Shown here: positions 1-64,000 of the stretch, piece by piece
Numbering within the stretch: the first letter of the stretch is position 1
Layout of the letters: each line of letters begins with the position of its first letter
Assembly: GCA_030529225.1 (NCBI GenBank)
Contig: JAUMXH010000004.1
Coordinates: forward strand, 1-64,000
DNA length: 64,000 bases
Reading direction: 5' to 3'
Source of the DNA: Bacillota bacterium
GTDB lineage: Bacteria; Bacillota; Clostridia; Peptostreptococcales; Acidaminobacteraceae
The notes under the pieces: model-generated
What the model saw: the letters and a program-made list of their open reading frames with translations, nothing else
Database searches by the model: none
Told to the model about the DNA's origin: nothing
Made by a program: the position numbers and the translations under genes

Positions 1-2
1 CC

Positions 3-413
3 AAAGAGGATGTTTTAGAAAATATATCTACTGCACTCCATGTAAATAAAGAGTACTTAAAAGAACCGGATTATCCCTACACGGAACACGATTTGATGAG
101 ATTTTTGTTTAAGCTGGATGACAGCATTGAAGTCAATATAAGACCTGTTATTGTAAGTGACGAAGATCCTGAATATACTACCACAGGTATCTATTTTGGT
201 AGTGAAGCTATTCTGAGAATTAGAGGTATGCTGGAACAATGGCAAAAAATGAAGGAAAAATACGAGAATAACGAAATCACAAAAGAAGCATTGGAAGATT
301 GGAAGGCTAACTATCCTGACAGTCTGAAAAAAGATTATGTTCCTTTTGAAGAAAGTAATCTCAAACGCTTTCATAACTCTATGTCAGTCAAAGTTCCACC
401 GGAAATAAAATAG
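3..413 (+). CDS. Unknown protein, 3' part only (5' end outside window)
   Basis: The reading frame is open from the first complete codon at base 3 to a TAG at 411-413, so the gene starts before the window; an internal ATG at 93 is probably not the true start. The visible C-terminal part (about 136 residues) is hydrophilic, rich in Lys and Glu, with a helical stretch (residues around EQWQKMKEKYENNE) that could be a short coiled coil. There is no signal peptide or membrane segment. I do not recognise the family. The DNA is AT-rich like the next gene and unlike the rest of the window, which suggests an accessory or acquired segment. Confidence 0.6.
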   Translation, partial: KEDVLENISTALHVNKEYLKEPDYPYTEHDLMRFLFKLDDSIEVNIRPVIVSDEDPEYTTTGIYFGSEAILRIRGMLEQWQKMKEKYENNEITKEALEDWKANYPDSLKKDYVPFEESNLKRFHNSMSVKVPPEIK

Positions 414-500
414 GCACTAAAAACGTGCGTATTCAAAACAAAGTTAATAAAGATGCTAGGTGAATTAAAAGAATTTGCAAAATAATTTTTAGGAGTACCC

Positions 501-1394
501 ATGAATCGCAAAATAATATTCATAAATATATGTTATGTCATTGGAAGTATATTCAGCATCGTTTGGTATTTATACATCGTCAACTTTATAGACTTAAAAT
601 GCATTAGCAATTATTGGATACGGATAGCAATTACATTCTTGATACCTATAATAACTACATTTGTTCCAAAACTATTAAAACACAAGCTATCTAAAGATTC
701 GAATAATAAAACAATATCAGAGACGGAAATCATTCTTGATTTACTTAGCACATTAGCAATCTGTACAAATGTATATATGATTGCTTATTACATTAGCTTT
801 AATTTTTGTCCAACTATGATTGATTGGGTATCTATCACAATTATGCTGTTTCTAGTTACATACTGCTTTCATATTACCATTAAAAAATTGATGAAAACTA
901 CATATTCAAAATCAATAATAGTAGTTTCAATAATAATCTTATTAGGGTGGTTTAATTCTCAAGAACTCTCCCTAATTGCAATATTATCTATAGTATTAAA
1001 CACAATTGTATCAATAGATGATAGAACAAGACTTATTTCATTCTTAGAGAAAAAAGAAATAGGAAATGAATTTATGTGGAAACAAAATATAAAAGGTGGG
1101 TTAACAGAAGATGAACTAAAAGGTAAATTTATCGCTCAAAAAATACTAATTTATATTATAATTGCACTGATGTATCTTATCATGAGATTTACAGAAAATG
1201 GATATTATAGTTTGTATATTTATTCAGCAATTCATCATGCAGAACTTAATTCTTATCCACAAATTATAAAGTATCTATATAGGGGTTTTGATAGAATTCT
1301 AGTAGCTATATTAATTTTTTGTGTCCTATTTTTTAACAAAAAAATAAGAAATATTTTGAACAAAATATTTCAACCACAAGAGCCGAATAATTAA
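501..1394 (+). CDS. Polytopic membrane protein of unknown function
   Basis: 297 residues starting at an ATG preceded by TTAGGAG. It has roughly seven or eight hydrophobic segments (near residues 5-28, 40-57, 82-105, 110-128, 138-150, 154-170, 212-228 and 265-281), with a charged loop around residues 172-210. I see no catalytic motif and do not recognise a family. Base composition is strongly AT-rich, codon use differs from the genes after 1.6 kb, and Lys/Ile/Asn are over-represented, which fits recent acquisition together with the partial gene upstream. An integral-membrane location is clear; the role is unknown. Confidence 0.65.
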   Translation: MNRKIIFINICYVIGSIFSIVWYLYIVNFIDLKCISNYWIRIAITFLIPIITTFVPKLLKHKLSKDSNNKTISETEIILDLLSTLAICTNVYMIAYYISFNFCPTMIDWVSITIMLFLVTYCFHITIKKLMKTTYSKSIIVVSIIILLGWFNSQELSLIAILSIVLNTIVSIDDRTRLISFLEKKEIGNEFMWKQNIKGGLTEDELKGKFIAQKILIYIIIALMYLIMRFTENGYYSLYIYSAIHHAELNSYPQIIKYLYRGFDRILVAILIFCVLFFNKKIRNILNKIFQPQEPNN

Positions 1395-1407
1395 CAGAGT
1401 ATATACA

Positions 1408-1438
1408 AAAGCCTCCCACCAAAATGATGGAAGGCTTT
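1408..1438 (+). terminator. Hairpin after the AT-rich membrane protein gene
   Basis: Arms AAAGCCT (1408-1414) and AGGCTTT (1432-1438) enclose a partly paired loop. It lies just after the stop of the 501-1394 gene and ends in TTT. The other strand also reads into a short T run, so it may work in both directions between this gene and the converging guaA. Confidence 0.45.
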
Positions 1439-1590
1439 AAAGAATTCACCTAAATTCAACAACTCCCTTTCAGACCTAATTTTTCTTACTTTTAGTATCA
1501 AAATAGCTTCACGCATGAGTTTTTCGTTCCTGTAAAACGCCGAAACGCTGTATTTTCAACAGCTCTATAGCAGAAGCATATTTGTTACCG

Positions 1591-3135
1591 TTACTCAAAT
1601 TCTATCGTTCCGGGCGGTTTGCTGGTCATGTCGAAGAGGACGCGGTTTACGCCTTTGACTTCGTTGATGATGCGCGCGGTGACTTTGTCCAGAACTTCCC
1701 ACGGAAGTTTGGCGGACTCGGCGGTCATGAAGTCCGAGGTCTTCACGGCGCGGAGTGCCACTGCATAATCATAGGTTCTAAAGTCGCCCATCACGCCGAC
1801 GGAGCGCATGTTGGTGAGTGCTGCAAAGTACTGCCCCAGCTCATCGGTGAGTCCTGCCAGTTTGAGTTCTTCCCGGTAGATATAGTCCGCCTCTTGGACG
1901 AGCTTGACTTTTTCTTCGGTCACTTCGCCGATGATTCGAATCGCGAGGCCCGGTCCCGGGAACGGCTGTCTGAACACGAGCTCATCCGGCAAGCCGAGCT
2001 CCAAGCCGACCTTTCTCACTTCATCTTTGAACAACATTCTGAGCGGCTCGATAATCTCCTTAAAATCCACGAAGTCCGGAAGTCCGCCCACGTTGTGGTG
2101 CGACTTGATGACTGCAGAATCCCCGCTTCCCGATTCCACGATGTCCGGATAGATGGTGCCCTGCGCCAGGAAATCGACCGCGCCGATCTTCTTGGCTTCC
2201 TCTTCAAACACGCGGATGAACTCCTCCCCGATGATTTTCCGCTTGGTCTCAGGGTCGGTCACGCCGCTGAGTTTTTGGTAGAATCGCTGCCTCGCATCGA
2301 CTTTGATGAAGTTCAAATCGAACTTGCCCGCTTCGCCGAATACTTCCGCGACTTCTTCGGCCTCGTTCTTTCTGAGCAGGCCATGGTCGACGAAGACGCA
2401 GGTGAGCTGCTTTCCGACGGCCTTGCTGAGAATCGCCGCAACCACCGACGAGTCCACACCGCCCGACAGAGCGAGGAGGACCTTGCCGTCTCCGACTTTC
2501 TCTTTGATCCGCTCGACTTCCTCTTCCGCAAATTTGCCCATCTTCCAAGCGCCCTCGGTTCCGCAGATGTCGCGAACAAAGGACTTGAGAATCTCTCTTC
2601 CGTACTCGGTGTGCATCACTTCGGGGTGCGCCTGAATCGCGTACAGTTTTTTTGCAGCATCCTCCATCGCGGCCACCGGGCAATCGCCGGTCTTTGCGGT
2701 CACGCTAAAGCCTGCCGGCACCTCCTTGATGTAGTCGGTATGGCTCATCCACACGATCGACTTTTGAGGAACTCCCGCCAAGAGCTCCGCAGCCTGCACG
2801 ATCTGCATTTCAGTCCTGCCGTACTCGCTCGTAGGAGCGGTCTCGACCTTGCCGCCCAAAGCGTGCGCCATCAACTGGGCCCCGTAGCAGATTCCCAAAA
2901 TCGGAATGCCCAACTCAAAAATCCCTTCATCGAACTTGAGCGCCGATTCCCCGTACACGCTGTTCGGCCCGCCGGTAAAGATAATCCCGCTCGGCGCCAT
3001 CGCCTTCACCTCGGCCGCTGTAATTTTATAGGGCTTCACTTCGGCGTACACGTTGAGCTCTCTGACTCTTCGTGCGATTGTCTGGTTGTACTGACCGCCA
3101 AAGTCGATCACCAATATCATTTCCTTTGTCTTCAT
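1591..3135 (-). CDS. guaA: GMP synthase (glutamine-hydrolysing)
   Basis: Converts XMP to GMP with ATP and glutamine in the cytosol, the last step of GMP synthesis. At 514 residues it is the usual length. The N-terminal class I glutamine amidotransferase domain has the nucleophile in GICYGAQ (Cys83) and the QAHPE His/Glu pair. The ATP-pyrophosphatase domain has the PP-loop LSGGVDSS near residue 222, and the C-terminal dimerisation domain ends with [12 protein letters not shown] start with an AGGTGA ribosome site. A TTGAAA/TAAACT promoter lies 50-78 bases upstream and there is no room for a purine riboswitch, so it is probably transcribed alone. guaB, the preceding pathway step, is about 8 kb away. 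Confidence 0.98.
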
Positions 3136-3184
3136 CGCTTCACCTTTCTATGTCAACTCGCAAACGGCATTCTTTATAGCTAAG

Positions 3185-3213
3185 AGTTTACGATAAAATC
3201 TTACTTTTTTCAA
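3185..3213 (-). promoter_or_regulatory. Promoter of guaA
   Basis: On the minus strand, TTGAAA (3213-3208), a 17-base spacer and TAAACT (3190-3185), about 50 bases before the guaA ATG. The match to the SigA consensus is fair. Confidence 0.6.
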
Positions 3214-3235
3214 GATTTTTGGCACGCCTGCCCGA

Positions 3236-4288
3236 TTACATCCTGTCAATATAGGTGCCCTCAAACACGAACTTTTCCGGATGACTCCTCGCATAGTCCT
3301 CCATGTGAGTTCCACCGTAGTCAAAGACCACATCATCCGCTTCATCCAGAAAGTCGAAAAATCCTTCCTTCTCTTCCAATCGATTCAAGAGGTCTATCCG
3401 CTCGGCGCGATCAAATGAAATCGGCCCGCCCATGTAATCGATCACCCGCTGAAAATTATCCGCCACATCGTGAGCCCCGAAGAGGCGCAAGCCATCGAGC
3501 GCATCCTTCCAGACAATGCCGGTCGAGTTGAAGAAAAACTGATGATGTCCGCCGTTGTTCACTTCCATAAAGTACCACATCGTCGCGTACAGATACCTCT
3601 GCTCCAAGCTGAACGGTTTCGCGGTCTCCAGGTAGTTCTCGTAGCTTCCGTAGATGTCGATGGTCCAATACATCGGGTCGTTGATGTCCCAGATATCTTC
3701 GATTGCCTTGACCTCTTCCACATCGATCTTGCGGTACACCTCCTTGCCCCGGAACTTTTGCGGGGTGTCGTTCTCGGCATATTCCTCGACGCTCGCCATC
3801 AGCAAAGGATGCTCCTCGGTGAACGCGCCCGAAGAACGGAGGTAGTCCCAAGCGAGCTCCGCGCACCATTCCTTCACTTCCGAATCCTCGGAAAGTTCGA
3901 TCGCCCGCTCAAAGGAGTCCAGGGCCCGCTGCCGATTTCTCCGCCTCATTTTCTCTTCAGTCCCTTCGATGCTGAGAAACGTACACGCATAGCCAAGGCG
4001 GTAGTACCACTTCGCGTCGCGCGCGTCCTCCGCAATCCGCTCGAGCGCCTCAATCGCCGAATCGTAGTGTTCCAGGTTGTTGTGAGCGACCGCCGACAAT
4101 CCCAGCAACACATCACTCACCTTCTTCCCCAGGGTTTCCACCAAATCGGTCACCGCGCCATACTCCTCTTGGTCCAGTAAATAGTGAAGCACATCCGCCC
4201 TCGCCTCGTCTTCCATCTCGGAAAAGGCAAGGTAAGTCGCCTCGTCACAATCTATAAAACGATCGAAATCAGCTTGATTCAAACCCAT
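3236..4288 (-). CDS. DMP19/DUF4375-like protein with TPR-like N-terminus
   Basis: About 350 residues. I chose the ATG at 4288 because the AAGGGGG just before it is its ribosome site; a TTG six codons earlier keeps the frame but has no such site. The first 150 residues are alpha-helical and repeat-like (FERAIELSEDSE is TPR-like). The C-terminal half contains VNNGGHHQFFFNSTG, the hallmark of the DMP19/DUF4375 family (usually VNNGGFxQFFxNS), as I remember it. Members occur as possible immunity or damage-response proteins, but no reaction is established. No signal peptide or membrane segment, so probably cytosolic. It lies between guaA and the large SLH gene on the same strand and is separated from the latter by a strong hairpin. 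Confidence 0.75.
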   Translation of the reverse strand: MGLNQADFDRFIDCDEATYLAFSEMEDEARADVLHYLLDQEEYGAVTDLVETLGKKVSDVLLGLSAVAHNNLEHYDSAIEALERIAEDARDAKWYYRLGYACTFLSIEGTEEKMRRRNRQRALDSFERAIELSEDSEVKEWCAELAWDYLRSSGAFTEEHPLLMASVEEYAENDTPQKFRGKEVYRKIDVEEVKAIEDIWDINDPMYWTIDIYGSYENYLETAKPFSLEQRYLYATMWYFMEVNNGGHHQFFFNSTGIVWKDALDGLRLFGAHDVADNFQRVIDYMGGPISFDRAERIDLLNRLEEKEGFFDFLDEADDVVFDYGGTHMEDYARSHPEKFVFEGTYIDRM

Positions 4289-4430
4289 GTTGCCCCCTTT
4301 TCTCAAAACATATCAGCGCCTACAAAATATAGCGACATGTTTCAGAATCTATCATTGTAAGCCCATCTTTATCATACTATTTTACGCTTTCGATTCCAAT
4401 ACTTTTATTCTATTTTGAAAAAACCGAACA

Positions 4431-4533
4431 AAAAAAATCCTCCCGCATTCCTTTGTTTGTACCGACCTTTATTCGTCAGTTTTTTGATCTAACTTTTGGG
4501 ATCAGTACAGATACAAAATTCCAGGAGGATTTT
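4431..4533 (-). terminator. Long imperfect hairpin terminator after the large SLH gene
   Basis: On the minus strand the arm AAAATCCTCC (4533-4524) pairs with GGAGGATTTT (4443-4434), and pairing continues imperfectly inward for some 25 more bases (GTATCTGTACTG against CGGTACAAAC). The descending arm runs into a T-rich tract. It occupies most of the 300-base gap between the SLH gene and the DMP19-like gene. I see nothing else in that gap apart from an AT-rich stretch (4370-4420) that could hold the next promoter. Confidence 0.65.
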
Positions 4534-4602
4534 CCATTATGTTTCCCGTATAAGACGGTAAGGTCTGATACAGGAGCTTTTCATCATTTTCTTGTCACCT
4601 GC

Positions 4603-7600
4603 TTACTTTGTGCGTAGCAGTCTGTATACAACAGAAACGATTTCGCTTCTCTTCACATTCTTTTCTGGTCCGAAGCTGCCGTCAGGATACCCTTTCAAGA
4701 TACCCTTATCTACCAACACGGCAATTTGCTTAGCAGTAGAAGCGTCAATCTTATCTTTGTCGACAAAATTCATTTCTTGCTTCGCTTCCAAACTTTCGCC
4801 GGTCTGAACCCGAATGAAGTTGTAAGAAAGAGCCGCAATCTCTTCTCTCGTCAAGGCTTTTGAAAGGTCTATCTCGATATTTTCAAGAAGCCCCTTGTCT
4901 CTAGCCGCTTGAATATACGGAGCCGACCAGTCCCCTTCAACAACCTTAATTTCCCATTCTCCCGCTCTAACCAAGATTGTGACGAATTCTTTTCCGGTAA
5001 TCAAGTTGTTCGGTCTGAAAGTACCGTCTTCGTATCCTTTGATGAATTGTGTCATATAGAGAGCGCTGAGTTCTTTCGCATACCAATCGCTTGCAGAAAC
5101 ATCTTTGAAGATTTTTGCCAAATGCTCTCCATATCTTGTCAGTGAGTCCTCAGATATTTTTGCGACAAAGGAAGACCCGCTGATTTTTCTTGTCAAGTAG
5201 TCTTTGATGAGAGCTTTGTCCTCATCGCTTCCCTTCATCATTTCTCTAATCGCTTCTTTCTCTTCTTGTGTCAGACTCTCAAATGCAGATTCTCCTTCGA
5301 TATCTCCGAGTGGAGTTTTTCCATCTTGAATGGTTTCCAATCCCTTTTTTGCAGTTTTGTCGTCTTTTGCCGGCTTGGTAGAAGCTACGCCGCCTGACGA
5401 TGATCCTCCACTTGATGAAGTACCGCCTGAGTCGCCGCCTGAACTTCCGCCGGTGTTTCCTGTATCAGCGGAATCCGGTTGACTAGGGTGCTGCGGATTC
5501 TCCGGCTTTGGTTCTTGTGGATTTTGCGGGTTCGGTTTGCCGGGATTCTCCGGATTTGGTGCCGCCACTTCCTTTTCAAAAATCGCCTTCACAATCACAT
5601 TCTCACCCGGCATTTTGAACTTGCCTTCTGTAATGAGTAGACCTTTTGGCGATACGACTTCCCAAGTCTTAAACCGATATCCCTCATTCGGCTTCGCGTT
5701 CAGCGTGATTTCAGTTCCTTCTACTGCAGAAGCTTTGTCGGCACTCGCCGTACCGTTATGATCTGTTTGTACCGTAATTGAAAACTCAACAGGCACTTGC
5801 GAAGCCGGCTCTTCCTCAAAAATAGGATTCGTTTCGCTCTTCAAAAACTCATATTTAGGCGCATCTACCGTACTATACCAGAAATAAGGATCATCATACT
5901 CCATATTCGATGTCATTTCCGTCTTTGACTTTCCGTCAAACAATTTCCCGATCGGAGCAACGCTCTTGTCCACCTTAACGGTTTCAGCCAACGGTTTTCC
6001 ACCAATGGTTCCCAAGGTATTTCCGCCGTGGATATAGAGCTGCTTCACTGCAAGAGTTCCCTCGCCTTCTACGGCAAACGAACCCTCTCCCGTAGTCGAA
6101 GCACCCGGCATGGCAATCAAAGATCCTTCTCCCTCAACAGCAGAACCTTCTTCTAAAATAAGAGCTGCGCCACCATGGCTTGTCAAGTGCGTCCAGCCTC
6201 CGCCGTACGCACCCAAAATAGAACCTTTCGGCACATGCAACTTGACATTGGCGTCCAATACGATGGCAGGCTGTCCGGTGTAAATCTCTCCGGTTTCAGG
6301 ATCTGTTCCTGTCGGCGCTTCATCTCCCCTTACAAAAACCTTGCCTTCGATTCTCGCATCTCCTGTCACCAGGATCACAGGGTTTACATTGTGCCTTGCA
6401 GGTTCTACCCCGTCAGAACCGTTTCCGTTCGGCAAATAATTCGTATTTGAGTAAATGAGGGAATCTTTTAGAATCGCCCCTTCCTTGAGTTCGATTTGCC
6501 CATTGATTGACGATCCTTTAGTAAATATATTTTTGTGTGAATCATAATTGACTTGAAGCGTTCCGCCGTCCTCCACTTCGATTACTCCATGAAGGGAAGA
6601 ATCCATTAAATTCAGCTTTCCACCCTTTTTCACAATGATTTGAACACTGCTCAAAAGTTTCATGTTGACTAGGGTTAAATCCGTTTCATCTCCCACGATT
6701 AGGGTTTGAGTCGGATTTTGACCCTCTTTTATCGGGTAACCCAGAACTCCGTAGGTTCCGCTGACCTTAGAACCGAAGATTGCCTTGATTTCCTTCGGCG
6801 CCGTTACCGTTTCATTTTCTCCGCCAAATTTTGTGATATACCAAGGTTTCATATCCCAGTAATACTTTCCGCCATGTGGAAACGGTTTTGCATTTTCCAT
6901 TTTGTAGTGGTCACTCAAGGTTTCATCCAATCCGTAGACATGGAATGGCAATTTGTTCGATTCTATTTTTTCCCCATCTCGATTCAAAACAAATTGAATC
7001 TTAAATTTACCGACCTTATTCGGTGTTCCGCTGAGAGTCAATTTGGAATCAATGTTGCTGAACATCCCCTTCATCCCGCAGTCAACAGGCATTCCTTTTT
7101 CGTCCTCTATAACGATTTTTATATTGTTCAGATTCGGATTCTCGTTGTCTTTGCTCAAGTTAATCCAGTCTTCTTCCGCCGGATTTTCTTTCTCTGTATA
7201 CTGAACGAGGACATCGCTGTTTTGGTTGTTTACAGACCCGCCTGTTGTCGCTCCTGAAATGGCATCGTAGCCTTTCTGATTCAGCATAGCCGCCTCAAAA
7301 CTTCCTTTCAGGCGAATTTTGAAGTGATTCACGAGCTCAGTCTCAGAATAATCCAAGGTGTTATTTGCTCTATTATACTGATAATAGTGTGTTTTGTTCT
7401 TGGAATCGACCAAAGTTAAAACATCTTTATCCTTTAGCGGATCGATATAAAGTTTGTCTTGCTCAACATAATAGTCCTTCTCCGGATTCCAAAAAACGTT
7501 TTTATGAGTTCCGAGAGTGTACTCCTGTTTCCCAATCATCAATTTTTTAATCTTTCCTGACAATTTAAGAGGAACTAATTTACCTCCCTTGATTTCTTTT

Positions 7601-8604
7601 GCTTCCAAATAGAAGTAATCAAACGCATTGGAAGCTAAATGCGGATTGAGGTAAATTCTCGAATGCTCCGGTTCCGGCTGTGGCTCAGGTTGCGGCTGCG
7701 GCTGTGGAGGCACGGGCGGTTCGACAAGTTCCGTAAAACTCTTGCCGGCTCTCGAATACTTGTACTTGTGAGCCTTCTCGTTCTTGTCCACCAAAGTTAC
7801 GTTTGCGCCTTCCTCCAACCTCTCAATATAAATTTTATTCTTCTCAATAAAATAGTCATTAGCAGGTGTAAAGGCGACATGCTTGCTCGTACCTAATGTA
7901 TAGATGCTTTCATTTACTTTAAGCTCTTTGATTTTTCCCGTTAAGTCAAGAGCTTCCCCTTTTTCGTCCGTTGCCAATATGATAAAGTCCGGATTGAACA
8001 TCTCCTGATTTTCACTCAACTTGATCACCAACTCCTTCGGTTGCGGCTGTGGCTCAGGTTGTGGTGGCTGTGGAGGTTGCGGCTCAGGTTGTGGCTGTGG
8101 CGGATCCGGTAGGCTTGGAACCTCACTTTCTTTCGGTGTAAACTTCACTGAGCCGAAATGGACTCTGTCTGTTCTGTCAAACTCTTCAATTGTGAAGCTG
8201 AGCACTCCGTCTTCGGTAATCAGCTCGACGCTGTTTCCTTTCTTCAAAGGATGGATGATAATCGCTCTCTTGTGTTCCGGTTTGGCTTCCGGCTTGTTGG
8301 TAAGATACCATTTTGTTTTGTCCCCTTTTTTCAGTTCGTCAAAACTATCAACCGAATCTACGTCGGTTCCATCAATCTTTACTTCGTTTACCTTTTTCGC
8401 TTCTGCTATCGATCCCAGAAAAAGAAAGACTATCTCTGTTCCTGTCATCCTGATCCCCTCTTTCAAGACAATCGCTTTGTCTTTTTCTTCCGATGCCAGC
8501 GAGACCGAATCGCCCGCTTCCGCATGTAATACAAAGCTCGGCACCGTCATGCTGAATGCAATCAAAAGTGCAAGTGCCGTTCGCAACAATTTGTTTTTGA
8601 ACAT
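4603..8604 (-). CDS. Large SLH-anchored surface protein
   Basis: 1333 residues, exported and probably anchored to cell-wall polymers. In order: signal peptide (residues 1-30, ending VLHAEA); three DUF1533-like (haem-binding-associated) modules separated by Pro/Gln/Glu linkers built on PQPEPQ; a cadherin/Ig-like middle part; a long Gly-rich stretch of short beta repeats (about residues 620-900) typical of a right-handed beta-helix; an InlB-B/Flg_new-like module near residues 990-1060 (FKTWEVVSPKG); a Pro-Asn then Gly-Ser linker; and three SLH domains in the last 180 residues (DGTFRPNN, TREEIAALSYN, YPDGSFGPEKN). ATG start with AGGAGG. It has its own consensus promoter and a strong terminator, so it is a single-gene unit. 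Adhesin or nutrient-capture roles are possible, but the ligand is unknown. Confidence 0.85.
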   Translation of the reverse strand: MFKNKLLRTALALLIAFSMTVPSFVLHAEAGDSVSLASEEKDKAIVLKEGIRMTGTEIVFLFLGSIAEAKKVNEVKIDGTDVDSVDSFDELKKGDKTKWYLTNKPEAKPEHKRAIIIHPLKKGNSVELITEDGVLSFTIEEFDRTDRVHFGSVKFTPKESEVPSLPDPPQPQPEPQPPQPPQPEPQPQPKELVIKLSENQEMFNPDFIILATDEKGEALDLTGKIKELKVNESIYTLGTSKHVAFTPANDYFIEKNKIYIERLEEGANVTLVDKNEKAHKYKYSRAGKSFTELVEPPVPPQPQPQPEPQPEPEHSRIYLNPHLASNAFDYFYLEAKEIKGGKLVPLKLSGKIKKLMIGKQEYTLGTHKNVFWNPEKDYYVEQDKLYIDPLKDKDVLTLVDSKNKTHYYQYNRANNTLDYSETELVNHFKIRLKGSFEAAMLNQKGYDAISGATTGGSVNNQNSDVLVQYTEKENPAEEDWINLSKDNENPNLNNIKIVIEDEKGMPVDCGMKGMFSNIDSKLTLSGTPNKVGKFKIQFVLNRDGEKIESNKLPFHVYGLDETLSDHYKMENAKPFPHGGKYYWDMKPWYITKFGGENETVTAPKEIKAIFGSKVSGTYGVLGYPIKEGQNPTQTLIVGDETDLTLVNMKLLSSVQIIVKKGGKLNLMDSSLHGVIEVEDGGTLQVNYDSHKNIFTKGSSINGQIELKEGAILKDSLIYSNTNYLPNGNGSDGVEPARHNVNPVILVTGDARIEGKVFVRGDEAPTGTDPETGEIYTGQPAIVLDANVKLHVPKGSILGAYGGGWTHLTSHGGAALILEEGSAVEGEGSLIAMPGASTTGEGSFAVEGEGTLAVKQLYIHGGNTLGTIGGKPLAETVKVDKSVAPIGKLFDGKSKTEMTSNMEYDDPYFWYSTVDAPKYEFLKSETNPIFEEEPASQVPVEFSITVQTDHNGTASADKASAVEGTEITLNAKPNEGYRFKTWEVVSPKGLLITEGKFKMPGENVIVKAIFEKEVAAPNPENPGKPNPQNPQEPKPENPQHPSQPDSADTGNTGGSSGGDSGGTSSSGGSSSGGVASTKPAKDDKTAKKGLETIQDGKTPLGDIEGESAFESLTQEEKEAIREMMKGSDEDKALIKDYLTRKISGSSFVAKISEDSLTRYGEHLAKIFKDVSASDWYAKELSALYMTQFIKGYEDGTFRPNNLITGKEFVTILVRAGEWEIKVVEGDWSAPYIQAARDKGLLENIEIDLSKALTREEIAALSYNFIRVQTGESLEAKQEMNFVDKDKIDASTAKQIAVLVDKGILKGYPDGSFGPEKNVKRSEIVSVVYRLLRTK

Positions 8605-8673
8605 TTTTCCTCCTTATTTATAAGAAAATATCTCTATCCGACGAGCAGCCAATCTCTTGTCTAATCAAAAGTA

Positions 8674-8702
8674 ATTATATATGCTTTTATATCCATTGTC
8701 AA
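8674..8702 (-). promoter_or_regulatory. Consensus promoter of the large SLH gene
   Basis: Minus strand: TTGACA (8702-8697), 17-base spacer, TATAAT (8679-8674), about 70 bases before the ATG. A perfect SigA match, consistent with an abundant surface protein. Confidence 0.85.
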
Positions 8703-8987
8703 AACAAAATAAAAATCGATTTTATTTAATAAACATTCATTTTTTAGAACCGATTTTCTCTTGTTGACAATTCAAGGCATAAGGAAGCCTTTTCTATAAG
8801 ATGAATCATCAGGGTGACGTTTCGCAAAATATTATATTTTTTTCATAGTTTCCACACAGCCTCCCTTGGCTTTTTTTCAATTCTTTTTAGTGGAGGATTC
8901 CCTTTCTTTTTTCATTGCCTCACTCCAGAAAGGTGAAAAAAAGTAAATTCCTTTTATTTATGCAAGATCGGGATAAGCTCCTGTCAT
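8703..8987 (+). other. Intergenic spacer between the SLH and mtnN promoters
   Basis: Together with the two promoters on either side this is a gene-free stretch of about 510 bases (8605-9118). It holds a small AAGGC/GCCTT hairpin at 8774-8793 followed by TTTTC and a weak AGCC/GGCT hairpin near 8860-8878 followed by T residues. An open frame from 8915 in phase with mtnN lies across the mtnN promoter and is not considered coding. Confidence 0.5.
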
Positions 8988-9016
8988 TTGAAAAAATCGT
9001 GCGAATGAGATATAAT
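8988..9016 (+). promoter_or_regulatory. Promoter of mtnN
   Basis: TTGAAA (8988-8993), 17-base spacer, TATAAT (9011-9016), about 100 bases before the start codon. This placement argues against the longer open frame that begins at 8915. Confidence 0.75.
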
Positions 9017-9118
9017 ATGCCCGTCACAGATCTTCACATTTTCGAGCTTTTTATTATGCTTGATTTGTTTGTAAGATTGTGGCTTTTGATAGAAAAAATG
9101 AAAAAGCGGAGGAAGACG

Positions 9119-9805
9119 ATGAGAATAGGACTTTTGATTGCCGTGGAAATCAAGGCATTTATCAATGAATATAGCGGAACTTATACCAAGGAGTCGATGT
9201 ATAACTTCGATATCTACAAGGTGAAAGAGGGCGACTTGGAACTTGTCGCGGTGCACTCGGAGGCGGGGCAAACCTTTGCGGCGGCTGCAACCATGCTCCT
9301 GATCAACGAGTTCATGGTCGATGTGATCATCAACTACGGGGTGGTCGGCGCGCTGAAGGACGACATCAAGACCCTGCACACCTGCATAGTGGATCAAGTC
9401 GTGCACTACGACTACGACATCTCGGAGATCGACAAGGTGGAGGTCGGCAGACACTTGGAGTATGACAGCATTTACATTCCCAATAGCAAGAAGCTGATCG
9501 AGCTGGCGCGCAGGGTCAATCCGGAGCTGCCGCTACTGACGCTGGCATCGGGCGACAAATTTATTGGAAATCCGGACAAAAAGAGGGAGCTGGGAGAGCG
9601 CTTTGGAGCCGACATCTGCGACATGGAGGGTGCCGGCATCGCGCTGATCGCAAACAGGGCGAATGTGCCTTACCTGATGATCAAGACGATTTCAGACAGT
9701 TTGGAGGGCGAGGCCGCCGAGTATATGAACACCTTTAAGGAGAGCAGCAGCCTGTGCATGAAAATCACCAAGGAGATTGTAAAACAGATGGGGCAGCACA
9801 GATAA
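9119..9805 (+). CDS. mtnN: 5'-methylthioadenosine/S-adenosylhomocysteine nucleosidase
   Basis: 228 residues, the usual length for this family, starting at the ATG preceded by GGAGGAAG. It splits adenine from methylthioadenosine (MTA) and S-adenosylhomocysteine (SAH), relieving product inhibition of aminopropyl- and methyltransferases. Motifs: an N-terminal Rossmann-like start (MRIGLLIAVE), HSEAGQ where family members carry the phosphorylase-fold glycine motif, CDMEGAGIA for nucleoside binding (family MEGAAIA), and KTISD with the catalytic-type Asp near the C-terminus. Some positions differ from the Escherichia coli enzyme (for example GVVGAL instead of GSAGGL), so the preferred nucleoside could differ. 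It probably serves the polyamine and methyltransferase genes at 36.9-42 kb. Single-gene unit ending at a strong two-way terminator. Confidence 0.85.
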   Translation: MRIGLLIAVEIKAFINEYSGTYTKESMYNFDIYKVKEGDLELVAVHSEAGQTFAAAATMLLINEFMVDVIINYGVVGALKDDIKTLHTCIVDQVVHYDYDISEIDKVEVGRHLEYDSIYIPNSKKLIELARRVNPELPLLTLASGDKFIGNPDKKRELGERFGADICDMEGAGIALIANRANVPYLMIKTISDSLEGEAAEYMNTFKESSSLCMKITKEIVKQMGQHR

Positions 9806-9898
9806 GGCGCTTCAAGCTCGATTCAAGCACTATCTGAGCGTTCCACTTTGATGGAAGATTTGACGGAAGAAAGAACGAAACAAAAAGAAAAGCAAGCA

Positions 9899-9971
9899 AA
9901 AAAGGCACCTGAGCGAATCCTCAGACCCCACCGGAGTGGAGGACTGAGGACACCCGGAGTGCCTTTTCCTT
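9899..9971. terminator. Two-way terminator between mtnN and guaB
   Basis: Outer arms AAAAGGCAC (9899-9907) and GTGCCTTTT (9958-9966), and inner arms TCCTCAG (9917-9923) and CTGAGGA (9942-9948), form a long stable stem. T-rich or A-rich flanks on both sides suit termination of both converging genes. Confidence 0.8.
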
Positions 9972-9988
9972 TTGTTTTTATGGGAAGA

Positions 9989-11514
<1,526 letters not shown>

Positions 11515-11597
11515 GCACGCGGCGAGGAATTTCGAGAATCCTTCTTTGCCCCTTGGCGGCGGCTTTCTTACGATTCCTTAAAAAAGAATCAAAACTA

Positions 11598-11626
11598 TTT
11601 ACTACGGCCATATTTTGTACTATGAT
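11598..11626 (+). promoter_or_regulatory. Promoter of the ddl operon
   Basis: TTTACT (11598-11603), 17-base spacer, TATGAT (11621-11626), about 35 bases before the ddl ATG. Confidence 0.65.
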
Positions 11627-11659
11627 AACGGTACTTACCTATATATAGAGGAGGAAACG

Positions 11660-12682
11660 ATGAAAAAAAGTGTCGCATTATTGTTTGGCGGAAAATCCGC
11701 GGAACACGATATTTCCGTGCTCTCCGCCCAAGCGATATATCAGAACATAGATCGGGAAAACTACGATGTCGAGCTGTTCGGAATCGACAAGGACGGCGAG
11801 ACATTTTTATTTTCCGAAGACGCCTTTCTGGACTTCGAGAACAAGGGATTTGCGAGCGCAGAGCCCCTCACGCTCGGCGCATTCACCGAGTATTTGCTGA
11901 GCAAGACCGACGTGGCCTTTCCCGCCCTGCACGGCCCCTTCGGCGAGGACGGAAAAATCCAGGGCTTCTTTGACTTTATCAAGCTGCCTTACGTGGGCTG
12001 CAACCACATCAGCTCGGCGATCTGCATGGACAAGGCTTACAACAAGTACATCCTGCAGGACAACGGGTTTCGCATCACACCTTTTCAGGTAGTTCTCGCG
12101 CACGAGTTCCAAAAAGATGCGGACGGCATCATGGACACCTTGGTGGAAACGCTCGGCGAGCAACTCTTCGTGAAGCCCGCAAACATGGGTTCGAGCGTCG
12201 GCATCAGCAAGGCTGCCGGAAGGGAAGACTTGAAGCGGGCGATTGCGCACGCTTTGGAATATGACAGCGTCGCGGTCGTCGAGAAGGCAATCAACGCGGC
12301 CGAGTATGAGTGCGGGGTCTTCGGCGTAAACGAGTTCCAAGCCACTCCGGTCGGGGAAATCAAGCCCTCTCACGAATTCTATGATTATGAAGCAAAATAT
12401 TCAGAGGATTGCCTGAGCAAGATCGAGATTCCGGCGAACTTGAGCGAGGAAGAATCAAACTACATTCGGGAAGAGAGCATCCGAGCCGCGAAACTCTTCC
12501 GCATCAGAGGGCTCAGCCGCATCGACTACCTGAAGGACAGGGACGACGGGCAAATCTACCTCTCGGAGATCAACACCATGCCGGGATTCACCAAGTTCAG
12601 CATGTACCCGAGTTTGGCGGAAAAGATCGGGCTCTCGTACAAGGAGCTGATCACGCAGTTGATCGAGCTGGCGGACAAGTAG
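11660..12682 (+). CDS. ddl: D-alanine--D-alanine ligase
   Basis: ATP-grasp enzyme that makes the D-Ala-D-Ala dipeptide for peptidoglycan. The ATG at 11660 has a strong GAGGAGGAAA site; the frame is open further upstream but crosses the promoter. 340 residues. Motifs: LFGGKSAEHDIS at the N-terminus, HGPFGEDGKIQGF, VKPANMGSSVGISK (ATP-grasp loop), YDYEAKYSED with the Tyr-containing substrate-specificity loop of true D-Ala-D-Ala ligases, and EINTMPGFT with the metal-binding Glu/Asn followed by the SMYP substrate motif. First gene of an apparent ddl-DUF1934-export gene transcription unit. Confidence 0.97.
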   Translation: MKKSVALLFGGKSAEHDISVLSAQAIYQNIDRENYDVELFGIDKDGETFLFSEDAFLDFENKGFASAEPLTLGAFTEYLLSKTDVAFPALHGPFGEDGKIQGFFDFIKLPYVGCNHISSAICMDKAYNKYILQDNGFRITPFQVVLAHEFQKDADGIMDTLVETLGEQLFVKPANMGSSVGISKAAGREDLKRAIAHALEYDSVAVVEKAINAAEYECGVFGVNEFQATPVGEIKPSHEFYDYEAKYSEDCLSKIEIPANLSEEESNYIREESIRAAKLFRIRGLSRIDYLKDRDDGQIYLSEINTMPGFTKFSMYPSLAEKIGLSYKELITQLIELADK

Positions 12683-12704
12683 GCGGAAACCTTGAGGTAT
12701 AGCT

Positions 12705-13178
12705 ATGAATCCAAAAGAAAATAATCACAACGAAACGCCGGAAAAAGACAAAGAGGAAACGATGCGGGAGATCATGCTCAAGGTGAAGACCGTGCAGCTT
12801 ATGAAGGACGCGGAGCCCGAAGTCATCGACCTCTTTTCGGAGGGCGTCCTGTACCGCAAAAGAGGGGCCACCTACCTGGCCTATGACGAGTCCGAACTCA
12901 GCGGAATCGCAAACAACCGGGTCATTCTGAAAATAAAGGAAGACGGGAGCGTAAAGATGAACCGCTTCGGCGAGTTTCAGACCGAAATGCTCTTCAAAAA
13001 GAAGTACCGTCAGACCTCCATCTATTCCACGCCGTACGGTGATTTCAGAGTGGAAGTCTTAACCGACAAGGTCGAGATTGACCTGAGGGAAAGATCGGGT
13101 GAAATCTATATTGAGTACAACGTCTCGATCTCCGGCACTCCGGAGGTCAAGAACCGTCTCAGTATCTCGTATGAATAG
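12705..13178 (+). CDS. DUF1934 (YwiB-like) beta-barrel protein
   Basis: 157 residues, cytosolic, with no signal or membrane segment. The C-terminal 130 residues alternate short beta strands (VILKIKEDGSVKMNRFGEFQ, YGDFRVEVLTDKVEI, IYIEYNVSISG) as in the calycin-like DUF1934/YwiB family, whose function is not known. The first 18 residues are polar and probably disordered; an alternative ATG at 12762 would remove them, but the TGAGGT site favours 12705. It lies 22 bases after ddl and is probably co-transcribed. Confidence 0.75.
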   Translation: MNPKENNHNETPEKDKEETMREIMLKVKTVQLMKDAEPEVIDLFSEGVLYRKRGATYLAYDESELSGIANNRVILKIKEDGSVKMNRFGEFQTEMLFKKKYRQTSIYSTPYGDFRVEVLTDKVEIDLRERSGEIYIEYNVSISGTPEVKNRLSISYE

Positions 13179-13215
13179 CATCCAAGCGATTTGAACTGAC
13201 ATCTTTGAGGTGGAT

Positions 13216-13665
13216 ATGAAAGACATAATCATGGTTTTAGTGTTGTCGGTCGCTCCGATTTCGGAACTCAGAGGCGCGATTCCCTACGGCGTCAGCCAGG
13301 GAATCCATCCCCTGGAGGCGACGCTGATCGCAGTCCTGGGAAACGCCCTCATCGTGCCGATTCTCTACTTTGTGTTGAGGCCGGTCTTCACCTTTTTAAA
13401 GGGCTTTGAGCCGATCAAGGACCTGGTTCACGCCTACGAGAGAAGGGCGGAGTCCAAGATCAAGTCCTATGAAAAATACCGGTTTCTTGGCCTCGTCCTC
13501 CTGGTAGGCATCCCGCTTCCGACGACCGGGGTCTACACCGGCGTGGTGGCCTCGCATGTGCTGGGCATGCCGGCCAAGTCCTCGATTGCCGCCAACATCA
13601 TCGGCGTATGTATCAGCGGGACCATCGTCTTCCTGCTGACCAGCGGTGTCCTGAAATTCTTTTAA
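13216..13665 (+). CDS. Small multi-drug export family membrane protein
   Basis: About 149 residues. The start is the ATG at 13216 with GAGGTGG; a GTG two codons earlier overlaps that site. It matches the COG2426 type: APISELRGAIPYG near the N-terminus, then four hydrophobic segments and the conserved LLVGIPLPTTGVYTG and ANIIGVCISG motifs in the C-terminal half. The family name comes from weak drug-resistance links; the true substrate is unknown, and the fold is related to the DedA/VTT re-entrant-loop proteins. Third gene after ddl, ending at a GC-rich hairpin. Confidence 0.8.
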   Translation: MKDIIMVLVLSVAPISELRGAIPYGVSQGIHPLEATLIAVLGNALIVPILYFVLRPVFTFLKGFEPIKDLVHAYERRAESKIKSYEKYRFLGLVLLVGIPLPTTGVYTGVVASHVLGMPAKSSIAANIIGVCISGTIVFLLTSGVLKFF

Positions 13666-13671
13666 ACCAAT

Positions 13672-13696
13672 ACGCGGCCCGAGAGAGCCGCGTTTT
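13672..13696 (+). terminator. Terminator after the export-family gene
   Basis: ACGCGGC (13672-13678) pairs with GCCGCGT (13687-13693), followed by TTTT. It separates this unit from the converging recA. Confidence 0.75.
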
Positions 13697-13713
13697 CTAT
13701 GCCGTCCGTCCGA

Positions 13714-14733
13714 TTACTCGGACTTCAGTTGTTCGTACACCTTGTCTTGGATTTCCTGAAGCAGCTCCGGATTCTCCTGTAGGTATTCCTTGGCCTTTTC
13801 CCTTCCCTGGCCGAGCTTGGTCTCCTCGTAGCTGTACCACGCGCCCGAACGCTTGATTACGCCCAAATCTCCCGCCACATCCAGGATGCTGCCGAGCTTT
13901 GAAATCCCCTCGCCGTACATGATATCGAACTCGCAGGTCTTGAACGGAGGCGCGATCTTGTTTTTCACGACCTTCATCCTGGTGCGGTTTCCGATGATCT
14001 CCTCTCCGTTCTTGATCGCCTCGCCCTTTCTGATATCGAGCCTCAGCGACGCATAGAACTTCAGCGCGTTTCCGCCTGTCGTGGTCTCGGGATTCCCGTA
14101 CACCACACCGATCTTCATCCTGAGCTGGTTGATGAAGACCACCGCGGTCTTGGATTTGTTGACGATACCGGCAATCTTTCTGAGCGCCTGCGACATCAGA
14201 CGGGCCTGCAGACCCATGTGGCTCTCTCCCATGTCGCCGGTGATCTCGGCCTTCGGCACCAGGGCCGCAACCGAGTCGATGACGATTACGTCAATCGCGC
14301 CGCTTCTGACCAGGGCATCACAGATGTCCAGCGCCTGCTCGCCGGTGTCCGGCTGAGAAACGATGAGCTCGTCGATATTCACGCCGATCTTCTTGGCGTA
14401 GACGGGATCCAGGGCGTGCTCGGCATCGATGAAGGCCGCGGTTCCGCCCGCTTTTTGCGCCTCCGCAATCACGTGGAGGGTCACGGTCGTCTTACCTGAA
14501 GACTCCGGCCCGAAAATCTCGGTAATCCTTCCCCGCGGGATACCGCCCGCACCGATCGCGACGTCGGCGGCCAGACAGCCGGTCGAAATACACTCCACAT
14601 TCATGTGAGCGCCCTCGTCGCCGAGTTTCATAATCGAACCTTTTCCGAACTGTCTCTCTATCTTTTCCAGCACATCGTCCAGCGCCTTCTTTTTTCCATC
14701 CTCTACAAGCATCTCTTCCGGTTTTTTCGCCAT
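13714..14733 (-). CDS. recA: Recombinase RecA
   Basis: Strand-exchange ATPase of homologous recombination and SOS signalling. The start is the ATG at 14733 (MAKKPEEML) after AAGGAGAAAAAC; the frame is open upstream across the promoter. 339 residues. Motifs: GPESSGKT Walker [13 protein letters not shown] Walker B, loop L1 around [24 protein letters not shown] then the L2 region ending [13 protein letters not shown], and KNKIAPPF. The C-terminal tail is short. I found no Gram-positive LexA box (GAAC-N4-GTTC) in the 120 bases upstream. Confidence 0.98.
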
Positions 14734-14809
14734 GTTTTTCTCCTTTATTTCTTCTATTATGAGTACGCCGCAACGGCGGATTCTTTGCAAATTCAGTTTC
14801 ACAATTTAT

Positions 14810-14837
14810 AGTATATACAGTTATTTTTTAAAATCAA
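14810..14837 (-). promoter_or_regulatory. Probable promoter of recA
   Basis: Minus strand: TTGATT (14837-14832), 16 bases, TATACT (14815-14810). A TATAAA slightly further on is an alternative -10 element. Confidence 0.5.
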
Positions 14838-14953
14838 TAGAAACGGGTAAAAAAAGTACACAAGCTGCGGACTTCGGACTGCAGAAAACGACCCGTTCTT
14901 CCGATTTTCCTTAGGGAGCGGGCAGAGCCCCGAAAAGGAGTGAGGAGGAAACG

Positions 14954-15745
14954 ATGAGAGAAGAGTACTTGGGCTTCGAAACCTTGAGAGAAGCCATAGA
15001 AATCAGCGATTTTTTTGACGAGGCCATCCTGCTGGAGGATGCGGAATCCAGCAACGACTTTGCCAAAAACGTCATAGAAAGAAACCAAAACTTCCGAACG
15101 GCGATCATCGTCGTGAATCGGCAGAGCAAGGGACGGGGCAGACAGAACAAGTCCTGGATTTCCGAATACGGTTCTTGCCTCACTTTTTCCTTTGTCATCA
15201 GCAGCAGGGACTTCTCGCTTTCCGACTACAGCAGCCTGGTCTGCGCGAAGGCCCTGCACAGCGCCCTTCTGAGCTACGAGGAGATTCTCAGGGCGAACAA
15301 TCTCAGCATCAAATGGCCCAACGATATCTACGCGGGGGAGAAAAAAATCGCCGGCATCCTGGTCGAAAATATCTACCGCGAAGAGCGTTTGGACAGGCAG
15401 GTCGTCGGAATCGGCCTGAACTTTGCCTCGGAGCACTTTGATTCGGAAGACTTGAAGGACGCCGGTTCGATCCGATCGGTCTACGGCTTCACCCCGGAAC
15501 TGAATGAGCTCTTTTTAAGGATTATTCGCGCCCTGGACGAGACCCTGCGGGAGAAGGACTTCGACTATGGATACTTAAACAATTATTCTTATTTATACGG
15601 CAAGCCGATCCTATGGAAAAACGGGCAGAGCGAGGTAAAAGCAACGGCGCTGGAGCTAACCGAGAAGGGTGAACTGAAGATTCTCACCGAAGAGGGAGAA
15701 TATAAAAAAGTCTTTTCGGGCACAATCGCGTTAAATTCGTTCTAA
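14954..15745 (+). CDS. birA: Biotin--[acetyl-CoA-carboxylase] ligase (no repressor domain)
   Basis: Attaches biotin to a lysine of carboxyl-carrier proteins through biotinyl-AMP. 263 residues from an ATG preceded by GAGGAGGAAA. There is no N-terminal winged helix, so it is a monofunctional ligase and not the BirA repressor type. Motifs: ESSNDFAKN in the biotin site, GRGRQNKSW for biotin/AMP binding, SIKWPNDIY and KKIAGILVE with the catalytic-type Lys, followed by the small C-terminal SH3-like domain. It is divergent from recA across a 220-base gap. Confidence 0.92.
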   Translation: MREEYLGFETLREAIEISDFFDEAILLEDAESSNDFAKNVIERNQNFRTAIIVVNRQSKGRGRQNKSWISEYGSCLTFSFVISSRDFSLSDYSSLVCAKALHSALLSYEEILRANNLSIKWPNDIYAGEKKIAGILVENIYREERLDRQVVGIGLNFASEHFDSEDLKDAGSIRSVYGFTPELNELFLRIIRALDETLREKDFDYGYLNNYSYLYGKPILWKNGQSEVKATALELTEKGELKILTEEGEYKKVFSGTIALNSF

Positions 15746-15768
15746 TCTTGACGAAATTATGGTATAAT
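15740..15768 (+). promoter_or_regulatory. Extended -10 promoter of glmM
   Basis: TATAAT (15763-15768) preceded by TGG (extended -10), with a weak TTCTAA -35 17 bases upstream overlapping the birA stop. It leaves a leader of about 110 bases before glmM in which I see no recognisable riboswitch or glmS-type element. Confidence 0.55.
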
Positions 15769-15887
15769 TTAAGTCCGAGCCTCGTGCGCAAAGGCCCGAA
15801 AGCTTGGAAAAGGATCGAAGATACCAATCAAACGAATACGAACCGTGTGAAAACACATAGAATAACGCATTTTAGGAGGCCATTTTT

Positions 15888-17243
15888 TTGAAAAAACTCT
15901 TTGGAACGGACGGGATTCGCGGAGAAGCAAACGTCGAACTCAGTTCTCAGATAGCCTATTTGACCGGTTTATACAGCGCCTACGTGCTGGCGGAAGATCA
16001 GAAAAAACGAACCGTCGTAATCGGGAAGGACACCCGAAAATCTTGCGACATGATTGAAAGCGCCCTCTGTGCGGGCCTCCTTTCGGTAGGACTGGACGTG
16101 GTGTTGCTCGGCGTGGTTCCGACCCCCGCCATCCCCCACCTGATTCGGGAGTATGAGGCGGAACTGGGCATCATGATTTCAGCCAGCCACAACCCTGCGG
16201 AATTCAACGGCATCAAGCTCTTCAACAAGAAGGGCCTAAAACTCAGCGACGAAATTGAAGCCAAGATTGAGGCGCTGATCAAGGAGGACGACAGGAGCAA
16301 GCTCCAGCTCTCGAGCCTGAACGTGGGAAGCCTGCGCTACGAGCCGGAGGCGCACAGAAAGTATCAGGACATTCTGCTCAAACACGCGGACTTTGATTTG
16401 CAAGGAATGAAGATTGCCCTGGACTGCGCAAACGGTTCCAACTACAAGATTGCCCCCGAAATTTTGAGAAGCCTGGGCGCGGAACTCTTTGTGATCGGGG
16501 ATGCGCCGGACGGCCTGAACATCAACAAAGATTGCGGCTCGACCCACCTCGGCAGGCTGCAGGATTTGACCAAGGAGAAGCAGGCCCACATCGGCATCGC
16601 CTTCGACGGGGATGCGGACAGAATTCTGGCGGTCGATGAGAACGGGGATTTGATCGACGGAGACAGGATCATCCTGGCCATCGCGAAGGATTTGAAGAGA
16701 AAAGAACTCTTGAAGAACAACACGGTCGCGGTGACGGTTATGAGCAATATGGGTCTCGAAATCGCCCTCAGAAACGAGGAGATTGACCTGGTGAGAACCA
16801 AGGTCGGCGACAGGTATGTGCTGGAGAGTATGCTGCACCACGACTACAGCCTCGGCGGAGAGCAATCGGGCCACATCATCATCAAGGATTTGAACACCAC
16901 CGGAGACGGTTTGGCAACCTGCCTGAACCTGCTCGGCGTCTTGAAGAACGGGCGCGGCAAGGCCTCGGACATCACCAACGGAATGCAGTCTTTGCCGCAG
17001 GTTCTGCTCAACGTGAAGGTACCGAACACCATAAAGTACGGAATTGAGGAGCTGGAAGAGGTTCGCGCGGCGGTCCTCGATGTGGAAGAGAAGCTCCACC
17101 GGAAAGGACGGGTGCTTCTCCGCGCCTCGGGCACCGAACCGATGCTCAGGGTTATGGTGGAGGGCGAGAACCGCGAAGAAATAGAAAAACACGCCAAAGA
17201 CTTGGCGAAACTGATTGAAGCATTGAGCGAGGAAGGAAAATAA
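15888..17243 (+). CDS. glmM: Phosphoglucosamine mutase
   Basis: Interconverts glucosamine-6-phosphate and glucosamine-1-phosphate on the route to UDP-GlcNAc for cell wall. 451 residues, the usual length; the start KKLFGTDGIRG is typical. The active phosphoserine is Ser100 in ISASHNP, the Mg2+ loop is DGDADRILAVD, the sugar-binding loop is GGEQSGHII, and the phosphate-binding loop is RASGTEPMLRVMVEG. The start is the first sense codon after TAGGAGGCCATTTTT and may be TTG. It is followed after 5 bases by cheX, so the two may be co-transcribed. Confidence 0.97.
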   Translation: MKKLFGTDGIRGEANVELSSQIAYLTGLYSAYVLAEDQKKRTVVIGKDTRKSCDMIESALCAGLLSVGLDVVLLGVVPTPAIPHLIREYEAELGIMISASHNPAEFNGIKLFNKKGLKLSDEIEAKIEALIKEDDRSKLQLSSLNVGSLRYEPEAHRKYQDILLKHADFDLQGMKIALDCANGSNYKIAPEILRSLGAELFVIGDAPDGLNINKDCGSTHLGRLQDLTKEKQAHIGIAFDGDADRILAVDENGDLIDGDRIILAIAKDLKRKELLKNNTVAVTVMSNMGLEIALRNEEIDLVRTKVGDRYVLESMLHHDYSLGGEQSGHIIIKDLNTTGDGLATCLNLLGVLKNGRGKASDITNGMQSLPQVLLNVKVPNTIKYGIEELEEVRAAVLDVEEKLHRKGRVLLRASGTEPMLRVMVEGENREEIEKHAKDLAKLIEALSEEGK

Positions 17244-17248
17244 GCATT

Positions 17249-17713
17249 ATGAAACAGGAACACATCAATCCCTTTATAGAAACTGCCGGCAGCATTTTGG
17301 AGCAGATGACGCAAGTACCGTTCAAAATGGGAACGGCGACCCTCAGAAAAGAACCTTTTTTGTCGGAGGATGTCCTGGTCAGCTTGGGTATCGTCGGGGA
17401 TTTGAAAGGAAGAGTCATCTTCTCGGCGGGAAGGGAAACCGCTAAATTTGTCGCATCGAGCATGATGATGGGCATGCCTTTGGACGAGCTTTCGGACATG
17501 GCCAAGAGCGCCCTTTGCGAGCTCGGAAACATGATCATGGGCAACGTCGCGACCCTCCTCTTTAACCAGGGCGTTCAAATTGATATCACGCCGCCGACCC
17601 TGCTCACCGGATCCAACATCGAGGTCACGGCGACCAATATGGTCACCATCAGCATCCCGTTGGAGGCGGGCGAGCACAGGTTTGTGATCAACGTGAGCGT
17701 AAAGGAAGACTGA
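17249..17713 (+). CDS. cheX: Chemotaxis phosphatase CheX-like protein
   Basis: 154 residues with the CheX/CheC-like alpha/beta fold. CheX removes phosphate from CheY-P and resets the flagellar switch. The active helix is ALCELGNMIMGN, matching the E-x2-N motif (Glu and Asn separated by two residues) used to attack the CheY acyl-phosphate. No membrane segments, so cytosolic. It sits between glmM and cca rather than in a chemotaxis operon. The three chemoreceptors at 50.5-57.1 kb support an active chemotaxis pathway in this organism. Confidence 0.85.
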   Translation: MKQEHINPFIETAGSILEQMTQVPFKMGTATLRKEPFLSEDVLVSLGIVGDLKGRVIFSAGRETAKFVASSMMMGMPLDELSDMAKSALCELGNMIMGNVATLLFNQGVQIDITPPTLLTGSNIEVTATNMVTISIPLEAGEHRFVINVSVKED

Positions 17714-19042
17714 TTGCTTCGCCAAGCAAAACAGATTTTAAGTACCCTTCAAAAAGCGGGGTACGAGGCCTACATTGTGGGCGGATATGTCAGAGGTTTC
17801 TTGCTCAGCGGCTCGAAACCTGATTTTTGTTTGGGGCAAAATCGGGAGCAGGATATTGATATCTGCAGCTCCGCGAGCCCCGACCAAGTCATCACCCTCT
17901 TTGATCGGGTCCTGAAGACCGGCTATGCATACGGCACGGTCAGCATCGTGATGGACGGGATGCTCTTTGAGCACACGAGCTTTCGAAGGGACCTGGACTA
18001 TCTTCCGAACTCCAGGTCCGCGATCGTCAGCTACGGCGCGAGCTTCCGCGAAGATGCCGCGCGCAGGGACTTCACGATCAACGCCCTCGCGATGGACGGG
18101 GACGGCAAGATCTACGACTTTTTTGGCGGAGTGGAAGACTTAAAGCGCGGTCTGATTCGGGCGATCGGGGATCCCAAGGAGCGCTTTCGGGAGGACGCCC
18201 TGCGCAAGCTCAGGGCCGTCCGATTCGCCGGCATGTTGGGCTTTCAGATTGAGGCGGAGACCCTGGGGGCCATACAGGCCTCCCCGGGGCTGGGCGGGCT
18301 GAGTGCCGAACGAATCAAGGCGGAGCTCGACCGAATTTTGCAGTCCGAGCACCGAGGCTACGCCTTGATGCTTCTGAAGGAAGCGGGGCTGCACCGGGAA
18401 ATTTTGGCCCCGTGGGCGGACGAAGCCCGCTACGAGCGAGCCGTAAGGCGAGTCGAGCTGCTAAGCGAGGGGCGAACGGAGATACTAAGCGAGGGGCGAA
18501 CGGAGATACTGTACGCGGCGCTGATGTTCGAGTTCTCCGTTCAGGAGGCGGAGGAGGCGATGCGCAGGCTCAAGTTTTCCAAGAAGCAGGCGGAAGCTGT
18601 CAGGGGGCTGCTCGGCGAGCATCGCTTCCGGAGGCCCAAGCTCAGCGAGCCGGAGCTCAGGGAGTGGATGGCTGAGCTTGGCCCCGAGCGGGCGGAGGAC
18701 TTGCTTTGTCTTTTGGAGGCCGACGCGATGGTATACGGAGATACGGCTACCAAGGAGGGTGCGGATGCAGCGCCGAACGCGGAGTCTACCCTCGCCTATT
18801 TAATAACGCTCCGAGACATGGTCGCGGAACTCAAACAAAAGCCCCTCCTCTTCTCTAAAAAGGAGCTGGCTGTGAACGGAAACGACTTAATTCACCACTT
18901 ACATCTAAGAAAAGAGGAGCATCCCCTCCTGGGAGAGCTCCTCGATCACCTGCTCCGGATCTGTATTCGGGAGCCGGAAAAGAATACGCGCGCTACCCTC
19001 TTAAACGTGGCCGCAAACTACAAAAGGGGCTCCGAGTCGTAA
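17714..19042 (+). CDS. cca: CCA tRNA nucleotidyltransferase (class II)
   Basis: Adds or repairs the 3' CCA of tRNAs. The TTG start directly follows the cheX stop, with AAGGAAG inside the end of cheX as ribosome site; 442 residues. The N-terminal palm has GGYVRG, the metal-binding pair in EQDIDICSSA and RRDFTINALAMD. The neck is AERIKAELDRIL, followed by a variable helical tail. An exact 24-base tandem duplication adds eight residues (LSEGRTEI twice) in a surface helix region near residue 255. Since every tRNA in this window encodes its CCA, the enzyme is probably mainly for repair here. Confidence 0.93.
   Translation: MLRQAKQILSTLQKAGYEAYIVGGYVRGFLLSGSKPDFCLGQNREQDIDICSSASPDQVITLFDRVLKTGYAYGTVSIVMDGMLFEHTSFRRDLDYLPNSRSAIVSYGASFREDAARRDFTINALAMDGDGKIYDFFGGVEDLKRGLIRAIGDPKERFREDALRKLRAVRFAGMLGFQIEAETLGAIQASPGLGGLSAERIKAELDRILQSEHRGYALMLLKEAGLHREILAPWADEARYERAVRRVELLSEGRTEILSEGRTEILYAALMFEFSVQEAEEAMRRLKFSKKQAEAVRGLLGEHRFRRPKLSEPELREWMAELGPERAEDLLCLLEADAMVYGDTATKEGADAAPNAESTLAYLITLRDMVAELKQKPLLFSKKELAVNGNDLIHHLHLRKEEHPLLGELLDHLLRICIREPEKNTRATLLNVAANYKRGSES
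18461..18508 (+). repeat. Exact 24-base tandem duplication inside cca
   Basis: Bases 18461-18484 and 18485-18508 are identical. The duplication keeps the frame and gives two copies of LSEGRTEI. Its exactness suggests a recent slippage or unequal-exchange event. Confidence 0.95.
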
Positions 19043-19058
19043 CTCAAAGCCCCTTCTA
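19024..19058. terminator. Two-way terminator between cca and the small SLH gene
   Basis: AAGGGGCT (19024-19031) pairs with AGCCCCTT (19048-19055), with an inner GAGT/ACTC stem. It overlaps the cca stop codon and serves the converging SLH gene on the other strand, where the stem is followed by TTTTG. Confidence 0.75.
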
Positions 19059-19075
19059 TTATCCTGTGAAACTGT

Positions 19076-19861
19076 CTATTTTCCTACTTTGTAACCTTCT
19101 TTTTCAGTCACGTTCTTGAGCATCTTGAGCGCCTCCGCCCTGGTGATGTTCTTGGTAGGTTCGATGTTGTTCGCCTCGTTTCCTTTCACGATGCCCTTCG
19201 CAAAGCAATCTTCCACAAACGGAAGCGCCCACTTGGCAATCTTGTCGGTATCGTTGAACGCGAGGTTTCCTCTCGCCTTGGAATCGATCAAATCGGCATG
19301 TCTTCCCTCTTTGATCTTCGCCTTTGCATTCTCGTCAGCCCTTGACCAAGCCTTCTTCTGCATGATGACCTTAGACATGATGGTCATCGCCTCCTGTCGG
19401 GTGATGTTCGCATCGGGAGACAGAATCGCTCTGCCCTGCTTGTCGGCCCCCTTTCCGTTTAGGTATCCGCCGATGGTCCCGTTTTCAACCGCCCATGAAA
19501 TGTGTTTCTTCGCCCAGTGACTGCTGTCTACATCCGAGAAGCTGTCCAGAATGTCGTTCTGATCAAAGTCTTCAAAGTCCGCCTTTTCCTTTTCGTTCAA
19601 AAAGTTATTGCTGACAATCAGGTTGATCAAAGAAACGAATTCCGCTCTGGTGATAGGCTTTTCAGGGTCGATGGTTGGCTCATCGTCTCTGAGCAATACG
19701 CCGTCGAGGTAACCTACCCCTTTAAAAAATTTAATGTCCCACTTTGCCCAGTGGTTGTCCGGCAAGTCCTTAGCCCAAGCGGCAAACTCGTCCGCGTGGA
19801 CGGAGAAGGAAGCACCGAACGCAATTCCCAGTACCAAAACCAGTGTCAAAAGCTTTTTCAC
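19076..19861 (-). CDS. Small secreted protein made of three SLH domains
   Basis: 261 residues from a GTG start preceded by AAAGAGGT. Signal peptide at residues 1-23 (cleaved near SVHA-DEF). The remainder is three SLH repeats: the first around DNHWAKWDIKFFKG and PITRAEFVSLIN, the second around SSHWAKKHISWA and NITRQEAMTIMS, the third around KWALPFVEDCFAKG and NITRAEALKML. There is no effector domain, so it may be a cell-wall-bound coat or spacer protein. It lies 44 bases after pepA on the same strand and could be read through from the dnaX operon or have its own promoter. Confidence 0.85.
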   Translation of the reverse strand: MKKLLTLVLVLGIAFGASFSVHADEFAAWAKDLPDNHWAKWDIKFFKGVGYLDGVLLRDDEPTIDPEKPITRAEFVSLINLIVSNNFLNEKEKADFEDFDQNDILDSFSDVDSSHWAKKHISWAVENGTIGGYLNGKGADKQGRAILSPDANITRQEAMTIMSKVIMQKKAWSRADENAKAKIKEGRHADLIDSKARGNLAFNDTDKIAKWALPFVEDCFAKGIVKGNEANNIEPTKNITRAEALKMLKNVTEKEGYKVGK

Positions 19862-19905
19862 AACAATACCTCTTTCCTTTTCCTCTTAAAATTCCGTCAC
19901 AACTG

Positions 19906-21357
19906 CTACTTTTGTGTCTTCATAAACTCGTATACCGTTTTTACGCCAAAGCCTGTCGCGCCTTTGTCATAGAAGCCCGATTGCTTGTCAACGTAAGCAG
20001 TAGGTGCGATGTCCACGTGAATCCACGGCTTGTCTTCCACGAACTCTCCGACGAACATTCCCGCTGTGATCATGCCCGGATTTCCTGCAGAGTTGGTCAG
20101 GTCCGCCTCATCGTTCTTGATCAATTCCTTGTACTCAGGGAAGATCGGCATTCTCCAAATCTTTTCGCCGGCGATTTCCGCAGCCTGCTTAAACTCGGCG
20201 TAGATGTCCTCGTCGTTTGTGAGAGTCGGTGCACAAGCGTATCCGAAGGCAGCCATCGCAGCACCGGTCAGTGTCGCAAAGTCAAATACGGTGTCTACAT
20301 TTTCTTTTCTGATGATATATGTGATGGCATCAATCAAAGTGAGTCTGCCCTCAGCATCTGTATTTTTTACAAAGATGGTCTTGCCGGCCATGCTGCCGAT
20401 GATGTCTCCCGGGAAGTAGGCTTCCGGTCCGATTAAGTTTTCGCAAGACGCGACAACCGCAACCACATTAACGGGAAGTTTTGCCTCCGCAATCGCCTGC
20501 ATCGCACCGATCACGGTAGCGGCGCCGCCCATGTCGAGCTTCATGGTGTCCATGCTCGTAGAAGGTTTGAGCGAGTATCCGCCCGAGTCAAAGCAGAGTC
20601 CCTTTCCGACCAGACCGTAGGTAGTGTCGCCCTTTTTCGCGCCACGGTAACGCATGACGATGAGCTTTGGCGGGTTCACAGAGCCTCTCGCAACGGAAAG
20701 GTACGCTTCCATGCCGAATTTTTCGATTTCTTCTCGTTCGAAGACTTCGACGTCGAATCCCGATTTTGCGCCCTGTTCAACGGCCTTTTTCGCCAAGTCC
20801 GACGGGCGAAGCTTGTTTGCCGGCTCATCTACCAAGGCTCTTGCGGTCTTTTGTGCTTCCGCGAGCAGCAAGGCCTCTTTTACCGCTTCTTCCAAGCCCA
20901 TGTTGGCGTCCTGGTCCACGATGTATAAGGTCTCGAAGCGGTTGTCCTTTCTTCCCGACTTGAACTTATCAAATTTGTACTGCACCATAGATGCGCGCTC
21001 GGCCAAGATGAAGTAAGAGTGCGGCTTGGTCAGACTTCCCTTTTGCATTCTGATCGCGACGCTCGCAAATCTCTCGTTTCGAATGTCGGTGAAGACCTTG
21101 TACGCCAGGAATCTGAGGTCGTCCAGCTCCGCCTCTTCCATATCCTTTCCGAGAGAGCAGAGGTAGATGACGGAAGAACTTGCATAGAACTTCTTGAATC
21201 CGAACTTCTCTAAATCAAAGGTCTCTCTCTCTTTCAAAACCTCCAGCTCCGCCTTCAGTTCCTCCGGTATCAACGTTTCATCATAATCCTTATACAAAAT
21301 GATCACTTTTGCATCGACGGATTGTGATTCAAAATTGGGTGTAAATGTTACTTGCAT
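19906..21357 (-). CDS. pepA: Leucyl aminopeptidase (M17 family)
   Basis: Two-metal cytosolic aminopeptidase that releases N-terminal residues from peptides. The start is the ATG at 21357 (MQVTFTPNF) after AAAGGAG; an in-frame start ten codons upstream lacks a good site. 483 residues. The N-terminal macro-like domain is followed by the catalytic domain with GKGLCFDSGGYSLKP (metal and Lys ligands), MKLDMGGAATV and the signature NTDAEGRLTLIDA. Positioned 39 bases after recR in the dnaX-ybaB-recR series. Confidence 0.95.
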   Translation of the reverse strand: MQVTFTPNFESQSVDAKVIILYKDYDETLIPEELKAELEVLKERETFDLEKFGFKKFYASSSVIYLCSLGKDMEEAELDDLRFLAYKVFTDIRNERFASVAIRMQKGSLTKPHSYFILAERASMVQYKFDKFKSGRKDNRFETLYIVDQDANMGLEEAVKEALLLAEAQKTARALVDEPANKLRPSDLAKKAVEQGAKSGFDVEVFEREEIEKFGMEAYLSVARGSVNPPKLIVMRYRGAKKGDTTYGLVGKGLCFDSGGYSLKPSTSMDTMKLDMGGAATVIGAMQAIAEAKLPVNVVAVVASCENLIGPEAYFPGDIIGSMAGKTIFVKNTDAEGRLTLIDAITYIIRKENVDTVFDFATLTGAAMAAFGYACAPTLTNDEDIYAEFKQAAEIAGEKIWRMPIFPEYKELIKNDEADLTNSAGNPGMITAGMFVGEFVEDKPWIHVDIAPTAYVDKQSGFYDKGATGFGVKTVYEFMKTQK

Positions 21358-21396
21358 GGAATGCTCCTTTCTATCCCATTGTATCAATCCTATTTG

Positions 21397-21990
21397 TTAA
21401 AGCTCTCTTCTTCCTTCCAAAGCCTTCGCCAGGGTGATTTCGTCGGCGTATTCGATGTCGCCTCCGATCGGCAATCCCTTGGCGATTCGCGTGACTTTTA
21501 CATCCAAGTGGCCGAGTATCTTGGAGATATACATCGCAGTCGCCTCGCCCTCTATCGTCGTGTTGGTGGACAGGATGACCTCGTCCACGTCCTTCAACCT
21601 GGGCAACATGCTCGCGATGTTCAAATCGTCAGGGCTGACCCCTTCCAGAGGGGAAATCGCCCCGTGCAGCACATGGTACAGGCCCCGGTACTCGTTGGTT
21701 TTTTCGATTACAAAGATGTCTCTGGCTTCCTCCACCACCATCAGAAGGCGGCGGTCACGCTTTGAATCCGAACAAATGTTGCAGAGCTCGGATTCGGTAA
21801 AATGCCCGCAGTCCCTGCAAAAGCCGATTTTCTGTTTTGCCTCGACCATGGCCCTCGCAAAGCGAATCACATCGCTCTCCTTGCGCTCTATGGTCCAGAA
21901 CGCGAGCTTGGTCGCGGTCTTTTTCCCGATTCCCGGGAGTCTGGAAAACTCATCGACCAGCTTGGCCAGGGGCGCTATTTTTTCTATCAT
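21397..21990 (-). CDS. recR: Recombination mediator RecR
   Basis: Works with RecF/RecO to load RecA on gapped DNA. 197 residues, the standard length. N-terminal helix-hairpin-helix (LPGIGKKTATKLAFW), a zinc finger with four Cys (FCRDCGHFTESELCNICSD), and a Toprim domain (LMVVEEARDIFVIEKT). Its start overlaps the ybaB stop by one base (TAATG), indicating translational coupling. Confidence 0.97.
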   Translation of the reverse strand: MIEKIAPLAKLVDEFSRLPGIGKKTATKLAFWTIERKESDVIRFARAMVEAKQKIGFCRDCGHFTESELCNICSDSKRDRRLLMVVEEARDIFVIEKTNEYRGLYHVLHGAISPLEGVSPDDLNIASMLPRLKDVDEVILSTNTTIEGEATAMYISKILGHLDVKVTRIAKGLPIGGDIEYADEITLAKALEGRREL

Positions 21991-22346
21991 TAAAACAATC
22001 CCGGTATGCTGAGTCCGCCGGTCATCGCACCCATTGCGTCCTCGGCATCCTTATCCACTTGGGCGTTCGCCTCTTTGAAGGCGATGATGATCAAATCCTG
22101 CAACATCTCGATATCGTCTCTGTCGACCACGTCTTCCGACAAAATCAACTCGAGAATCTCTCTGTCTCCGTTCATTTTGAGCTTCACGGCTCCGCCGCCC
22201 GATTGGACTTCGTAGACCTTCTCCTTCAGCTCGGCCTGTTTACGCTCCATCTCCGCCTGCATCTTCTGTGCCTGGCGCATAATATTCTGCATGCCACCCA
22301 TTCCGGCAGCTCCTCTCGGCATTCCGCCCTTAAATTTCTTAGACAT
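21990..22346 (-). CDS. YbaB/EbfC nucleoid-associated protein
   Basis: 118 residues from the ATG at 22346 (MSKKFKGG) preceded by GGAGAGGAGT. Small DNA-binding dimer found between dnaX and recR in most bacteria. The Gly/Met-rich N-terminus (GGMPRGAAGMGGMQNIM) precedes the long helix QAQKMQAEMERKQAELK and the beta sheet VQSGGGAVKLKMNGDREI. Its place in the dnaX-ybaB-recR operon supports the call. Confidence 0.95.
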   Translation of the reverse strand: MSKKFKGGMPRGAAGMGGMQNIMRQAQKMQAEMERKQAELKEKVYEVQSGGGAVKLKMNGDREILELILSEDVVDRDDIEMLQDLIIIAFKEANAQVDKDAEDAMGAMTGGLSIPGLF

Positions 22347-22382
22347 CGTTACTCCTCTCCATTTCACACAATCGATCCCGTG

Positions 22383-24200
22383 TTAAATGATCGAAATTGT
22401 GATTTCTACTCCGCAAAGTTCCCTCACACTGTCTTTGAGGATGTCGCTGAGCCCCCTCGATTCGAAGCCCATCGCGAGCGCTTTCAAGTTACTCGGAAAT
22501 CCCGCCCGAAACAAGCTGCCATCGAAGCTGATCGGGTTCAGCTTGCAAATCACCGTGTAGGCGTAAGGGTTCTTTTGTTTGACCGCCGCCAACACCTCGT
22601 CCCACCGGTGTCCGGCTATTTTGAACGAGTCCTTGCTTTCCGCTTTGGGGGGCGCCTTCGGCGCTCGCACCGCCTCGGGCTCACGAACGCGCTCTTCGCT
22701 CAAATCCTGCCGAGCGCGTTCCGCGCTCGCTTCTTCCGCTGCAGCATGCCCCGCAACCGAATCCCGAAGCGCCCGCTCCGTTCCCGAGTCCGGGTTCGCC
22801 CTCAGCGCTGCCGCTCCGCCTTCGCCGGCCGGCTTTCTCACGGGTGCGCCCGGAGCCGGAGAAAGCCTCTCCCGCCCGCTCGCTGCAGGGGTCTTTCGCA
22901 CTGCACCCGATGCCGAAGCGTCTTCGTAGCCGTCAAAAAAATCATCGTCCAGGGAGTCAAACATCGCCTCAAAATAGGCATCGCTTCGGCCTGCCTGCGC
23001 TTCGCGGTGCGGCGCGCCTTGCGCGCAGCCGGCCGCAGCCGGCCTCGCACCCTCCTCGAGGACTTTAATCCTCTCCTCGAGCTCGATCACTTTGCTCTCC
23101 AGCGCGCCCTTCTTCTTGAGGTCCGGCTTCGAGCAAATTGCCGCCAGGGCGTATTCAAATTCCGCCCTGAGGTTGGCAAATGATTTATTTTTAGAAGACT
23201 CGATAAACTGCGAGAGGGCGAACAGGAAAAAGGCCTGCTTGCCCTTCGCCTCTATCCTCTGTAAAAACCGTTCTTCTCTGTGCTTGAGCCCCGAGACGTT
23301 CGCAGGAAGTCCGGCCGCATACAAGAGGGACTTCCGAATCAGCTCGATCAGCTCCTCTCTGACCAGGTTCAGGTCCTTGCCCTCCAAGTACATCTTGGTG
23401 GACAGTTCCAGCACCTTGCGGATATCCGCCTGAAGCAGGGCCTCAATTAGAGTTTCCGCGTCCTCAAAGCTCGTGCCGAGGATCTCGTCCAGCTCCGCCT
23501 CGCCGATCTTCGGGCACTCCGCACTCGCAGCCTTTTCCAGAATCCCGAGCGCATCCCGCATCGCCCCGTCCGCCTGCTTCGCAATCTTTGCGAGGGCGGC
23601 ATCCTCAATCAAAATCCCCTCTTTTTCGGAAATTTGCTTCAGGTAGTTCGTCATCTCCTCGCCGTCGATGCGTTTAAAATCAAAGCGCTGACACCTGCTG
23701 ATAATGGTCTGCGGAATCTTGTTCGGCTCGGTCGTGGCAAAAATAAAAATCATGTAGGAAGGCGGTTCTTCGATGGTCTTTAAAAGGGCATTGAAGGCCC
23801 CCTTGGTGATCATGTGCGCCTCGTCTATGATGATGACCTTCTTCCGGCCGGTGCTCGGCGGGTATCTCACCCCGTCCACCAGCTCCCTGATGTCGTCGAC
23901 CCCGTTGTGGGATGCGGCGTCCATCTCGATGACATCCAAAAAAGAGTCTTGCAAAATCTGCTTGCAGTGTTCACACTCGTTGCAAGGGTTGTGCCCCTGC
24001 GGGTTCAAGCAGTTTACGACTCTCGACAAAATCTTGGCACAGGTGGTTTTTCCGGTTCCTCTAGGCCCGTTAAACAGGTAGGCGTGAGAAATCCGATTCG
24101 CATGAATTTGATTGATCAGGGTGCTCGTGACATGCCCTTGAGCAAGCACGTCCTCAAACACCTTTGGCCTATACTTCCGATAGAGAGCGATGTGTTCCAA
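22383..24200 (-). CDS. dnaX: DNA polymerase III subunits gamma/tau
   Basis: Clamp-loader ATPase of the replisome. 605 residues from a TTG start with a strong GGAGG. AAA+ domain: Walker A GPRGTGKT (residues 45-52), a four-Cys zinc module around CNECEHCKQ, Walker B VIIIDEAHM, sensor-1 FATTEPNKI, and arginine finger SRCQRF. Domain III follows, then a low-complexity Ala/Arg/Glu/Pro-rich linker (about residues 385-515) and a tau-like C-terminal domain. I did not find an obvious slippery heptamer for a gamma frameshift. Downstream of the SRP RNA gene, as in many Bacillota. Confidence 0.96.
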   Translation of the reverse strand: MEHIALYRKYRPKVFEDVLAQGHVTSTLINQIHANRISHAYLFNGPRGTGKTTCAKILSRVVNCLNPQGHNPCNECEHCKQILQDSFLDVIEMDAASHNGVDDIRELVDGVRYPPSTGRKKVIIIDEAHMITKGAFNALLKTIEEPPSYMIFIFATTEPNKIPQTIISRCQRFDFKRIDGEEMTNYLKQISEKEGILIEDAALAKIAKQADGAMRDALGILEKAASAECPKIGEAELDEILGTSFEDAETLIEALLQADIRKVLELSTKMYLEGKDLNLVREELIELIRKSLLYAAGLPANVSGLKHREERFLQRIEAKGKQAFFLFALSQFIESSKNKSFANLRAEFEYALAAICSKPDLKKKGALESKVIELEERIKVLEEGARPAAAGCAQGAPHREAQAGRSDAYFEAMFDSLDDDFFDGYEDASASGAVRKTPAASGRERLSPAPGAPVRKPAGEGGAAALRANPDSGTERALRDSVAGHAAAEEASAERARQDLSEERVREPEAVRAPKAPPKAESKDSFKIAGHRWDEVLAAVKQKNPYAYTVICKLNPISFDGSLFRAGFPSNLKALAMGFESRGLSDILKDSVRELCGVEITISII

Positions 24201-24239
24201 AAAAACCTCCAGAAAAATTTTGAATAAAATTCAGCCCCA

Positions 24240-24438
24240 CACAATAATATCATTTCATAGGCCCATGTCCAAGTTAACCTATGGCACATGAATTACTTTA
24301 ACTACCGTTGCTTCTGTCAAGACCTGGCGGATTCATAAAGATCCATTGCACAGGACTCGAGACATGAGCCTATGAAATCACACTATCATATGGGGTTTTT
24401 CTCCCAAAAAACGAATGGGGAATTCCGCCCCCAAATCA
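24240..24438 (-). ncRNA. ffs: Signal recognition particle RNA
   Basis: On the minus strand the conserved domain IV is readable: GCCAGGUC (24328-24321) and GAAGCAACGG (24314-24305), as in the Bacillus scRNA. Flanking arms pair over a long distance: GAUUUCAUAGGCUCAUGUCU near 24390-24370 with GGACAUGGGCCUAUGAAAU near 24271-24252. A strong promoter ends seven bases before the proposed 5' end. The 3' end is uncertain by some 15 bases. The 5' 50 bases are GC-rich hairpin sequence and may be a reduced Alu-like part. Its position next to dnaX is the common one in Bacillota. Confidence 0.85.
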
Positions 24439-24444
24439 AGACCA

Positions 24445-24473
24445 ATTATAGCAGAAAATCACCTCGTCTTCAA
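24445..24473 (-). promoter_or_regulatory. Promoter of the SRP RNA gene
   Basis: Minus strand: TTGAAG (24473-24468), 17 bases, TATAAT (24450-24445) with an extended TGC in front of the -10. It could also drive dnaX by read-through. Confidence 0.85.
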
Positions 24474-24575
24474 TGCTTTTTTTGCCAATCAAAAAGTTGA
24501 AAATTGCCACGAAAGCTCATGGCAACATCAACCTTAAAAGTATGCTTCGATTCCAATGATTGACTTGTCTCAAGC

Positions 24576-24749
24576 TTACTTCACGCAGCAAGAATCGTGC
24601 TCCTCTTCTTTGCAGCAGCAGTCTTCGTCATCATCAAAATCGTCAAAACAGCAACAGTCGTAAGAACAGCCGTTCAGAAGCTCGAAGATTCCGAATACCA
24701 ATGCTCCCACTCCCAATAACGCCAATAATACCTTAATCATTTTTTTCAT
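24576..24749 (-). CDS. Cys-rich acidic membrane micro-protein (57 residues)
   Basis: ATG at 24749 with a full AAGGAGGT site eight bases upstream; stop TAA at 24576-24578. Residues 1-26 are a lysine start plus one hydrophobic helix (LLALLGVGALVFGIF). The rest is acidic with nine Cys in clusters (C28, C32-34, C44-46, C54-55) interleaved with Asp/Glu, for example CCCFDDFDDD. The pattern suggests a membrane-tethered metal-binding or redox tail, either cytosolic or extracellular; I know no named family. A lipoprotein is unlikely because there is no proper lipobox (the context is LLNGC). It stands alone between the SRP RNA and the HAD gene. Confidence 0.75.
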   Translation of the reverse strand: MKKMIKVLLALLGVGALVFGIFELLNGCSYDCCCFDDFDDDEDCCCKEEEHDSCCVK

Positions 24750-24844
24750 AGTAAACCTCCTTTAGCTAGGTAGTTCTATCTTAACACCAAGCACCCAATA
24801 AATCAAATGATAAATTCATTACAAGAGGCGAGCGGAAAAACGGT

Positions 24845-24873
24845 TTGACATCCCCACTCCAATCGTCTATGAT
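24845..24873 (+). promoter_or_regulatory. Promoter of the HAD phosphatase gene
   Basis: TTGACA (24845-24850), 17 bases, TATGAT (24868-24873), about 65 bases before the start codon. The in-frame opening that reaches back to 24845 is therefore not coding. Confidence 0.8.
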
Positions 24874-24937
24874 GCAAGGAGGAACACAGCTTCCAAGCGG
24901 CGAGCGACGAGACGAAACGAGAAAAAGAGGAGCCACC

Positions 24938-25624
24938 ATGAAATCATTTGACCTGTTAATCTTTGACCTGGACGATACCCTGCTGGACTTCAGCTACTCG
25001 GAGGAGAAGGCCCTGCCCTATACGATGAACTTGTTCGGCATCCCGATCTCCCCGGAGGACTTTGCCGAGTACAAACGAATCAACCAAGTCTGCTGGAAGG
25101 ATATGGAGCTCGGGCGTCTGAGCAAGGAGGACTGCGTAGTCCTACGCTTCGAACGCTTCTTTGAGAAACTCGGGATTGCGGAGCTCTCGCCGAGCGAGGT
25201 GAATGAGGTCTATTTGAATTCTCTCAGCAAGTTCACCCGTCCGATCGAGGGGGCGAGGGAGCTCTTGGAAACCCTAAAGAAGGATTACAAACTCGCCATC
25301 CTCACCAACGGGGTAAAAAAGGTGCAGGATTCCAAGATTGAGTGCAACGGATTGCAAGCCTATTTTGATGCCATTGTCGTATCGGACGATGCGGGTTTCA
25401 ACAAGCCCGACGTCAGGATCTTCACCTACCTGGAAGGCTTGCTGGGCCCCTTTGACAAAGAGAGGGTACTGATGATCGGTGACTCCGAAGCGTCGGACAT
25501 TGCCGGCGGAAAGGCGTTCGGCATCAAGACCTGTCTGTTTGACAGAAAAGGCGAAGCGGAGGAGCACATTGCAGACTATAAAGTCAGTAAGTTATCAGAT
25601 ATTATGAAAATTCTGGAGGCCTGA
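24938..25624 (+). CDS. HAD-family (YjjG-like) nucleotidase
   Basis: 228 residues from the ATG at 24938 after AAGAGGAG. HAD motif I is LIFDLDDTLLDF, motif II is ILTNG, the Lys of motif III is in GFNKPDVRIF, and motif IV is MIGDSEASDIAGG. The cap is the small helical C1 type. The overall look matches the YjjG/YfnB group, which dephosphorylates non-canonical pyrimidine nucleotides and other small phosphates; substrate is inferred only from similarity. Single-gene unit with its own promoter. Confidence 0.85.
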   Translation: MKSFDLLIFDLDDTLLDFSYSEEKALPYTMNLFGIPISPEDFAEYKRINQVCWKDMELGRLSKEDCVVLRFERFFEKLGIAELSPSEVNEVYLNSLSKFTRPIEGARELLETLKKDYKLAILTNGVKKVQDSKIECNGLQAYFDAIVVSDDAGFNKPDVRIFTYLEGLLGPFDKERVLMIGDSEASDIAGGKAFGIKTCLFDRKGEAEEHIADYKVSKLSDIMKILEA

Positions 25625-25793
25625 CGCATTTCTTAAAAAAGCCCACGATTGGAACCTTGTCAGCGAATTCTAATGTTCTTGCTTTTTTTTGCTCCAAAAA
25701 GCATATCATGTTGTTAAATAAAGAGAACGCCTTCGTCTCTTCCACAAGGTGGACAAATCCGCCGGGAGGCGAAATCACTCCCTTTCTTGTACT

Positions 25794-25822
25794 AAAAAAG
25801 CACCCCGTACTTGGAGTGCTTT
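25794..25822. terminator. Hairpin in the gap after the HAD gene
   Basis: AAGCAC (25798-25803) pairs with GTGCTT (25816-25821); an A run on one side gives a T run on the minus strand. The surrounding 500-base gap (25625-26133) holds this hairpin and the tRNA-array terminator and no gene I would support; a 70-codon open frame at 25657 lacks a ribosome site and protein-like composition. Confidence 0.5.
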
Positions 25823-26076
25823 GTCACAACGGATGGTGTGCCTGTCCCATCATCTCTTATGCCATGTAGGCGCGTAGGAGCACTAAAATCTCTACCTCGT
25901 TGTGTAATTACTATATCACACATCCTCTTATTATGCAAAGCTTGATTCTTTATTTTTTCCAGACAAGCTATCCGGATTTCTATCCGACTCGACTCTTACC
26001 GCTCTTTTCACGTAGACCGTAAGCTCGACGCTGAAGCGTTCTCGAATCCACGGCTTTCCAAAGAAGAAAAAAACGC

Positions 26077-26107
26077 AAAAAAAAATTGCCAATCACTGGC
26101 AATTTTG
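26077..26107 (-). terminator. Terminator of the tRNA array
   Basis: Minus strand: TTGCCA (26102-26097), short loop, TGGCAA (26091-26086), then nine T residues. It lies just after the last tRNA. Confidence 0.9.
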
Positions 26108-26133
26108 CTCAAAAACGTTGAAAAATCAACAGT

Positions 26134-26209
<76 letters not shown>

Positions 26210-26219
26210 ATATTAGGAA

Positions 26220-26296
26220 TGGTGGGCCATCAGGGACTTGAACCCCGGACCTGCCGGTTATGAGCCGGACGCTCTGACCAACTGAGCTAATGGCCC
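26220..26296 (-). tRNA. tRNA with CAT anticodon, probably tRNA-Ile2
   Basis: Acceptor GGGCCAT/ATGGCCC, anticodon loop CTCATAA, encoded CCA. The array also has a clear initiator and a clear elongator tRNA-Met, so this third CAT tRNA is best read as the AUA-reading tRNA-Ile whose C34 becomes lysidine; a second elongator Met is the alternative. Confidence 0.85.
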
Positions 26297-26323
26297 CAAT
26301 AGTGCGCCTGCGGCAATCTCAAA

Positions 26324-26399
26324 TGGCAGGGGTGAAAGGACTCGAACCCTCGGCACGCGGTTTTGGAGACCGCTGCTCTACCAACTGAGCTACACCCCT
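26324..26399 (-). tRNA. tRNA-Trp (CCA)
   Basis: Acceptor AGGGGTG/CACCCCT, anticodon loop CTCCAAA, encoded CCA end. Confidence 0.95.
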
Positions 26400-26411
26400 G
26401 TGTATAATAAA

Positions 26412-26501
26412 TGGCGGAGAAGGTGGGATTTGAACCCACGCGCCCCTTTCGAGACCTACTCCCTTAGCAGGGGAGCCTCTTCACCACTTGAGTACTTCTC
26501 C
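26412..26501 (-). tRNA. tRNA-Ser (GCT)
   Basis: Class II tRNA with a long variable arm; acceptor GGAGAAG/CTTCTCC, anticodon loop CTGCTAA, encoded CCA. Confidence 0.95.
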
Positions 26502-26508
26502 AAAAAAT

Positions 26509-26597
26509 TGGCGGAGAGGGTGGGATTCGAACCCACGTGAGCTTGCACTCTAACGGTTTTCAAGACCGCCCCGTTATGACCGCTTCGGTACCTCTCC
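26509..26597 (-). tRNA. tRNA-Ser (TGA)
   Basis: Class II tRNA with a long variable arm; acceptor GGAGAGG/CCTCTCC, anticodon loop CTTGAAA, encoded CCA. This is the ordinary UCA-reading serine tRNA, not the selenocysteine tRNA. Confidence 0.95.
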
Positions 26598-26605
26598 ATA
26601 AATAT

Positions 26606-26680
26606 TGGCTGGGGATACAGGACTCGAACCTGTGATGACGGAGTCAAAGTCCGTTGCCTTAACCACTTGGCCAATCCCCA
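26606..26680 (-). tRNA. tRNA-Gln (TTG)
   Basis: Acceptor TGGGGAT/ATCCCCA, anticodon loop CTTTGAC, encoded CCA. Confidence 0.95.
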
Positions 26681-26715
26681 ATATGTCTAAACTCAAGATA
26701 GTATAAGCTAAAAAA

Positions 26716-26792
26716 TGGTAGCGGCGAGTGGGATCGAACCACCGACCTCCCGGGTATGAACCGGACGCTCTAGCCAGCTGAGCTACACCGCC
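26716..26792 (-). tRNA. tRNA-Met (CAT), elongator
   Basis: Acceptor GGCGGTG with CGCCGCT, anticodon loop TTCATAC, encoded CCA. Very close to the elongator tRNA-Met of Bacillus as I recall it. Confidence 0.92.
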
Positions 26793-26799
26793 ACAATTT

Positions 26800-26884
26800 T
26801 GGTGGTGGAGGCTGGATTCGAACCAGCGAAAGCACTGCTAACGGATTTACAGTCCGTCCCCTTTGGCCACTCGGGAACTCCACC
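26800..26884 (-). tRNA. tRNA-Tyr (GTA)
   Basis: Class II tRNA; acceptor GGTGGAG/CTCCACC, anticodon loop CTGTAAA, encoded CCA. Confidence 0.95.
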
Positions 26885-26891
26885 TTAAAAA

Positions 26892-26967
26892 TGGAGCCGG
26901 CGATGGGACTTGAACCCGCAACCTACTGATTACAAGTCAGTTGCTCTGCCAATTGAGCTACGCCGGC
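26892..26967 (-). tRNA. tRNA-Thr (TGT)
   Basis: Acceptor GCCGGCG/CGCCGGC, anticodon loop CTTGTAA, encoded CCA. Confidence 0.95.
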
Positions 26968-27005
26968 TTATTTGTAAAAAATATTGAATGCCTGGCAATC
27001 AATAT

Positions 27006-27082
27006 TGGCGATCCGGAAGGGACTCGAACCCTCGACCTCTAGCGTGACAGGCTAGCGTTCTAACCAACTGAACTACCGGACC
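27006..27082 (-). tRNA. tRNA-Asp (GTC)
   Basis: Acceptor GGTCCGG/CCGGATC, anticodon loop CTGTCAC, encoded CCA. Confidence 0.95.
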
Positions 27083-27087
27083 AACTA

Positions 27088-27162
27088 TGGTGACCCCGCC
27101 GGGAATCGAACCCGGGTTACCGCCGTGAAAGGGCGGTGTCTTGACCGCTTGACCACGGGGCC
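27088..27162 (-). tRNA. tRNA-Glu (TTC)
   Basis: Acceptor GGCCCCG/CGGGGTC, anticodon loop CTTTCAC, encoded CCA. Confidence 0.95.
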
Positions 27163-27176
27163 ATACTAAAATAAAT

Positions 27177-27252
27177 TGGTTGCGGGGGAAGGATTCGAAC
27201 CTACGGCCTTCGGGTTATGAGCCCGACGAGCTACCAACTGCTCCACCCCGCG
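27177..27252 (-). tRNA. Initiator tRNA-fMet (CAT)
   Basis: Acceptor CGCGGGG/CCCCGCA leaves the unpaired C1-A72 that marks bacterial initiators; the anticodon stem ends in GGG/CCC pairs; loop CTCATAA; encoded CCA. Confidence 0.96.
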
Positions 27253-27259
27253 ATATGGT

Positions 27260-27348
27260 TGGTGCCGAGAACCGGAATCGAACCGGTATGGAGTTTAACC
27301 TCCGCAGGATTTTAAGTCCTGTGCGTCTGCCAATTCCGCCACCTCGGC
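27260..27348 (-). tRNA. tRNA-Leu (TAA)
   Basis: Class II tRNA; acceptor GCCGAGG/TCTCGGC, anticodon loop CTTAAAA, encoded CCA. Confidence 0.95.
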
Positions 27349-27352
27349 AAAC

Positions 27353-27427
27353 TGGCTCCAAGGGCGGGATTCGAACCCGCAGCCTATCGGTTAACAGCCG
27401 AGTGCTCCACCGTTGAGCTACCTTGGA
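27353..27427 (-). tRNA. tRNA-Asn (GTT)
   Basis: Acceptor TCCAAGG/CCTTGGA, anticodon loop CTGTTAA, encoded CCA. First gene of the array, about 45 bases after the promoter. Confidence 0.95.
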
Positions 27428-27474
27428 ATTTGTTTCAAGAAAACTTACTGGAAGTTATCTTTGCGACAAGCAAT

Positions 27475-27503
27475 ATATTACCATAATCATACTGCCCTGT
27501 CAA
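27475..27503 (-). promoter_or_regulatory. Promoter of the 14-tRNA array
   Basis: Minus strand: TTGACA (27503-27498), 17 bases, TAATAT (27480-27475). No other promoter is visible inside the array, so it is probably one transcript. The 278-base gap to the next gene also holds the divergent promoter for the S41 peptidase. Confidence 0.85.
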
Positions 27504-27599
27504 GAAAAATAAAAAATAAATTTTTATTTTTTTTAGAAAACCCTGAAACAGTTGATTTTCAGACGCTTCTCGACCCAAAAAAATGCATCGGAGCAAAAA

Positions 27600-27628
27600 T
27601 TGTTCCGCTTTATTTTTTATGGTATACT
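27600..27628 (+). promoter_or_regulatory. Promoter of the S41 peptidase gene
   Basis: TTGTTC (27600-27605), 17 bases, TATACT (27623-27628) with TGG just before the -10, about 75 bases before the start codon. Confidence 0.7.
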
Positions 27629-27705
27629 GATTCTATCATAAACCGTTTCAGATTTCACTATGTTTTTTTATTTTTCACAAATTTTTTTGGAAAGGAAGAA
27701 AGCCC

Positions 27706-28857
27706 ATGCAAATGCTTCTTATAATAGTACTTCTTTTTGTCCAATCTCCCGCAAGTCCCCTCTCCGATTGGCAGGTCGATCGCTACATCGATACCGTGCG
27801 CGGAGAGTTTAGGGAACTCGACTATGCGTCAGGTCACGAGCTCGAACAACTCCTCTCCTTCGTGCGCAAGCACAGCCTTCACGAAATGGACCCCGAGATT
27901 TTAAAGGAATATGTGTTGGAAGGCATCATCATGTCTCTGGGCGATGACTACGCCGCAATCGAGAACCGTTACGAAAGCTCCTTCCTGGAATCCCTGGAAG
28001 GAAAGTACAGCGGTTTCGGCTTTGACCTCGGCGTCATCGGGGAGAGCCCCGGAGGAAACTATGTGATCACCAATGTGCTGGAAGGCTCGGCCGCCTACCG
28101 CGCCGGGATCAAGCCCGGCGATCTGATCGATTCGATCAACGGCATCAAGGTGCACGCCAATCGAAAACTATACGAGGGCGCCATGGATATGGTAGGGAGT
28201 GACGGCGTCCACAAGCTTTCCATCCGCAGAGGCAGGAAGACCCTGCACTTTGACTTAAAACCGGTGGACTATGAGGAGCCTGCGGTCTCGGTCAGAACCA
28301 TCAACAAGGACATCTACTATATAAAGATCAACAACTGCTCGTTGGAGATGCCCCTCTACGTGGAGAGCGAGCTCAAAAAGGTGCGCGACTTTCAATTTGA
28401 AAAAGTCATCATCGACCTCCGCCACAACCTTGGCGGATGGGAGGATTCGGTGATCAAGGTCTGCGCGATGATGTGCGACAAAGAGGTAATCGCTTACTAC
28501 AACGACAGGAGCGGGGTGCATGAAATCAAACGGGAAGGCACGGAACAAATCACCGATGTGAAACCGATCGTCCTAATTTCAAGGGACACCGCGAGCTCGG
28601 CGGAACTCCTGGCTGCCTGCCTCAAAAAGCACGCGGGCGCCACCCTGGTGGGCGAAAAGACCTACGGCAAGAACCGGAGCCAAGGGGTCTATGAATTCGG
28701 CGGAAGGGTTCTAAAATTCACCAACGGCATCCTATCGGCCGACCAAAATTTCCCGTTAAACTTTTCCGGAATCGACCCCGATATAGTCATCGAAGGCATG
28801 TATGAAGAGCCTGAACGAGACAAAGCCTTAGAGAAAGCAATGGAATTGCTGAACTGA
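27706..28857 (+). CDS. S41 (C-terminal-processing) peptidase with PDZ domain
   Basis: 383 residues. A short hydrophobic start (residues 1-19) serves as signal or membrane anchor, so the enzyme works outside the membrane. Order: helical N-terminal part, PDZ domain (about residues 95-185; GFGFDLGVIG, GIKPGDLIDSING), then the tail-specific protease core with the nucleophile in DTASSAELLA and the Lys general base in GEKTYGKNRSQG. It cuts exported proteins near their C-termini; the substrate here is unknown. ATG start with GGAAAGGAAG. The following gene begins 17 bases on and is probably co-transcribed. Confidence 0.9.
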   Translation: MQMLLIIVLLFVQSPASPLSDWQVDRYIDTVRGEFRELDYASGHELEQLLSFVRKHSLHEMDPEILKEYVLEGIIMSLGDDYAAIENRYESSFLESLEGKYSGFGFDLGVIGESPGGNYVITNVLEGSAAYRAGIKPGDLIDSINGIKVHANRKLYEGAMDMVGSDGVHKLSIRRGRKTLHFDLKPVDYEEPAVSVRTINKDIYYIKINNCSLEMPLYVESELKKVRDFQFEKVIIDLRHNLGGWEDSVIKVCAMMCDKEVIAYYNDRSGVHEIKREGTEQITDVKPIVLISRDTASSAELLAACLKKHAGATLVGEKTYGKNRSQGVYEFGGRVLKFTNGILSADQNFPLNFSGIDPDIVIEGMYEEPERDKALEKAMELLN

Positions 28858-28874
28858 TTTTCATGGAGGGAACG

Positions 28875-29597
28875 ATGAATAAGGTGAATGGATTGGACAA
28901 GTACCAAGGCGCTTCGACCGGCGTCGGCAAACCGTCAGCGGAAAAGCTGAAGACCGATGAGGCGGGCGGAAAGAAGGCGGCCGAGGGCGCTGTAAAACAG
29001 AGCGCGGAAAGCGGCGAGAGCGTCGTTTACGACAGGTCGAAACCGTTTGAAGGGATTTCAACTTATGACAAGCACGGAAAGCGCCTGGATGCCGAGAGCA
29101 TCGAACAGATGAAGGCCGAGTCGGAGAGACAGTACGCGAATATGATCGAGACCATCAAGCAGATGATTGCAAGGCAGAGCAAGGAGGCGGGCGGCGTCCC
29201 GAAGGAGCTTGACTTCTTTAAAAGGCTCCCGAAAAGCGTCGCCGAACTCAACGGGTCTGACGGATTCCAAGCTTCCAAGGACGGGGTTTCAAAGGATGCC
29301 CACATTGGCGAAGATTTGAACGATCCGAACAGCTACTGGTCGGCCGAACAGACTGCGGGCAGGATTGTAGACTTTGCGAAGAAGATTTCAGGCGGCGATA
29401 CCAAGAAGTATGAAGTTTTGAAAAACGCGATTGAAAAGGGCTTTAAAGCCGCATCGTCTTACTTTGACAAGATGCCCGACATCACTTCAAAGACCCACGA
29501 TTTGGTCATGAAGGGCTTGGATGAGTGGGCGGGAAAGACCCAAGAAAAAGAAAAGACTGCAGACGCCCCTAAACAGAGTCGTGCCGCAGCCTTGTAA
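28875..29597 (+). CDS. Conserved hypothetical hydrophilic protein
   Basis: 240 residues from the ATG at 28875 preceded by GGAGGGAACG; an ATG four codons earlier overlaps that site. No signal or membrane segment. The N-terminal 60 residues are Lys/Ala/Gly-rich and look disordered; a coiled-coil-like helix spans about residues 80-110; the C-terminal part (YWSAEQTAGRIVDFAK, IEKGFKAASSYF, HDLVMKGLDEWAG) recalls uncharacterised proteins that I remember from flagellated bacteria, usually short cytosolic proteins of unknown role. That link is from memory and weak. Its stop is only 5 bases from the end of the converging helicase gene. Confidence 0.6.
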   Translation: MNKVNGLDKYQGASTGVGKPSAEKLKTDEAGGKKAAEGAVKQSAESGESVVYDRSKPFEGISTYDKHGKRLDAESIEQMKAESERQYANMIETIKQMIARQSKEAGGVPKELDFFKRLPKSVAELNGSDGFQASKDGVSKDAHIGEDLNDPNSYWSAEQTAGRIVDFAKKISGGDTKKYEVLKNAIEKGFKAASSYFDKMPDITSKTHDLVMKGLDEWAGKTQEKEKTADAPKQSRAAAL

Positions 29598-29602
29598 TCG
29601 AA

Positions 29603-31552
29603 CTATTTTATCTTATCTATGACCGAGCGGTAGAGCGCGTTGGTCTTTAATAAGGATTCGGAGCCAAGTAAAATCATTTTTTTCTTGGCTCTACTTATTG
29701 ATACGTTCAGACGCCTCTTATCGCTTAAAAATCCCATACTGTTTTCCTCGTTGGCACGGACCGACGAGATGATTACCAAATCTTTTTCCCTTCCCTGAAA
29801 GGCATCGACCGTGTCGACTTCGATGCCCTCAAAGAGGGCCAAATGCTCCTCCTTTGTGACCAGCCTTCTGATCTGCTCCACCTGGGCCCGGTACGGAGTG
29901 ATGATGGCGATTTCCGCGGGGCGGATTCCGGCCCGAATGTAGGAAGAGGCGAGCGTTACTGCAAAATCCGCTTCTTCTGTATTATAGAAGGACTTGGTAT
30001 CGAGTTTGATTCGGTCCTTCCCCTCCACATGCAGAAATTCCAAGGCTTTCGCGTTGACATAGGGCGGCAGGGTCTCGTTCTTCGCAAGCCTGAGGTAGCG
30101 GTCTCTGACCGTATGGTCCGCCAGCAGCTTGGAAGAGTAGAACAGGTCGCTGACGAGCTTGGAAATATCCTTGTTCATGCGGTACTGCTCCTCGAGCATG
30201 CAGATTTGGTACGGATACTTCTTCGCGAGGTAGTCCATCAGGGACTCGTCGAGCCCCTTCTCGACCGCCTCCCTGCTGATCACGACCGGCGGGAGCTGAA
30301 AGTGGTCCCCGGTCAGGATGAACCTGTCCCCCTTTAAGATGGGAATCAGCGCCGAAGGAATCGAGCATTGGGAGGCCTCGTCAACGATGACAAAGTCAAA
30401 GCGCACCGTCTCGAGCACCTCGCTCGCCGCGGTCGAATTGGTCGATGCGATGACCCTCGCCTTCTCCACAATCTCCATGCTCATCTCCTGCTTGAGCTCC
30501 TTGATTTTCTCATACAGGGCCTCAATCTTGAGAGCGGTCTTGATGTAGGGCCTCATCTCGCGCAGGCTTCGCTTGGAGATGCCGCGCGCGCTCTGATTTT
30601 TTTCGAGCAGGGTCTTGACCTCTTGGTAAGAGAGCCCTCTGAGGTTCTTTTGCGCAGGCTTGTCCAGTTCCTTCAGTCGCTCCTTGGTCTTTTCAATTTC
30701 TCTTTCGCACGCAAAGACGGTCTCGAAGAGGGCGTGCCGAAGCACCCTGTAATCCAGACTGTAAGGCTTCAGGTCTTGGTTGACCCGAATCGGATGGCCG
30801 ATTCTGACCGGATCCAAACCGACCTCGATGCACTTTTTCAAAAAGTTGTCGACCGCCGAGTTGGAGTCCGCGCAGATTAGAACCTTTTTGCCGCTGTTCA
30901 CCAAGACCTTGGCAATCCGCGCCGCCATATAGGTCTTTCCGGTGCCGGGCGGTCCCTGCACGCTGTAAAAGCCGTTGCAGGAGAGTGAATACTGGAGCGC
31001 CTCCATCTGCCTCTCGTTCAAATCGTTTGGAAGCGGGCCGTTTTCATAGGGTTTGGTGCTCGCCGCATAGTTTCCGGCCAAAATCTCCTGGATAAAGTTG
31101 TTCGCCGGCGACTTGGCCGTTGATAGTGCCTGCTCCATGCGCTGGTAGGTCAGATCGTTCACAAAGAGGTCCAGCCGGTAGGGGCGGTTGACGCCCTTCA
31201 ACAGCCTTGAGGTCTGAACCTTGATGTAGTTTTTTCCGACCTCGTAGACGATCCCGGTGGGATTGCTAGAATCCAACGGGTCGTACTGGCTGATCACGAC
31301 CTGGTCTCCCACGCCCATGTCCGTATCCGGAAGCTCCGCGTTATCCCGCTTTTGGAAGGCGTAGATGTAGTCCCCGATCAGGGTCAACTCGGGTTTTCTC
31401 TTTTTTAAGTTGATCAGCGCCCTGCCCTTCTGCTCGCGCATCTGCGGGCTGAGGCTCTTGATTTCACTGATGTGCCTCTCGCGCTCTTCTTCTCTTTCGC
31501 ACTCAATCGCCTGAAGCAGGGTATTGAGCAAATCCTTTACACGTTCTTGCAA
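29603..31552 (-). CDS. Superfamily 1 (UPF1/IGHMBP2-like) DNA/RNA helicase
   Basis: 649 residues. N-terminal beta-barrel region with nucleic-acid-contact function (VGDQVVISQYD), then SF1B helicase motifs in order: Q-motif region NERQMEALQ, motif I VQGPPGTGKTYMA, motif Ia, motif II VIVDEASQCS, motif III LTGDHFQLPPVV, motif IV/V around IITPYRAQ and VDTVDAFQGREKDLV, motif VI NVSISRAKKKM. Probable 5'-3' translocase on single-stranded nucleic acid; in bacteria the cellular role is not settled. Last gene of the gltX-cysS-mrnC-rlmB-yitT series, 14 bases after yitT, so a link to RNA or translation is plausible by context only. Confidence 0.9.
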   Translation of the reverse strand: MQERVKDLLNTLLQAIECEREEERERHISEIKSLSPQMREQKGRALINLKKRKPELTLIGDYIYAFQKRDNAELPDTDMGVGDQVVISQYDPLDSSNPTGIVYEVGKNYIKVQTSRLLKGVNRPYRLDLFVNDLTYQRMEQALSTAKSPANNFIQEILAGNYAASTKPYENGPLPNDLNERQMEALQYSLSCNGFYSVQGPPGTGKTYMAARIAKVLVNSGKKVLICADSNSAVDNFLKKCIEVGLDPVRIGHPIRVNQDLKPYSLDYRVLRHALFETVFACEREIEKTKERLKELDKPAQKNLRGLSYQEVKTLLEKNQSARGISKRSLREMRPYIKTALKIEALYEKIKELKQEMSMEIVEKARVIASTNSTAASEVLETVRFDFVIVDEASQCSIPSALIPILKGDRFILTGDHFQLPPVVISREAVEKGLDESLMDYLAKKYPYQICMLEEQYRMNKDISKLVSDLFYSSKLLADHTVRDRYLRLAKNETLPPYVNAKALEFLHVEGKDRIKLDTKSFYNTEEADFAVTLASSYIRAGIRPAEIAIITPYRAQVEQIRRLVTKEEHLALFEGIEVDTVDAFQGREKDLVIISSVRANEENSMGFLSDKRRLNVSISRAKKKMILLGSESLLKTNALYRSVIDKIK

Positions 31553-31566
31553 GTTTTCTTCCTCAA

Positions 31567-32427
31567 CTAATCTATGACTTCCAAATCAAAGCCCTCACCC
31601 AGCACCTCATGCGTGTAGTGCATGGTGATGAAGGCTCTGGGATCGACCTTTCTGACAAAGCGTCTGAGCTTGATGTATTCGCGCCTGCTCAGCACCACAT
31701 TGATCATCATCTTGTCCTCACCCGAGTACGAGCCGATGACCTTGACATAGGTCGCACCCCGCTCCAAATCCTTGATGATGTAGTCCCGAATCTCCTCGTG
31801 TCGGTCCGAAATAATCAGTGACTGCGACTTGATGTCAAAGCCGGCGATGATCTTGTCGATCACGATGCTGTTCAGCAGGATGCCCAAAAAGGCGTACATG
31901 CCGATCCTCGGAGAAAAGGCGATGCCGGCCGCCAAGGTGATCAGGGCATCGGCCAAAAAGAGCGACTTGCCGATGTCGATGTGAAAGTACTTGTTGATGA
32001 TCTTGGCGATGATGTCGGTGCCGCCGGTCGAGGCGTTCTGGTAAAACACGATCGCCATCCCGACCCCGGAGACCAGGATTCCCATGACCAAGGTAATCAT
32101 CAGATCGTCCGGGAAGAGGACGCCCACTTCAAAGTACTTCTCCATAAAGCTGATCATGAAGGAGAGCGCAATCGAGCAATAGATCGTGTACCCCCCAAAC
32201 TGCGCTCCGATCAAAAAGAAGGAGATGACAATTAAGATGACGTTAAAAATCAGCACCAAAATACCGAGGTTGGCCTGCGGAAAATAGGATTGGATGACCA
32301 TCGCGAGCCCGGTCACCCCGCCGACCGCCAGCTTTGAGGGCGCCAAAAAGAAGATCAGCCCCATGGTCATGATGACCAGGCCGATGTTGACAAAAAGAAA
32401 GCGTTTTAATTCCTGAAGCTTGTTCAT
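31567..32427 (-). CDS. YitT family membrane protein (DUF161 + DUF2179)
   Basis: 286 residues. Five or six membrane helices in the first 200 residues (motifs APSKLAVGGVTGLAMV and YQNASTGGTDIIAKIIN are typical of DUF161), followed by a cytosolic C-terminal ferredoxin-like DUF2179 domain (ERGATYVKVIGSYSGEDK). Transport function has been suggested for the family, substrate unknown. It lies 16 bases after rlmB and 14 bases before the helicase on the same strand. Confidence 0.9.
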   Translation of the reverse strand: MNKLQELKRFLFVNIGLVIMTMGLIFFLAPSKLAVGGVTGLAMVIQSYFPQANLGILVLIFNVILIVISFFLIGAQFGGYTIYCSIALSFMISFMEKYFEVGVLFPDDLMITLVMGILVSGVGMAIVFYQNASTGGTDIIAKIINKYFHIDIGKSLFLADALITLAAGIAFSPRIGMYAFLGILLNSIVIDKIIAGFDIKSQSLIISDRHEEIRDYIIKDLERGATYVKVIGSYSGEDKMMINVVLSRREYIKLRRFVRKVDPRAFITMHYTHEVLGEGFDLEVID

Positions 32428-32443
32428 AGTCTTCCCTTCACCC

Positions 32444-33376
32444 CTACTTGGAACGATGCTTGAGCGCCTCGTAAATCAAGATCGATGCGCTGACCGAGGC
32501 GTTCAGAGAGTTGATTCTCCCGTGCATCGGAATCTTCACATTGTAATCGCACTGTTTCAAAATGTTCGGACTGATTCCCTTGTCTTCCGCCCCGATGATT
32601 AAGAGGATTTTTCCGCTGTAATCGACCTTGCTGAAGTCGGTCTTTCCGCTCACATCCGCGCCGACGACCCAATAGCCCTTCTCCTTGAGTTCCCGAATCG
32701 CGTTGCCGAGCGAGGAAACCCGAATGGTTCTGACGAACTCGATCGCCCCCGCCGAAGTCTTCGCAACCGTGGAATTGAGCTGAGCGCTCCTTCTCTCGGG
32801 AATCATCACATACTTGAAGCCGCTCGCCTCGACGGTTCGCATGATTGCCCCCAGGTTGTGGACATCGGTCACCCCGTCCAGGGCGACGATGAAATCCGAG
32901 TGCTTGTTGTCCATCAGCGCCTTTTCCAGACTGTAGTACTCAACCGGTGAAACGTAGGCTATCACGTTCTGGTGCGAGCGGTTCTCGGAAACTGCGTTCA
33001 GCTTGCTCGAAGGAACCTCCTTCACCGGAACCCTTCTCTCCTTGGCAAGCTCGATGATCTCGTGAATCTGCTTGTTGTGTCCGCCGCTCGCAATCAGGAT
33101 CGAGTTGATGGCCCGCTCTCCGCGGAGCGCCTCCTTTACCGGGTTGATCCCGAAGATGTAGTCCTCCTGCGGGGCCTCTTCCCGGCGAAACTCCCCGCGG
33201 AAGCCCTCAGATCGCCTCTTGGGCTCGAACTCGTCCCGCTCCCGCTTCGCGCGTGAAAAGCCGCCGCGCTCAGGCCTCTTGCCGGCGCCCGCCGCCTCTC
33301 TCTTTTCCTTCCCGAAGCCGCGAGCCGCGCCCGTTTCTTCGGTTCTTCGTCTATTCTTTTTCACTATCTTTCTCAT
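32444..33376 (-). CDS. rlmB: 23S rRNA 2'-O-ribose methyltransferase (RlmB/TrmH type)
   Basis: 310 residues. The first 65 residues are a basic/acidic low-complexity extension rich in Arg, Glu and Gly, probably RNA-binding. Then come the L30e-like substrate-binding domain (YIFGINPVKEALRG) and the SPOUT methyltransferase with knot motifs VALDGVTDVHNLGAIMRT, LLIIGAEDKGISP and INSLNASVSASILIYE. By homology it methylates G2251 of 23S rRNA with S-adenosylmethionine. Its start lies inside the end of mrnC (26-base overlap) with GAGGGAG as ribosome site, indicating coupling. Confidence 0.93.
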   Translation of the reverse strand: MRKIVKKNRRRTEETGAARGFGKEKREAAGAGKRPERGGFSRAKRERDEFEPKRRSEGFRGEFRREEAPQEDYIFGINPVKEALRGERAINSILIASGGHNKQIHEIIELAKERRVPVKEVPSSKLNAVSENRSHQNVIAYVSPVEYYSLEKALMDNKHSDFIVALDGVTDVHNLGAIMRTVEASGFKYVMIPERRSAQLNSTVAKTSAGAIEFVRTIRVSSLGNAIRELKEKGYWVVGADVSGKTDFSKVDYSGKILLIIGAEDKGISPNILKQCDYNVKIPMHGRINSLNASVSASILIYEALKHRSK

Positions 33377-33806
33377 GAATCTCCCTCAATTTCAGACGGT
33401 AGGCAAATCCGATGATTTCCTCCAACCGCTCCGTTTTCTCTTGCAAGAAAAGAGCCCCTATAAGCGCTTCAAACCCGGTTGCGTTCCTGTAATTGGACGC
33501 CGTGGTGCTTTTAGGAGCCGACTTTCCGTTCGCATTTCTCGCCCATTTAAAAACCGCAAGTTCGCTTTCACTCAAACTGTCTTTGAGCAGTGCGATGACC
33601 TTGGATTGAAAATTGGCGCTGACGATGGAGCTGTTCTCCCGATGCAACTTGTTCGGGTTCAAGGACAGGTTGTCCTCCAATAACTTGGTCCTGATGTAGA
33701 GATCAAACACCGCATCCCCTATAAAGGCCAGCTGAACCGCTCCATATTTGTAAATGGTATCCGATATTCCGTCTTCAAATTCTTTTAACAACAATTCCTT
33801 CGCCAT
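33351..33806 (-). CDS. mrnC: Mini-ribonuclease III
   Basis: 151 residues, only the RNase III catalytic fold without the double-strand RNA-binding domain. Matures 23S rRNA in Bacillota. Acidic catalytic motif AFIGDAVFDLYIR and the second acidic patch in GFEALIGALFLQEK. It sits between cysS (4-base gap) and rlmB, the classic clostridial/bacillar order. Confidence 0.95.
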   Translation of the reverse strand: MAKELLLKEFEDGISDTIYKYGAVQLAFIGDAVFDLYIRTKLLEDNLSLNPNKLHRENSSIVSANFQSKVIALLKDSLSESELAVFKWARNANGKSAPKSTTASNYRNATGFEALIGALFLQEKTERLEEIIGFAYRLKLREIHEKDSEKE

Positions 33807-33810
33807 AAGT

Positions 33811-35217
33811 CTAGAGTTTTTCCCACTTCACGCCGTCTTTGGTATCCAGAAGCCGGATGCCCTTCTCCTTGAGTTCGTCTCGGATTGCATCCGCCAAGGC
33901 CCAGTCCTTCGCGCTCTTTGCCTCGGCCCTCTCCTGAATCTTGCGGTTCACATATTGCTCCAATTCCTCGTCGATTCCTTCCGATTTCAATTCTTTGTCG
34001 AGATCGAGGGCAAAGATTTGATCCATGTACCTGATTAAAGCGGCCTTTTCATCTTTCGACAAGTCGGATTTCAGCACCTCGTAGAGGACGGTCAGCGCGT
34101 TTGCCGTATTCAAATCATCCGCCAAAAAGGCGTCAAACTTTTCTCTGTATGGAGCGGTATTCTCTCCGCTCACGCAGGACTCAGCGGCTCCTTGGCAGAG
34201 TTCAAAGCTCTGCTTTCTGAGCTTTTTGTAGGCGGTCTGCGCCGAATCCAGGTTTTCAAAGGTAAACTCGAGCTGCTTTCTGTAGTGCGAGCCGAGCACA
34301 TAGTATCGATACGCGAGCGGGTCGTAGCCGTTCTTGATCAACACATCCACGGTCAGAAACTCGCCCTTCGACTTGGACATCTTGCCCTCTTTGACGACCA
34401 AAAACTCGCCGTGCCACCAGTACTTACACCAGTCTTTTCCGGTGTAGCTCTCGGTCTGCGCAATCTCGTTGGTGTGGTGAACCGCAATGTGGTCGACCCC
34501 GCCGCAGTGAATGTCGAGCTCTTCGCCCAAGGTATCCAGGGCGATGACCGAGCACTCGATGTGCCAGCCCGGATAGCCGATGCCCCAAGGGGAATCCCAC
34601 TTCATCTCCTGATTGTCAAACTTGGATTTGGTAAACCACAACACAAAGTCGTGCGGATTTTTCTTGTTCGCGTCCTCTTCCACATCGTCCCGTCTCGCAA
34701 CCTGGAGTTCCGACAAATCGACCTTTGAGAGCTTGGTGTAGTCCTCCACCTTGGTGATGTCAAAATAGACGTTTCCGCCGGCAAAGTAGGTGAAGCCCTT
34801 CTGCTCCAACACTTGGATAAAATCGATGTATTCTTTGATCAGGTCGGTCGCCTTCCTGACGGTCGCAGGCCTTCTGATGTTCAGCTTCGCGCAGTCGGCA
34901 AAAAACGCGTCGGTATACATTTCGGCGATTTCCCAAACTGTCTTCTTCTCGCGCTTGGCGCCCTTCAGCATCTTGTCTTCGCCGCTGTCGGCATCCGATT
35001 CCAAGTGCCCCACATCCGTGATGTTCATGGTCCTTGTGACCTCGTAGCCCAAAAGTTCCAGGCTCTTTTCCAAGACGTCCTCATGAATGTAGGTGCGCAG
35101 GTTTCCGATGTGAGCGTAGTTGTAAACGGTCGGCCCGCAGGTATACATCTTTACCTTGCCCGCTTCATAGGGCTCAAAGTCTTCCACTTTCCTGCTCAAA
35201 GAATTGTACAGTTTCAT
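33811..35217 (-). CDS. cysS: Cysteinyl-tRNA synthetase
   Basis: 468 residues, normal length. Class I motifs: TCGPTVYNYAHIGNLRTY (HIGH-type, with the first zinc Cys), further zinc ligands around HIECSVIA and HCGGVDHIAVHHTNE, and GKMSKSKGE (KMSKS). Its start overlaps the gltX stop by four bases (ATGA). No T-box leader is present, so control is through the gltX promoter. Confidence 0.98.
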   Translation of the reverse strand: MKLYNSLSRKVEDFEPYEAGKVKMYTCGPTVYNYAHIGNLRTYIHEDVLEKSLELLGYEVTRTMNITDVGHLESDADSGEDKMLKGAKREKKTVWEIAEMYTDAFFADCAKLNIRRPATVRKATDLIKEYIDFIQVLEQKGFTYFAGGNVYFDITKVEDYTKLSKVDLSELQVARRDDVEEDANKKNPHDFVLWFTKSKFDNQEMKWDSPWGIGYPGWHIECSVIALDTLGEELDIHCGGVDHIAVHHTNEIAQTESYTGKDWCKYWWHGEFLVVKEGKMSKSKGEFLTVDVLIKNGYDPLAYRYYVLGSHYRKQLEFTFENLDSAQTAYKKLRKQSFELCQGAAESCVSGENTAPYREKFDAFLADDLNTANALTVLYEVLKSDLSKDEKAALIRYMDQIFALDLDKELKSEGIDEELEQYVNRKIQERAEAKSAKDWALADAIRDELKEKGIRLLDTKDGVKWEKL

Positions 35218-36713
35218 AGTGATTCTCCTTTTTTTGCAAGCTCCGCCGCCTGTTCCAGCCTCTTGAGCGCAAGCTCCTTACCGAGGATGGCGATCAGATC
35301 TCCCAGGTCCACCCCGTGGGTCTGCCCCGACAAGGCGACCCTGGCGGTCATAAACAAGGTCTTTCCTTTAAAACCGGTCGCGTTCTGCACCGACTTTAAG
35401 ACGGCCTTTGGTTTTTCCGGGTCGATTTCGTCGAGCGCCCGCACCTCGGAAATCAGAGCCTCAATCACCGCAAGGGCATCGGCTTCTTTCAAGACTTCCG
35501 CCGCCTCTTCGTTCTCAATGACCAGCTCCTCGCCGAAGAAGACGCTCGCCTTCATCGGAATCTCCGACAGGGTCTCGACCCTGTCCGCGAGCGAGGCCAC
35601 CATGCGCCTCACCCAAGCGATCCTGTTCTTCACATCGTCATCGTTTATCAGCCCCGACTTCAGCATGTACGGAATCGCCCGATTGGTCAAATCGTTGATT
35701 TCCAACCTTCTGATGTGCTGGGCGTTGACCCACTTCATCTTTTCGATGCTGAAGACCGCGCCCGAGTGCGAGAGTTTGCTGAAATCGAAGCGCTCCAGGA
35801 GCTCGTCCATGCTCATGATCTCGTCCTCTTCTCCCGGGCTCCACCCCAACATGCTGACGTAGTTGATCAAGGCTTCCTCTAAATATCCCTCTTCCAAGAA
35901 TCCTTCGACCGAAACGTCGTCGTGCCTCTTGGAAAGCTTTCTCTTCTGTTCGTTTAAAATCAACGGCAGGTGGATGTACTCCGGCTTCTGCCAGCCGAAG
36001 GCCTCGTAGAGCGCGATGTGCTTAGGGGTCGATGAAACCCACTCCTCGCCTCTGATTACATGAGAAACCTCCATATGGTGGTCATCCACGACAACTGCCA
36101 GGTGGTAGGTCGGGAAGCCGTCCTGCTTGATCAGAACCTGGTCGTCCAGGTCCCGGGTGTTGAAGGTCACCTCGCCGCGAATCCCGTCGTTGAAGGTAAT
36201 ATCGGTATCCTCCGGCAAGCGCAAACGGATGACATAGGGCTCGCCTTTTTCGATTCTCTTTTCCGCCTCTTCCCTACTGATGTTCCTACAAAAACCGTCA
36301 TATCTCGGCGTCTCTCCGCTCGCTTGCAGAGCGGTCCTCACCTTGTCCAAGCGCTCCTTGGAACAGAAGCAGTGGTACGCGTGTCCCGAATCGACCAACT
36401 TTTGCGCCGCCTCGGTATAGGCCTCGACGTTCTTTGATTGGATGTAGGGACCGTAATCGCCCACTTGGTACAGCACGCCCTCTCCGTCAAACTGAGGGCC
36501 CTCGTCGTGCTTGATGCCGAGCCTGACAAGAACCTCGACCAGCTTTTTGGTCGCGTCGTCGACGAGCCTGGTTCTGTCGGTGTCCTCGATCCTCAAAATG
36601 TAGGAGCCGTTTCTCTGTTTGGCGAACAAATAGTCGTAGAGCGCGGTGCGCAATCCGCCAATGTGCAAATACCCGGTAGGACTTGGAGCAAATCTAACTC
36701 TTATATTATCCAT
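35214..36713 (-). CDS. gltX: Glutamyl-tRNA synthetase
   Basis: 499 residues from the ATG at 36713 with AGAGAGGAACG. HIGH-type motif FAPSPTGYLHIGGLRTA, tRNA acceptor-binding domain, KRKLSKRHDDVSVE (KMSKS-type) and a helical anticodon-binding domain. It may be the non-discriminating type used with GatCAB; the sequence alone does not decide. First gene of a six-gene minus-strand series, divergent from speD across a 215-base gap with no T-box. Confidence 0.97.
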   Translation of the reverse strand: MDNIRVRFAPSPTGYLHIGGLRTALYDYLFAKQRNGSYILRIEDTDRTRLVDDATKKLVEVLVRLGIKHDEGPQFDGEGVLYQVGDYGPYIQSKNVEAYTEAAQKLVDSGHAYHCFCSKERLDKVRTALQASGETPRYDGFCRNISREEAEKRIEKGEPYVIRLRLPEDTDITFNDGIRGEVTFNTRDLDDQVLIKQDGFPTYHLAVVVDDHHMEVSHVIRGEEWVSSTPKHIALYEAFGWQKPEYIHLPLILNEQKRKLSKRHDDVSVEGFLEEGYLEEALINYVSMLGWSPGEEDEIMSMDELLERFDFSKLSHSGAVFSIEKMKWVNAQHIRRLEINDLTNRAIPYMLKSGLINDDDVKNRIAWVRRMVASLADRVETLSEIPMKASVFFGEELVIENEEAAEVLKEADALAVIEALISEVRALDEIDPEKPKAVLKSVQNATGFKGKTLFMTARVALSGQTHGVDLGDLIAILGKELALKRLEQAAELAKKGESL

Positions 36714-36848
36714 CAATCGTTCCTCTCTAAATTACTTCTCTTTATCAAGTTATTATATAACATTTTGGAGATTCAGGCAAGCGCAAGGACGATTTCTCCG
36801 GCCGAGCCTTCTTTTTGCAGAGTTTTTTTAGGAAATCGCAATCAGAGC

Positions 36849-36877
36849 TTAATTTTTTTTTTAAAATAGGATATAAT
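36849..36877 (+). promoter_or_regulatory. Promoter of the speD-RanBP2 unit
   Basis: TTAATT (36849-36854), 17-base T/A-rich spacer, TATAAT (36872-36877), about 50 bases before speD. No further promoter or terminator is obvious up to 40.78 kb, so all five genes are probably one transcript. Confidence 0.7.
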
Positions 36878-36928
36878 TTAAACAGTTTATAAAAATTCGT
36901 TCGGAAAGACAATTCGGGAGGCGGGAAT

Positions 36929-37285
36929 TTGGAAGGCGGAAACTTGGCAAAACAGCTCATGGTGGACTTGTACGGATGCGATCGGGGCGTGCTCAACGAC
37001 GCCGAGGCGATTCGGAAGATTGCAAAGGAAATCGTCGAGAGCATCGGGGCGAAGATCGTGGAGGAGCAGCTTCACCTCTTTGAGCCGATCGGCATCACCT
37101 ACTTTGCGATCATTTCGACCTCGCACTGTTCCATCCACACCTGGCCGGAACACGGCTACTGCGCGGTGGACCTCTTTTCCTGCAGCCCCCTCGAAGAAGA
37201 GCGAATCGCTCGCTCCCTGAGCGAGTATTTTCATGCAAACGAATCGAAGAGTCAAACAGTAGAAAGGAGGATCAGCGCTGAATGA
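36929..37285 (+). CDS. speD: S-adenosylmethionine decarboxylase-like pyruvoyl enzyme
   Basis: 118 residues with a TTG start (GGGAGG upstream); a second TTG at 36944 with GGAAGG is an equally possible start. The class 1b SpeD core is clear: MVDLYGCDRG, then SHCSIHTWPEHGYCAVDLFSC. Ser65 would become the pyruvoyl group, His70 and Cys85 are the processing/catalytic pair. Oddity: the residue before the pyruvoyl Ser is Thr64, where the family almost always has Glu (ESH), so self-cleavage or substrate could differ; some SpeD homologues are known to act on ornithine or arginine instead. Its stop overlaps the next gene by four bases. Confidence 0.85.
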   Translation: MEGGNLAKQLMVDLYGCDRGVLNDAEAIRKIAKEIVESIGAKIVEEQLHLFEPIGITYFAIISTSHCSIHTWPEHGYCAVDLFSCSPLEEERIARSLSEYFHANESKSQTVERRISAE

Positions 37286-38442
37286 ATAAGTTTTCTGTAG
37301 GACAGAGACTGATGGCCGACGGCAAACTCTACACCGTCATCGGCTACATCGTATACAGCAACCTTCAAAACGGCGAATCCTGGACCGAATACCGCATGCT
37401 GTCCGCGAAGAACGAGGAGACCTGGCTGTCGGTGGACAACGAAAACGGCGAATATTCGATCTCGTGGCCGACCGTTCTGAACAACGGGCAGATTCCGGCA
37501 AAGTGGAAGAAGGTCGACGAGGGAACCCAGATGGTCGTCAATGCGGTCGGGGATGTCGATGTCGATGTGAATGAGACGGCCGACTTCATCGAGCACGAGG
37601 ATGAGACCGAAGAAGAAATCCTGTCCGTGGAGGTGTGGCCGGACGGAACCGAGGTTTCGGAAGGATTCTACCTGGACGAGAACGAGGTCTACCCGTTCAA
37701 CAAGCCCGAGCAAAAGGGAGGCGGATGCTCCGGATGCGCCGTCATGGTGCTGGTCGTATTTTTGATCCTCGCGGCCCAGACCATGTTCTTCGGCCCGAGC
37801 AAGTCACCGGCCTACGACTACATCAAATCGAGCTCTAATTATCAATATGTGACCGCAATCACCGGAAACGAGAAGCAGAAGGCCTATGTGTATGAATCCG
37901 TCGCCGATCCGAACAGCGTCAGTGCGCAGGAGTTGAAAAACCTGGAAAGCCAAATGAGCAGCAGGAACGAGCTAAGCGTGGACCCCAATCAGGCGGCGGT
38001 CGACCCGAAGATCGATTTTCTGGTCAAGGACCTGATTGTAAACGCGAACCTGAACATAGAATACGTGACTGAAAACAAGGAGACCAAGGACAGTGTGGCG
38101 GTGCTGACCGACAAGGAATACTGCCTCTTCTACCATCCGGAGACGGACCCGTCCAAGGTCTACGTGCAGGTTTCAGACAGAAAGTACAACTATTCGTCGA
38201 ACGTGGCCCCTTACGCCGCGACCATGGCGCTGAACTCGTGGTATCGCAGCCACTACTACAGCTCCGCCTTTTTTAGAGACTCCGCCAGATGGAGCGGGGT
38301 CCCGTCCGCTTACGACATGCACCAGGGGCCGATCGTCAAGGACCTGGGGAACGGCTATTATGATGTATATTCCAACGATGTGAGGCGCTCGAGCGTCATG
38401 CAGAGGGAGTCGATGGGCGGTGGCCACAGCGCCGGAAAATAG
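37282..38442 (+). CDS. DUF4178 (YjfK-type) membrane protein
   Basis: 386 residues. The N-terminal 70 residues carry the DUF4178 beta fold (VGQRLMADGKLYTVIGY, WTEYRMLSAKNEETWLSV), followed by an acidic stretch, a Gly/Cys patch (KGGGCSGCAV), a single membrane helix (about residues 156-172) and a C-terminal domain of about 210 residues, Ser/Tyr-rich, ending in a Gly/His tail. DUF4178 proteins cluster with DUF350, polyamine enzymes and sometimes PspA or ATP-grasp ligases; the biochemical role is unknown. ATGA overlap with speD shows tight coupling. Confidence 0.85.
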   Translation: MNKFSVGQRLMADGKLYTVIGYIVYSNLQNGESWTEYRMLSAKNEETWLSVDNENGEYSISWPTVLNNGQIPAKWKKVDEGTQMVVNAVGDVDVDVNETADFIEHEDETEEEILSVEVWPDGTEVSEGFYLDENEVYPFNKPEQKGGGCSGCAVMVLVVFLILAAQTMFFGPSKSPAYDYIKSSSNYQYVTAITGNEKQKAYVYESVADPNSVSAQELKNLESQMSSRNELSVDPNQAAVDPKIDFLVKDLIVNANLNIEYVTENKETKDSVAVLTDKEYCLFYHPETDPSKVYVQVSDRKYNYSSNVAPYAATMALNSWYRSHYYSSAFFRDSARWSGVPSAYDMHQGPIVKDLGNGYYDVYSNDVRRSSVMQRESMGGGHSAGK

Positions 38443-38473
38443 GAATTAGAACGAAGAATAAAGGAGAACACCA

Positions 38474-38908
38474 ATGGAAGCAATGTTGAAAACAAGTTTG
38501 GAACTTTTGGCTTATGTGGGCGTGGGAATCGCTTTGATGATGATTGGCAGCTTTTTGATTGACCTGATTATCCCCCTTGAGTTCCCAAAGGAAATCAAGG
38601 AGAACAACAAGGCTGTGGGCTGGCTGGTCGCCGGCATCTACATCGGCCTGGGCCTGATCATCAAGAGCTCGGTCAGCACCTTTACCGTCGCAATCGAAAA
38701 GGTCAGCCTGAAAACCGGCATCCTGGAGACCGTATTCTTTTCGTTCATCGGGATCCTGTTCTTCGGAATCGCCTACTACCTGCTGGATTTGGCGAATGTG
38801 AAGTACAAGTTCAACGAGGAACTCAGAAATAAAAATGAGGCGATGGGCATCATGCTCTTCGGCGTCTTCGTCGGAATCGGCCTGATTATCTCGGGAGTCC
38901 TTCAGTAG
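38474..38908 (+). CDS. DUF350 (YjfL-type) membrane protein
   Basis: 144 residues, four membrane helices arranged as two similar halves (each with VGIALMMIGSFLIDLI-like and IYIGLGLIIKSS / FVGIGLIISG segments), the normal DUF350 architecture. A long amphipathic stretch between the halves contains KEIKENNKAVG, and the second half has NEELRNKNEAMG at the matching place. Probably a small pore or anchoring protein in the cytoplasmic membrane; function is not established. AAGGAG site 9 bases before ATG. Confidence 0.88.
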   Translation: MEAMLKTSLELLAYVGVGIALMMIGSFLIDLIIPLEFPKEIKENNKAVGWLVAGIYIGLGLIIKSSVSTFTVAIEKVSLKTGILETVFFSFIGILFFGIAYYLLDLANVKYKFNEELRNKNEAMGIMLFGVFVGIGLIISGVLQ

Positions 38909-38938
38909 GCGAAAAAACGAAGAAACGAAGCGAATACC

Positions 38939-40453
38939 ATGAAGGAAAACAGGTCCCGCAAATACCGGCTTTTGATGTTTACGACCCTGATGATTTCGGG
39001 TTGTTCGATGTGCTACGAGCTGATCATCAGCGCGGTCAGCTCCTACCTTTTGGGAAACAGCATGTTGCAGTATTCCGTGACGATAGGGCTCTATATGTCG
39101 GCGCTCGGCATCGGCTCCTACCTCTCCCGCTACTTTCACAAAAAGCTCTTCAACAGCCTGGTTAAAATCGAGCTTGCCATCGGCTTAATCGGAGGCTGCA
39201 GCGCCATCAGCCTCTTCTTCGCCAACCTGCACCTGGAATCTTACGAGATTCTGATGTATTTTGAGATTCTGCTGATCGGCAGCCTGGCCGGCGCGGAGAT
39301 TCCCCTGCTCACCCGCATCATCGAGGAGAACGAAAAAAACCTGAAGTTCACCCTCTCCTCGATCTTCAGCTTTGACTACATCGGCGGATTGATCGGCGCG
39401 ATCGCCTTCCCCCTCCTCCTGATTCCCAAGCTCGGCTACTTCTCGACCGCCTTCCTCTGCGGCCTGCTGAACATCGTCGCGGCGGCCTTAATAGTATGGA
39501 AGTATGCGGATGAAATCGAGGGGGCGAGGCGCTATAAGGGCGCGACGCTCGCCCTTGGAATCGTGATGATACTGGGAATCTTCTTCTCGGAGAACATTTC
39601 GCAAACGGTCGAGCACGGGCTCTACCGAGACCACGTGATTCTGGACGAGCAGACCCTGTACCAGAAGGTGGTGCTGACCAGACACAAGGACGACACCCGG
39701 CTCTTTATTGACGGAAACTGTCAGTTTTCGAGTCTGGACGAATACCGCTACCACGAGGCCCTGGTTCATATTCCGATGAGCCAGGCCGAAAGCAAAAAGA
39801 GGGTGCTGATTCTGGGAGGCGGAGACGGCTTGGCGGTCCGGGAGCTTCTGAAGTACGAGGTCGAGCGGATCGACCTGGTGGACCTGGATGCCGAGCTGGT
39901 CAGGATCTGCAAGGAGAACGAGCACATCAGGAAGATTAACAAGGACAGCTTACAGAGCGAGAAGCTCAAGATTATCAACACCGACGCCTTTGAGTTTTTA
40001 AAGGAAGCGAAGGAGCGATACGACCTGATTATCGTGGATTTGCCGGACCCCAATTCGGAGGCGCTGAACAAGCTCTACTCCAACGTCTTTTACGAGATGT
40101 GCAAGGCCAGATTGAACGAGGGCGGGGTTTTGGTCAGCCAGTCCACCAGCCCCTTCTATGCGACCAAGGCGTTCTGGTGCATCCACAAGACCATGGAGAG
40201 CGTGGGCCTTCCGGTCAAGGCCTACCACCTGGAAGTTCCCTCCTTTGGAGATTGGGGCTTCAACATGGCAAAGAAGGGGGACTTTTCGGATCGCATCCGG
40301 ATTCCGGTTGAGACTCGCTTCTTAAATCAGGAGAACACGCAGGGGCTCTTCGCCTTTGCGAAAGATGAAATCGACAACGATGTAAAAATCAACCGCTTGA
40401 CCAACCCCGTTCTGATAGAATACTACAACAAAGCGGTGCAAACGTGGAGGTAA
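38939..40453 (+). CDS. Membrane-fused spermidine-synthase-like protein
   Basis: 504 residues. The first 215 hold about seven membrane helices (SGCSMCYELIISAVSSYLLG at the start is typical), followed by a cytosolic aminopropyltransferase-type Rossmann domain: VLILGGGDGLAVRELLK for decarboxylated S-adenosylmethionine binding, IDLVDLDAELV, the catalytic-type Asp in LIIVDLPDPNSEALNKLYS, and FGDWGFNMAKKG. Long forms with a membrane half are found with DUF350/DUF4178 genes. The product could be a polyamine or another aminopropylated compound made at the membrane. The ribosome site before ATG 38939 is weak, so translation may depend on the upstream genes. Confidence 0.85.
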   Translation: MKENRSRKYRLLMFTTLMISGCSMCYELIISAVSSYLLGNSMLQYSVTIGLYMSALGIGSYLSRYFHKKLFNSLVKIELAIGLIGGCSAISLFFANLHLESYEILMYFEILLIGSLAGAEIPLLTRIIEENEKNLKFTLSSIFSFDYIGGLIGAIAFPLLLIPKLGYFSTAFLCGLLNIVAAALIVWKYADEIEGARRYKGATLALGIVMILGIFFSENISQTVEHGLYRDHVILDEQTLYQKVVLTRHKDDTRLFIDGNCQFSSLDEYRYHEALVHIPMSQAESKKRVLILGGGDGLAVRELLKYEVERIDLVDLDAELVRICKENEHIRKINKDSLQSEKLKIINTDAFEFLKEAKERYDLIIVDLPDPNSEALNKLYSNVFYEMCKARLNEGGVLVSQSTSPFYATKAFWCIHKTMESVGLPVKAYHLEVPSFGDWGFNMAKKGDFSDRIRIPVETRFLNQENTQGLFAFAKDEIDNDVKINRLTNPVLIEYYNKAVQTWR

Positions 40454-40456
40454 ACG

Positions 40457-40756
40457 ATGGCTCAATACAAGATAGAGGCGCTTTGGGATTGCAATTTCTG
40501 CCGGACCAAAGGAATCAAGGGCGGCAAGCAGGATTGCCCGAACTGCGGGAAGACCAGGGGCGAGGATGTCGCCTTCTACCTTCCGGATGATATTTCGATT
40601 ACCAACAAGGTACAGGATGAGAGCAAGGTGAGCTCGGAAGCCGACTGGTACTGCGATTTCTGCGACAGCCTGAACAACGCGAATCGCAAAAAGTGCGCGA
40701 ACTGCGGATGCGAAAAACAAGAGAGCAGGAAGAACTATTTCAGTTTTCGAAAGTAA
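40457..40756 (+). CDS. Two-finger RanBP2-type zinc protein
   Basis: 99 residues. Two zinc fingers: WDCNFC...CPNC (residues about 10-34) and WYCDFCDSLNNANRKKCANC (about 58-77). The second fits the RanBP2 pattern W-x-C-x2-C-x3-N-x6-C-x2-C exactly; the first is a longer-loop variant. Such fingers bind ubiquitin or single-stranded RNA in eukaryotes; in bacteria they are uncommon and unassigned. A GGAGGT site inside the end of speE puts it in the same operon. It may act as an adaptor or regulator for the membrane proteins encoded upstream. Confidence 0.8.
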   Translation: MAQYKIEALWDCNFCRTKGIKGGKQDCPNCGKTRGEDVAFYLPDDISITNKVQDESKVSSEADWYCDFCDSLNNANRKKCANCGCEKQESRKNYFSFRK

Positions 40757-40775
40757 AAAATCGCCTTCGACCCTC

Positions 40776-40816
40776 AAAAAAAGAGCCCCCTTTGCAATCC
40801 GCTTAGAGGGCTTTTC
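40776..40816. terminator. Two-way terminator between the polyamine unit and the selenium group
   Basis: AGCCCCCT (40784-40791) pairs with AGAGGGCT (40805-40812), with one mismatch. TTTT follows on the plus strand and seven T residues on the minus strand. Confidence 0.8.
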
Positions 40817-40854
40817 AGACGCAAGATGCGGGCCGCGACCGGCTTCGCATCGTT

Positions 40855-42036
40855 TTATTTGCAATACTTTTCTCGGAGCAATTCAGCCGCCTTCACCATG
40901 TTTTTGAGCTTCTCTTCGATCACCGGATACGGGTTCAAAGGTCTCTTCGCAAAGGTGGCAAACCCGCAGTCCGGGTTCAGCCAAACTCTTTCCGGCGGCA
41001 AAAATTCCAAGGCCTTCTCGGCCTTCTCCACGATTTCTTCGACGCTCTCCACGACATCGCTCCTCGGGTTGATTACCCCCAATCCCAAGGTAATTTTGTC
41101 CTTCAGCTTGTTGTTGCTGAACAGGTGCGAAACTTCTCCGGCTCTCGGAGTCGCGAACTCCAACGTCAGAACATCCAAGTCGATCGCGCTGAAAAAGTCG
41201 CCGAGCTTATCGTAGGTCCCCTCCAAAAGGACCGACTCGTCGCAGGTCCAATTCCCCCTGCACACGTGCATGGCCGAAACTACATTCGGATACTTTCTGA
41301 GCTCTTCAAACACCGGGATGATCAAATCTTTGGCAAATTGTAATTCTCGGTCAACCTTGACCTTCGCAGACAAGGCCCCTCAATAGAAAGAAGTGTCGCC
41401 CTTTGCCTGTGTGAACACGACCTCCGATAGAATCGGCTCGTCGAGCTGAATCACGCTCGCACCTAAGTCCACGAGTCTTTTGATCTCGTTTTTCAGGAGC
41501 TCCACAACATCGCGTCCGAGTTCTTTTCGATTCTCGTAGCCCGCAGAGGATTTTTCCTTGAGCCACATCGAGCGCGTCAACAGGTAGGGGCTCGGCAGGG
41601 TCGCCTTAAACGGTCTGTCGCTGACCTGTTTGAGCCTGCGGATTTCCTCGCTGTTGAAATCCGAATCGGTGTCTATTTTACCGATGCAGACGGGGCTGTT
41701 CATCGTATCGTCGGCCGCGTCCATCTCCTCCAAGCTCTCGGTAAAGCCGGCGCTGTCGCAGGTGTTCTGCAAGATTTCATTCATGTTCATCAGCTGAATC
41801 CCGCTCACATGCTCGGCAACGTAGCTCATATAGTTGTCGCGGTTCAGTTCTCCGCTGACGATCAGATCGATTCCGACCGCTTCCTGCAGCTTGATGACGC
41901 GCGCGGTTTCTTCCGCGAGCAGGGCCTCGTACTCAGCTTGATACTTGGGATTCAGAAGCGCCTTCTGCTTGAGCTCCAAGAGTTCCTTGGAACGCGGCAT
42001 ACTTCCCACCAAAGTTGTGGTAAATGCTTGAAACAT
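40855..42036 (-). CDS. MetE-like methyltransferase, probable selenoprotein (in-frame UGA)
   Basis: Read through one in-frame TGA (41382-41380), the gene gives about 393 residues with Sec at 219. Without read-through it would be a 218-residue protein plus a 172-residue ORF beginning at a TTG with no ribosome site. Both parts share one frame and join smoothly: VIQLDEPILSEVVF, then TSFY-U-GALSAK. The fold is that of cobalamin-independent methionine synthase (catalytic half, short form). The zinc ligands expected from Escherichia coli MetE lie after the UGA: His257 and Cys259 (MHVCRGN), Glu293 (VLTLEFATP), Cys357 (WLNPDCGF). Relatives that I recall have Cys at the UGA position. It would transfer a methyl group to a zinc-bound thiol or selenol; donor and acceptor are unknown. 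It lies 27 bases after the YedF-like gene in a selenium-linked operon. Confidence 0.85.
41349..41382 (-). promoter_or_regulatory. UGA codon with candidate bacterial SECIS hairpin
   Basis: On the minus strand UGA (41382-41380) is followed by a perfect inverted repeat GGUCAAGGUUGACC (41362-41349). Taking a five-pair stem GGUCA/UGACC, the apical loop is AGGU, with G as its second base, and begins 22 bases after the UGA. Bacterial SECIS elements are described as small hairpins with G in the first two loop positions, 16-37 bases downstream of UGA; this one fits. The coding constraint alone (KVKVDR) does not require the symmetry. Confidence 0.75.
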
Positions 42037-42063
42037 CTATCGTTTTCCTTCCTTCGCTCGCGA

Positions 42064-42396
42064 TTAAGGCTCTACTACCTTAGCCGCCTCCGACAACAAC
42101 TTGACCACTTCCGCCATCGTAGTGACTCTGCCGACTGACAAATCGTCGCTCAATTCATAATAGTCGAGGCAAGTGCCGCAAGACAGGATTTCCACGCCCT
42201 TTGATTCCAAGGCTTTCAAGTCGTCCAAGCTCGATGAACCCTTGCAAGTCAGCTTCACGCCCTCTCCGTAGAACATGATATGCTTGGGCAATTTTTCCGC
42301 TTCCGAGAGCACATGAATGAATCCGATCATCAGGTTGTCCGCAAGTGCCTTCTCTCCCACTCCCATTCCGGTTCCTTTTATGACTACATCGTACAT
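42064..42396 (-). CDS. YedF-like DsrE-fold protein (selenium metabolism family), no TusA domain
   Basis: 110 residues from an ATG with AAAGGAG. The whole protein is a DsrE-type domain: VVIKGTGMGVGEKALADNLM, LTCKGSSSLDDLKALESKGVEI, then SCGTCLDYYELSDDLSVG with two Cys, which is the hallmark of the C-terminal half of YedF. YedF proteins of selenium-using bacteria usually carry an N-terminal TusA/SirA domain of about 75 residues; none is present here or in the 137 bases upstream. Probably carries persulfide or selenium between partner proteins. Second-last gene of the csd-DUF3343-yedF-methyltransferase series. Confidence 0.85.
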   Translation of the reverse strand: MYDVVIKGTGMGVGEKALADNLMIGFIHVLSEAEKLPKHIMFYGEGVKLTCKGSSSLDDLKALESKGVEILSCGTCLDYYELSDDLSVGRVTTMAEVVKLLSEAAKVVEP

Positions 42397-42533
42397 TGGT
42401 CTTTCTCCTTTCGTTCTCTACGCATTTTTTGTATATAAATACTACGAAACCCTCAGCCGCATGGTCGATTCCGGACTTGCCGCGCAGGGCAAAGCGTCCG
42501 GACGGGCTTCGCATACCTACCGTGATAAAAAAA

Positions 42534-42809
42534 TTATTCCTTCTTCTCCAAGAGGGTAAGATTCAGCTCCCCCGATACGATCTCGATTCGGTACAGGTTC
42601 CAAGCCGCGATCTCGGAAGCGCGAATCCGCTCCAGGGAAGCGTCCAAGTCCGTCAAGTTTACCTTGAGGGCCATCCCGCAACTCTCGGAGATTTCCCGCA
42701 GCACCGGAATGATCTTGGTCTGCAGGCCCTCCATCACCTTTTGCGACTTGATGGTCACATGCGGCGATTTGAAGGTGTATAACAAATAGCTTTCGTCTCT
42801 TCTAGCCAT
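42534..42809 (-). CDS. DUF3343 putative Se/S carrier protein
   Basis: 91 residues. Small alpha/beta protein with the conserved pattern LYTFKSPHVTIKSQKVM followed by IPVLREISESCGMALKV, where the Cys in ESCG is the proposed carrier residue. DUF3343 genes occur with SelD, YedF and class V aminotransferases in clostridia, from which a selenium or sulfur carrier role is inferred. It overlaps the end of the cysteine-desulfurase gene by eight bases. The 137-base gap to the YedF-like gene contains a GC-rich inverted repeat around TCCGGAC that I cannot assign. Confidence 0.85.
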   Translation of the reverse strand: MARRDESYLLYTFKSPHVTIKSQKVMEGLQTKIIPVLREISESCGMALKVNLTDLDASLERIRASEIAAWNLYRIEIVSGELNLTLLEKKE

Positions 42810-43971
42810 GGTTCAGTTCCTTTATTGCATCCAGGGTATACGCGAGCTCTTCTTTGCTGCTGAAGTGGCTGAGGGAGAAGCGAACCGTTCCCTGCGGGTA
42901 GCTCCCAAGCGTCTTGTGGGCGATGGGGGCGCAGTGCAGGCCGCACCTGGTCTTGATTCCGTGCTCGGATTCCAGGATCTCGGAAACTTCCGCGTTGTCA
43001 AAGTCGCGAAAGTCAAGGGAAATGACGCCCAAGCGAGTGGAAGCGTCGGCGGGCCCCACGATGCGAAAGGCGCCCGGACAGTCCTGCAAGATCTCCTGCA
43101 GTCCCGATAAAAAGAAGTCCGTCAGTTCCATTTCCTTTTCCCTGATGGCCCCGACTCCCCGTTCCAAAAGATATTCGAGCGAGGCGTGGAGACCGAAGAT
43201 CGCCGGGATATTCGGGGTTCCCGATTCCAACTTGTCCGGCAGGAACTCGGGCTGCACATCCGAGTTTGACAGACTTCCGGTTCCTCCGCTCACGAGAGGT
43301 CTGAGCTGTTTCGCAAATGCCTCTTCCAGAATCAGCAGCCCCAATCCTTGAGGAGCCAGGAGGCCCTTGTGGGCAGGGGTGCAGAGCGCGCTCAGATGGA
43401 GGGCGTCAAAGTCAACCTCTATGTGGCCGGCGCTCTGTGAGGCATCCAAAACGACCGGAATCCGCCTTTCATAGGCGATCGCGCAGAGCTCTTCCAATGG
43501 AAGGATCGCACCGCAGACGTTGGACGCATGAGACACGATCAGCATGTCCACCCCGCTATCCAGCAACTCCTTTGCTTTGGTAAGGTCCGAGAGACCGTCC
43601 TTGTCCGCAGGAATCAGACTGATCCGCAGACCTTGCTTCTCAAGTTCCCTCAGCGGCCTCATGACCGCGTTGTGCTCCAATGAACTTACAAGCACATGTT
43701 CATTGCCTTGAAGATAACCCTTGATCGCCTGGTTCAGCGAAAACGTTGCCCCGGGCGTAAAGATGACATGTGACTCGTCTCCCTTAAAATGAAAGAGCCT
43801 TTTTGCCAGCTCCCTGGTCTCATAGACCCGCATACTCGCGCTTTTCGCGTTTGCGTGCGTGGAGCGATTCACATTCGCCCCGATTTCCGTCATGTATTCC
43901 ACGACCGCCTTCACGACCGATTCCGGCTTCGGAAAGGAGGTCGCCGAGTTGTCTAAATATACGCTTTTCAT
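42802..43971 (-). CDS. Class V aminotransferase / cysteine-desulfurase family protein
   Basis: 389 residues starting at the ATG at 43971 (MKSVYLDNSATSFPKP) with AGAGGGGAT; the frame is open upstream but without a ribosome site. PLP fold type I: PLP Lys in CTPAHKGLLAPQG, Asp of the cofactor site in VVLDASQSAGH, mobile catalytic loop with the persulfide Cys in RCGLHCAPIAHKTLG. The sequence matches the EF2568-like subgroup that clusters with selD and yedF rather than the Isc or Suf desulfurases. Likely role: release S from Cys or Se from selenocysteine and pass it to DUF3343/YedF. First gene of the minus-strand selenium group. Confidence 0.88.
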   Translation of the reverse strand: MKSVYLDNSATSFPKPESVVKAVVEYMTEIGANVNRSTHANAKSASMRVYETRELAKRLFHFKGDESHVIFTPGATFSLNQAIKGYLQGNEHVLVSSLEHNAVMRPLRELEKQGLRISLIPADKDGLSDLTKAKELLDSGVDMLIVSHASNVCGAILPLEELCAIAYERRIPVVLDASQSAGHIEVDFDALHLSALCTPAHKGLLAPQGLGLLILEEAFAKQLRPLVSGGTGSLSNSDVQPEFLPDKLESGTPNIPAIFGLHASLEYLLERGVGAIREKEMELTDFFLSGLQEILQDCPGAFRIVGPADASTRLGVISLDFRDFDNAEVSEILESEHGIKTRCGLHCAPIAHKTLGSYPQGTVRFSLSHFSSKEELAYTLDAIKELNHG

Positions 43972-44106
43972 TCTTTTTATCCCCTCTCGCTTCGTCCTCC
44001 GTAAGTATAGCACAAAGGAAAAACCTTGAGAACCGAATCGAAACCGTATAAATAAAACAAATGGAGACGAGGCCATGTATCATTTTTTTTAATATGAACT
44101 TGGCGA

Positions 44107-44135
44107 TTGACAGGGGCGAAAAAAAAGGGTATCAT
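44107..44135 (+). promoter_or_regulatory. Promoter of the TetR-ABC operon
   Basis: TTGACA (44107-44112), 17 bases, TATCAT (44130-44135), about 45 bases before the tetR start. Confidence 0.8.
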
Positions 44136-44152
44136 ACAAATAGTTTTATACC

Positions 44153-44163
44153 GACTGTCAGTC
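44153..44163 (+). promoter_or_regulatory. Candidate TetR operator (perfect palindrome)
   Basis: GACTG-T-CAGTC lies between the promoter -10 element and the ribosome site of the TetR gene, the usual place for autoregulation. It is short (11 bases) and unproven. Confidence 0.55.
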
Positions 44164-44179
44164 TAAAAAGGAGGATGCC

Positions 44180-44836
44180 GTGAGCAAGCGGGAACAGATT
44201 TTGGATACCGCCCTTTCCCTCTTTATGGAAAAGGGCTTTGATAAGACCTCGATCAGCGAGATTTTGGACGCGTGCGGGATCGCCAGGGGAACCCTGTACT
44301 ACCACTTTATTTCAAAGGAGGCGATTATGGACGCGATCATCGAGCGCTCCGGCGCCGCCATCCTCGCAAAGGTGGAGGAAGTCCTGAAGGGAAAAGCGCT
44401 CTCTTCTTATGACAAACTCTTTTTGATGTTCCGAGGATTGAATATGAGGAGCCTCACGGGAGGCGCCCAGATGGTGGACTACCTGAACCGGCCCCAAAAC
44501 GCCCTCTTTCATGAAAAGAGCAACCGGCTGGTCGTGGAAAAGATTGGCCCCCTCCTCACCGACATCATCCGCCAAGGCACAGCGGAAGGCGTCTTTGATA
44601 CCCCGTATCCGGAGGACTGCGCCGAGATGATTCTGATTTTGGCCATCGGCTTTCTCGATCAAAGGGAGGGCGGCGGGGAAGAAGGGGCCCAAGCGCGCAT
44701 GGGAAGCCTCTTTCACGCGGTGGAGAGGATGCTCGGTGCGGAAGAAGGGAGTTTCCTTCGCTATCAGGAACGAATGGAATCAAGGGCTCCCCAAAGCAAG
44801 CCGGCACAAAAGACGCCGAAGGCCCGCCCGAATTAG
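44180..44836 (+). CDS. TetR/AcrR family transcriptional regulator
   Basis: 218 residues from a GTG start with AAGGAGG. N-terminal helix-turn-helix: QILDTALSLFMEKGFDKTS, ISEILDACGIARGTLYYHF, KEAIMDAIIE, with the canonical GTLYYHF recognition helix. The C-terminal ligand domain is variable, ending in a basic tail. It directly precedes an ABC exporter-type operon (16 bases to the permease) and probably represses it until a ligand binds. Confidence 0.92.
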   Translation: MSKREQILDTALSLFMEKGFDKTSISEILDACGIARGTLYYHFISKEAIMDAIIERSGAAILAKVEEVLKGKALSSYDKLFLMFRGLNMRSLTGGAQMVDYLNRPQNALFHEKSNRLVVEKIGPLLTDIIRQGTAEGVFDTPYPEDCAEMILILAIGFLDQREGGGEEGAQARMGSLFHAVERMLGAEEGSFLRYQERMESRAPQSKPAQKTPKARPN

Positions 44837-44851
44837 AATAGGGAGGAACAG

Positions 44852-47143
44852 ATGTACCGAAAACTATTAAAAAACGACTTCAAGCACAACCTGCTCCGGC
44901 ACCTGAGCATCGCTTGCTTCATCACTCTGTCGGCCTCACTCCTGGCGAGCGCGGGTCATCTGGGGGTGCAGCTCGCGCGCTCGATTGACCGCCTTTTTGA
45001 AGAGGCCAAAACCCCGCACATCCTGCAGATGCACAGGGGCGAGATCGATCTGCCGCGCATGGGGGCCTTTGTCGCCTCTCATCCGGAGATTGCGGACTTT
45101 CAAATCCTGCCTTTTTTGAACATCGATAACAGCCTCCTGCAGGTAAACGGAAGCTCCTTGCAGGACTCGGTCTACGACAACGGCTTTTCCGTGCAGAGCG
45201 AGCGCTTCGACTACCTCTTTGATTTGGAAGGCAGGCTCATACAGGCGAAGCCCGGCGAAGTTTACGCCCCGGTCTTTTACCTGAGCTCGGGCCTGATACA
45301 GGAGGGAGACAAGCTGCAGGTCGGGGCCAAGAGCTTGAGTGTCTCCGGCTTTGTCAGAGATTCTCAGATGAATTCTTCGCTTTCGGTATCCAAGCGCTTT
45401 GTGATCAGCCGGGAGGATTTTTTGGAGCTGGAACCCTTGGGCGAACTCGAGTCCCTGATTGAGTTTCGGCTTCACGATACCGAGCGGACCTCGTACATCG
45501 AAAGTGAATACGCAAAGCATAAGCTCGAATCGAACGGCCCGCCCATCCTGAGCTATCGCCTCTTTCAGATTGTAAATGCGTTTTCGGACGGCGTCACCAT
45601 CCTCGCCCTTGTCCTGATTGCCATTCTGGTGATCGGCATCTCGATGCTCTGCCTTCGCTTCGCCCTCCTCGCCAAACTGGAGGAGGACTACAGGGAGCTG
45701 GCCATGCTGAAGGCGATCGGGCTTCCGCTCAAAAAGTTGAAACGCCTCTTTTTGGCAAAGTACCTGTTTCCGGCCTTCGCGTCGAGCGCCCTGGGCTTCC
45801 TGCTCTCCTTCGCCCTACGCATCCCCCTCTCGCGCAATATGAAGGCGTTTTTTGGGGAGCCCGAGGGGGAAGCGATGCAGGTAGCGGTTTCCCTGTTTTT
45901 GAGCGCCCTGGTCTTTTTGATTTTGTCGGCCCACATGCGGACCCTGGCGACGCGCATCAAAAGACCGTTCTTTGGGAATCAGGACAAGCTTGCCGCACCG
46001 CGCTTCCTCGCCCTGCTCCCTCGCCCGCTTCACCTCGCCCTTGCGGACCTGTTCAGCAGACGCAAGACCTACTCGACGCTGGGCCTGATTTTTGTGGCGG
46101 CGGTCTTCATCCTGAGCCTACCGATGACCATTTACACGACCCTTTCGGACGAGAGCTTTGTGAACTATATGGGAATCGGCAGCTACGATGTCCGAATTGA
46201 CGCGGCTTCGCTCCAAGGCAGAGAAGAGGAGAGCGAGGCCCTGCTCGAAGAGCTCTCTAACGATGAAGCGGTCGCGCGCTTTGAACGCTTTGAAGGGAGA
46301 CTGCTCGACTACCTGAACGCGGACGGGGAGATGGAAAAACTGTGGGTTGACTTCGGCGAGCACAAAAGCTTCCCGATTCAATATGTGGAAGGCAGGGAGC
46401 CCCGCAACGAGGGAGAGCTCGCCCTCTCCAAGCTGAAGGCGGACGAGATGAAAAAGAGCGGCGGCGACGCCCTGACCCTGGTGGTGGACGGCAGAAAAAA
46501 AGAAGTCCGCATCACCGGCATCTACTCGGATTTGACCAACGGAGGAAAGAGCGCAAAGGCAATCTTTCCGATTGAGACGCCGCCAAGCAGGCTCCTGATC
46601 CCGGTGGAGCTCAAAACGGGTGCATCCGCAAGCGCTTTTGTCGAGAACTATCGCACGCGCTACCCCTTTGCCAAGTGCTCGGACACCGAGAGCTACCTCG
46701 CCCAGATCTTCGGAAACACCATCCGCCTGATTCGAAGCATCACTTGGGTGGCCATCTGCGCCTCGCTTCTGTTGATTTTCTGTATTGTGAGCCTCTTTGT
46801 CCGCATGCTCTACACGAAGGATCGCGCAGAAAACGCCCTCTTGGAATCGATCGGCTACACCAAACGACGGATTCGGAGGCTCTACGCCATCAGAACCCTG
46901 TTTATGCTGACACTCGGCTTGGGACTGGGAATCCTCCTGTCACTGAGCCTTGGCGACCTGCTCGCCTCGCGGATTCTCTCTCTGATCGGGGTCCACGGCG
47001 TCCGCTTTCTGAGAGACCCGCTCTTTACCTATTTTGCGGTTCCCGTCCTGCTCCTGCTTGCCAGCGACTTGGGTGTTCGCTTGGGCTGCGCGGGACACAA
47101 AGGGAAGCCCATCGCCCAATCCCTAAAGGAGGATATTGAATGA
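44852..47143 (+). CDS. FtsX-like ABC transporter permease
   Basis: 763 residues. Two FtsX-type repeats with a large extracellular domain after the first helix: helix 1 near residues 15-38, extracellular part to about 250, three helices (LVLIAILVIGISMLCLRFAL and following), a second extracellular part (about 430-620) and a final set of helices ending near 745. This MacB/BceB-like architecture belongs to mechanotransmission transporters for lipoproteins, peptides or antimicrobial compounds. GGGAGG site. The stop overlaps the ATPase start by four bases. Confidence 0.9.
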   Translation: MYRKLLKNDFKHNLLRHLSIACFITLSASLLASAGHLGVQLARSIDRLFEEAKTPHILQMHRGEIDLPRMGAFVASHPEIADFQILPFLNIDNSLLQVNGSSLQDSVYDNGFSVQSERFDYLFDLEGRLIQAKPGEVYAPVFYLSSGLIQEGDKLQVGAKSLSVSGFVRDSQMNSSLSVSKRFVISREDFLELEPLGELESLIEFRLHDTERTSYIESEYAKHKLESNGPPILSYRLFQIVNAFSDGVTILALVLIAILVIGISMLCLRFALLAKLEEDYRELAMLKAIGLPLKKLKRLFLAKYLFPAFASSALGFLLSFALRIPLSRNMKAFFGEPEGEAMQVAVSLFLSALVFLILSAHMRTLATRIKRPFFGNQDKLAAPRFLALLPRPLHLALADLFSRRKTYSTLGLIFVAAVFILSLPMTIYTTLSDESFVNYMGIGSYDVRIDAASLQGREEESEALLEELSNDEAVARFERFEGRLLDYLNADGEMEKLWVDFGEHKSFPIQYVEGREPRNEGELALSKLKADEMKKSGGDALTLVVDGRKKEVRITGIYSDLTNGGKSAKAIFPIETPPSRLLIPVELKTGASASAFVENYRTRYPFAKCSDTESYLAQIFGNTIRLIRSITWVAICASLLLIFCIVSLFVRMLYTKDRAENALLESIGYTKRRIRRLYAIRTLFMLTLGLGLGILLSLSLGDLLASRILSLIGVHGVRFLRDPLFTYFAVPVLLLLASDLGVRLGCAGHKGKPIAQSLKEDIE

Positions 47144-47874
47144 GTATTTTACAAGGAAGACAGATTAGAAAAACATACCGAAGTGAGGACTTCAAGACCG
47201 AGGTTCTGAAGGGCATCGACATCGAGATTGCGAAAGGGGAATTCGTCTGCATCATGGGCAAGTCCGGCTCCGGAAAGTCCACCCTCCTGAATGTCCTCTC
47301 CACCCTGGATTCCTTTGAATCAGGAGAGATTCTCTTTGAGGGACGATCGCTCGCGGGCCTTCGCGAGGAGGAGGCGAGCAGGCTCAGAAGGGAGTCCTTC
47401 GGCTTCGTCTTTCAGCTCCCCAAATTCGTAAAAAACCTGAGCATTTTGGACAACATCCTTCTGCCTTCCCTCGAATACGAGAAGGACAAGAAAGGCGCCA
47501 AAGCAAAGGCAAGGGAGCTGATGAAAAGACTCGGCATCGAAGAAATCGCGGAAAAGAACAGTTCCCAAGCCTCGGGCGGTCAGCTGCAGCGGGCGGGAAT
47601 TTGCCGCGCCCTGATCAACGAGCCCAAGCTGATTTTTGCCGACGAGCCGACGGGCGCCCTGGACTCCAAGTCGGGAGAGGAGGTCATGGCACTCTTCGCG
47701 GCCCTCAAAAAAGAAGGAAGGAGCATCCTGATGGTCACGCACGATGCGGGCGTCGCCTCACAGGCAAGCCGCGTCCTCTTTATGAAGGACGGACTCCTGC
47801 AATCGGAACGAAAACTCGGAGATAATACCGACGAGAACCGCGCCCGGATTCAGGAACTCATCGAAACCCTCTAA
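47140..47874 (+). CDS. LolD/MacB-type ABC transporter ATPase
   Basis: 244 residues. Walker A GKSGSGKST, Q-loop VFQLPKF, signature ASGGQLQRAGI (LSGGQ variant), Walker B LIFADEPTGALD, H-loop MVTHDAG. LSGGQ is degenerate at the first residue (ASGGQ) but this is common. Forms the motor for the FtsX-like permease encoded immediately upstream. Likely roles: efflux or resistance sensing under TetR control. Confidence 0.95.
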   Translation: MSILQGRQIRKTYRSEDFKTEVLKGIDIEIAKGEFVCIMGKSGSGKSTLLNVLSTLDSFESGEILFEGRSLAGLREEEASRLRRESFGFVFQLPKFVKNLSILDNILLPSLEYEKDKKGAKAKARELMKRLGIEEIAEKNSSQASGGQLQRAGICRALINEPKLIFADEPTGALDSKSGEEVMALFAALKKEGRSILMVTHDAGVASQASRVLFMKDGLLQSERKLGDNTDENRARIQELIETL

Positions 47875-47890
47875 CGGATTGAAGCGGGGC
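47873..47890 (+). repeat. 18-base direct repeat, copy 1
   Basis: AACGGATTGAAGCGGGGC, identical to the copy at 50075-50092. It overlaps the stop codon of the upstream ATPase gene and carries the -35 element of the next promoter. Confidence 0.95.
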
Positions 47891-47907
47891 AAGATAAATG
47901 ATATAAT
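47879..47907 (+). promoter_or_regulatory. Promoter of the second ABC transporter
   Basis: TTGAAG (47879-47884), 17 bases, TATAAT (47902-47907). The leader to 48024 is about 110 bases and shows no known riboswitch. Confidence 0.75.
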
Positions 47908-48023
47908 AATAATATACTATTGATGCAGTAGTGAGGTAAATGCTACAACTATTCCGGTTCCTACAGATGAAACGACGCGGAAAAGGCTCTCTTTTTTGGA
48001 ATCTTTAGTCGGAGGAATAAGCC

Positions 48024-48770
48024 ATGGAAAAAACGGATTGTATCATATTTGAAGAAGTCGGCAAAAAATATGGCGACTTTACTGCGCTGCAGAATATCAG
48101 CTTTGAAATACCAAAACATTCTATCGTCGGTCTCATCGGAGCAAACGGTTCGGGGAAAACAACCCTGATTAAATGTATGCTCGCCCGGTTTCGAGACTTC
48201 ACCGGAAAGATTTCTATTTTTGGTGCAGACAACTCCCAAGTGGAACAGACAGATTTCATTTTTTCTTTCATTCCGGACACGCCGATTCTGTATGAAGAAC
48301 TCACCCTGCGGGAACATTTGGAATTTATCAGCAAGATGTATCATAGCGAATCCCGAGTGGATGAGCTCATTCAAGTATTTGAGTTAAAGGAGCAGCTCGA
48401 TAAATTTCCTCATGAGCTCTCAAAGGGAAATCGACAAAAGCTGTCCATCTGCACCGCCCTTTTGAGGGAGTATCAGTTGCTCATTTCCGATGAGCCGTTT
48501 ACGGGACTCGACCCCATACAAATCAACACATTCAAAAGGATACTTTCCGCATTGAAAGATGCGGAAAAGACCATCCTCGTATCAACCCATCTATTGAACC
48601 TGATAGAAGACTTGTGTGACTACTTTGTGATGCTCGATCACGGAGAAATTCTACAATGGGGTAAGGTATCCAATTTTCTCTGCGAAAGTTCCAAATACAA
48701 GAGTCTGGAAGATCTTTACCTTTCTTTAACTAAAAACAAAGAAGGAAAGGGGGATAACAAGAATGAATGA
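48024..48770 (+). CDS. ABC transporter ATPase (EcsA/BcrA-like)
   Basis: 248 residues. Walker A GANGSGKTTLIK, signature LSKGNRQKLSI (LSGGQ variant seen in EcsA/BcrA-like proteins), Walker B LLISDEPFTGLD, H-loop VSTHLLN. It partners the downstream membrane protein, whose start it overlaps by eight bases. Base composition is more AT-rich than the preceding operon. An exporter or membrane-homeostasis role is inferred from type only. Confidence 0.9.
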   Translation: MEKTDCIIFEEVGKKYGDFTALQNISFEIPKHSIVGLIGANGSGKTTLIKCMLARFRDFTGKISIFGADNSQVEQTDFIFSFIPDTPILYEELTLREHLEFISKMYHSESRVDELIQVFELKEQLDKFPHELSKGNRQKLSICTALLREYQLLISDEPFTGLDPIQINTFKRILSALKDAEKTILVSTHLLNLIEDLCDYFVMLDHGEILQWGKVSNFLCESSKYKSLEDLYLSLTKNKEGKGDNKNE

Positions 48771-50043
48771 CTTGCGTTTATTCTTACGATTCTGTCTAAA
48801 ATATCGCATCCGAACTCTCTGCGCCCTAATTAAAAACCTCTATAAGGGGCTTCTGATTGTCTTTTTCCTCATCGGCTTCTTTGCGATCCAATCTTGGAAA
48901 CTAATGACACTGAACCGGGAAACCCTATACTTGTACAGGAAAGAAGCTTTTCTCCTGTTATGCTTCCTAAATTTCGTATTTTTTGCTTGGAACAAAAAGA
49001 CACCCTTTCTATGCCACCCTGCAAGCCTGCACTTTTTTTCGGGAAGTAAATTCAAAAAAATCTTAGTCTTCAAGTTGATTCAAAAACTGCTCAAGTATGC
49101 TTGCACCGGTTTTCTTCTCGCTTTCATCTTCTCAAAATTTCAGGTAACGGTGCAGATACTCACCCTTCAACCGGTTATTTGGAACCTATTGACCTTCTCT
49201 TTTGCAGCTAGATTCCTTATCTATCACAAAGCTGTGAGTACTAGGAGAGTATATTTACTGTTTCACATCCACGCCCTTTTTTTGAATCTCTCGCTTTACG
49301 CTCCGTCTCTTCTCAAATGGTTTATTCTGTTTGCTACAACTTCGTGTTCTCTGTTCCTCATAGTCCAATGCACCCGAATCCCGATTTTTACTGATGACTT
49401 ACTATCGGAGCTCATTCATATCAATCGCGCAAATGATTTGACAAAAGGACGAAACCTGAGCGATGCGAAAGAATTCTGTAGAGAAATCTCGGCTAAGAGA
49501 CACAGGAAAAACTTTCTTTTACGCCTGTTCCGATTTAAAGATCCGCTATTGCAAAAACATTTGATTTCTTTCACTAGAACCAATCTCTTTATTGCCTTCT
49601 ATCTTTTTTCAATCTTAATTCTGTTACTAATCCTATATCGCTTTGAACTCTTTGAGTTTGTGATAAAAATCAAGAATAACGGGTTAGGAACGCAGGTTCT
49701 TGGGATTCACCAAGCACTTATGATCAGCAACCTTTTTGAACTCATCGCATCCCAACAGGATATTTTGATTGCAAAGAGTCAAGACGGTCTCTATCTACCT
49801 TACAGCCGGAAACGGATTTCCTTTTCTTTTTTCAAAATTGGTGTGCCCGTCCTTACAATAGAACTCTTGATTGTGGGAGCGGTCTTACGCATTTCCATAC
49901 TCACTATCCTGATTTCATTCCTACTCTACGTTCTCTTACTCCTGCTCATTCTGAATCTTAAAAGTGAGAAGAAGGGGCCTCTCTTTCGGTTTGCAATCCT
50001 ATCTGTTCTTTTTGGGATCTCTATCTTTTTTTTCATAGCCTAA
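48763..50043 (+). CDS. Membrane subunit of the second ABC transporter
   Basis: 426 residues with about nine hydrophobic segments, in two groups (residues 20-200 and 265-425), separated by a charged cytosolic stretch (DLTKGRNLSDAKEFCREISAKRHRK). No recognised motif; the layout recalls EcsB-type permeases. Basic, Phe/Leu-rich and AT-rich. The overlap with the ATPase gene makes the partnership firm, but the substrate is unknown. Confidence 0.75.
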   Translation: MNDLRLFLRFCLKYRIRTLCALIKNLYKGLLIVFFLIGFFAIQSWKLMTLNRETLYLYRKEAFLLLCFLNFVFFAWNKKTPFLCHPASLHFFSGSKFKKILVFKLIQKLLKYACTGFLLAFIFSKFQVTVQILTLQPVIWNLLTFSFAARFLIYHKAVSTRRVYLLFHIHALFLNLSLYAPSLLKWFILFATTSCSLFLIVQCTRIPIFTDDLLSELIHINRANDLTKGRNLSDAKEFCREISAKRHRKNFLLRLFRFKDPLLQKHLISFTRTNLFIAFYLFSILILLLILYRFELFEFVIKIKNNGLGTQVLGIHQALMISNLFELIASQQDILIAKSQDGLYLPYSRKRISFSFFKIGVPVLTIELLIVGAVLRISILTILISFLLYVLLLLLILNLKSEKKGPLFRFAILSVLFGISIFFFIA

Positions 50044-50074
50044 CGCTCCCTATCGAACAGACAATCATCCTGAC

Positions 50075-50092
50075 AACGGATTGAAGCGGGGC
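50075..50092 (+). repeat. 18-base direct repeat, copy 2
   Basis: Same AACGGATTGAAGCGGGGC as at 47873-47890. The two copies flank the 2.2-kb ABC module. Confidence 0.95.
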
Positions 50093-50110
50093 CAAGTAAA
50101 GTGCTATAAT
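50081..50110 (+). promoter_or_regulatory. Promoter of the small frameshifted gene
   Basis: TTGAAG (50081-50086), 18 bases, TATAAT (50105-50110) with TGC before the -10. The -35 lies in the direct repeat shared with the ABC module. Confidence 0.75.
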
Positions 50111-50166
50111 TTATAAATAAGAATCCAATAGGACGACGCATAGAAAACAAATTCAAGGAGGACACT

Positions 50167-50449
50167 ATGGAAGCATCTTTTCCGATTCCGCAAGCCATTC
50201 AGGACTTTCTCGCGCTCAAGCCGAGTTGCCCGCAAATGTCTCTGCTTCCCTGCATTTATACGGACTTTGAAGAAATGCAGCTGGAGTCCCGTTCCGGTTG
50301 CAGAGAGTCCGGAAGAATTCCTGAACGTTCTGAAAACGATTGCAGAGACAGAGCTCGTCTTTCCTTGTAACTTAGACTTTTTAGGAGACGCGATTGACAG
50401 AAGCAGCCCCTTTTGGATAGAGGTAGAGGAGTCTTGCGAGGAAGACTAA
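50167..50449 (+). pseudogene. Small gene of unknown function with an internal frameshift
   Basis: ATG at 50167 with AAGGAGG eight bases before. The first frame reads protein-like to about residue 36 (IQDFLALKPSCPQMSLLPC, then YTDFEE), after which it becomes Arg/Ser-rich nonsense and stops at 50370. From about 50275 a different frame reads well to a stop at 50449 (SWSPVPVAESPEEFLNVLK, VFPCNLDFLGDAIDRSS, ending CEED). A single-base change near 50270-50280 would join them into about 93 residues. I do not recognise the family. It has its own promoter, so the lesion may be recent, a sequencing error, or a programmed shift. Confidence 0.6.
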
Positions 50450-50479
50450 AAAAAGATTCCCTAATTGACAATTTTTCTT

Positions 50480-50506
50480 TAAAAATCTGCCCATTCCCTC
50501 CGATAT
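50480..50506 (+). promoter_or_regulatory. SigD/sigma-28-type promoter of chemoreceptor 1
   Basis: TAAA (50480-50483), 15 bases, TCCGATAT (50499-50506). This agrees with the Bacillus SigD consensus TAAA-N15-GCCGATAT in all but one base, 50 bases before the start codon. Confidence 0.8.
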
Positions 50507-50557
50507 ACTATTGCCAATAAGTATTCATTACTAACTGTGTATAAAGGAGTTAACACA

Positions 50558-52588
50558 ATGCGGAATCTAAAAGGATTGCTACAATTTAAGAGCATCAAGA
50601 CCAAAATCGCCTTTACCTTTACTCTACTCATCCTAATGGTCTGTCTGATTTTGCTTCTCTTCAACGTGCTGATGATGAAGAAGGCCTTTTACGAACAGAT
50701 CGAGGATGACATCATACTGGTCACCTCGCAGGCTTCGAGAATGATTGAAAATGACTTGAAGAACAACGAGAACCTGGTCGTCAACCTGACCAATACCTAC
50801 GCGCTCACAAAGAATATGAGCCGCGTGGAGCGCGCAAAGCTCTTTGAAAAAATCGCCGAGGAGCAGGGCTTTATCGAGTTCCTGTTCGCAAAGCCGAACG
50901 GGGACGGTGAAAACCTGAACATGGCGGGCGCGACCTTCAATTTGAACGAGCGGGAGTATTTTAAGCGTTCGATCGCCGGCGAGGTCTACACCAGCGACAT
51001 CCTGGTCGACCTGGTGACAAAACAGAAAATCATCGCGGTCTCGGCTCCTTACTACGAGGGAGACAAGATTGTGGGAGTATTTGCCGGCATCAAATCGACC
51101 GACTTCATCAGCGAAACCTGCGAGACCTTCAAGTGGGGCGAGAGCGGGATTATCTCGGTCTACGATCAGGACAGCAACGTCCTGGGTCACACCAACCCCG
51201 AGGTCATGAAGAGCGAGCTCAACATCATGGAAAAGGCCAGGACGGATGAGAGCTTCCGAAAATTGGGAGACTTTTTCATAAACCAGGTCAAGACCGAGAA
51301 GTTCGGCGCCGGAAAATATTTCTTCTTAGGAAAGAATAAGGTCGCCGGCTTCAGCAACAACGAGAAGCGAAAACTGACGGTCATCACCTCGATCAACGAA
51401 GATGAGATTTACCAAGGCATCAACAAGCTGACCCTCTTGATTATCGCCATCATCGCGGGTATGGTCGTCCTATCCGGCCTCTTTATCTACTTTGTGATCG
51501 CCAACTCCCTCGCCAAGGTCTTTACCAGCCTGAAAACGGACCTGGAGACCATTTCGAACTACAATTTGTCGGAAGAACCTGCGTCGGATTACTCGGCGCG
51601 AGGCGACGAGGTCGGATCGATTTACACATCTTCCCTCTCCCTCAAAGAGAACCTTTCGAATATTGTGCAGCACATCAGGGAATCGGCCGAGAATCTTGGC
51701 GAAGCCTCTCTGGCGCTGAATGAGAAGTGCGAACAGGGCGCCAGGATTGCGATGGAGATCTCCGACGGGGTGGACGAGATTGCCCACGGCGCTTCCTCTC
51801 AGGCGGAGGATACCCAAAAGGGCGTGCTCAGAATCCAGCAGATCAGCGAACTGATTGAGAAGAACAAGGGCAACCTGGAAAAGTTGAACCGCTCTTCCGA
51901 CCAGGCGGATAACTTAAAAGATGAAGGACTGGATACGATGAAGCTCCTTTTGAAGTCCACCAAAGAAAACAAAGACATTTCTTCCGACATCAAGGAGGCG
52001 ATGGGTCATACCAAAAACAGTGTGGATGAAATTAAGGAAGCGGGTGAAATGATCAAGTCGATTGCCGACCAGACCAACCTTCTCGCTTTAAACGCTGCCA
52101 TTGAAGCCGCGCGCGCCGGAGAAGCAGGAAAGGGCTTTGCAGTTGTTGCCGAAGAGATCAGAAAGCTGGCAGAGAACTCGGCTTCGTTTACGGAACAGAT
52201 CAACAACTCGGTTTCCGAGCTTCTCTCAAGGACCCTCTACGCAGTGAACAAGATTGATTTATCTTCCGACATCGTAGAAGAACAGGCGCACAATGTTGAA
52301 AATGTAGAGGAGAAGTTTAAGGGAATCGCGGGCGCGATCAACGAGTTCAGGGAATACTTAAAGGATATCATGACATCCAACGAGGAACTTTCAACGGCGC
52401 AGAACGCCCTTTACCAAATTATGGAGAATTCATCGGCCCTATCAGAGGAGAATGCGGCTTCCACCGAGCAGATCGCGGCCTCTGTGCAGACGCAGAACGA
52501 GTCCTTCCACGAGATTGCCTCAAAGAGCCAGTCGCTCTCCGAGCTTTCAAGCAGCTTGAACGAGCTGATCAATAAGTTTGTCCTGTAA
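50558..52588 (+). CDS. Methyl-accepting chemotaxis protein 1
   Basis: 676 residues from the ATG at 50558 after AAAGGAG. Helix 1 near residues 14-37, extracellular dCache-type sensor (about 38-275; [20 protein letters not shown] is typical), helix 2 near 278-302, HAMP, then a long cytosolic coiled coil. The hairpin tip is [20 protein letters not shown], which binds CheA/CheW. No CheR-tethering pentapeptide at the C-terminus. Ligand unknown; Cache sensors often bind amino acids or organic acids. SigD-type promoter and its own terminator. Confidence 0.93.
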
Positions 52589-52617
52589 GTTTGAACACAG
52601 TTATTTTATAAGACAGC

Positions 52618-52653
52618 AAGGGCTGAATCCGCAATGGGTTCCGCCCTTTTTTT
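52618..52653 (+). terminator. Terminator of chemoreceptor 1
   Basis: AAGGGC (52618-52623) pairs with GCCCTT (52643-52648), followed by seven T residues. Confidence 0.85.
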
Positions 52654-52685
52654 ATCATAAATTTTATAAAAAGAAGCGGATTCTG

Positions 52686-52712
52686 TAATAATTTTTTATA
52701 AAGAACCGATAA
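52686..52712 (+). promoter_or_regulatory. SigD-like promoter of chemoreceptor 2
   Basis: TAAT (52686-52689), 15 bases, ACCGATAA (52705-52712). It differs from the SigD consensus at one base in each element, with exact spacing, and leaves a 167-base leader. That leader (to 52880) holds no gene. Confidence 0.6.
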
Positions 52713-52879
52713 GAAATTGGGCACAGCTACATTTCCACATAAGCTTGAAACAACTCTATTTTCTGTAATGCTTCTAATCTATTATCAATGTTTCTAGGAA
52801 AGGCTTCTTACCCGAATCAAAACAGTGGAAATCTTGCTCAAAAGTTATATTTGAAGACTTAAAATATTTGGAGGAAACC

Positions 52880-54868
52880 ATGAACCTAAAGAAGAAAATG
52901 CTGGTCTCTGTACTGGCTCCCGTATTGTTGGTAGTTACGATCCTGTCCTTGGTCTCATACCTTTATTCCAAGGATCTGTTAATCAAAGAGAGCATGCAAA
53001 ACATCGCTTCCATGGCGGAAAAATACGGTTCCGACATAGAAACCATTCTTTCTGAAAAAATTGCCTATGTGACGATTTCAGCGCACAGCATAGAGAATAC
53101 CGATTTCAAAGATGAAACGATTTTAGACAGCTTGTTGTACTTGACCAAAAATGTAAAGGGAACGCTCGGCTTTTTCATGGGTTTTGAGAACAAAAAATTT
53201 CTGGACGGAACGGGATGGGTTCCCGATGCCAACTTTGATCCGACTTCAAGGGATTGGTACAAAGACGCCATAGGAAGCGACTCTGTCCAGATTTCTCCCC
53301 CCTATCCAAATGCAATGGACCGAAGCTTGGTCGTGACGATCAGTAAAAAGGTAAATCGTGGCGGCAAGCCTGTAGGTGCGATTGGAAGCGATGTCTCTAT
53401 GAAGGAGTTGGAAGATCTGGTAAAAAGCATCAAAATCGAAGATACCGGCACTGCCTATCTGCTTGACGGTAGCGGACACTTCATGGCACACGAGTCCTTC
53501 ACCTTTGATCAGAGCCTGGAAAGTGTGGAAAAAGATCCGAACAAGACACTCACGAAAAAAATTATGAATGGCACCGAAAAGGTGTTTTTAAATGAAACCG
53601 ACGGTATCGACAGAATTTACGCAATGAATGATATTAAGGGAACCGACTGGAAACTGATCCTATATGCGCCCGAAAAAGAAGTGGTCAAAGCATCGAGAAG
53701 CCTCGCAGTCTTCATGGGCATCATCGGAGTCGCTTCCATTTCACTGCTGATCATCATTGTCTTTGTCATTGCCGGCTCGATCACCAAGCCCATCCTTCGC
53801 CTCTCAACTTGTGTAGAGGATATGGTAAACTATGACTTCACTTTAAACGAACAATCCCCTTCTGTCATCTACTCCAAGCGAAGTGATGAAATCGGCTTGA
53901 TTTCAAGATCCCTAATTAAAGTGAAAGAGACGATCAAAGATATGATCATCAATATTCAAGACATCGCAAACCAGGTTTCCGCTTCCTCAGAAGAGCTGAC
54001 TGCTACCAGTGAGGATACCGCAACCCTATCGGAAAGCATTGCCAATGCCGTGGGCGTGATCAGTCAAAACGCCTCGCTGCAGAATCAAACCATGCATGAG
54101 GGGGATGAGGCGATGAAGGTGATGGACAAGGAACTCTTGAGCAATCAGGATATCATCGAAAACCTGAATCGGGAGACGAAGGCGGTCGTGGTCGCAAAAG
54201 AGAATGGAATTGCTACGATCTCCGACCTGGTGGATTCGACCGAAAAGACCAAACAATCTACCGTTGAAATCACAGAGGTGATCTCGAATACCAATGAGAA
54301 GGCGATCGCAATCGCTTCTGCGAGTGATATGATCAAGTCGATTGCCGACCAGACCAACCTACTCGCATTAAATGCAGCCATCGAGGCGGCCCGCGCCGGA
54401 GAATCCGGAAAAGGCTTTGCGGTCGTTGCCGAAGAAATCCGAAAACTGGCGGAAGATTCCACCAAATTTACCGAAGAGATCAAAGATATTGTGAGCGATT
54501 TGACTTCCATCACTTCCAAAGCGGTGAGCATTATGAACGACATTGGTGCGGTTGTCGGCGAGCAGGGCACGAAGGTGTCCGAAACCAAGAACCAGTTCTT
54601 CGCCATTTCCAGTGCCATAGACAAGAACGAGAGCGAAATCAATCGCTTGAACCGATCAAAAGAGGAACTGGAGAGCACCAAGGCTTCCCTGCTTTCCATC
54701 ATAAAGACGCTCACCGAACTTTCGGGAAACAATTATCAAAGTACGGTAGATGTGGCAAGTTCGGTTGAGAGACAAACTGCATCCTCACAGGAAGTGGCGA
54801 GTGCCAGTGCGAACCTTGCCTCTATGGCACAGGACTTGATCGAAATGATCGCCAAGTTTAAAATCTAA
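52880..54868 (+). CDS. Methyl-accepting chemotaxis protein 2
   Basis: 662 residues. I take the ATG at 52880; the TTG four codons earlier is part of the TTGGAGGAAA ribosome site. Helix 1 (residues 7-29), dCache_1 sensor with [20 protein letters not shown] and [20 protein letters not shown], helix 2 near 275-297, HAMP, then cytosolic signalling domain with [20 protein letters not shown] at the tip. Closely related to the next gene, with patches of identical DNA. No C-terminal CheR tether. Confidence 0.93.
54084..54333 (+). repeat. 250-base block identical in chemoreceptors 2 and 3 (copy 1)
   Basis: Appears base-for-base identical to 56348-56597 by eye, although the DNA on both sides differs at many synonymous sites. 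Confidence 0.85.
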
Positions 54869-54932
54869 ACGGATCGAAACTGAGAAAACACAAGACAGTC
54901 ATTCAGAAAAGAAGCGGTCCGAGAATGTAAGA

Positions 54933-54961
54933 AACAGAGAACCCCGCTTCTCTGTTTTTTA
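54933..54961 (+). terminator. Terminator of chemoreceptor 2
   Basis: AACAGAGAA (54933-54941) pairs with TTCTCTGTT (54948-54956) around a six-base loop, followed by T residues. Confidence 0.9.
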
Positions 54962-55024
54962 TGTTTGAAAGCAGCTAATCTGTTATGAAACAAGCATTGT
55001 CTGTTAAAAAATACCGTCTCCTAT

Positions 55025-55050
55025 TAACAAGAACCTTATTGTTCCGATAT
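55025..55050 (+). promoter_or_regulatory. SigD-like promoter of chemoreceptor 3
   Basis: TAAC (55025-55028), 14 bases, TCCGATAT (55043-55050). It resembles the element before chemoreceptor 1. It lies inside an open frame that extends the gene upstream to 54985, so that extension is not coding. Confidence 0.6.
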
Positions 55051-55143
55051 AAGATATTGATTATAGCGGATTTTGATTTCATTTCAAACGCGCTTCAAAA
55101 TCTGTTTTCAAGTGAAAAGATAGTAGTACATTTGGAGGAAAAT

Positions 55144-57132
55144 ATGAAGTTGAAAACAAAAATGCTGGTCTCAATCCTGATTCCGGTTCTCTTGGTCATC
55201 ATGGCGCTGTCCCTGGTGTCCTACCTGTACTCTCGGAATTTGCTGATTGAGGAAAGCATGCAGAATGTAGAGAATATGGCAAAAAAATACGGTTCGGACA
55301 TCGAGACCATCTTATCGCAAAAACTGGCATACATAGAAATTTCCGCAAACAGCATTGAAAATTCGGACTTTGACGACGAAAAAATGCTCGCCGACCTGAC
55401 CTATCTCACCAATAATGTAGCGGAAAGTTTGGGCTTTTTCGTCTTTTTCAGTGACGGAAAGTACCTGGACGGAACCGGTTGGATTCCGGATGCGAGCTTT
55501 GATCCCAAATCGAGGGACTGGTATAAGAATGCGATGGATTCCGAAACCGTCATCGTTTCTCCGCCTTATGTGAGTGCTGCCACCAATACGATGATAGTCA
55601 CCATCAGTAAAAAGATTCGCCGTGACGGAAAGCCGGTGGGAGTAATCGGAAGCGACATCACCATCAAGCAGCTGGAAGACATCGTCAAGGGGATTCAACT
55701 GGAAGAGACCGGAAAGGCCTACCTGGTTGACGGAAACGGACGCTTTATGGTACACGAAACATTCACCTTTGATGACAGCCTCGAGAGCTTGGAAAGCGAT
55801 CCGAATAAACCCCTTACAAAGAAAATTTTAAACGGAACTGAGACGGTCTTTACCAATGAAACGGAAGGAATCGACAGACTTTACGCAAAGTATAACATTG
55901 AAGGGACGGATTGGAAGCTCGTGCTTTACGCGCCGGAGAAGGAAGTGGTCAAAGCATCGAGAAGCCTCGCAGTCTTCATGGGCATCATCGGAATCGCTTC
56001 CATTGCACTGCTGATCGTCATTGTCTTTGTCATTGCCGGCTCGATTACCAAGCCCATCCTTCGCCTCTCAACTTGTGTAGAGGATATGGTAAACTACGAT
56101 TTCACACTGACGGAGCAATCCCCTTCTGTCATTTACTCAAAACGAAATGATGAAATCGGCTTGATTTCAAGATCCCTAATTAAGGTGAAAGAGACGATCA
56201 AAGATATGATCATCAATATTCAAGACATCGCAAACCAAGTTTCCGCTTCCTCAGAAGAGCTGACTGCTACCAGTGAAGACACTGCTACTCTTGCAGAGGG
56301 CATCGCCAATGCCGTGAGCGTGATCAGCCAAAACGCCTCGCTGCAGGATCAAACCATGCATGAGGGGGATGAGGCGATGAAGGTGATGGACAAGGAACTC
56401 TTGAGCAATCAGGATATCATCGAAAACCTGAATCGGGAGACGAAGGCGGTCGTGGTCGCAAAAGAGAATGGAATTGCTACGATCTCCGACCTGGTGGATT
56501 CGACCGAAAAGACCAAACAATCTACCGTTGAAATCACAGAGGTGATCTCGAATACCAATGAGAAGGCGATCGCAATCGCTTCTGCGAGTGATATGATTAA
56601 ATCCATTGCGGATCAGACGAACCTGCTTGCCCTCAATGCTGCAATCGAAGCTGCACGTGCAGGAGAAGCCGGAAAGGGATTCGCGGTCGTTGCCGAGGAA
56701 ATCAGAAAACTGGCGGAGCAATCGAATACCTTTACCGAAGAAATCAAGGAAATTGTAATCGACCTGACCGACAAAACTTCAGAAGCGGTCGATATTATGA
56801 ATGCAGTCGGCGTCATTGTATCGGAACAGGGCTCAAAGGTTTCTGAGACCAAAGATCAATTCTTTGCGATCTCGGAAGCAATCGACAAGAACGAGAGCGA
56901 AATTGATCGCTTGAACCGATCAAAAGAGGAACTGGAGAGCACCAAGGCTTCCCTGCTTTCCATCATAAAGACGCTCACCGAACTTTCAGGAAACAACTAC
57001 CAAAGCACCGTGAATGTCGCAGATTCGATAGACAGGCAGACCGCTTCCTCACAAGAAGTGGCGAGTGCCAGTGCGAACCTTGCCTCTATGGCGCAGGAGT
57101 TGATTGAGATGATTGCAAAATTCAAAATATAA
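55144..57132 (+). CDS. Methyl-accepting chemotaxis protein 3
   Basis: 662 residues from the ATG at 55144 with TTTGGAGGAAAAT. Same architecture and length as chemoreceptor 2: helix, dCache_1 sensor ([40 protein letters not shown]), helix, HAMP, signalling coiled coil with [20 protein letters not shown]. The sensor has diverged more than the cytosolic part, for example [11 protein letters not shown] in place of [11 protein letters not shown], which suggests a different ligand. A tandem duplicate of chemoreceptor 2. Confidence 0.93.
56348..56597 (+). repeat. 250-base block identical in chemoreceptors 2 and 3 (copy 2)
   Basis: Partner of 54084-54333. A second shorter near-identical stretch follows further downstream (about 54640-54725 against 56905-56990). 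Confidence 0.85.
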
Positions 57133-57140
57133 GATTCCAA

Positions 57141-57167
57141 GAGAGGGGGAACCCCCCTCTTTTTTTG
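57141..57167 (+). terminator. Terminator of chemoreceptor 3
   Basis: AGAGGGGG pairs with CCCCCTCT around a very short loop, followed by seven T residues. Confidence 0.9.
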
Positions 57168-57216
57168 TAGAAAGCAAAGAGCGCTTTCTCTTTATTTCTT
57201 TGGTTTTTTGATGGAA

Positions 57217-57240
57217 ATGGGACGAAGTCGGTGCTATAAT
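57217..57240 (+). promoter_or_regulatory. Extended -10 promoter before the DUF4261 remnant
   Basis: TATAAT (57235-57240) preceded by TGC; the -35 region is weak (TGGAAA at 57212-57217). Confidence 0.5.
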
Positions 57241-57277
57241 AGAAATGAAAAAAATGTCAAGATCGAAGGAGAGAAGC

Positions 57278-57583
57278 ATGGGCTCATTTGGCAAGAAGAA
57301 ACGAGAAGACGAGGTCTTACAGCAGGACAGGAGCATCATCACCGATGCACCCGGAAGAATTTTTGTCATGCGCCTGCTCTTTAGAGAACTCTGCGAGTTG
57401 CCGGACCAAGATAGGCTTCAGCGCGTTCTGCAGGAACACCTGGGGGAAAGCGAAGCCGTATCTTACGACAAGGACTTCGCAATTTTTACGCCCAAAACCT
57501 TTCTTGTGGAATACGACGAGGAAAAAAAGGCCCCCCTCAGCTCCTCATTTCCTCTTGCTCGAAAATCAAGGAACCTGTCATAG
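57278..57583 (+). pseudogene. Truncated DUF4261 protein gene
   Basis: ATG at 57278 with AAGGAGAG. Residues 1-85 match the start of DUF4261 proteins as I recall them (GRIFVMRLLFRELCELPDQD, then LVEYDEEKKAP). After Ala-Pro the frame turns to Ser/Arg-rich sequence and stops at 57583. A +1/-1 shift at the AAAAAAA-GG-CCCCCC run (57525-57538) restores PQLLISSC, the family sequence, but that frame stops soon after. Full-length relatives are some 250 or more residues, so the rest is deleted. DUF4261 proteins are often encoded with toxin-immunity genes; this copy is probably dead. Homopolymer runs also make sequencing error possible at the shift itself. Confidence 0.7.
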
Positions 57584-57685
57584 CCAATCAGGGAAGTCAT
57601 CGACATTGACATGGGAGAATATGCCGCCGGCAGCAGGTAAGATTTTGGAAGCCGGATGACAGTTCAGCAAGGAGGCGCTAGACGG

Positions 57686-58270
57686 ATGCAACTCATAGAA
57701 AAGGTCAAAAGGATAGAGCAATCCATCATCGAACGGTTTGAAGATTGGGATTTGGATAACCCCGTCGAAGAAGGCTACTTTGATGCGTATAAGGAAGTAC
57801 AGGGCGCCACGGAGGACGCTTTTTTGAGCTTCGAGCAAAGATTCGGTATTTTACTACCGGAGGATTTTAAGGAGTTCTACCGCTACAAGAACGGAAGTAA
57901 ATTTTTTTGTATCCTGCCCACTCTTATTGACGAAGCGGATTACAGCTTCTGCACGATGAGCTTGCAGGAGATCATAAAAACCAAAGAGCACTTTCAGAAC
58001 AGAGACGCTCTTCTCACAGAGTTTAGCGAGTTCTTTACGAGTCAGGATATCGAAAGCATGCGAGATGATCGAATCAAACCCTATCTATTTAACAGAAAGT
58101 GGTTTCCCTTTGCAGAGTATTGCAATTCCTGCTTTCTGATGTTGGATTTTGATCCTGCGGAAAAAGGAGTTCCCGGCCAGATTCTCTGTTACATCCATGA
58201 CCCTGACAAGGTGGTCTATGTGGCGCCGAGCATCGATGCCCTCCTCTCTCAGATCCTCGAGGAACTTTAG
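57686..58270 (+). CDS. SMI1/KNR4-family protein
   Basis: 194 residues from the ATG at 57686, ten bases after AGGAGG; an open extension upstream lies in the DUF4261 remnant. The SMI1/KNR4 fold is recognisable: FEQRFGILLPEDFKEFYRYKNG, then WFPFAEYCNSCFLMLDFDP (family: WIPIGxDxGGxxLxLDLDP) and the final helix IDALLSQILEEL. Bacterial members are mostly immunity proteins against polymorphic toxins or regulators without known target. No toxin gene is seen next to it, so it may be an orphan immunity gene. Cytosolic. Confidence 0.85.
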   Translation: MQLIEKVKRIEQSIIERFEDWDLDNPVEEGYFDAYKEVQGATEDAFLSFEQRFGILLPEDFKEFYRYKNGSKFFCILPTLIDEADYSFCTMSLQEIIKTKEHFQNRDALLTEFSEFFTSQDIESMRDDRIKPYLFNRKWFPFAEYCNSCFLMLDFDPAEKGVPGQILCYIHDPDKVVYVAPSIDALLSQILEEL

Positions 58271-58308
58271 TCATTGCGTCATTTATTCGAAAGCGAAAGG
58301 AGCTTTTT

Positions 58309-58587
58309 ATGTGGTTATTTTTCGGTATCGCGGCCATCCTGGCAGCACTTTTTAATGTATTAGTTTCCGCCAAGCGACGCCCAAATGTTTGGTATGGCTT
58401 TGCGAGTCTGTCTTTGTCTGCCCTCACAGTCTGCGCGTTTTATCAGGAAGCGGCAGAGAAAGTGATACACAATGATTTTGCCTACTTGATGGATGTTATG
58501 CCCACTGCTTCGAAACTGCTTTGGGCCTGCGTGATTATATCCATTCTCGTAAATGGGTCGGCACTGATTTCCAATAAAAAGAACTAG
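58309..58587 (+). CDS. Small membrane protein of unknown function
   Basis: 92 residues with three hydrophobic segments (residues 1-19, 28-45 and 68-86) and a short Lys/Asn C-terminus. AAAGGAG site before the ATG, 38 bases after the SMI1/KNR4 gene and probably in the same transcript. No family recognised; a small immunity-type membrane protein is possible by context only. Confidence 0.65.
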   Translation: MWLFFGIAAILAALFNVLVSAKRRPNVWYGFASLSLSALTVCAFYQEAAEKVIHNDFAYLMDVMPTASKLLWACVIISILVNGSALISNKKN

Positions 58588-58659
58588 GCCGGAATCGGGC
58601 TTAAAATTTAGTTTTAAACATCTGCAGTCAAAATTAGGCACAAAGGCGGGCAAGACACT

Positions 58660-59349
58660 ATGAATCTGAACCATCATTATGTAGAGCAGGGCGCAGGCTT
58701 CCCCCTTCTCCTTCTGCACGGAAACGGGGAGGACTGCTCTTACTTTGCGCATCAACTCTTTCGCTTCTCCGAACATTACCATGTTTATGCGATCGATACC
58801 AGGGGACATGGCAAGACGGAGAGGGGCACGGCTCCCTTCACGATTCGGCAGTTTGCGGAGGATCTGCTCTCCTTTATGAACACGCACGAGATTGAAAAAG
58901 CGAATGTACTCGGGTTTTCCGACGGCGCAAACATCGCGATGATCTTTGCGATGAAGTATCCGAACAGGGTGAACAAGCTCGTTTTAAACGGCGGGAATCT
59001 GAATCCCGATGGCATGAAGCGAAGCGTTCAAATTCCGATTGAAATCGGCTACAGAATCGCGCAATTCTTCGCCCGCTTTCAGGAAAAGGCGAAGGCCAAG
59101 GCAGACTTATTGGCCCTGATGGTGGAGGATCCGAATATTGCCCCGGAAGAACTTGCCGGAATCAAGGCCCCTACCCTGGTTATCGCGGGGAACAGGGATA
59201 TGGTGAAGGAGGAACACACCCGTCTGATTGCAAAGAGCATCCCCGGCGCCGAGTTGCAATTTCTAGACGGAGACCACTTTGTCGCAAGCAATAATCCGAA
59301 CGCCTATAATGATGCGGTAGCTGCATTTTTATCAAAGAATCCTCAGTAG
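58660..59349 (+). CDS. Alpha/beta hydrolase
   Basis: 229 residues, cytosolic. Oxyanion-hole start LLLHGNGEDCSYF, strand LYAIDTRGHGKTE-like segment (VYAIDTRGHGKTE), nucleophile elbow GFSDGAN (Ser), acid in VIAGNRDMV (Asp) and His in DGDHFVASN, all in proper order. The cap is short. The substrate cannot be deduced; esterase or C-C hydrolase are possible. The ribosome site is weak. It ends 16 bases before the LysR gene, so the two may be co-transcribed. Confidence 0.88.
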   Translation: MNLNHHYVEQGAGFPLLLLHGNGEDCSYFAHQLFRFSEHYHVYAIDTRGHGKTERGTAPFTIRQFAEDLLSFMNTHEIEKANVLGFSDGANIAMIFAMKYPNRVNKLVLNGGNLNPDGMKRSVQIPIEIGYRIAQFFARFQEKAKAKADLLALMVEDPNIAPEELAGIKAPTLVIAGNRDMVKEEHTRLIAKSIPGAELQFLDGDHFVASNNPNAYNDAVAAFLSKNPQ

Positions 59350-59365
59350 GACAAGGGAGAGCAGT

Positions 59366-60289
59366 ATGGACTTTAAACAACTGGAATGTTTTGTGCACGT
59401 GGTGGAGAAGAAGAGCTTTTCCAAGGCCTCTGAGGCGCTGTATATCTCGCAGCCTGCCGTCACGAGCAATATCCAGAAACTGGAAAACTGGCTGAAAATT
59501 AAGCTGATCAACCGGCACGGCAAGGAGATTTCGATGACCGCGGAGGGGGAACTCCTCTACTTTTACGCCAAGGAACTTTTAAAATTGCGCGAAAAGGCGC
59601 TGTCGGACCTTCTTGAGAACCGCAACTTGAACTTCGGTCGCCTCAGCATCAATTCGAGCAGCATCCCCGCCCAATACCTCCTGCCTAAGCTGATCAGCGG
59701 GTTCAAGGCGAGCTATCCCAACATTCATTTTGACCTCAGGGTGGCGGGTTCCGGCAACGTCTTTGAGGAGCTTCTGGCAGGCAGAATCAACGTCGGTTTT
59801 GTGGGCACGGAGCTCAAAAACAAGACACTTCAGTATCTTGATTTATACGAAGATGAACTGCTGATGATCTGTTCCAAAGAAATCAGCTTTCCCGCTGATA
59901 CGGTCAGCCTGGAAGAGCTGAGAGACTTTGATCTCATATTGCGCGAGGACGGTTCTGCAACCCGCAGGCTTCTGGAATCCGCCCTTCAAGAGGCAGGAAA
60001 ATCACTGTCCTTCTTTTCCTCTGTCAGCGAGGTGGAGAGCAGCCAGACCATCAAGGCCATGGTCGCCCTCTCTTGTGGGATCGGCTTCGTCTCTGCCTTG
60101 GACGTACAGCAGGAGAAAGAACTCGGCCTCCTAAATGCTTACAAGGTCAAAGAACTCCCTCTAAAGCGAACCTTCCAAATGGTTTACGCGAAGGACAGGC
60201 ATTTTTCTCCTGTAGAGACCGCCTTTATCGACTTCGTTCTCTCTTGGATCAAACGACAGGCGAACCGGCAAGAATCGAACGGCGCCTAA
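59366..60289 (+). CDS. LysR-family transcriptional regulator
   Basis: 307 residues from an ATG with AAGGGAG. N-terminal winged helix (FKQLECFVHVVEKKSFSKAS, LYISQPAVTSNIQKLE), linker helix, then a periplasmic-binding-like effector domain in two lobes. The first effector strand reads SSIPAQYLLPKLI, which I recall from the clostridial group annotated as selenium-metabolism-associated LysR regulators. If right, it could control the selenium group 15 kb away; this is an inference from memory. LysR proteins usually act on a divergent neighbour, but here the upstream gene is co-directional. Confidence 0.88.
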   Translation: MDFKQLECFVHVVEKKSFSKASEALYISQPAVTSNIQKLENWLKIKLINRHGKEISMTAEGELLYFYAKELLKLREKALSDLLENRNLNFGRLSINSSSIPAQYLLPKLISGFKASYPNIHFDLRVAGSGNVFEELLAGRINVGFVGTELKNKTLQYLDLYEDELLMICSKEISFPADTVSLEELRDFDLILREDGSATRRLLESALQEAGKSLSFFSSVSEVESSQTIKAMVALSCGIGFVSALDVQQEKELGLLNAYKVKELPLKRTFQMVYAKDRHFSPVETAFIDFVLSWIKRQANRQESNGA

Positions 60290-60390
60290 GCGAGCGGCCC
60301 TCAACGGGTGGAAGGGATCTTCTGAAAACGGGCGTTTTTCCGGCGCCCATCCACTTTTTTGCAGGGACTTGCGGAATCAAATGTTTAGAT

Positions 60391-60420
60391 AAAAAATAAA
60401 GGGAGCGTAAACTCCCTATT
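60391..60420 (-). terminator. Terminator of the ribosomal block
   Basis: Minus strand: GGGAGTTTACGCTCCC (60416-60401) followed by TTTATTTTTT. It is just after rplQ; the plus-strand side may also stop the LysR transcript. Confidence 0.9.
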
Positions 60421-60429
60421 TTTATATCC

Positions 60430-60774
60430 CTATTTTACAAGTTCAAACACAGCCATTTCAGCAGCGTCGCCCTTTCTAGGGCCAATTTTTACGATCCTAG
60501 TGTAACCGCCATTACGCTCTTTGTAGCGTGGGGCAATCTCGTCAAAAAGTTTCTTGCAAGCCGTCTTGTTACACAAGAAGCTCTCAGCCTGTCTTCTCGC
60601 ATGAAGATCGCCTCTCTTGCCAAGGCTAATCATTTTGTCTGCAAACTTTCTGGCCTCTTTGGCACGAGTTACAGTAGTTTCAATTCTTTCATGCTCAATC
60701 AAGCTAATCACTAAATTTCTAAACATAAGAGATCTATGGCTTGATGATCTCGAAAGTTTTCTATACTGTGCCAT
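60430..60774 (-). CDS. rplQ: 50S ribosomal protein L17
   Basis: 114 residues. The start [20 protein letters not shown] and the ending [20 protein letters not shown] are typical of bacterial L17. It binds 23S rRNA near the tunnel exit. It follows rpoA by 16 bases, the usual order, and is the last gene of the block. Confidence 0.98.
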
Positions 60775-60790
60775 GATATCCTCCTAACAC

Positions 60791-61747
60791 TTACTCATCA
60801 CCTAGTTTAAGACCAAGATCAAGCTCTTCCAGCTTAGCCTTAACCTCATCCAATGATTTTTTCCCTAAATTTCTAACTCTCAACATTTCGCTTTCGCTAT
60901 ATTCGGTCAATTCTTCTACTGTATTGATACTCGCGCGTTTCAAACAGTTGTAAGATCGAACGGAAAGATCGAGCTCCTCAATGGTCATTTCGAGAACCTT
61001 CTCTTTGATGTCGTCTTCTTTTTCAACCATAATTTCGACGTCGCTAATAGAGTCGGTCATATCGATGAACAAGTTCAAGTGCTCGTTCATAATCTTCGCG
61101 CTCAGGGCGATCGCCTCATCCGGTCTGATGGTTCCATCTGTCCAAACTTCGATAATCAGCTCATCATAATTGGTATTGTGGCCAATTCTCGCCTTTTCTA
61201 CAGTAAAGTTCACTTTTTTAACCGGTGTGAATATCGAATCGACAAAGAGGATTCCCAGGACTCCGCTCTTGTCGGACTCTTCTTTATTCACATCTGCAGG
61301 AGTATAGCCTCTACCGGTTGTGATAGCGATTTCCATCTCGAGCTTTGCATCCGTCTCACAGGTACAAATGTACATGTCCTCATTGATAATGCTGACATCC
61401 GAACCGCAGATGATGTCACCGGCGGTAATGACGCCGCTGCCCTCATGTTCGATTCTGAGAATCTTTTCATCATCATCGGACAGCATTTGTGCTCTCAATC
61501 CCTTCAGGTTCAAAATCATATCTATCACAGTTTCTCTCACACCGGGTATGGTCGAAAACCTGTGCATAACGCCATCTATTTTAATCCATTTAACAGCTAC
61601 GCCAGGAAGCGATGATAGCATAACCCTTCTCAGACTGTTTCCGAGAGTAGTTCCATAGCCTCTTTCGAGCGGTCCTAAAGTATATTTGCCATAGGAACTG
61701 TCGTTATTTTCTCCACAAACAATTGCTGGTTTTTCTATTTCAAGCAT
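60791..61747 (-). CDS. rpoA: RNA polymerase subunit alpha
   Basis: 318 residues from the ATG at 61747 with AAGGAGGAAC; a TTG one codon earlier is in frame. N-terminal assembly domain with [22 protein letters not shown]-terminal domain with [19 protein letters not shown] and [15 protein letters not shown], which contacts UP elements and activators. It is preceded directly by rpsK (46-base gap); the rpsD gene that commonly sits here is absent. Confidence 0.98.
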
Positions 61748-61793
61748 CAACGTTCCTCCTTTTTTTTATATTTTTAAAGCGTCCAGTTGTAAA

Positions 61794-62189
61794 TTACACC
61801 CTTCTACGCTTAGGAGGTCTACATCCGTTGTGAGGGATAGGAGTTACATCCTCGATTGATGTGATGTTCAACCCAACTGCTTGCAATGCTCTTATCGCAG
61901 CCTCTCTACCTGAACCCGGTCCTTTTACAAATACTTTAACGTTCTTTAGTCCGTTCTCCATCGCAGACTTGGCAGCGGTCTCTGCCGCCATTTGAGCAGC
62001 AAAAGGAGTTGATTTTCTAGAACCTCTAAACCCTAAACTTCCCGCTGAAGACCAGGCGATGGCATTTCCGAAATCATCGGTCAATGTCACTAGGGTGTTG
62101 TTGAATGAAGCTTGAATGTGAGCTTGTCCACGCTCAATATTCTTTTTATCACGTCTTCTTCTTTTGACTTTTGTCTTTTTTACAGCCAT
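61794..62189 (-). CDS. rpsK: 30S ribosomal protein S11
   Basis: 131 residues. Basic N-terminus ([18 protein letters not shown]), then [14 protein letters not shown] and the C-terminal [20 protein letters not shown]. Part of the platform near the mRNA exit. 15 bases after rpsM. Confidence 0.98.
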
Positions 62190-62204
62190 TAAATACTCCC
62201 TCCC

Positions 62205-62570
62205 CTATTTCTTTCTACCGGCAACTTTCTTAGGACCGCGTCTTGTTCTCGCGTTCGTCTTAGTTCTCTGTCCTCTTACAGGCAATCTTTTTCTGTGTCT
62301 AATTCCACGGTAACATCCGATTTCTTGCAATCTCTTAATGTTCTGTGCAATCTCTCTTCTCAAATCACCTTCTACATTATACTCGTTCTCTACGATATTT
62401 CTTAACGTTTTTACTTCGTCATCTGTAAGATCTTGCACTCTTACATCCTCACTGATATTAGCGTCCTGCAAAATCTTCTGTGCGCTGCTTTTTCCCACTC
62501 CGAAAATGTAGGTAAGTGCTATTACAACCCTTTTATTTCTCGGAATGTCGACACCTGCAATTCTCGCCAT
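62205..62570 (-). CDS. rpsM: 30S ribosomal protein S13
   Basis: 121 residues. [21 protein letters not shown] start, helix-two-turn-helix part and the tail [17 protein letters not shown] that reaches the decoding site tRNAs. The 81-base gap to rpmJ contains no gene. Confidence 0.98.
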
Positions 62571-62651
62571 TTATGCACCTCCTGATGTGCTTGTTAGTCC
62601 GTTTCTTCGACTATTTTCTTCTTGTAACCTCATATATTCTATGGTCTTACC

Positions 62652-62765
62652 TTATCCCTGTCTCTGCTTATGTTTCGGGTTCTGACAGATGATCATTACC
62701 CTACCTTTTCTCTTGATAATTTTACATTTCTCACAGATGGGTTTTACCGATGCTCTAACCTTCAT
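62652..62765 (-). CDS. rpmJ: 50S ribosomal protein L36 (zinc form)
   Basis: 37 residues, start [20 protein letters not shown], end HKQRQG. The zinc ligands C11, C14, C27 and H32 are all present, so it is the zinc-binding form. ATG with a GGAGGATACT site, 14 bases after infA. Confidence 0.97.
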
Positions 62766-62779
62766 TAGTATCCTCCGTT

Positions 62780-62998
62780 CTACTTATCGCGCCACGTTAT
62801 TCTACCTTGCGTCAAATCGTAGGGCGATAGCTCCATTGTTACCTTATCTCCGGGAAGTATCCTGATAAAATTCATCCTCAGTTTTCCGGATATGTGCGCC
62901 AATACTTCGTGATCATTTTCAAGTTTGACCTTAAACATCGCATTGGGAAGCGCCTCTGTAACGACCCCTTTTACCTCGATAGTATCTTTTTTTGACAT
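62780..62998 (-). CDS. infA: Translation initiation factor IF-1
   Basis: 72 residues. Single OB-fold with [40 protein letters not shown] and [11 protein letters not shown]. Binds the A site of the 30S subunit during initiation. AAGGA site before the ATG. Between the KOW gene and rpmJ as expected. Confidence 0.98.
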
Positions 62999-63013
62999 AA
63001 TATCCTTTCCTTG

Positions 63014-63307
63014 TTACGCCCTTTGACCAAGCGAAAACTCCGCTATCGCATTCCTTAGCTGAACATCGGATACCTTTTCTCCTCTATCCAAGCTATCTTT
63101 TATAAATTTTGACTCCAGTTTACTCACACTCAAGTGCTTTAATTTCTTCAGTTTTGGCTTGTCGACCTTGCGCAAATCCCCATCGGCGATCAGGACAAAG
63201 TCGGAGTTTATGACTTTCAAAATAATAAAAGGTCTTAATTTATCTCTGCCAGCCTTTGAAATTACAAACGTGCCGACACTGACATTATTTTCAGAATTCA
63301 GTTCCAC
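63014..63307 (-). CDS. KOW-domain RNA-binding protein (L14e-like)
   Basis: 97 residues. The first 50 form a KOW/SH3-like barrel (VGTFVISKAGRDKLRPFIIL, then FVLIADGDLRKVDKPK) and the rest is a basic helix. Proteins of this type, resembling archaeal L14e, are encoded between map and infA in many clostridia; they probably bind rRNA or ribosomes, but their role is not established. It lies 15 bases before infA and 2 bases after map. Confidence 0.88.
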   Translation of the reverse strand: MELNSENNVSVGTFVISKAGRDKLRPFIILKVINSDFVLIADGDLRKVDKPKLKKLKHLSVSKLESKFIKDSLDRGEKVSDVQLRNAIAEFSLGQRA

Positions 63308-63309
63308 GC

Positions 63310-64000
63310 CTATTCCTCCGAATTGGTCAATATCACAGGACCATCCTTAGTTATGGCTATCGTTTGTTCATGATGAGCGGCAGCCAACCTGTCTAAGGTC
63401 ACGACAGTCCATCCGTCATCCAGGGTCTCGACCTCGTAGGTTCCCAAGGTAATCATCGGTTCGACGGCAATGACCATGCCCTCTTTTAACCTCGGTCCCT
63501 TATCTCTGTCTCCGTAGTTCGGAACCTGCGGATCTTCGTGCAAGCTGGTGCCCACACCGTGTCCGACCAAATCCCTGACCACGCCGAACCCTCTGGCTTC
63601 GACGAACTTCTGAACGGAATTGCCGATGTTCGATAATCGGTTGCCGACATAGCACTCTTTTAAGCCTTCCTCGAACGCGAGTCTGGCGGTTTCCACCAAA
63701 TTCACAATCTCGGGTTTGACGTTACCTACAAGGTGAGTCCTCGCGGCATCAGAATAATAGCCTTCAAAAATAACTCCAGCGTCGATGCTTACTATATCAC
63801 CATCTTTTAGTTTCTTGTCATTCGGTATTCCGTGAACCACGACCTCATTCACAGAGGTACATAAGCAAGCCGGAAAGCCGTTATATCCTTTAAAAGCAGG
63901 CTTGACGCCCTCTCTCCTAATGATATCCTCGGCTATTTGATCCAGCTCCCTCGTTGTGATCCCTACTCGAATATGTTCTTTCAGGGTCCTATGGATGAGC
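63310..64000 (-). CDS. map: Methionine aminopeptidase type I (5' end outside window)
   Basis: Open through the window end, so about 20-25 N-terminal residues are missing; 229 codons are visible. It removes the initiator Met from new proteins. Family motifs in order: TSVNEVVVHGIPND (substrate-site His), IVSIDAGVIFEGYYSDAARTHLVG (metal Asp pair), GHGVGTSLHEDPQVPNYG (His), VIAVEPMITLGTYE (Glu) and the final ILTNSEE. No N-terminal SEC-C zinc extension is visible in this part. First visible gene of the map-KOW-infA-rpmJ-rpsM-rpsK-rpoA-rplQ block; adk would be expected upstream. Confidence 0.96.
   Translation of the reverse strand, partial: LIHRTLKEHIRVGITTRELDQIAEDIIRREGVKPAFKGYNGFPACLCTSVNEVVVHGIPNDKKLKDGDIVSIDAGVIFEGYYSDAARTHLVGNVKPEIVNLVETARLAFEEGLKECYVGNRLSNIGNSVQKFVEARGFGVVRDLVGHGVGTSLHEDPQVPNYGDRDKGPRLKEGMVIAVEPMITLGTYEVETLDDGWTVVTLDRLAAAHHEQTIAITKDGPVILTNSEE

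Follow-up and report, generated by a model that had tools for sequence, protein, structure and literature searches.

Within the window analyzed here (a 64,000-nucleotide stretch of contig JAUMXH010000004.1 from a Bacillota bacterium of the family Acidaminobacteraceae), the preliminary description singled out two minus-strand open reading frames, 42036-41380 and 41373-40855, as lying in the same frame and being separated by a single TGA. Both the coordinates and the frame hold: the two ORFs (218 and 172 amino acids, respectively) are halves of one gene, a single open frame of 393 codons followed by TAA, with one internal TGA that corresponds to codon 219 (Table 1). The predicted product can be assigned to the MetE superfamily catalytic domain by its profile match, barrel fold and His-Cys-Glu-Cys residues, and shares 57-65% identity with genes of other Bacillota that also contain the UGA. 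The MetE-like gene is preceded, on the same strand, by three selenium-type genes, namely those for an EF2568/SclA-like desulfurase, a DUF3343 protein and a YedF-like DsrE protein, the same families that had been named originally and that our profile searches recovered. The desulfurase probably starts at Met36 of a longer ORF (42802-44076) and scores 329 bits against the model of the selenocysteine lyase SclA, under the cut-off of 525. The DsrE/YedF-like gene, which stops 27 nt short of the start of the MetE-like gene, encodes a protein with an invariant CGxC motif; although over the TIGR03527 cut-off, this protein corresponds to the DsrE half only and, unlike YedF, which combines TusA-like and DsrE-like domains, has no TusA half, so that YedF membership is not met. 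YedF and DUF3343 have been proposed as selenium genes in a study (PMC5322559) that makes no mention of the MetE-like gene; these families and the SclA/EF2568-like lyase, which are markers of selenium use (PMC5322559), are here its neighbours. A convergent set of plus-strand genes (36929-40756) encodes SAM decarboxylase, a DUF4178 protein, a small membrane protein, a membrane-fused spermidine synthase and a small zinc-ribbon-like protein with four CxxC motifs.

Table 1. Genes and sequence features of the MetE-like locus (positions in the window)
Feature	Position	Strand	Basis
Sec-containing MetE-like gene, 393 aa	40855..42036	-	ATG at 42036, TAA stop 40857-40855; PF01717, 131.9 bits (gathering score 21)
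In-frame TGA, codon 219, read as selenocysteine (predicted)	41380..41382	-	TGA/Cys comparison and Sec genes in the genome
Highest synonymous constraint of the gene, codons 219-234	41335..41382	-	Codon scan
SECIS-type hairpin GGUCA-AGGU-UGACC, loop 22 nt past the UGA	41349..41362	-	Conservation in 14 genomes
DsrE/YedF-like partner, 110 aa, CGxC motif	42064..42396	-	TIGR03527 C-terminal half, 127.5 bits (cut-off 110)
Se_S_carrier (DUF3343) protein	42534..42809	-	PF11823, 47.2 bits
Cysteine desulfurase/selenocysteine lyase-like	42802..43971	-	TIGR01977, 406 bits (cut-off 377)

A homologue search of genome contigs with the single protein as the query gave no match; a scan of GTDB genomes with an alignment as the query gave 400 matches and yielded 80 named homologous loci. 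Exactly one internal TGA, always aligned to codon 219, is present in 15 of these, namely in Gemella (3), Parvimonas parva, Tissierellia KA00581, Facklamia (2), Atopobacter, Companilactobacillus (5), an Acidobacteria MAG and an uncultured proteobacterium. The remaining 65 loci and the Paracoccus relative have cysteine at this codon, as the preliminary description had guessed for relatives of the protein. With the addition of a 16th further UGA gene from a Bacilli genome (G509/L178), the 16 further UGA genomes fall in six or more bacterial families. Because the same TGA recurs in 16 other genomes, it cannot be a sequencing error, which settles the doubt, raised at the outset, that re-sequencing might reveal a sense codon. 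In a 62-sequence alignment, every sequence (100%) has either Cys or UGA in column 219, and no cysteines of the family other than Cys219, Cys259 and Cys357 are invariant. The homologues pass one of the tests for a bacterial selenoprotein, having Cys or Sec in the column of the UGA. Among 391 genomes of the same class, we identified four close relatives (43-46% identity), all without a stop and with Cys at position 219; the 36 genomes of the query's own family contain a single weak, distant match (26% identity). The UGA genes fall into two distinct, fully supported clades of the phylogenetic tree (83 rows), one of which includes 15 Bacillota UGA genes, the query among them, and the other two distant genes; judging from this topology, two changes between Cys and Sec would suffice to explain the distribution of the UGA genes. 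Given that the nearest relatives sit in other families and orders and that the query's own family is nearly empty, we infer that the MetE-like gene likely spread horizontally.

The presence of selA, selB, selC and selD in the same genome, which the preliminary description had left to a genome-wide check, is another of these tests and is met as well. In the source genome (1.74 Mb in 37 contigs, 95% complete), a profile search identified genes for SelA (570.9 bits) and SelB (373.5 bits) that adjoin each other, tRNA-Sec was detected with 71.4 bits (cut-off 47), and selD is itself interrupted by an in-frame TGA, at the position usual for Sec (KAAG*AAK, UxxK motif). This TGA-split selD lies on the minus strand of contig C23 (L200:3787-4740 and upstream). 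SelB and tRNA-Sec are over the cut-off in all 15 UGA genomes first found, and SelD is present in all 16 further UGA genomes (15 of the scan and the L178 genome). Formate dehydrogenase has no match in the source genome and is absent from 13 of the 17 UGA genomes overall, the source included. The idea that the MetE-like protein is the sole keeper of the Sec trait was dropped since the source genome also has Sec-SelD; it is contradicted, too, by a TGA-split proline-reductase-like gene in the sel cluster of Companilactobacillus versmoldensis (identified by eye, with no profile search). In that cluster (L199, 5030-19131), proline-reductase-like genes, one of them split by a TGA, are found together with selD, yedF, DUF3343, selB, a SclA-like lyase and selA.

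Purifying selection continues beyond the TGA, with dN/dS values of 0.02-0.18 in the pairs measurable there. A scan of synonymous sites over the whole gene in 12 non-redundant Sec genes, corrected for the codon use of each gene, placed all top windows of the gene within codons 219-234 (excess of 0.44 vs a mean of 0.05, sd 0.08). This region encompasses the hairpin pointed out in the preliminary description, for which we could reproduce the sequence, the start 17 nt after the TGA, the distance to the loop and the G at loop position 2. Across 14 genomes, the hairpin is invariant or nearly so, with 95.7% of the cells paired, a value that none of 500 column shuffles reached (90.3% paired in these); the outer pair shows a compensatory double change from G-C to C-G in L178, the pair next to it is G-U in four genomes, and the outermost pair is lost in three. 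The UGA genes of the Acidobacteria MAG and the proteobacterium contain a different hairpin at a similar place. The helix is a short one of 5 bp with a single compensatory change, and an Rfam search gave no match. Because the 45-nt stretch, when folded alone, has an unremarkable stability (z -0.65) and favours a different pairing, folding energy was rejected as evidence and the case for the hairpin rests on conservation. The test for a SECIS element just downstream of the UGA is met with respect to position, loop G and distance, stability alone being not significant.

The AlphaFold model of the protein is a confidently predicted, single-domain, MetE-type barrel (pLDDT 87.1, pTM 0.89) that is closest to MetE from T. 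maritima. All the zinc ligands listed in the preliminary description (His257, Cys259, Glu293 and Cys357) are present and invariant in the 62-sequence alignment, as are the homocysteine residues Ser12, Glu63 and Asp199; the functional residues of MetE, in the E. coli numbering, are S433, E484, D599, H641, C643, E665 and C726 (PMC7857596). In the model, residue 219 starts a disordered loop (220-225 disordered) between the end of the strand with D199-E-P and the helix before the H257 strand. By the fold, this loop should be located at the catalytic face, and the closeness of Sec219 to the zinc is inferred from topology because the loop is modelled with low confidence. In MesD, a tyrosine of an insertion, Tyr226, extends to the carboxylate of the substrate (PMC7857596); judged by numbering alone, this insertion may be located in the barrel region that also includes the residue-219 loop.

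Among the characterized relatives, the C-terminal domain of MetE (PF01717; PDB 1xpg, 1xdj) has the same fold as the query (TM-score 0.74 by query) and shares its zinc ligands and the residues that bind homocysteine, but the query lacks the N-terminal folate-binding domain and has a third conserved residue, Cys/Sec219, on a mobile loop, as well as carrier-protein partners. It is not a member of the MetE equivalog TIGR01371 (116 vs the cut-off of 930 bits, and a single rather than two domains). The core methionine synthases MesA, MesB, MesC and MesD (PMC7857596) share with the query the stand-alone catalytic domain and the same functional residues (the test for the conserved homocysteine and zinc residues is met), and MesD (3rpd) is among the structural neighbours of the model; however, the conserved Cys/Sec219 is not among their reported functional residues (PMC7857596), and the genes to which the query is linked are Sec genes rather than those of the Wood-Ljungdahl pathway or MesX. 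The query is well under the cut-offs of the PRK04326-, PRK00957- and PRK09121-type models, and membership in the curated single-domain methionine-synthase families is not met (best score 146.6 vs the cut-off of 406 bits), nor is it for the Cys forms. The short MetE homologues of the YxjG/YxjH type (PRK06233, PRK06520; PDB 1ypx) have the short MetE fold, the zinc ligands and 25-30% identity to the query, but lack the residue-219 loop segment and form a separate branch of the tree (100% support).

The whole MetE-like family, the Cys forms included, tracks the Sec trait and DsrE/TusA-type carriers. Of 399 evenly sampled Bacilli genomes, 13 encode a member of the family, in two cases as a UGA form, and SelB is encoded in all 13 vs 85 of the 399 overall (hypergeometric P = 9e-10, uncorrected for relatedness). 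When only the genomes without the UGA form are considered, SelB is found in 11 of 11 (P = 2e-8, again uncorrected for relatedness). SelB is present in 42 of the 50 Cys-form genomes drawn from the list of homologues; because the other eight are without it, the Cys enzyme is useful without Sec.

Three recurrent gene neighbourhoods were identified. The DsrE/YedF-like gene is located directly upstream of Sec-MetE in all 13 Bacillota UGA loci tested. Most of the Cys loci (examples are L068, L088, L093 and L104) combine genes for an acyl-CoA-dehydrogenase-like protein, a phosphonate/selenate-SBP-like protein, Cys-MetE and an OsmC-like protein; the first two of these resemble, at scores under the cut-offs, the Rv1679 (FadE16) and Rv1680 families, and the SBP-like protein shows a further resemblance to a putative selenate-binding protein (TIGR04553). 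The third arrangement, TusA, DsrE, TusA-like and MetE, is found in Bacillales (Cys) and in the two distant Sec genes. On plasmid pFER4 of Paracoccus ferrooxidans (L045:3246-11460), the MetE-like domain, in its Cys form, is fused to a TusA-like domain, and the fusion gene clusters with those for a desulfurase, TusA and DsrE, selA and trxB.

Considering that 16 other genomes have UGA at this codon, that Cys takes its place in the other relatives examined and that the UGA genomes checked all have the Sec machinery, it is very probable, indeed close to certain, that the gene encodes a selenoprotein, although there is no protein-level evidence. The original inference that the UGA encodes selenocysteine is thereby supported, and its scope widens to a recurrent Sec/Cys family that is tied to selenium use and has partner genes. 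With the exact reaction left aside, we are confident in the broader assignment to a Sec219 selenoprotein of the MetE-like family in selenium/sulfur metabolism; the metabolic role taken separately is inferred, and likely. Under the scheme that we propose, UGA219 is read as Sec by SelA, SelB, tRNA-Sec and SelD, under the direction of the SECIS hairpin just downstream, and the product is a stand-alone MetE-type (beta/alpha)8 zinc enzyme with the zinc and homocysteine sites kept. A methylated selenium or sulfur compound might donate its methyl group to zinc-activated homocysteine or a similar thiol; the selenium or sulfur released in this way could be picked up by Sec/Cys219 on the flexible loop and would then be carried on to SelD by the DsrE/YedF-like partner together with DUF3343 and the desulfurase. 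Such a relay between the active site and a carrier is suggested by the nucleophilic Sec/Cys on a mobile loop and the CGxC-bearing DsrE or TusA carriers nearby. The specific demethylase reaction, in which selenium is freed from methylated (organo)selenium and passed via Sec/Cys219 to DsrE/TusA-type carriers, is the chemistry that we favour for the proposed thiol methyltransferase of selenium/sulfur handling, but it is inferred and offered only tentatively.

Standard gene callers would split the gene at the TGA, which is compatible with a TGA that is a genuine stop, an error of sequencing or a lesion in a pseudogene and that leaves two fragments or nothing functional. This interpretation is highly improbable given that codon 219 is TGA, never TAA or TAG, in 17 genomes including the source and Cys elsewhere, that constraint persists after the TGA, with all four zinc ligands located downstream of it, and that every UGA genome checked has the Sec machinery; the recurrent TGA and the low dN/dS downstream led us to reject both pseudogene and sequencing error. 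Decoding of the UGA in another way, by reassignment to Trp or Cys or by plain readthrough, has no specific support and can be practically disregarded in view of the tRNA-Sec, SelA and SelB of the genome, the Cys at this site in relatives, the conserved SECIS-type element and the UGA at the usual Sec site of the genome's own SelD.

With respect to function, the invariance of all MetE zinc and homocysteine residues, the missing folate-binding domain and the structural similarity to MesD could also point to a core methionine synthase of the MesA-MesD kind that is independent of folate, with Sec/Cys219 merely tuning or protecting the zinc-thiolate site and the selenium-type neighbours representing Sec supply. 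We regard this as rather unlikely because the protein scores far under all curated models, a plain methionine synthase would leave unexplained the tracking of SelB by the Cys forms (11 of 11 in Bacilli), and conserved TusA/DsrE carrier partners adjoin the gene. Alternatively, the flow might be reversed, with the enzyme methylating excess selenide, hydrogen sulfide or a selenol or thiol delivered by DsrE/TusA, in detoxification or homeostasis. The same genomic evidence (co-occurrence with SelB and the neighbourhoods) and the zinc-activated thiol or selenol chemistry of the fold are in line with this scenario, but there is no SAM-binding domain and no known methyl donor, and the partners are selenium-supply carriers (YedF, DUF3343, SclA-like), not export genes, so we consider it unlikely, more so than a methionine synthase.

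Known selenoproteins are mostly redox proteins, and the folds among these are few. There is no MetE or PF01717 entry in the 2026 inventory of 119 prokaryotic selenoprotein families (PMC13188914), and Sec-MetE does not appear in those parts of a 2022 review (PMC9312934) that are covered by term searches. Other methyltransferases with Sec, among them the selenoprotein arsenite methyltransferase, are listed (PMC13188914, Table 1) but belong to other protein families. Neither NCBIfam (June 2026) nor Pfam includes a Sec form of the MetE fold, all NCBIfam matches being of the methionine-synthase type and far under the cut-off. No described Sec-MetE was found in a search of the open-access literature; the Sec form of the MetE fold is very probably a previously undescribed family, an earlier description elsewhere being not excluded. 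If this is true, selenium would be placed at a zinc-thiol methyltransferase, which raises the question of the role of Sec. The strict link of the Cys forms, too, to the Sec trait points to an unrecognised gene family for selenium supply or homeostasis in many host-associated bacteria. Should the demethylase and relay scheme prove correct, it would represent an unrecognised branch of selenium assimilation, with three forms of gene neighbourhood, across Bacillota, Pasteurellaceae, Paracoccus, Acidobacteriota and others. Automatic annotation is expected to split or discard such UGA genes. The role of Sec can be tested directly thanks to natural Sec/Cys pairs, the two forms occurring together in one genome in Gemella bergeri (L047/L076), G. 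sanguinis (L049/L105) and Companilactobacillus zhongbaensis (L056/L085). In C. versmoldensis, the Cys paralogue (G448:C59:93925-95074; L180, L181) is disrupted by a frame change near codon 120, and the Sec form is intact.
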